The position numbers and the translations under genes are program-made. From an uncultured Eubacterium sp. (GTDB lineage Bacteria; Bacillota_A; Clostridia; Lachnospirales; Lachnospiraceae): 7,213 nucleotides of DNA. This document shows positions 1 to 7,213 of this stretch, in pieces (within the stretch, counting starts at the first letter, position 1; each line of letters starts with the position of its first letter). The stretch spans positions 2,412-9,624 of the forward strand of contig CAQBGY010000105.1 in assembly GCA_948759685.1 (NCBI GenBank), in the 5' to 3' direction. The notes beneath the pieces are model-generated. The model was not told where the DNA came from. It ran no database searches and saw only the letters and a list, made by a program, of their open reading frames with translations.

Positions 1-216
1 GGCTGAACCCACGATTGGCATTGGCATAAATGAAAGACTGATAGGTCTTTCGTCATATCTCTCTATCATCTCTTCACTATACCCTCCATCCTTTGCCACA
101 TGACTTAACAATTCCTTATGATATAAAGGTATGTTATAGTGCTCTGCCAGTTTTTGTGCAATAATATGACCTCCGCTGCCAAACTCTCTTCCGATTGCAA
201 TAATTACCTGTTTCAT
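1..216 (-). CDS. Cytidylate kinase-like family protein, N-terminal 72 residues (cut by window edge)
   Basis: Seen: an open frame starts at the ATG complementary to 214-216 and runs off the low-coordinate edge, giving 72 residues. A perfect AGGAGG (complement of 225-230) sits 8 nt upstream of the ATG and fixes the start. The N-terminus reads MKQVIIAIGREFGSGG (residues 1-16), followed by an amphipathic helix (QKLAEHYNIP) and LYHKELLSHVA. Known: the block I-x-I-G-R-E-F-G-S-G-G, then a helix, then 'IPxYxKEL', is the signature start of the cytidylate-kinase-like P-loop family common in Clostridia. These are about 200 residues long, and the glycine-rich loop lacks the usual Lys of a Walker A motif. 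Inference: a cytoplasmic nucleotide-binding protein, probably a nucleoside-monophosphate-kinase relative; the true substrate is not established by the family name. It has its own plausible promoter at 293-321, so it need not belong to the transporter operon. I am confident of the family and not of the activity. Confidence 0.85.
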   Translation of the reverse strand, partial: MKQVIIAIGREFGSGGHIIAQKLAEHYNIPLYHKELLSHVAKDGGYSEEMIERYDERPISLSFMPMPIVGSA

Positions 217-242
217 TGTCACACCCTCCTACTCATTATATT

Positions 243-254
243 CTGAATATTCAG
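243..254. repeat. 12-bp perfect palindrome in the leader of the kinase-like gene
   Basis: The plus strand reads CTGAATATTCAG, which equals its own reverse complement, with no further pairing on either side. It sits between the candidate promoter (293-321) and the ribosome site (225-230), a position suited to a roadblock operator. No regulator is identified and a palindrome of this size can occur by chance in AT-rich DNA, so any function is speculative. Confidence 0.3.
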
Positions 255-292
255 CATTTATTTCTAATCCGTACCTACTATTCTTATATAAA

Positions 293-321
293 ATTATATC
301 ATAAAATCACATAAACATAAA
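293..321 (-). promoter_or_regulatory. Candidate extended -10 promoter for the cytidylate kinase-like gene
   Basis: On the minus strand a perfect TATAAT (complement of 293-298) is preceded by TGA, giving the extended -10 motif TGnTATAAT. A weak -35, TTTATG (complement of 316-321, matching TTGACA at three positions), lies exactly 17 nt upstream. Transcription would start near 286, leaving a leader of about 70 nt before the ATG at 216. The promoter lies wholly between the transporter stop codon and the kinase-like gene. I saw no convincing hairpin-plus-T-tract terminator for the transporter operon in the 112-nt gap, so read-through remains possible. Confidence 0.5.
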
Positions 322-328
322 CCGGAAT

Positions 329-2392
329 TTATCTTAGGAACCGGACACTGCCCTTAACGATTAACTTGTCAAAAACAATAAACATTGCCGGCAGAATACA
401 TATTACGCATAACATACTGACAACTGCTCCTCTTGCCATAAGGAGACACAAGGAACTAATCATATCAATACTGGAATAAACACCAACTCCAAAAGTCGCT
501 CCAAAGAATGTACAGGCACTTACAATAACAGATTTTATTGTAGCTGTCAGTGCATCTTTTGCTGCCAGCTTTCTATCCTTGCCCATTCTGCGTTCTACTT
601 TATATCTGTTCGTCATCAATATTGCATAATCTACTGTTGCGCCGAGCTGTATTGTACCAATAACAATAGAAGCAATAAATGGCAACACTGCTCCTGTATA
701 ATAAGGAATTCCCATATTTATGAAAATAGCAAATTCAATGACAAAAACCAATATTACCGGTAATGTAATCGATTTAAATACCAGTGCAATAATTAAAAAT
801 ATCAGGAATATGGATACAAAACTTACTGTGGCAAAATCTTTGTTTGTAATCTTAATCAAGTCTCTGGTGCATGCCGCCTCACCTACCAGCATGCCACTTT
901 TATCATATTTCTTTATTATCTTTTCCACTTCATTACACTGGGTGTTTGCTTCGTCCGAGCCGGTTTTATACTCTGACATAAATACCATCATCTCATGTTT
1001 ATCACTTTTTAATTCACTCGTTAGTTTCTCAGGAATAAAAGAATCCGGCACAGAGCCATCCAGAAAACTTTCCATTCCAAGTGCTGTCTGGACTCCGTCT
1101 ACTTTCTTCACTTTATCCAAAAGATTCTTTATATCTTTCTTTGGTGTTTCGGTGCTTAACAGAATAATATTTGCTGACCCTAATTCATAATCCTTGGATA
1201 ATCTATTTTGTGCCGAAACGCTCTCTAAACTGTCAGGCAGACTTAAAGACAAATCATAATAAACCTTTGCATTCCGTTCTCCATATATGGCAGGAATTAA
1301 TAATAGTACAAATAAAACAACAAATACCTTATAGTGCTTTGTAATAAATCCGGGTATTCTCTTAAAATCAGGCAGTAACTGTCTGTGTTTTGTTTTCTGT
1401 ATTGCCTTATCAAACACCAAAATCATAGACGGTAATATCGTTACACACGCAATGACTCCTAAAACAACTCCCTTTGCCATTACTACACCAAGATCCAGTC
1501 CCAGCGTAAAACTCATAAAACAGAGTGCAATAAATCCTGCCACCGTTGTTATAGAACTTCCTACTACGGATGAAATCGTTGCTGTGATAGCATTAGACAT
1601 CGCTTTTTTATTATTACCACCATTTATTTCTAACTGTTCCTCATAACTATGCCACAAAAATATGGAATAATCCATCGTGACACCCAGCTGTAAAACTGCT
1701 GCCAGTGCTTTTGTAATATAAGAAATTTCTCCTACAATAAAGTTACTTCCCAAGTTATAGACAATCGCCATTCCAATGCTTAGCAGGAAAAATATTGGAA
1801 TCATAAAAGAATCCATTAGAAGTGATAAAATAATCACTGACAACAATACCGCAATACATACATAAATCGGAGTCTCGTGTTCTGATAAATCTTTTGTATC
1901 TGTTACAATTGCAGAAATTCCACTAATCATACACTGATGCTTTGTCACTGAACGGATTTCTTTGATGGCTTTCATTGTACCGTCACCGGAACTTGTATCA
2001 TCAAATATTACCATCATTATGGTAGAGGTTCCCTTATTAAAAGCATCATACACGTTATCCGGAAGCATTGTTTTTGGTATCCCGGAATCTGCGAAGCTGT
2101 CATACCACAACACTTTACTGACATGGTCCACCTTTTTCATCTTTTCAATCAGTTTCGATACATTGTTATCATCCATCTTGTCTACCATAACAATGCCAAA
2201 TGCCCCTGCATGAAACTCATCCATCAGAATATCCTGACCTTCCATCGTATCTATACCATCCGGAAGATAATATAACAAATCATAATTTACTCTTGTATTG
2301 AAATAACCGATGGCAGCCGGAATCAGCAGTAAAATGCTGACAATCAGAATCACATGTCTGGCTTTTACAATACGCTCTCCTAACTTTTTCAT
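329..2392 (-). CDS. RND superfamily transporter, MMPL type (687 residues)
   Basis: Seen: a duplicated architecture. Each half has one membrane segment (about residues 13-31 and 354-370), a soluble outside loop of about 140-150 residues, then a cluster of five membrane segments (about 174-327 and 519-675). The halves are visibly related: NYDLLYYLPDG (36-46) matches YYDLSLSLPDS (378-388), and SFADSGIPKTMLPD (99-112) matches SFLDGSVPDSFIPE (442-455). Each half keeps an Asp-Tyr pair in its fourth membrane segment, within LGVTMDYSIFL (D241-Y242) and LGATVDYAILM (D588-Y589). Known: these DY pairs are the proton-relay residues of MmpL-type RND proteins. Inference: an intact proton-motive-force-driven exporter or lipid/envelope transporter in the cytoplasmic membrane; the substrate cannot be read. 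It is shorter than MmpL3 because it lacks the long C-terminal tail. The start at 2392 is supported by AAGGAG 10 nt upstream, overlapping the lipoprotein stop codon, which implies co-expression and probably translational coupling. Confidence 0.92.
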   Translation of the reverse strand: MKKLGERIVKARHVILIVSILLLIPAAIGYFNTRVNYDLLYYLPDGIDTMEGQDILMDEFHAGAFGIVMVDKMDDNNVSKLIEKMKKVDHVSKVLWYDSFADSGIPKTMLPDNVYDAFNKGTSTIMMVIFDDTSSGDGTMKAIKEIRSVTKHQCMISGISAIVTDTKDLSEHETPIYVCIAVLLSVIILSLLMDSFMIPIFFLLSIGMAIVYNLGSNFIVGEISYITKALAAVLQLGVTMDYSIFLWHSYEEQLEINGGNNKKAMSNAITATISSVVGSSITTVAGFIALCFMSFTLGLDLGVVMAKGVVLGVIACVTILPSMILVFDKAIQKTKHRQLLPDFKRIPGFITKHYKVFVVLFVLLLIPAIYGERNAKVYYDLSLSLPDSLESVSAQNRLSKDYELGSANIILLSTETPKKDIKNLLDKVKKVDGVQTALGMESFLDGSVPDSFIPEKLTSELKSDKHEMMVFMSEYKTGSDEANTQCNEVEKIIKKYDKSGMLVGEAACTRDLIKITNKDFATVSFVSIFLIFLIIALVFKSITLPVILVFVIEFAIFINMGIPYYTGAVLPFIASIVIGTIQLGATVDYAILMTNRYKVERRMGKDRKLAAKDALTATIKSVIVSACTFFGATFGVGVYSSIDMISSLCLLMARGAVVSMLCVICILPAMFIVFDKLIVKGSVRFLR

Positions 2393-2402
2393 ATGCTACC
2401 AA

Positions 2403-2408
2403 CTCCTT
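2403..2408 (-). promoter_or_regulatory. Ribosome binding site of the transporter overlapping the lipoprotein stop codon
   Basis: AAGGAG on the minus strand (complement of 2403-2408) shares its first base with the TAA stop of the lipoprotein gene (complement of 2408-2410). It lies 10 nt before the transporter ATG. A ribosome ending on the lipoprotein would sit on this site, which favours coupled synthesis of the two proteins. Confidence 0.7.
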
Positions 2409-4696
2409 TACTTGTCTGCCTTAATTTCTGCTGTTTTAAAAACAAACTTTACACTGCCTGTCATATTTTTATTCATTCCGGAAAATGATTGATATGATTT
2501 TCCGTTATTTAAAATCTCTTCTACCGCATCAATAATTTCCTTTGTATCATTACCGAAAATATCTGTAATCTTGCTGATACCATCTTTATTCAGCTTTATC
2601 ACACCATTTTTTAGTGTCTTTGTTCCATCAAATAAAGTTACAATACCAGAATCAAGAGTTCCTGTTCCCTTAGCCAAAGTCTTTGCACCTTTACTGATTT
2701 TTCCTGCTCCCGAATCTACTGTTTGAATACCGGCTTTTACCTGAGGACTTGCTTTACCAAGTTTCTTGTTCATTTCACCCGTTCCGTCCGTTAAAGATTT
2801 CATTCCGTCATTTAATGTATCTGCCCCCGACTTTAATTTTCCAGTACCATCTGACAATGATTTTGCTCCACCGAATAGTGTTTTGGTTCCCTCTGCCATC
2901 TGTCCTGTACCAGCTGCCAATGTTCCTGCACCAGTATTTAATGTCTTTATTCCTGCATAAAGCGTTCCAATACCAGTATTCAGACTTGCAGTTCCATTTT
3001 CCAAAGCTGCCATTCCCTCTAACAGTGCTTTCATTTCTGCTGCTTTACCTGCAATCTGTGTCTCAAACGTAGATTTTACAGTCTCCAATGTCTGAACACT
3101 ATAATATGCCTGCACCAACTGATAATACGCTTTTGTATTTAACCCCTTTGTCTGAAGAACAGCACTCAGTTCCATTCCACCTGTAACTGCTGTATTGATT
3201 CCCTCTACCGTCTGATTCAGTGCTTCCTTACTTGATATAGCACCACCAGTGGCACTTCCGACCTGTTTGATAACTCCATCAATCTGTGCCTGTATGGAAT
3301 CCGGAGTTCCCTGCAACGTTCCTGCCAGTTCTTTTACTCCGGCATTTGCTTCTTTTGCTCCCTGTGCCAATGCCTTTGCACCGTTGTTAAGTCCCTGGCT
3401 TTTCACATTTCCATGACTATCCTTTACATCTTCAAACGCTGCCTGTGCAGTTTTTAATCCTGTCGATAAAGAACCCGCACCTTCATTTACCTTCGCTGCT
3501 GCGCTGTTTAACTCTTTTGCTCCACTGTTTAAACTTTTTGCTCCACCATCCAGCTGTTTGGCTGCTGTTTTTACACTCTGTGTACCTTTATATAACTTTT
3601 TTGCACCTTTATCTGCTGTCCGTACACCACTTAACAATGCTTTGTTAAATGTTTCATAACTGCCTAATAATTTCGTCGTTCCCAAATATAAATCTGCTGT
3701 ATATTTTGCAATATCTTTTGCACCATCATTAATCTTGAGAGAGCCATTTTTTAATTCTCCTGCACCTTCCTGAATGTCCCCTGCGCCCTTTTCTAATTGG
3801 TCCGTTCCATCTGTCAACTCAGCCATCTTATCTTCTATATCTGAAAAATCTAACGCATCTTCTAAATTCATATCACCGATTTCTGATGTTGCAATTGTAA
3901 GTGCCATATTCATTTCAAAATCTTTAACATCGGCTGTAATTGTAAAAGATTCCGGAATATCAATATCCTTCATTAATTCTTCTGCTTTGCCCGCTTTTGC
4001 AATCAGATGATCTTTAAATCCCGGAGCCCCATATCCTATAACAATCGATGAATCATCATAATCAATCACTTTTCCATTTTCTACTTTTACATTTGTAAAA
4101 TTATCACCAAGAACGATTCCTGTTAGTGCTATAAACGGAACAAACTCTCCCTCATCAGCTGAATTATTGATATAATCATAGACAATTTTTACTGTCCCGC
4201 TTTTTCCTGCCATCTGCTCCGGTGCTGTCTTTTCTCCATCAATATAATAACTTACGTCGAACTTAACAGGAGTTTCTTTCGATGTTGTTCCCTGATAAGA
4301 AATATCCTCTCCTTTATTTTCCCAGATTAATTTTCCATTATCAGAAGTAAACTTTTCATCACCCTTTAAATTTTTTATATTATCAAGATCTGAAACATCA
4401 CTAATATTATTTTTATCTGAAACTTTTAACACATTGCTGACCGTTGTCTTTGCAACTGTTCCGTCTGCATTCATCTCAACAAATACTGTTTCTTTCTTTT
4501 CTGTATCTGCACCATCTCCAATTTTACTGTTCAGCAGTGCTTCCACCCTGTTTACACTGACTGTCGCCTCTACTGTTGCTTCCTTTTTATCGGAGTTCTT
4601 TTTCTCTGTATCAGAACTTCCGCAACCAGCCAGACACCATGCTGACATTGTCATTACTAAAACTAAACTGATTCCCTTATGAACATATTTCTTCAT
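2408..4696 (-). CDS. Leu-x-x-Gly heptad-repeat lipoprotein, YhgE/EsaA-like extracellular partner of the MMPL transporter (762 residues)
   Basis: Seen: a short basic start (MKKYVHK), a hydrophobic stretch (10-21) and a lipobox L22-A-G-C25, so residue 25 should be lipidated after signal peptidase II cleavage. A Lys/Asp/Ser-rich linker (26-40) follows. A mixed beta-type domain (about 45-275) contains GDEKF, SYYIDGEK and AGKSGTVKIVYDY. From about 293 to 706 the chain is mostly x-x-x-Leu-x-x-Gly heptads, interrupted by a helical, Tyr-rich segment (about 515-560). The tail ends GSVKFVFKTAEIKADK with no membrane segment. Known: this heptad type is typical of YhgE/Pip and EsaA/YueB proteins, which are membrane proteins, and similar heptad proteins occur beside MMPL genes in Clostridia (recall, not searched). 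Inference: a lipid-anchored, elongated extracytoplasmic rod that works with the transporter starting 15 nt downstream. The start at 4696 follows AAGGAGAG with 9-nt spacing. No enzyme motif is visible. Confidence 0.88.
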   Translation of the reverse strand: MKKYVHKGISLVLVMTMSAWCLAGCGSSDTEKKNSDKKEATVEATVSVNRVEALLNSKIGDGADTEKKETVFVEMNADGTVAKTTVSNVLKVSDKNNISDVSDLDNIKNLKGDEKFTSDNGKLIWENKGEDISYQGTTSKETPVKFDVSYYIDGEKTAPEQMAGKSGTVKIVYDYINNSADEGEFVPFIALTGIVLGDNFTNVKVENGKVIDYDDSSIVIGYGAPGFKDHLIAKAGKAEELMKDIDIPESFTITADVKDFEMNMALTIATSEIGDMNLEDALDFSDIEDKMAELTDGTDQLEKGAGDIQEGAGELKNGSLKINDGAKDIAKYTADLYLGTTKLLGSYETFNKALLSGVRTADKGAKKLYKGTQSVKTAAKQLDGGAKSLNSGAKELNSAAAKVNEGAGSLSTGLKTAQAAFEDVKDSHGNVKSQGLNNGAKALAQGAKEANAGVKELAGTLQGTPDSIQAQIDGVIKQVGSATGGAISSKEALNQTVEGINTAVTGGMELSAVLQTKGLNTKAYYQLVQAYYSVQTLETVKSTFETQIAGKAAEMKALLEGMAALENGTASLNTGIGTLYAGIKTLNTGAGTLAAGTGQMAEGTKTLFGGAKSLSDGTGKLKSGADTLNDGMKSLTDGTGEMNKKLGKASPQVKAGIQTVDSGAGKISKGAKTLAKGTGTLDSGIVTLFDGTKTLKNGVIKLNKDGISKITDIFGNDTKEIIDAVEEILNNGKSYQSFSGMNKNMTGSVKFVFKTAEIKADK
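2603..2974 (-). repeat. C-terminal Leu-x-x-Gly heptad arrays of the lipoprotein (about residues 575-698)
   Basis: Glycines fall exactly every seven residues at 575, 582, 589, 596, 603, 610, 617, 624, 631 and 638. After a break around KASPQ (648-652) they resume every seven residues at 656, 663, 670, 677, 684, 691 and 698. The 18-residue step across the break changes the heptad register. Most units have Leu (or Met, Ile, Val) three residues before the Gly. At DNA level these are diverged 21-nt units with varied synonymous codons. Confidence 0.85.
3338..3808 (-). repeat. N-terminal Leu-x-x-Gly heptad arrays of the lipoprotein (about residues 297-453)
   Basis: Glycines are spaced by exactly seven at residues 297, 304, 311, 318 and 325. 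A second run at 357, 364, 371, 385, 392, 406 and 413 has Ala replacing Gly at 378 and 399. A third short run lies at 439, 446 and 453. The runs are separated by helix-breaking or aromatic stretches. This array and the C-terminal array flank the Tyr-rich helical segment, a layout that would suit two arms of one long hairpin. Confidence 0.75.
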
Positions 4697-4752
4697 AACA
4701 AAATACTCTCCTTTTATTTTTTTCTACAGTACAGTATACATTCGTAAATAAA

Positions 4753-4821
4753 AAAAGCATTATACATTTTCATACAAGGGCATGTTTTTTATACGCTTGT
4801 ATGAAATTGTATAACGTTTTT
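4753..4821. promoter_or_regulatory. Long inverted repeat upstream of the lipoprotein gene: candidate TetR operator, alternatively a terminator
   Basis: Seen: the arm at 4758-4778 pairs with the arm at 4796-4816 over 21 bp with two mismatches (4759/4815 and 4767/4807). Pairing extends outward through A/T bases to 4753 and 4821 after one more mismatch. The spacer is 17 bp. Each arm contains two copies of the octamer T(C/T)ATACA(A/T) exactly 10 bp apart. Read on the minus strand, the second arm is followed by C then seven T, so the same element could form a long, AT-rich intrinsic terminator for the tetR unit. Inference: the placement between a TetR gene and its likely target, and the helical phasing of the motif, favour an operator; both roles may coexist. 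Confidence 0.6.
4759..4788 (-). promoter_or_regulatory. Weak candidate promoter for the lipoprotein-transporter operon
   Basis: A perfect TATAAT lies on the minus strand (complement of 4759-4764), inside one arm of the inverted repeat. The only -35-like sequence at acceptable spacing is AAAACA (complement of 4783-4788, 18 nt away), which matches TTGACA at three positions. Transcription from here would start near 4752 and leave a leader of about 55 nt. A protein on the inverted repeat would cover this -10. The poor -35 keeps confidence low, and an activator-dependent promoter is possible. Confidence 0.3.
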
Positions 4822-4838
4822 CTATTTTGTATGACATT

Positions 4839-4872
4839 TATATGTTTTTTCTATTTGTACAAAAAACATATA
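4839..4872. repeat. 12-bp perfect inverted repeat just downstream of the tetR gene
   Basis: TATATGTTTTTT (4839-4850) and AAAAAACATATA (4861-4872) are perfect reverse complements around a 10-bp centre. The stem has only one G-C pair, and no T-tract follows it on the minus strand, so it is a poor intrinsic terminator. It begins 40 nt after the tetR stop codon and adjoins the outermost copy of the octamer motif at 4827-4834, so it may belong to the same regulatory region. Confidence 0.45.
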
Positions 4873-4912
4873 TTTCCAGTAAGAGTATTCTTTTTAAACA
4901 CCTGACTATTTT

Positions 4913-5491
4913 TTACTTTTGTCCTTCTTTCTTGCGATACATATAGATTTCATATCCCAGTTCTTCTGTTCTGAGAATAATATGCTGAAGTAATACTGCT
5001 AATTCATCTTCTTTTTCTTTCATGCCTTTTAATGCCCAGTCAACAATCACACCTGTCAATCCATATGCAAAAAATCTTGCATAGATGTCCTGTTCTTTCT
5101 CACTCAAACGGCTGTACAAATCCAAATCAATAATCGCTTTTTTGAATAATTCAGCAAATATCCTGTTACTATACTCAGCAAAAAAGTTATTGGAAGATTT
5201 AATTGTATTCATAAAAAATGATTTCTGCTGTTTCATATATTTAAACAACTCTACTAATTTTTCAACCCAGTTTTCAAACGTTAAATCCTCGGTCAGCGGA
5301 ATAAATAAATCTTGATTATAAATCCAGCTCAGCAACTCATATTTATCATTAAAATGATAATAGAACGTCTGTCTGTTCACACCGCAACGGTCTGTTATAT
5401 CTGCAACAGTAATTTTATCTAATATTTTTACAGCACCTAATTCTTTTAAACTCTGTGCCAACGCTTTTTTGGTTATATTGGAATTTGCCAT
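4913..5491 (-). CDS. TetR/AcrR family transcriptional regulator (192 residues)
   Basis: Seen: an N-terminal helix-turn-helix in residues 10-48, with ITVADITDRCGVNRQTFYYHF (27-47) and then DKYELL. This is the standard TetR DNA-binding signature. The C-terminal helical domain (about 65-180) contains FFAYGLTGVIVDWALKGM (140-157), typical of the TetR_C_8/DhaS-like subgroup. Length is normal for the family. The start at 5491 follows AGGAGG (complement of 5497-5502) with 5-nt spacing, and the gene begins 12 nt after the HAD stop. Inference: a cytoplasmic, probably ligand-responsive regulator of the lipoprotein-transporter pair downstream, acting on the repeats at 4734-4834. Unlike most TetR genes beside efflux pumps, it is co-directional with its presumed target. 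It has no operator-sized gap upstream, so classical autoregulation from a divergent promoter is not available. The ligand is unknown. Confidence 0.9.
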   Translation of the reverse strand: MANSNITKKALAQSLKELGAVKILDKITVADITDRCGVNRQTFYYHFNDKYELLSWIYNQDLFIPLTEDLTFENWVEKLVELFKYMKQQKSFFMNTIKSSNNFFAEYSNRIFAELFKKAIIDLDLYSRLSEKEQDIYARFFAYGLTGVIVDWALKGMKEKEDELAVLLQHIILRTEELGYEIYMYRKKEGQK

Positions 5492-5503
5492 AATATCCTC
5501 CTG

Positions 5504-6307
5504 TTATAATATGTATTTTTCAATGACTTTGGCGATACCATCTTCATTATTGGATGTTGTTATATAATCCGCTTCTTTTTTCACCGCATCTACTGCGTTT
5601 TCCATCGCAACACCAACCCCTGCATACTGAATCATGGACAAATCGTTAAACCCGTCACCGCAGGCGATAATATTTTCTCTGGAAATCCCCAATTGGGATG
5701 TTAAAACCTTGATTGATGCCGCTTTATCAATCCCTTTCGGAACTACTTCTATAAAATAATCACAGGAACGATAAATACCGAGTTCCCGTCCAAACTTTTC
5801 TGATAATATTTTCTCATGATATTCTGAGAGTTCCGGTTCAACGGTAAAAAGACATTTGTTTGGATTATAGTTTACATATTTTACGACGTCTGTCATATAT
5901 GCCGGAATTTTATTGATAAACATAGCTTCCATTGCAATATATTTATCCATTCTCGTAGCTACTAAAGCATGATTTGCATCATAAGTTATCAATCCTAAAT
6001 TATTCTGTCTGGCATATCTAAGTAATTCCGGAATATATTTTCTATCCATTACATTTTCAAAAACTGTTTCCTTCGTTTTCCAGTTAATAATCTTACCACC
6101 ATTAAAAGACAATATGTATCCACCGTATTTCTCCAATTCCAGTTCTTTTGCTACAGGTACCATTCCCGGTGTAGGGCGTCCTGATGCCAGAGCCACAATA
6201 TGTCCCTGTTTCTGAATTTCCATCAAAGCATCTTTTGTCTTTGGTGTTATCTTCTTTTCATCATTGGTAAGTGTTCCATCTAAGTCTAAAAAAATTATTT
6301 TCTGCAT
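5504..6307 (-). CDS. Cof-type HAD-IIB family phosphatase (267 residues)
   Basis: Seen: all four HAD motifs are intact. Motif I is DLDGT (nucleophile D8, acid/base D10). Motif II is SGRP (S42-P45). Motif III is a Lys in PKGIDK (K191 likely). Motif IV is GDGFND (D218 and D222, Mg2+ binding). The region between motifs II and III (about 85-185) is the C2B cap that defines subclass IIB. Known: Cof/YidA-type enzymes are cytoplasmic Mg2+-dependent phosphatases acting on sugar phosphates, nucleotide phosphates or flavin/PLP phosphates; sequence alone does not give the substrate. The length is typical. The start at 6307 follows AAGGA with 7-nt spacing, and that ribosome site abuts the TAA of the GtrA gene, while its own TAA lies next to the ribosome site of tetR. 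It therefore sits in a tight GtrA-HAD-TetR unit. There is no sign of damage or foreign composition. Confidence 0.93.
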   Translation of the reverse strand: MQKIIFLDLDGTLTNDEKKITPKTKDALMEIQKQGHIVALASGRPTPGMVPVAKELELEKYGGYILSFNGGKIINWKTKETVFENVMDRKYIPELLRYARQNNLGLITYDANHALVATRMDKYIAMEAMFINKIPAYMTDVVKYVNYNPNKCLFTVEPELSEYHEKILSEKFGRELGIYRSCDYFIEVVPKGIDKAASIKVLTSQLGISRENIIACGDGFNDLSMIQYAGVGVAMENAVDAVKKEADYITTSNNEDGIAKVIEKYIL

Positions 6308-6319
6308 CTGTATTTCCTT

Positions 6320-6730
6320 TTACTTTTCCTTTGTGTTGATTTCTTTTCCAAATACGATAAACCTATCGTAAAGATATTCTGTAACAAAATTAAGCAGCAT
6401 ATTTAGTGCTGTCACCAGATAATCATTCCATCCTAACGTTTCCACGAGATAACTTCCACCAATCGTTGTTGCCGGTGTAAATATCATATAAAAAACCGCC
6501 ACCTTTATCATCGCTATAGGTATATTGTTTGCTGCCTTAAAAGTAAATTCACGATTTAATGTAAAATTCCACAAAACAGACAATATTAGTGCTGTCAGAT
6601 ACCGCGGCCAATATGGCAGTGGTGTCAATTCTGTAAGCAGTGCAAATGCCAGCATCTGTATTACTCCTGCTGAAATAGAGAATAAGGTAAATTTAATTAC
6701 CCTCATTGTTTCTTCTTTTTTTGTTGTCAT
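6320..6730 (-). CDS. GtrA family membrane protein (136 residues)
   Basis: Seen: four hydrophobic segments at about residues 12-34, 40-58, 72-92 and 101-120. There are two related polar-aromatic motifs, LWNFTLNREFTF (53-64) and LNFVTEYLYDRFIVF (113-127), which are the duplicated 'NF...R...F' signature of the GtrA family. The tail is short and charged. Known: GtrA-like proteins are small inner-membrane proteins linked to moving or modifying lipid-linked sugars for cell-surface polysaccharides, usually beside a glycosyltransferase; none is visible in this window. The ATG at 6730 has a strong AGGAGG (complement of 6736-6741) 5 nt upstream. An internal ATG at residue 9 lacks a comparable site, so the longer form is preferred. 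The HAD gene starts 12 nt after its stop. The role here is probably in the cell envelope, but the substrate is unknown. Confidence 0.9.
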   Translation of the reverse strand: MTTKKEETMRVIKFTLFSISAGVIQMLAFALLTELTPLPYWPRYLTALILSVLWNFTLNREFTFKAANNIPIAMIKVAVFYMIFTPATTIGGSYLVETLGWNDYLVTALNMLLNFVTEYLYDRFIVFGKEINTKEK

Positions 6731-6774
6731 TTGTTCCTCCTCTAAAACTGTTGATTATTTTTGCATATCTGAAA

Positions 6775-7213
6775 TTAAGTATGAAACCGGCGACGCAGTT
6801 CACGCACAAAGTCATTGCCAAGTGTCACTACACATGCTGAAAGCAAAAGTAATGCACTGCCTCCCATCACAGCCAACGCCCATCTGCTTTCTTCATGCCA
6901 TACACTAAGACCAATAACGGATCCCACTATGGCAAAGATAATCAGCAATAACATTGGAAGCATATTCTGCTTCTGCCTTTCAATATCTGTAAAAAACATC
7001 AATCCTGAAACAACAAGTCCACAAAAACACACCATTGGAACTACTTCGATTGCCCAGCCGGGTGCAAGAAGAACATCAATCAAAATTAAAAGTATACTTG
7101 TGCAGATAATAGCTTTAATAAACTGGCTGATACGATTGTACTCAACCAAATCCGGAGATAAAATTAACGTCCACGCTGTATATAATGACATTAATACAAT
7201 GATACTCCATGCC
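6775..7213 (-). CDS. Multi-spanning membrane protein, C-terminal 145 residues (cut by window edge; tentatively DUF6320-like)
   Basis: Seen: the frame is open from the high-coordinate edge to a TAA at 6775-6777. The ATG at 7191 is internal: seven more in-frame residues (AWSIIVL) precede it with no stop and no ribosome site, and they extend a hydrophobic segment. Counting from the edge, hydrophobic segments lie at about 1-17, 32-49, 53-74, 84-104 and 110-131, ending in a basic tail RELRRRFHT. That gives about five membrane spans with a cytoplasmic C-terminus by the positive-inside rule. The tail and spacing of spans resemble my recollection of the DUF6320 family, in which a zinc-ribbon N-terminus precedes the membrane domain; that N-terminus would lie outside the window, so this assignment is weak. 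The gene ends 44 nt before the GtrA gene and is probably co-transcribed with it. No catalytic motif is visible. Confidence 0.7.
   Translation of the reverse strand, partial: AWSIIVLMSLYTAWTLILSPDLVEYNRISQFIKAIICTSILLILIDVLLAPGWAIEVVPMVCFCGLVVSGLMFFTDIERQKQNMLPMLLLIIFAIVGSVIGLSVWHEESRWALAVMGGSALLLLSACVVTLGNDFVRELRRRFHT

What the first reader, a model, noticed from the sequence alone, without database searches (positions are those of the whole stretch)
329..4696. Candidate two-component trans-wall export system: heptad-rod lipoprotein plus MMPL pump
A lipid-anchored protein with about 400 residues of Leu-x-x-Gly heptads is translationally coupled to an RND pump with both Asp-Tyr proton-relay pairs intact. 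Gram-negative RND pumps use a periplasmic adaptor and an outer-membrane channel, which a Gram-positive cell lacks. If the heptad region is a long helical rod or hairpin, its rough length at 0.15 nm per residue is 30 nm folded or 60 nm extended, comparable with a Gram-positive wall. EsaA/YueB proteins with related repeats are elongated surface structures of type VII secretion systems, and YueB is a phage SPP1 receptor. The pair could be an adaptor-pump system for moving a lipid, glycolipid or peptide through the wall.
Basis: partly seen in the sequence, partly recalled or inferred. Interest (0 to 1): 0.7.

Follow-up and report, generated by a model that had tools for sequence, protein, structure and literature searches.

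The report
Gram-positive lipid pump with hairpin partner
A membrane pump gene of a gut bacterium sits beside a gene for an exported protein predicted to form a long helical hairpin on a folded base, and relatives of the pump nearly always have such a neighbour, which suggests a two-part export machine.

Summary
In detail: an exported 762-residue LxxG-heptad lipoprotein lies 15 nt upstream of a 687-residue MMPL (RND) pump with both Asp-Tyr pairs.

The pairing is real and widespread. In 243 genomes of the class, 65 of 67 relatives of this pump (window included) have a gene with the partner's N-terminal domain beside them on the same strand; one is a contig break, one a true exception. In a phylum sample, 22 of 23. 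Gene order flips between lineages while the pairing stays. Pump and partner distances correlate (r = 0.90). A second MMPL subfamily has a different exported coiled-coil partner beside it (10 of 10 examined), fused into one protein in two further genomes.

Lipidation is not conserved: 39 of 71 complete partners without a lipobox end in an amphipathic tail. Hairpin lengths (roughly 15-43 nm) fit no fixed wall ruler.

Most likely it is a trans-encoded hairpin accessory of an MMPL exporter, working like MmpL5's built-in hairpin. Contact, channel and cargo are untested.

The parts
4913..5491 (-). TetR-family regulator (TetR_C_8 / DhaS-like), likely controller of the pair
   Evidence: PF14278 80.2 bits; TIGR02366 116.4 bits, below its 129 cut-off. 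Found upstream of the partner in relatives L006-L013 and L023-L026 of the same genus, not in the upstream stretch held for L014-L022.
4746..4828 (.). Intergenic inverted repeat (38-nt arms, 79% complementary, with TCATACAA / TTGTATGA half-sites), candidate TetR operator
   Evidence: Half-sites (up to 1 mismatch) recur in L005, L006, L007 and, weaker, L008, L023, L026; none in L010-L013 or L025. Operator role is inference.
2408..4696 (-). Exported heptad-repeat partner protein, 762 aa
   Evidence: family alignment A1; only hydrophobic segment is the signal, residues 8-26.
4622..4633 (-). Lipobox LAGC, residues 22-25 of the partner
   Evidence: pattern also in other lipobox relatives.
3869..4516 (-). 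N-terminal beta domain (about residues 61-276), main part of the base
   Evidence: AlphaFold pLDDT block means 61-93, mostly above 80; mu-homology-like; holds 16 of the 29 invariant columns.
2495..3844 (-). LxxG heptad rod, read as an antiparallel hairpin (about residues 285-734)
   Evidence: helices with breaks near 393-435, 483-521 and 598-607; aligns with Smc5/6 and MukB coiled coils over 283-715; heptad statistics.
2426..2464 (-). C-terminal strand (about residues 745-757) that completes the base domain
   Evidence: structural matches run 61..757; V749 and F751 invariant.
329..2392 (-). MMPL-family RND transporter, 687 aa, without the large coiled-coil insertion of MmpL5
   Evidence: PF03176 187.3 bits; MmpL4/MmpL5 are the nearest solved relatives by sequence; the two long outside loops are only about 143-145 residues by hydropathy.
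1667..1672 (-). First Asp-Tyr pair (D241-Y242)
626..631 (-). Second Asp-Tyr pair (D588-Y589)
2393..2407 (-). 15-nt spacer between the two genes with a ribosome-binding-like AGGAG

Best explanation
The two genes encode one export system: a proton-driven MMPL/RND pump and its dedicated extracytoplasmic partner. The partner's base, built from the N-terminal beta domain plus the last C-terminal strand, sits at the outer face of the membrane. It is held there by a lipid in the window's lineage, or by a C-terminal amphipathic helix in many relatives. Its heptad hairpin projects into the wall zone. By analogy with MmpL5, whose own hairpin is proposed to form a tube in a trimer, the partner most likely supplies in trans the hairpin that carries a hydrophobic or lipid-like cargo away from the pump. 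Shown by sequence and comparative genomics: the pairing, the flip of gene order, co-divergence, export signals and heptad-unit length change. Predicted by model: the base-plus-hairpin fold. Inferred: contact with the pump, orientation, oligomer or conduit, cargo class, and control by the TetR protein.
For: Adjacency: 65 of 67 and 22 of 23. Order flips: partner first in 17 of 17 loci of the window's genus where the pump is visible, pump first in 8 of 8 loci of other genera and families; pump first in 59 of the 61 adjacent pairs (the other two are the window and G162, and reads G162 as pump first). Thirteen of 72 pump-first loci have ORFs overlapping by 4 nt. Distance correlation r = 0.90, against at most 0.095 in 1000 permutations. 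Within one GTDB family (f30) pump and partner types change together: G224 near the window in both, G064, G146 and G290 distant in both. Of 25 partner-model matches taken from the capped list without an MMPL neighbour, 23 match only the heptad or C-terminal part; the two with the N-domain (G241, G158) lie at contig ends. A second MMPL subfamily has an exported coiled-coil partner beside it in 10 of 10 unfused loci examined, and fusions of 1912 and 2003 aa in two more. Models: with matches. Rod gaps are multiples of 7 in 374 of 614 pairwise cases. Lipobox and amphipathic tail were not seen together: 0 of 14 complete lipobox proteins have the tail. MmpL5 precedent: PMC12501195 and PMC12346298, passages read.
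Against: No complex was modelled and no contact is shown. pTM is only 0.41 for the window model, whose helices are broken in several places, and 0.54 for the short relative. Rod length varies nearly threefold (198-570 residues), so a wall-length conduit is not implied. Exceptions exist: G117 has the pump without a partner nearby, G499 has both but apart, and G444 has the partner domain with no MMPL match at 1e-40. 32 of 85 complete partners show neither lipobox nor tail, so how they are held is unknown. Distance correlation also reflects shared species history. The MmpL5 tube is itself partly a model, and the two papers disagree on whether it reaches the outer membrane.
Confidence: 0.58

Rival explanations
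1. [quoted passage not shown]
For: The base holds 16 of 29 invariant columns while rod length varies. MMPL pumps are linked to lipids: FarE of S. aureus, under the TetR-family regulator FarR, is tied to phospholipid release (PMC8844917, passages read). MmpS is suggested to stabilise the hairpin (PMC12501195, passages).
Against: The heptad register is kept through length changes, which a mere tether would not need. No pocket was tested.
Confidence: 0.22
2. The partner is a regulator or structural scaffold of the pump or the envelope, or the pump's own substrate (a surface fibre that the pump helps to place).
For: Long heptad surface proteins can serve as surface structures and phage receptors (YueB; recalled). 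The partner has its own signal peptide, so it does not need the pump for export.
Against: An own signal peptide argues against being the pump's substrate. Near-constant pairing with one MMPL subfamily and fusion in another subfamily with a different partner fit a working part better than a cargo.
Confidence: 0.12
3. Ordinary operon of two envelope genes that share only a regulator.
For: A TetR gene precedes the pair, and TetR genes often control transporters.
Against: The TetR gene was not detected in the upstream stretch held for relatives L014-L022 of the same genus, while the pair stays together across families and beyond the class, with flipped order.
Confidence: 0.05

Closest known systems
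MmpL5 / MmpS5 of mycobacteria (MmpL with a cis coiled-coil hairpin of about 12.5-13 nm)
   Same: MMPL-family pump; antiparallel helical hairpin with heptads projecting from the pump into the envelope; nearest solved relatives of the window pump by sequence are MmpL4 and MmpL5. Papers seen in passages.
   Different: There the hairpin is a 196-residue insertion in the pump itself. Here the pump has no such insertion (loops of about 143-145 residues), and the hairpin comes on a separate exported protein with its own beta base. No MmpS family turned up among the Pfam matches in the window.
Periplasmic adaptor (membrane fusion) proteins, such as AcrA, MacA, YknX
   Same: Helical hairpin of a length that changes by heptads; adaptors with hairpins also occur in Gram-positives (PMC4446572, passages read). 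Halves meeting in a membrane-proximal part and frequent lipid anchors are recalled.
   Different: No HlyD/MFP family match at E <= 0.01. The predicted base matches mu-homology domains in the lists seen.
X-X-X-Leu-X-X-Gly heptad proteins of the YhgE/Pip and EsaA/YueB kind
   Same: Same heptad repeat (TIGR03057); that YueB and YhgE carry it is recalled.
   Different: Five heptad-only proteins fetched (L111-L114, L116) have 5-8 C-terminal hydrophobic segments and no MMPL gene in the stretch held. The window partner has no hydrophobic segment beyond its signal.
FarE/FarR of Staphylococcus aureus
   Same: MMPL-type pump under a TetR-family regulator, tied to phospholipid release (PMC8844917, passages) and fatty-acid resistance (abstracts in listing).
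   Different: farR and farE are divergently transcribed. Whether FarE has a partner of this kind was not examined.
Mu-homology domain of AP complexes, COPI delta, FCHo, SGIP1, Syp1
   Different: About 5-12% identity, no adaptor-subunit Pfam match at E <= 0.01, extracytoplasmic bacterial protein; that the eukaryotic domain has no coiled coil before its last strand is recalled.

Membership tests
MMPL family (PF03176), RND superfamily | Matches the family profile over its cut-off in both halves | tested here: met
   187.3 bits against 20.5, two stretches
MMPL family (PF03176), RND superfamily | Asp-Tyr proton-relay pairs, one in each half | tested here: met
   D241-Y242 and D588-Y589; their role is recalled from MmpL3 work
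MmpL5-type pump with built-in hairpin | Coiled-coil insertion of about 196 residues in the second periplasmic domain | tested here: not met
   Window pump is 687 aa with outside loops of about 143 and 145 residues; MmpL5 chains of 964-973 aa
Periplasmic adaptor / MFP (HlyD, AcrA) | Sequence match to a HlyD/MFP family | tested here: not met
   No such Pfam or NCBIfam family at E <= 0.01
Periplasmic adaptor / MFP (HlyD, AcrA) | Lipoyl and beta-barrel domains flanking an alpha hairpin | tested here: inconclusive
   Hairpin and split base are predicted; the listed base matches are mu-homology domains, but a family that is not listed is not excluded
X-X-X-Leu-X-X-Gly heptad repeat proteins (TIGR03057) | Heptad repeat over cut-off | tested here: met
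   94.9 bits against 18.6, six stretches; shuffles
YhgE/Pip or EsaA/YueB membrane proteins | C-terminal transmembrane segments | tested here: not met
   Only the signal segment (8-26) is hydrophobic; that the families have such segments is recalled and seen in five heptad-only proteins
Lipoprotein | Lipobox with N-terminal signal | tested here: met
   LAGC at residues 22-25 in the window. In relatives: 14 of 85 complete partners by pattern
Mu-homology domain | Fold | tested here: met
Mu-homology domain | Sequence profile match | tested here: not met
   No adaptor-subunit Pfam family at E <= 0.01
Two-component pump-partner system | Physical interaction and joint phenotype | not testable with these tools
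   No complex prediction or experiment available

The most novel reading that the evidence does not exclude
Gram-positive RND export machines exist whose trans-wall part is a separate, lipid- or amphipathically anchored hairpin protein on a mu-homology-like base. Several copies assemble over an MMPL oligomer into an alpha-helical tube that carries lipids or peptides out through the wall. The same solution was reached at least twice with unrelated partners. The base is an extracytoplasmic bacterial occurrence of a fold known from eukaryotic vesicle-coat adaptors.
Probability: 0.25. Interest if true: 0.87.

Novelty: new variant of a known kind. Interest (0 to 1): 0.68.

Why it matters
As far as I recall, MMPL pumps in Gram-positive bacteria are mostly studied alone. 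If nearly every pump of this type in Clostridia has a dedicated hairpin partner, deletions and assays of the pump alone miss half of the machine. It would give Gram-positive cells an adaptor-like part without an outer membrane, explain what one class of LxxG-heptad proteins is for, and allow a direct comparison between a hairpin in cis (MmpL5) and in trans. The mu-homology-like base, if confirmed by a structure, raises the question of whether that fold is older than eukaryotic coats or arose twice.

Tried and rejected
Rejected: common ancestry with EsaA/YueB/YhgE beyond the heptads (the matches are heptad-only; the five fetched have 5-8 C-terminal hydrophobic segments and no MMPL neighbour in the stretch held). 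Rejected: lipid anchor as the defining property. Rejected: a fixed wall-length ruler (rod 198-570 residues in 51 scored partners). The window genome's other MMPL-profile hits are a SecDF-like protein (L003) and an AcrB-like RND pump (L004), named by reading their sequences, so they are not second copies.

Rows left out of counts: in the class count the fragments G288:C229, G092:C113 and G092:C20 (the last was one of the 68 and is not in the 67). In one search two duplicate loci (L143, L064) were dropped from 96 and 9 of the remaining 94 were cut at the locus end and not scored for the tail; L008 and L066 begin behind a stop or cut, so their missing lipobox says nothing, and the nine looser tails were added by eye. 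In one search three of 66 loci were dropped (L069, L107, L122). Phylum adjacency was read by eye from the tables; G418 (other MMPL subfamily) is outside the 23. Of the other subfamily I looked at ten loci, not at every one.

Full report
What is in the window. The genes read on the minus strand. From upstream to downstream they are the end of a DUF6320 protein, a GtrA-like membrane protein, a Cof-type HAD hydrolase, a TetR_C_8 regulator, the heptad lipoprotein (4696-2408), the MMPL pump (2392-329) and the start of a further gene. In the window's genome (2.48 Mb) the only TIGR03057 matches lie in this lipoprotein. The MMPL profile also hits a SecDF-like protein and an AcrB-like pump, but no second pump of this kind. 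Source names given to close homologues are Eubacterium.

Observation. Coordinates, lipobox, heptads and both Asp-Tyr pairs are confirmed. The heptads are far above shuffles: 15 strict LxxGxxxLxxG in the rod against a shuffle mean of 0.09 and a maximum of 2 in 2000. Between homologues of at least 50% identity, 374 of 614 pairwise gaps in the rod are multiples of seven residues. One in seven would be expected if lengths were indifferent, though the pairs are not independent. The rod therefore grows and shrinks mostly by whole heptads.

Is the pair real? In one search, 36 of 60 relatives' genomes match the partner, among them 21 of 22 of the same genus. In all 17 loci of the genus where the pump is visible (L005, L006, L008-L022) it comes directly after the partner. 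L007 ends with its contig, and L023-L026 are cut before the pump would appear. In the eight loci from other genera and families (L027-L034) the pump comes directly before the partner. I then searched 243 genomes of the class with the partner alignment A1 and with the pump. Of the 67 pump places of 303 bits or more, window included, 60 had a partner match within 1500 nt on the same strand in the tables. Five of the other seven had one when the locus was fetched and searched with a profile of the N-terminal domain (L102, L103, L105, L106, L107). One (G241) is a contig break: pump at the edge of C5, partner at the edge of C95. One (G117) has no partner nearby. That makes 65 of 67. Of 25 partner-model matches without a pump neighbour, taken from a capped list, 23 match the heptad or C-terminal part only; the other two (G241, G158) lie at contig ends. 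Five of the heptad-only proteins were fetched, and each has 5-8 C-terminal hydrophobic segments.

Outside the class. A phylum sample of 219 genomes gave 23 pump places (E 8.4e-85 or better). In 22 the partner alignment A2 matched right beside, on the same strand (read by eye). Nineteen of the 23 genomes were not in the class sample, and 18 of those 19 pair. The exception, G499, has pump and partner on different contigs, neither near an edge. G444 has a partner-type protein and no pump match at 1e-40. In G508 the partner gene beside the pump is broken in two.

Pump and partner diverge together. Over 63 loci, distances between pumps and distances between partner N-domains correlate with r = 0.90 (rank 0.83); 1000 permutations reached at most 0.095. 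The same nearest neighbour is found for 39 of 63. Shared species history contributes. But within one GTDB family (f30), G224 is near the window in both genes while G064, G146 and G290 are far in both. The pair seems to move and change as a unit.

A second subfamily repeats the theme. MMPL pumps of about 770-850 aa, only distantly like the window pump, are followed by an exported protein of about 920-1260 aa with Glug-like repeats and a long low-proline helical part. I looked at nine such unfused loci from the class and one from the phylum sample, and all ten have one (L115, L118, L152-L158, L162). Seven of them show both an N-terminal and a C-terminal hydrophobic segment. In L118 the partner is cut by the locus end, and in L153 its readable frame starts late, about 700 nt from the pump. 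In two genomes of one genus (L150, L151) pump and partner are one protein of 1912 and 2003 aa. Two further pumps (L099, L100) carry an insertion of about 790 residues in the second outside loop. So these MMPL pumps recurrently come with a large extracytoplasmic part, in trans or in cis.

How the base is held. A lipobox pattern is found in 14 of 85 complete partners, none of which has a C-terminal amphipathic motif. Of the 71 without, 30 match a strict tail pattern of the kind FWxRLLxLF and nine more a looser one by eye; 32 show neither. Both anchors lie at the base, which puts the base at the membrane and the hairpin outward; this orientation is inference. The stretch between the base profile and the C-terminal profile is 198-570 residues in the 51 partners scored, about 15-43 nm for a straight two-legged hairpin at 0.15 nm per residue, and about 33 nm for the window.

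Regulation. Between the TetR gene and the partner lies an inverted repeat with 38-nt arms (79% complementary) and TCATACAA / TTGTATGA half-sites. The half-sites recur in the nearest relatives, weakly in a few others, and are not found with up to one mismatch in L010-L013 and L025. By analogy with FarR-FarE, the TetR protein probably controls the pair; this is inference.

Mechanism. The nearest precedent is MmpL5. Its 196-residue insertion forms an antiparallel hairpin. In the trimer three hairpins are modelled (PMC12501195) or seen in a relative (PMC12346298) as a tube of about 12.5-13 nm, and deleting the coiled coil abolished efflux of the drugs tested (passages read). The two papers disagree on whether the tube reaches the outer membrane. 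The window pump lacks such an insertion (outside loops of about 143 and 145 residues), and its neighbour supplies a hairpin on a separate protein. I therefore think the partner works like the MmpL5 hairpin or like a periplasmic adaptor, without being a member of either. Contact, stoichiometry, channel and cargo are untested. A lipid-like cargo is a guess from the family.

Novelty. The searches named in Tried and rejected returned no title or abstract on an MMPL-associated hairpin protein in Firmicutes; they were few and limited to open-licence papers. I class it as a new variant of a known kind (RND pump plus hairpin accessory), with the mu-homology-like base as the most unexpected element.

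Noticed in passing
L150 (297-6035) and L151 (2650-8661): Fused MMPL plus Glug-like/coiled-coil proteins of 1912 and 2003 aa in two genomes of one genus: natural fusions of a pump with a second type of partner.
   Followed up: partly
L099 (1264-5472) and L100 (1129-5172): MMPL pumps of 1402 and 1347 aa with an insertion of about 790 residues, in L099 apparently repeats, in the second outside loop.
   Followed up: no
L119-L149 and L102-L108, C-termini of partner proteins: Recurrent C-terminal amphipathic motif (FWxRLLxLF type), often behind an acidic linker, in partners without a lipobox; possibly an alternative membrane or pump anchor.
   Followed up: partly
window 3869-4516 and 2426-2464 (base domain): Predicted mu-homology-like fold in an extracytoplasmic bacterial protein, seen in models of two distant relatives.
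   Followed up: partly
window 4746-4828: Large imperfect inverted repeat with TTGTATGA half-sites between the TetR gene and the partner.
   Followed up: partly
L163 and L159: Pumps of this subfamily without an adjacent partner (G117 none found nearby; G499 has its partner on another contig): natural tests of whether the pump can work alone.
   Followed up: no
L161 (1923-3872): Partner-type protein of 649 aa with a C-terminal hydrophobic segment in a genome with no MMPL match at 1e-40.
   Followed up: no
L164 (2829-3263 and 3281-4519): Partner gene of G508 is broken into two frames beside an intact pump; described only.
   Followed up: no
window 5504-7212: HAD-Cof hydrolase, GtrA-like and DUF6320 genes upstream, same strand; the HAD gene also lies beside the TetR gene in close relatives L007, L008 and L035, the GtrA gene in L035.
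   Followed up: no
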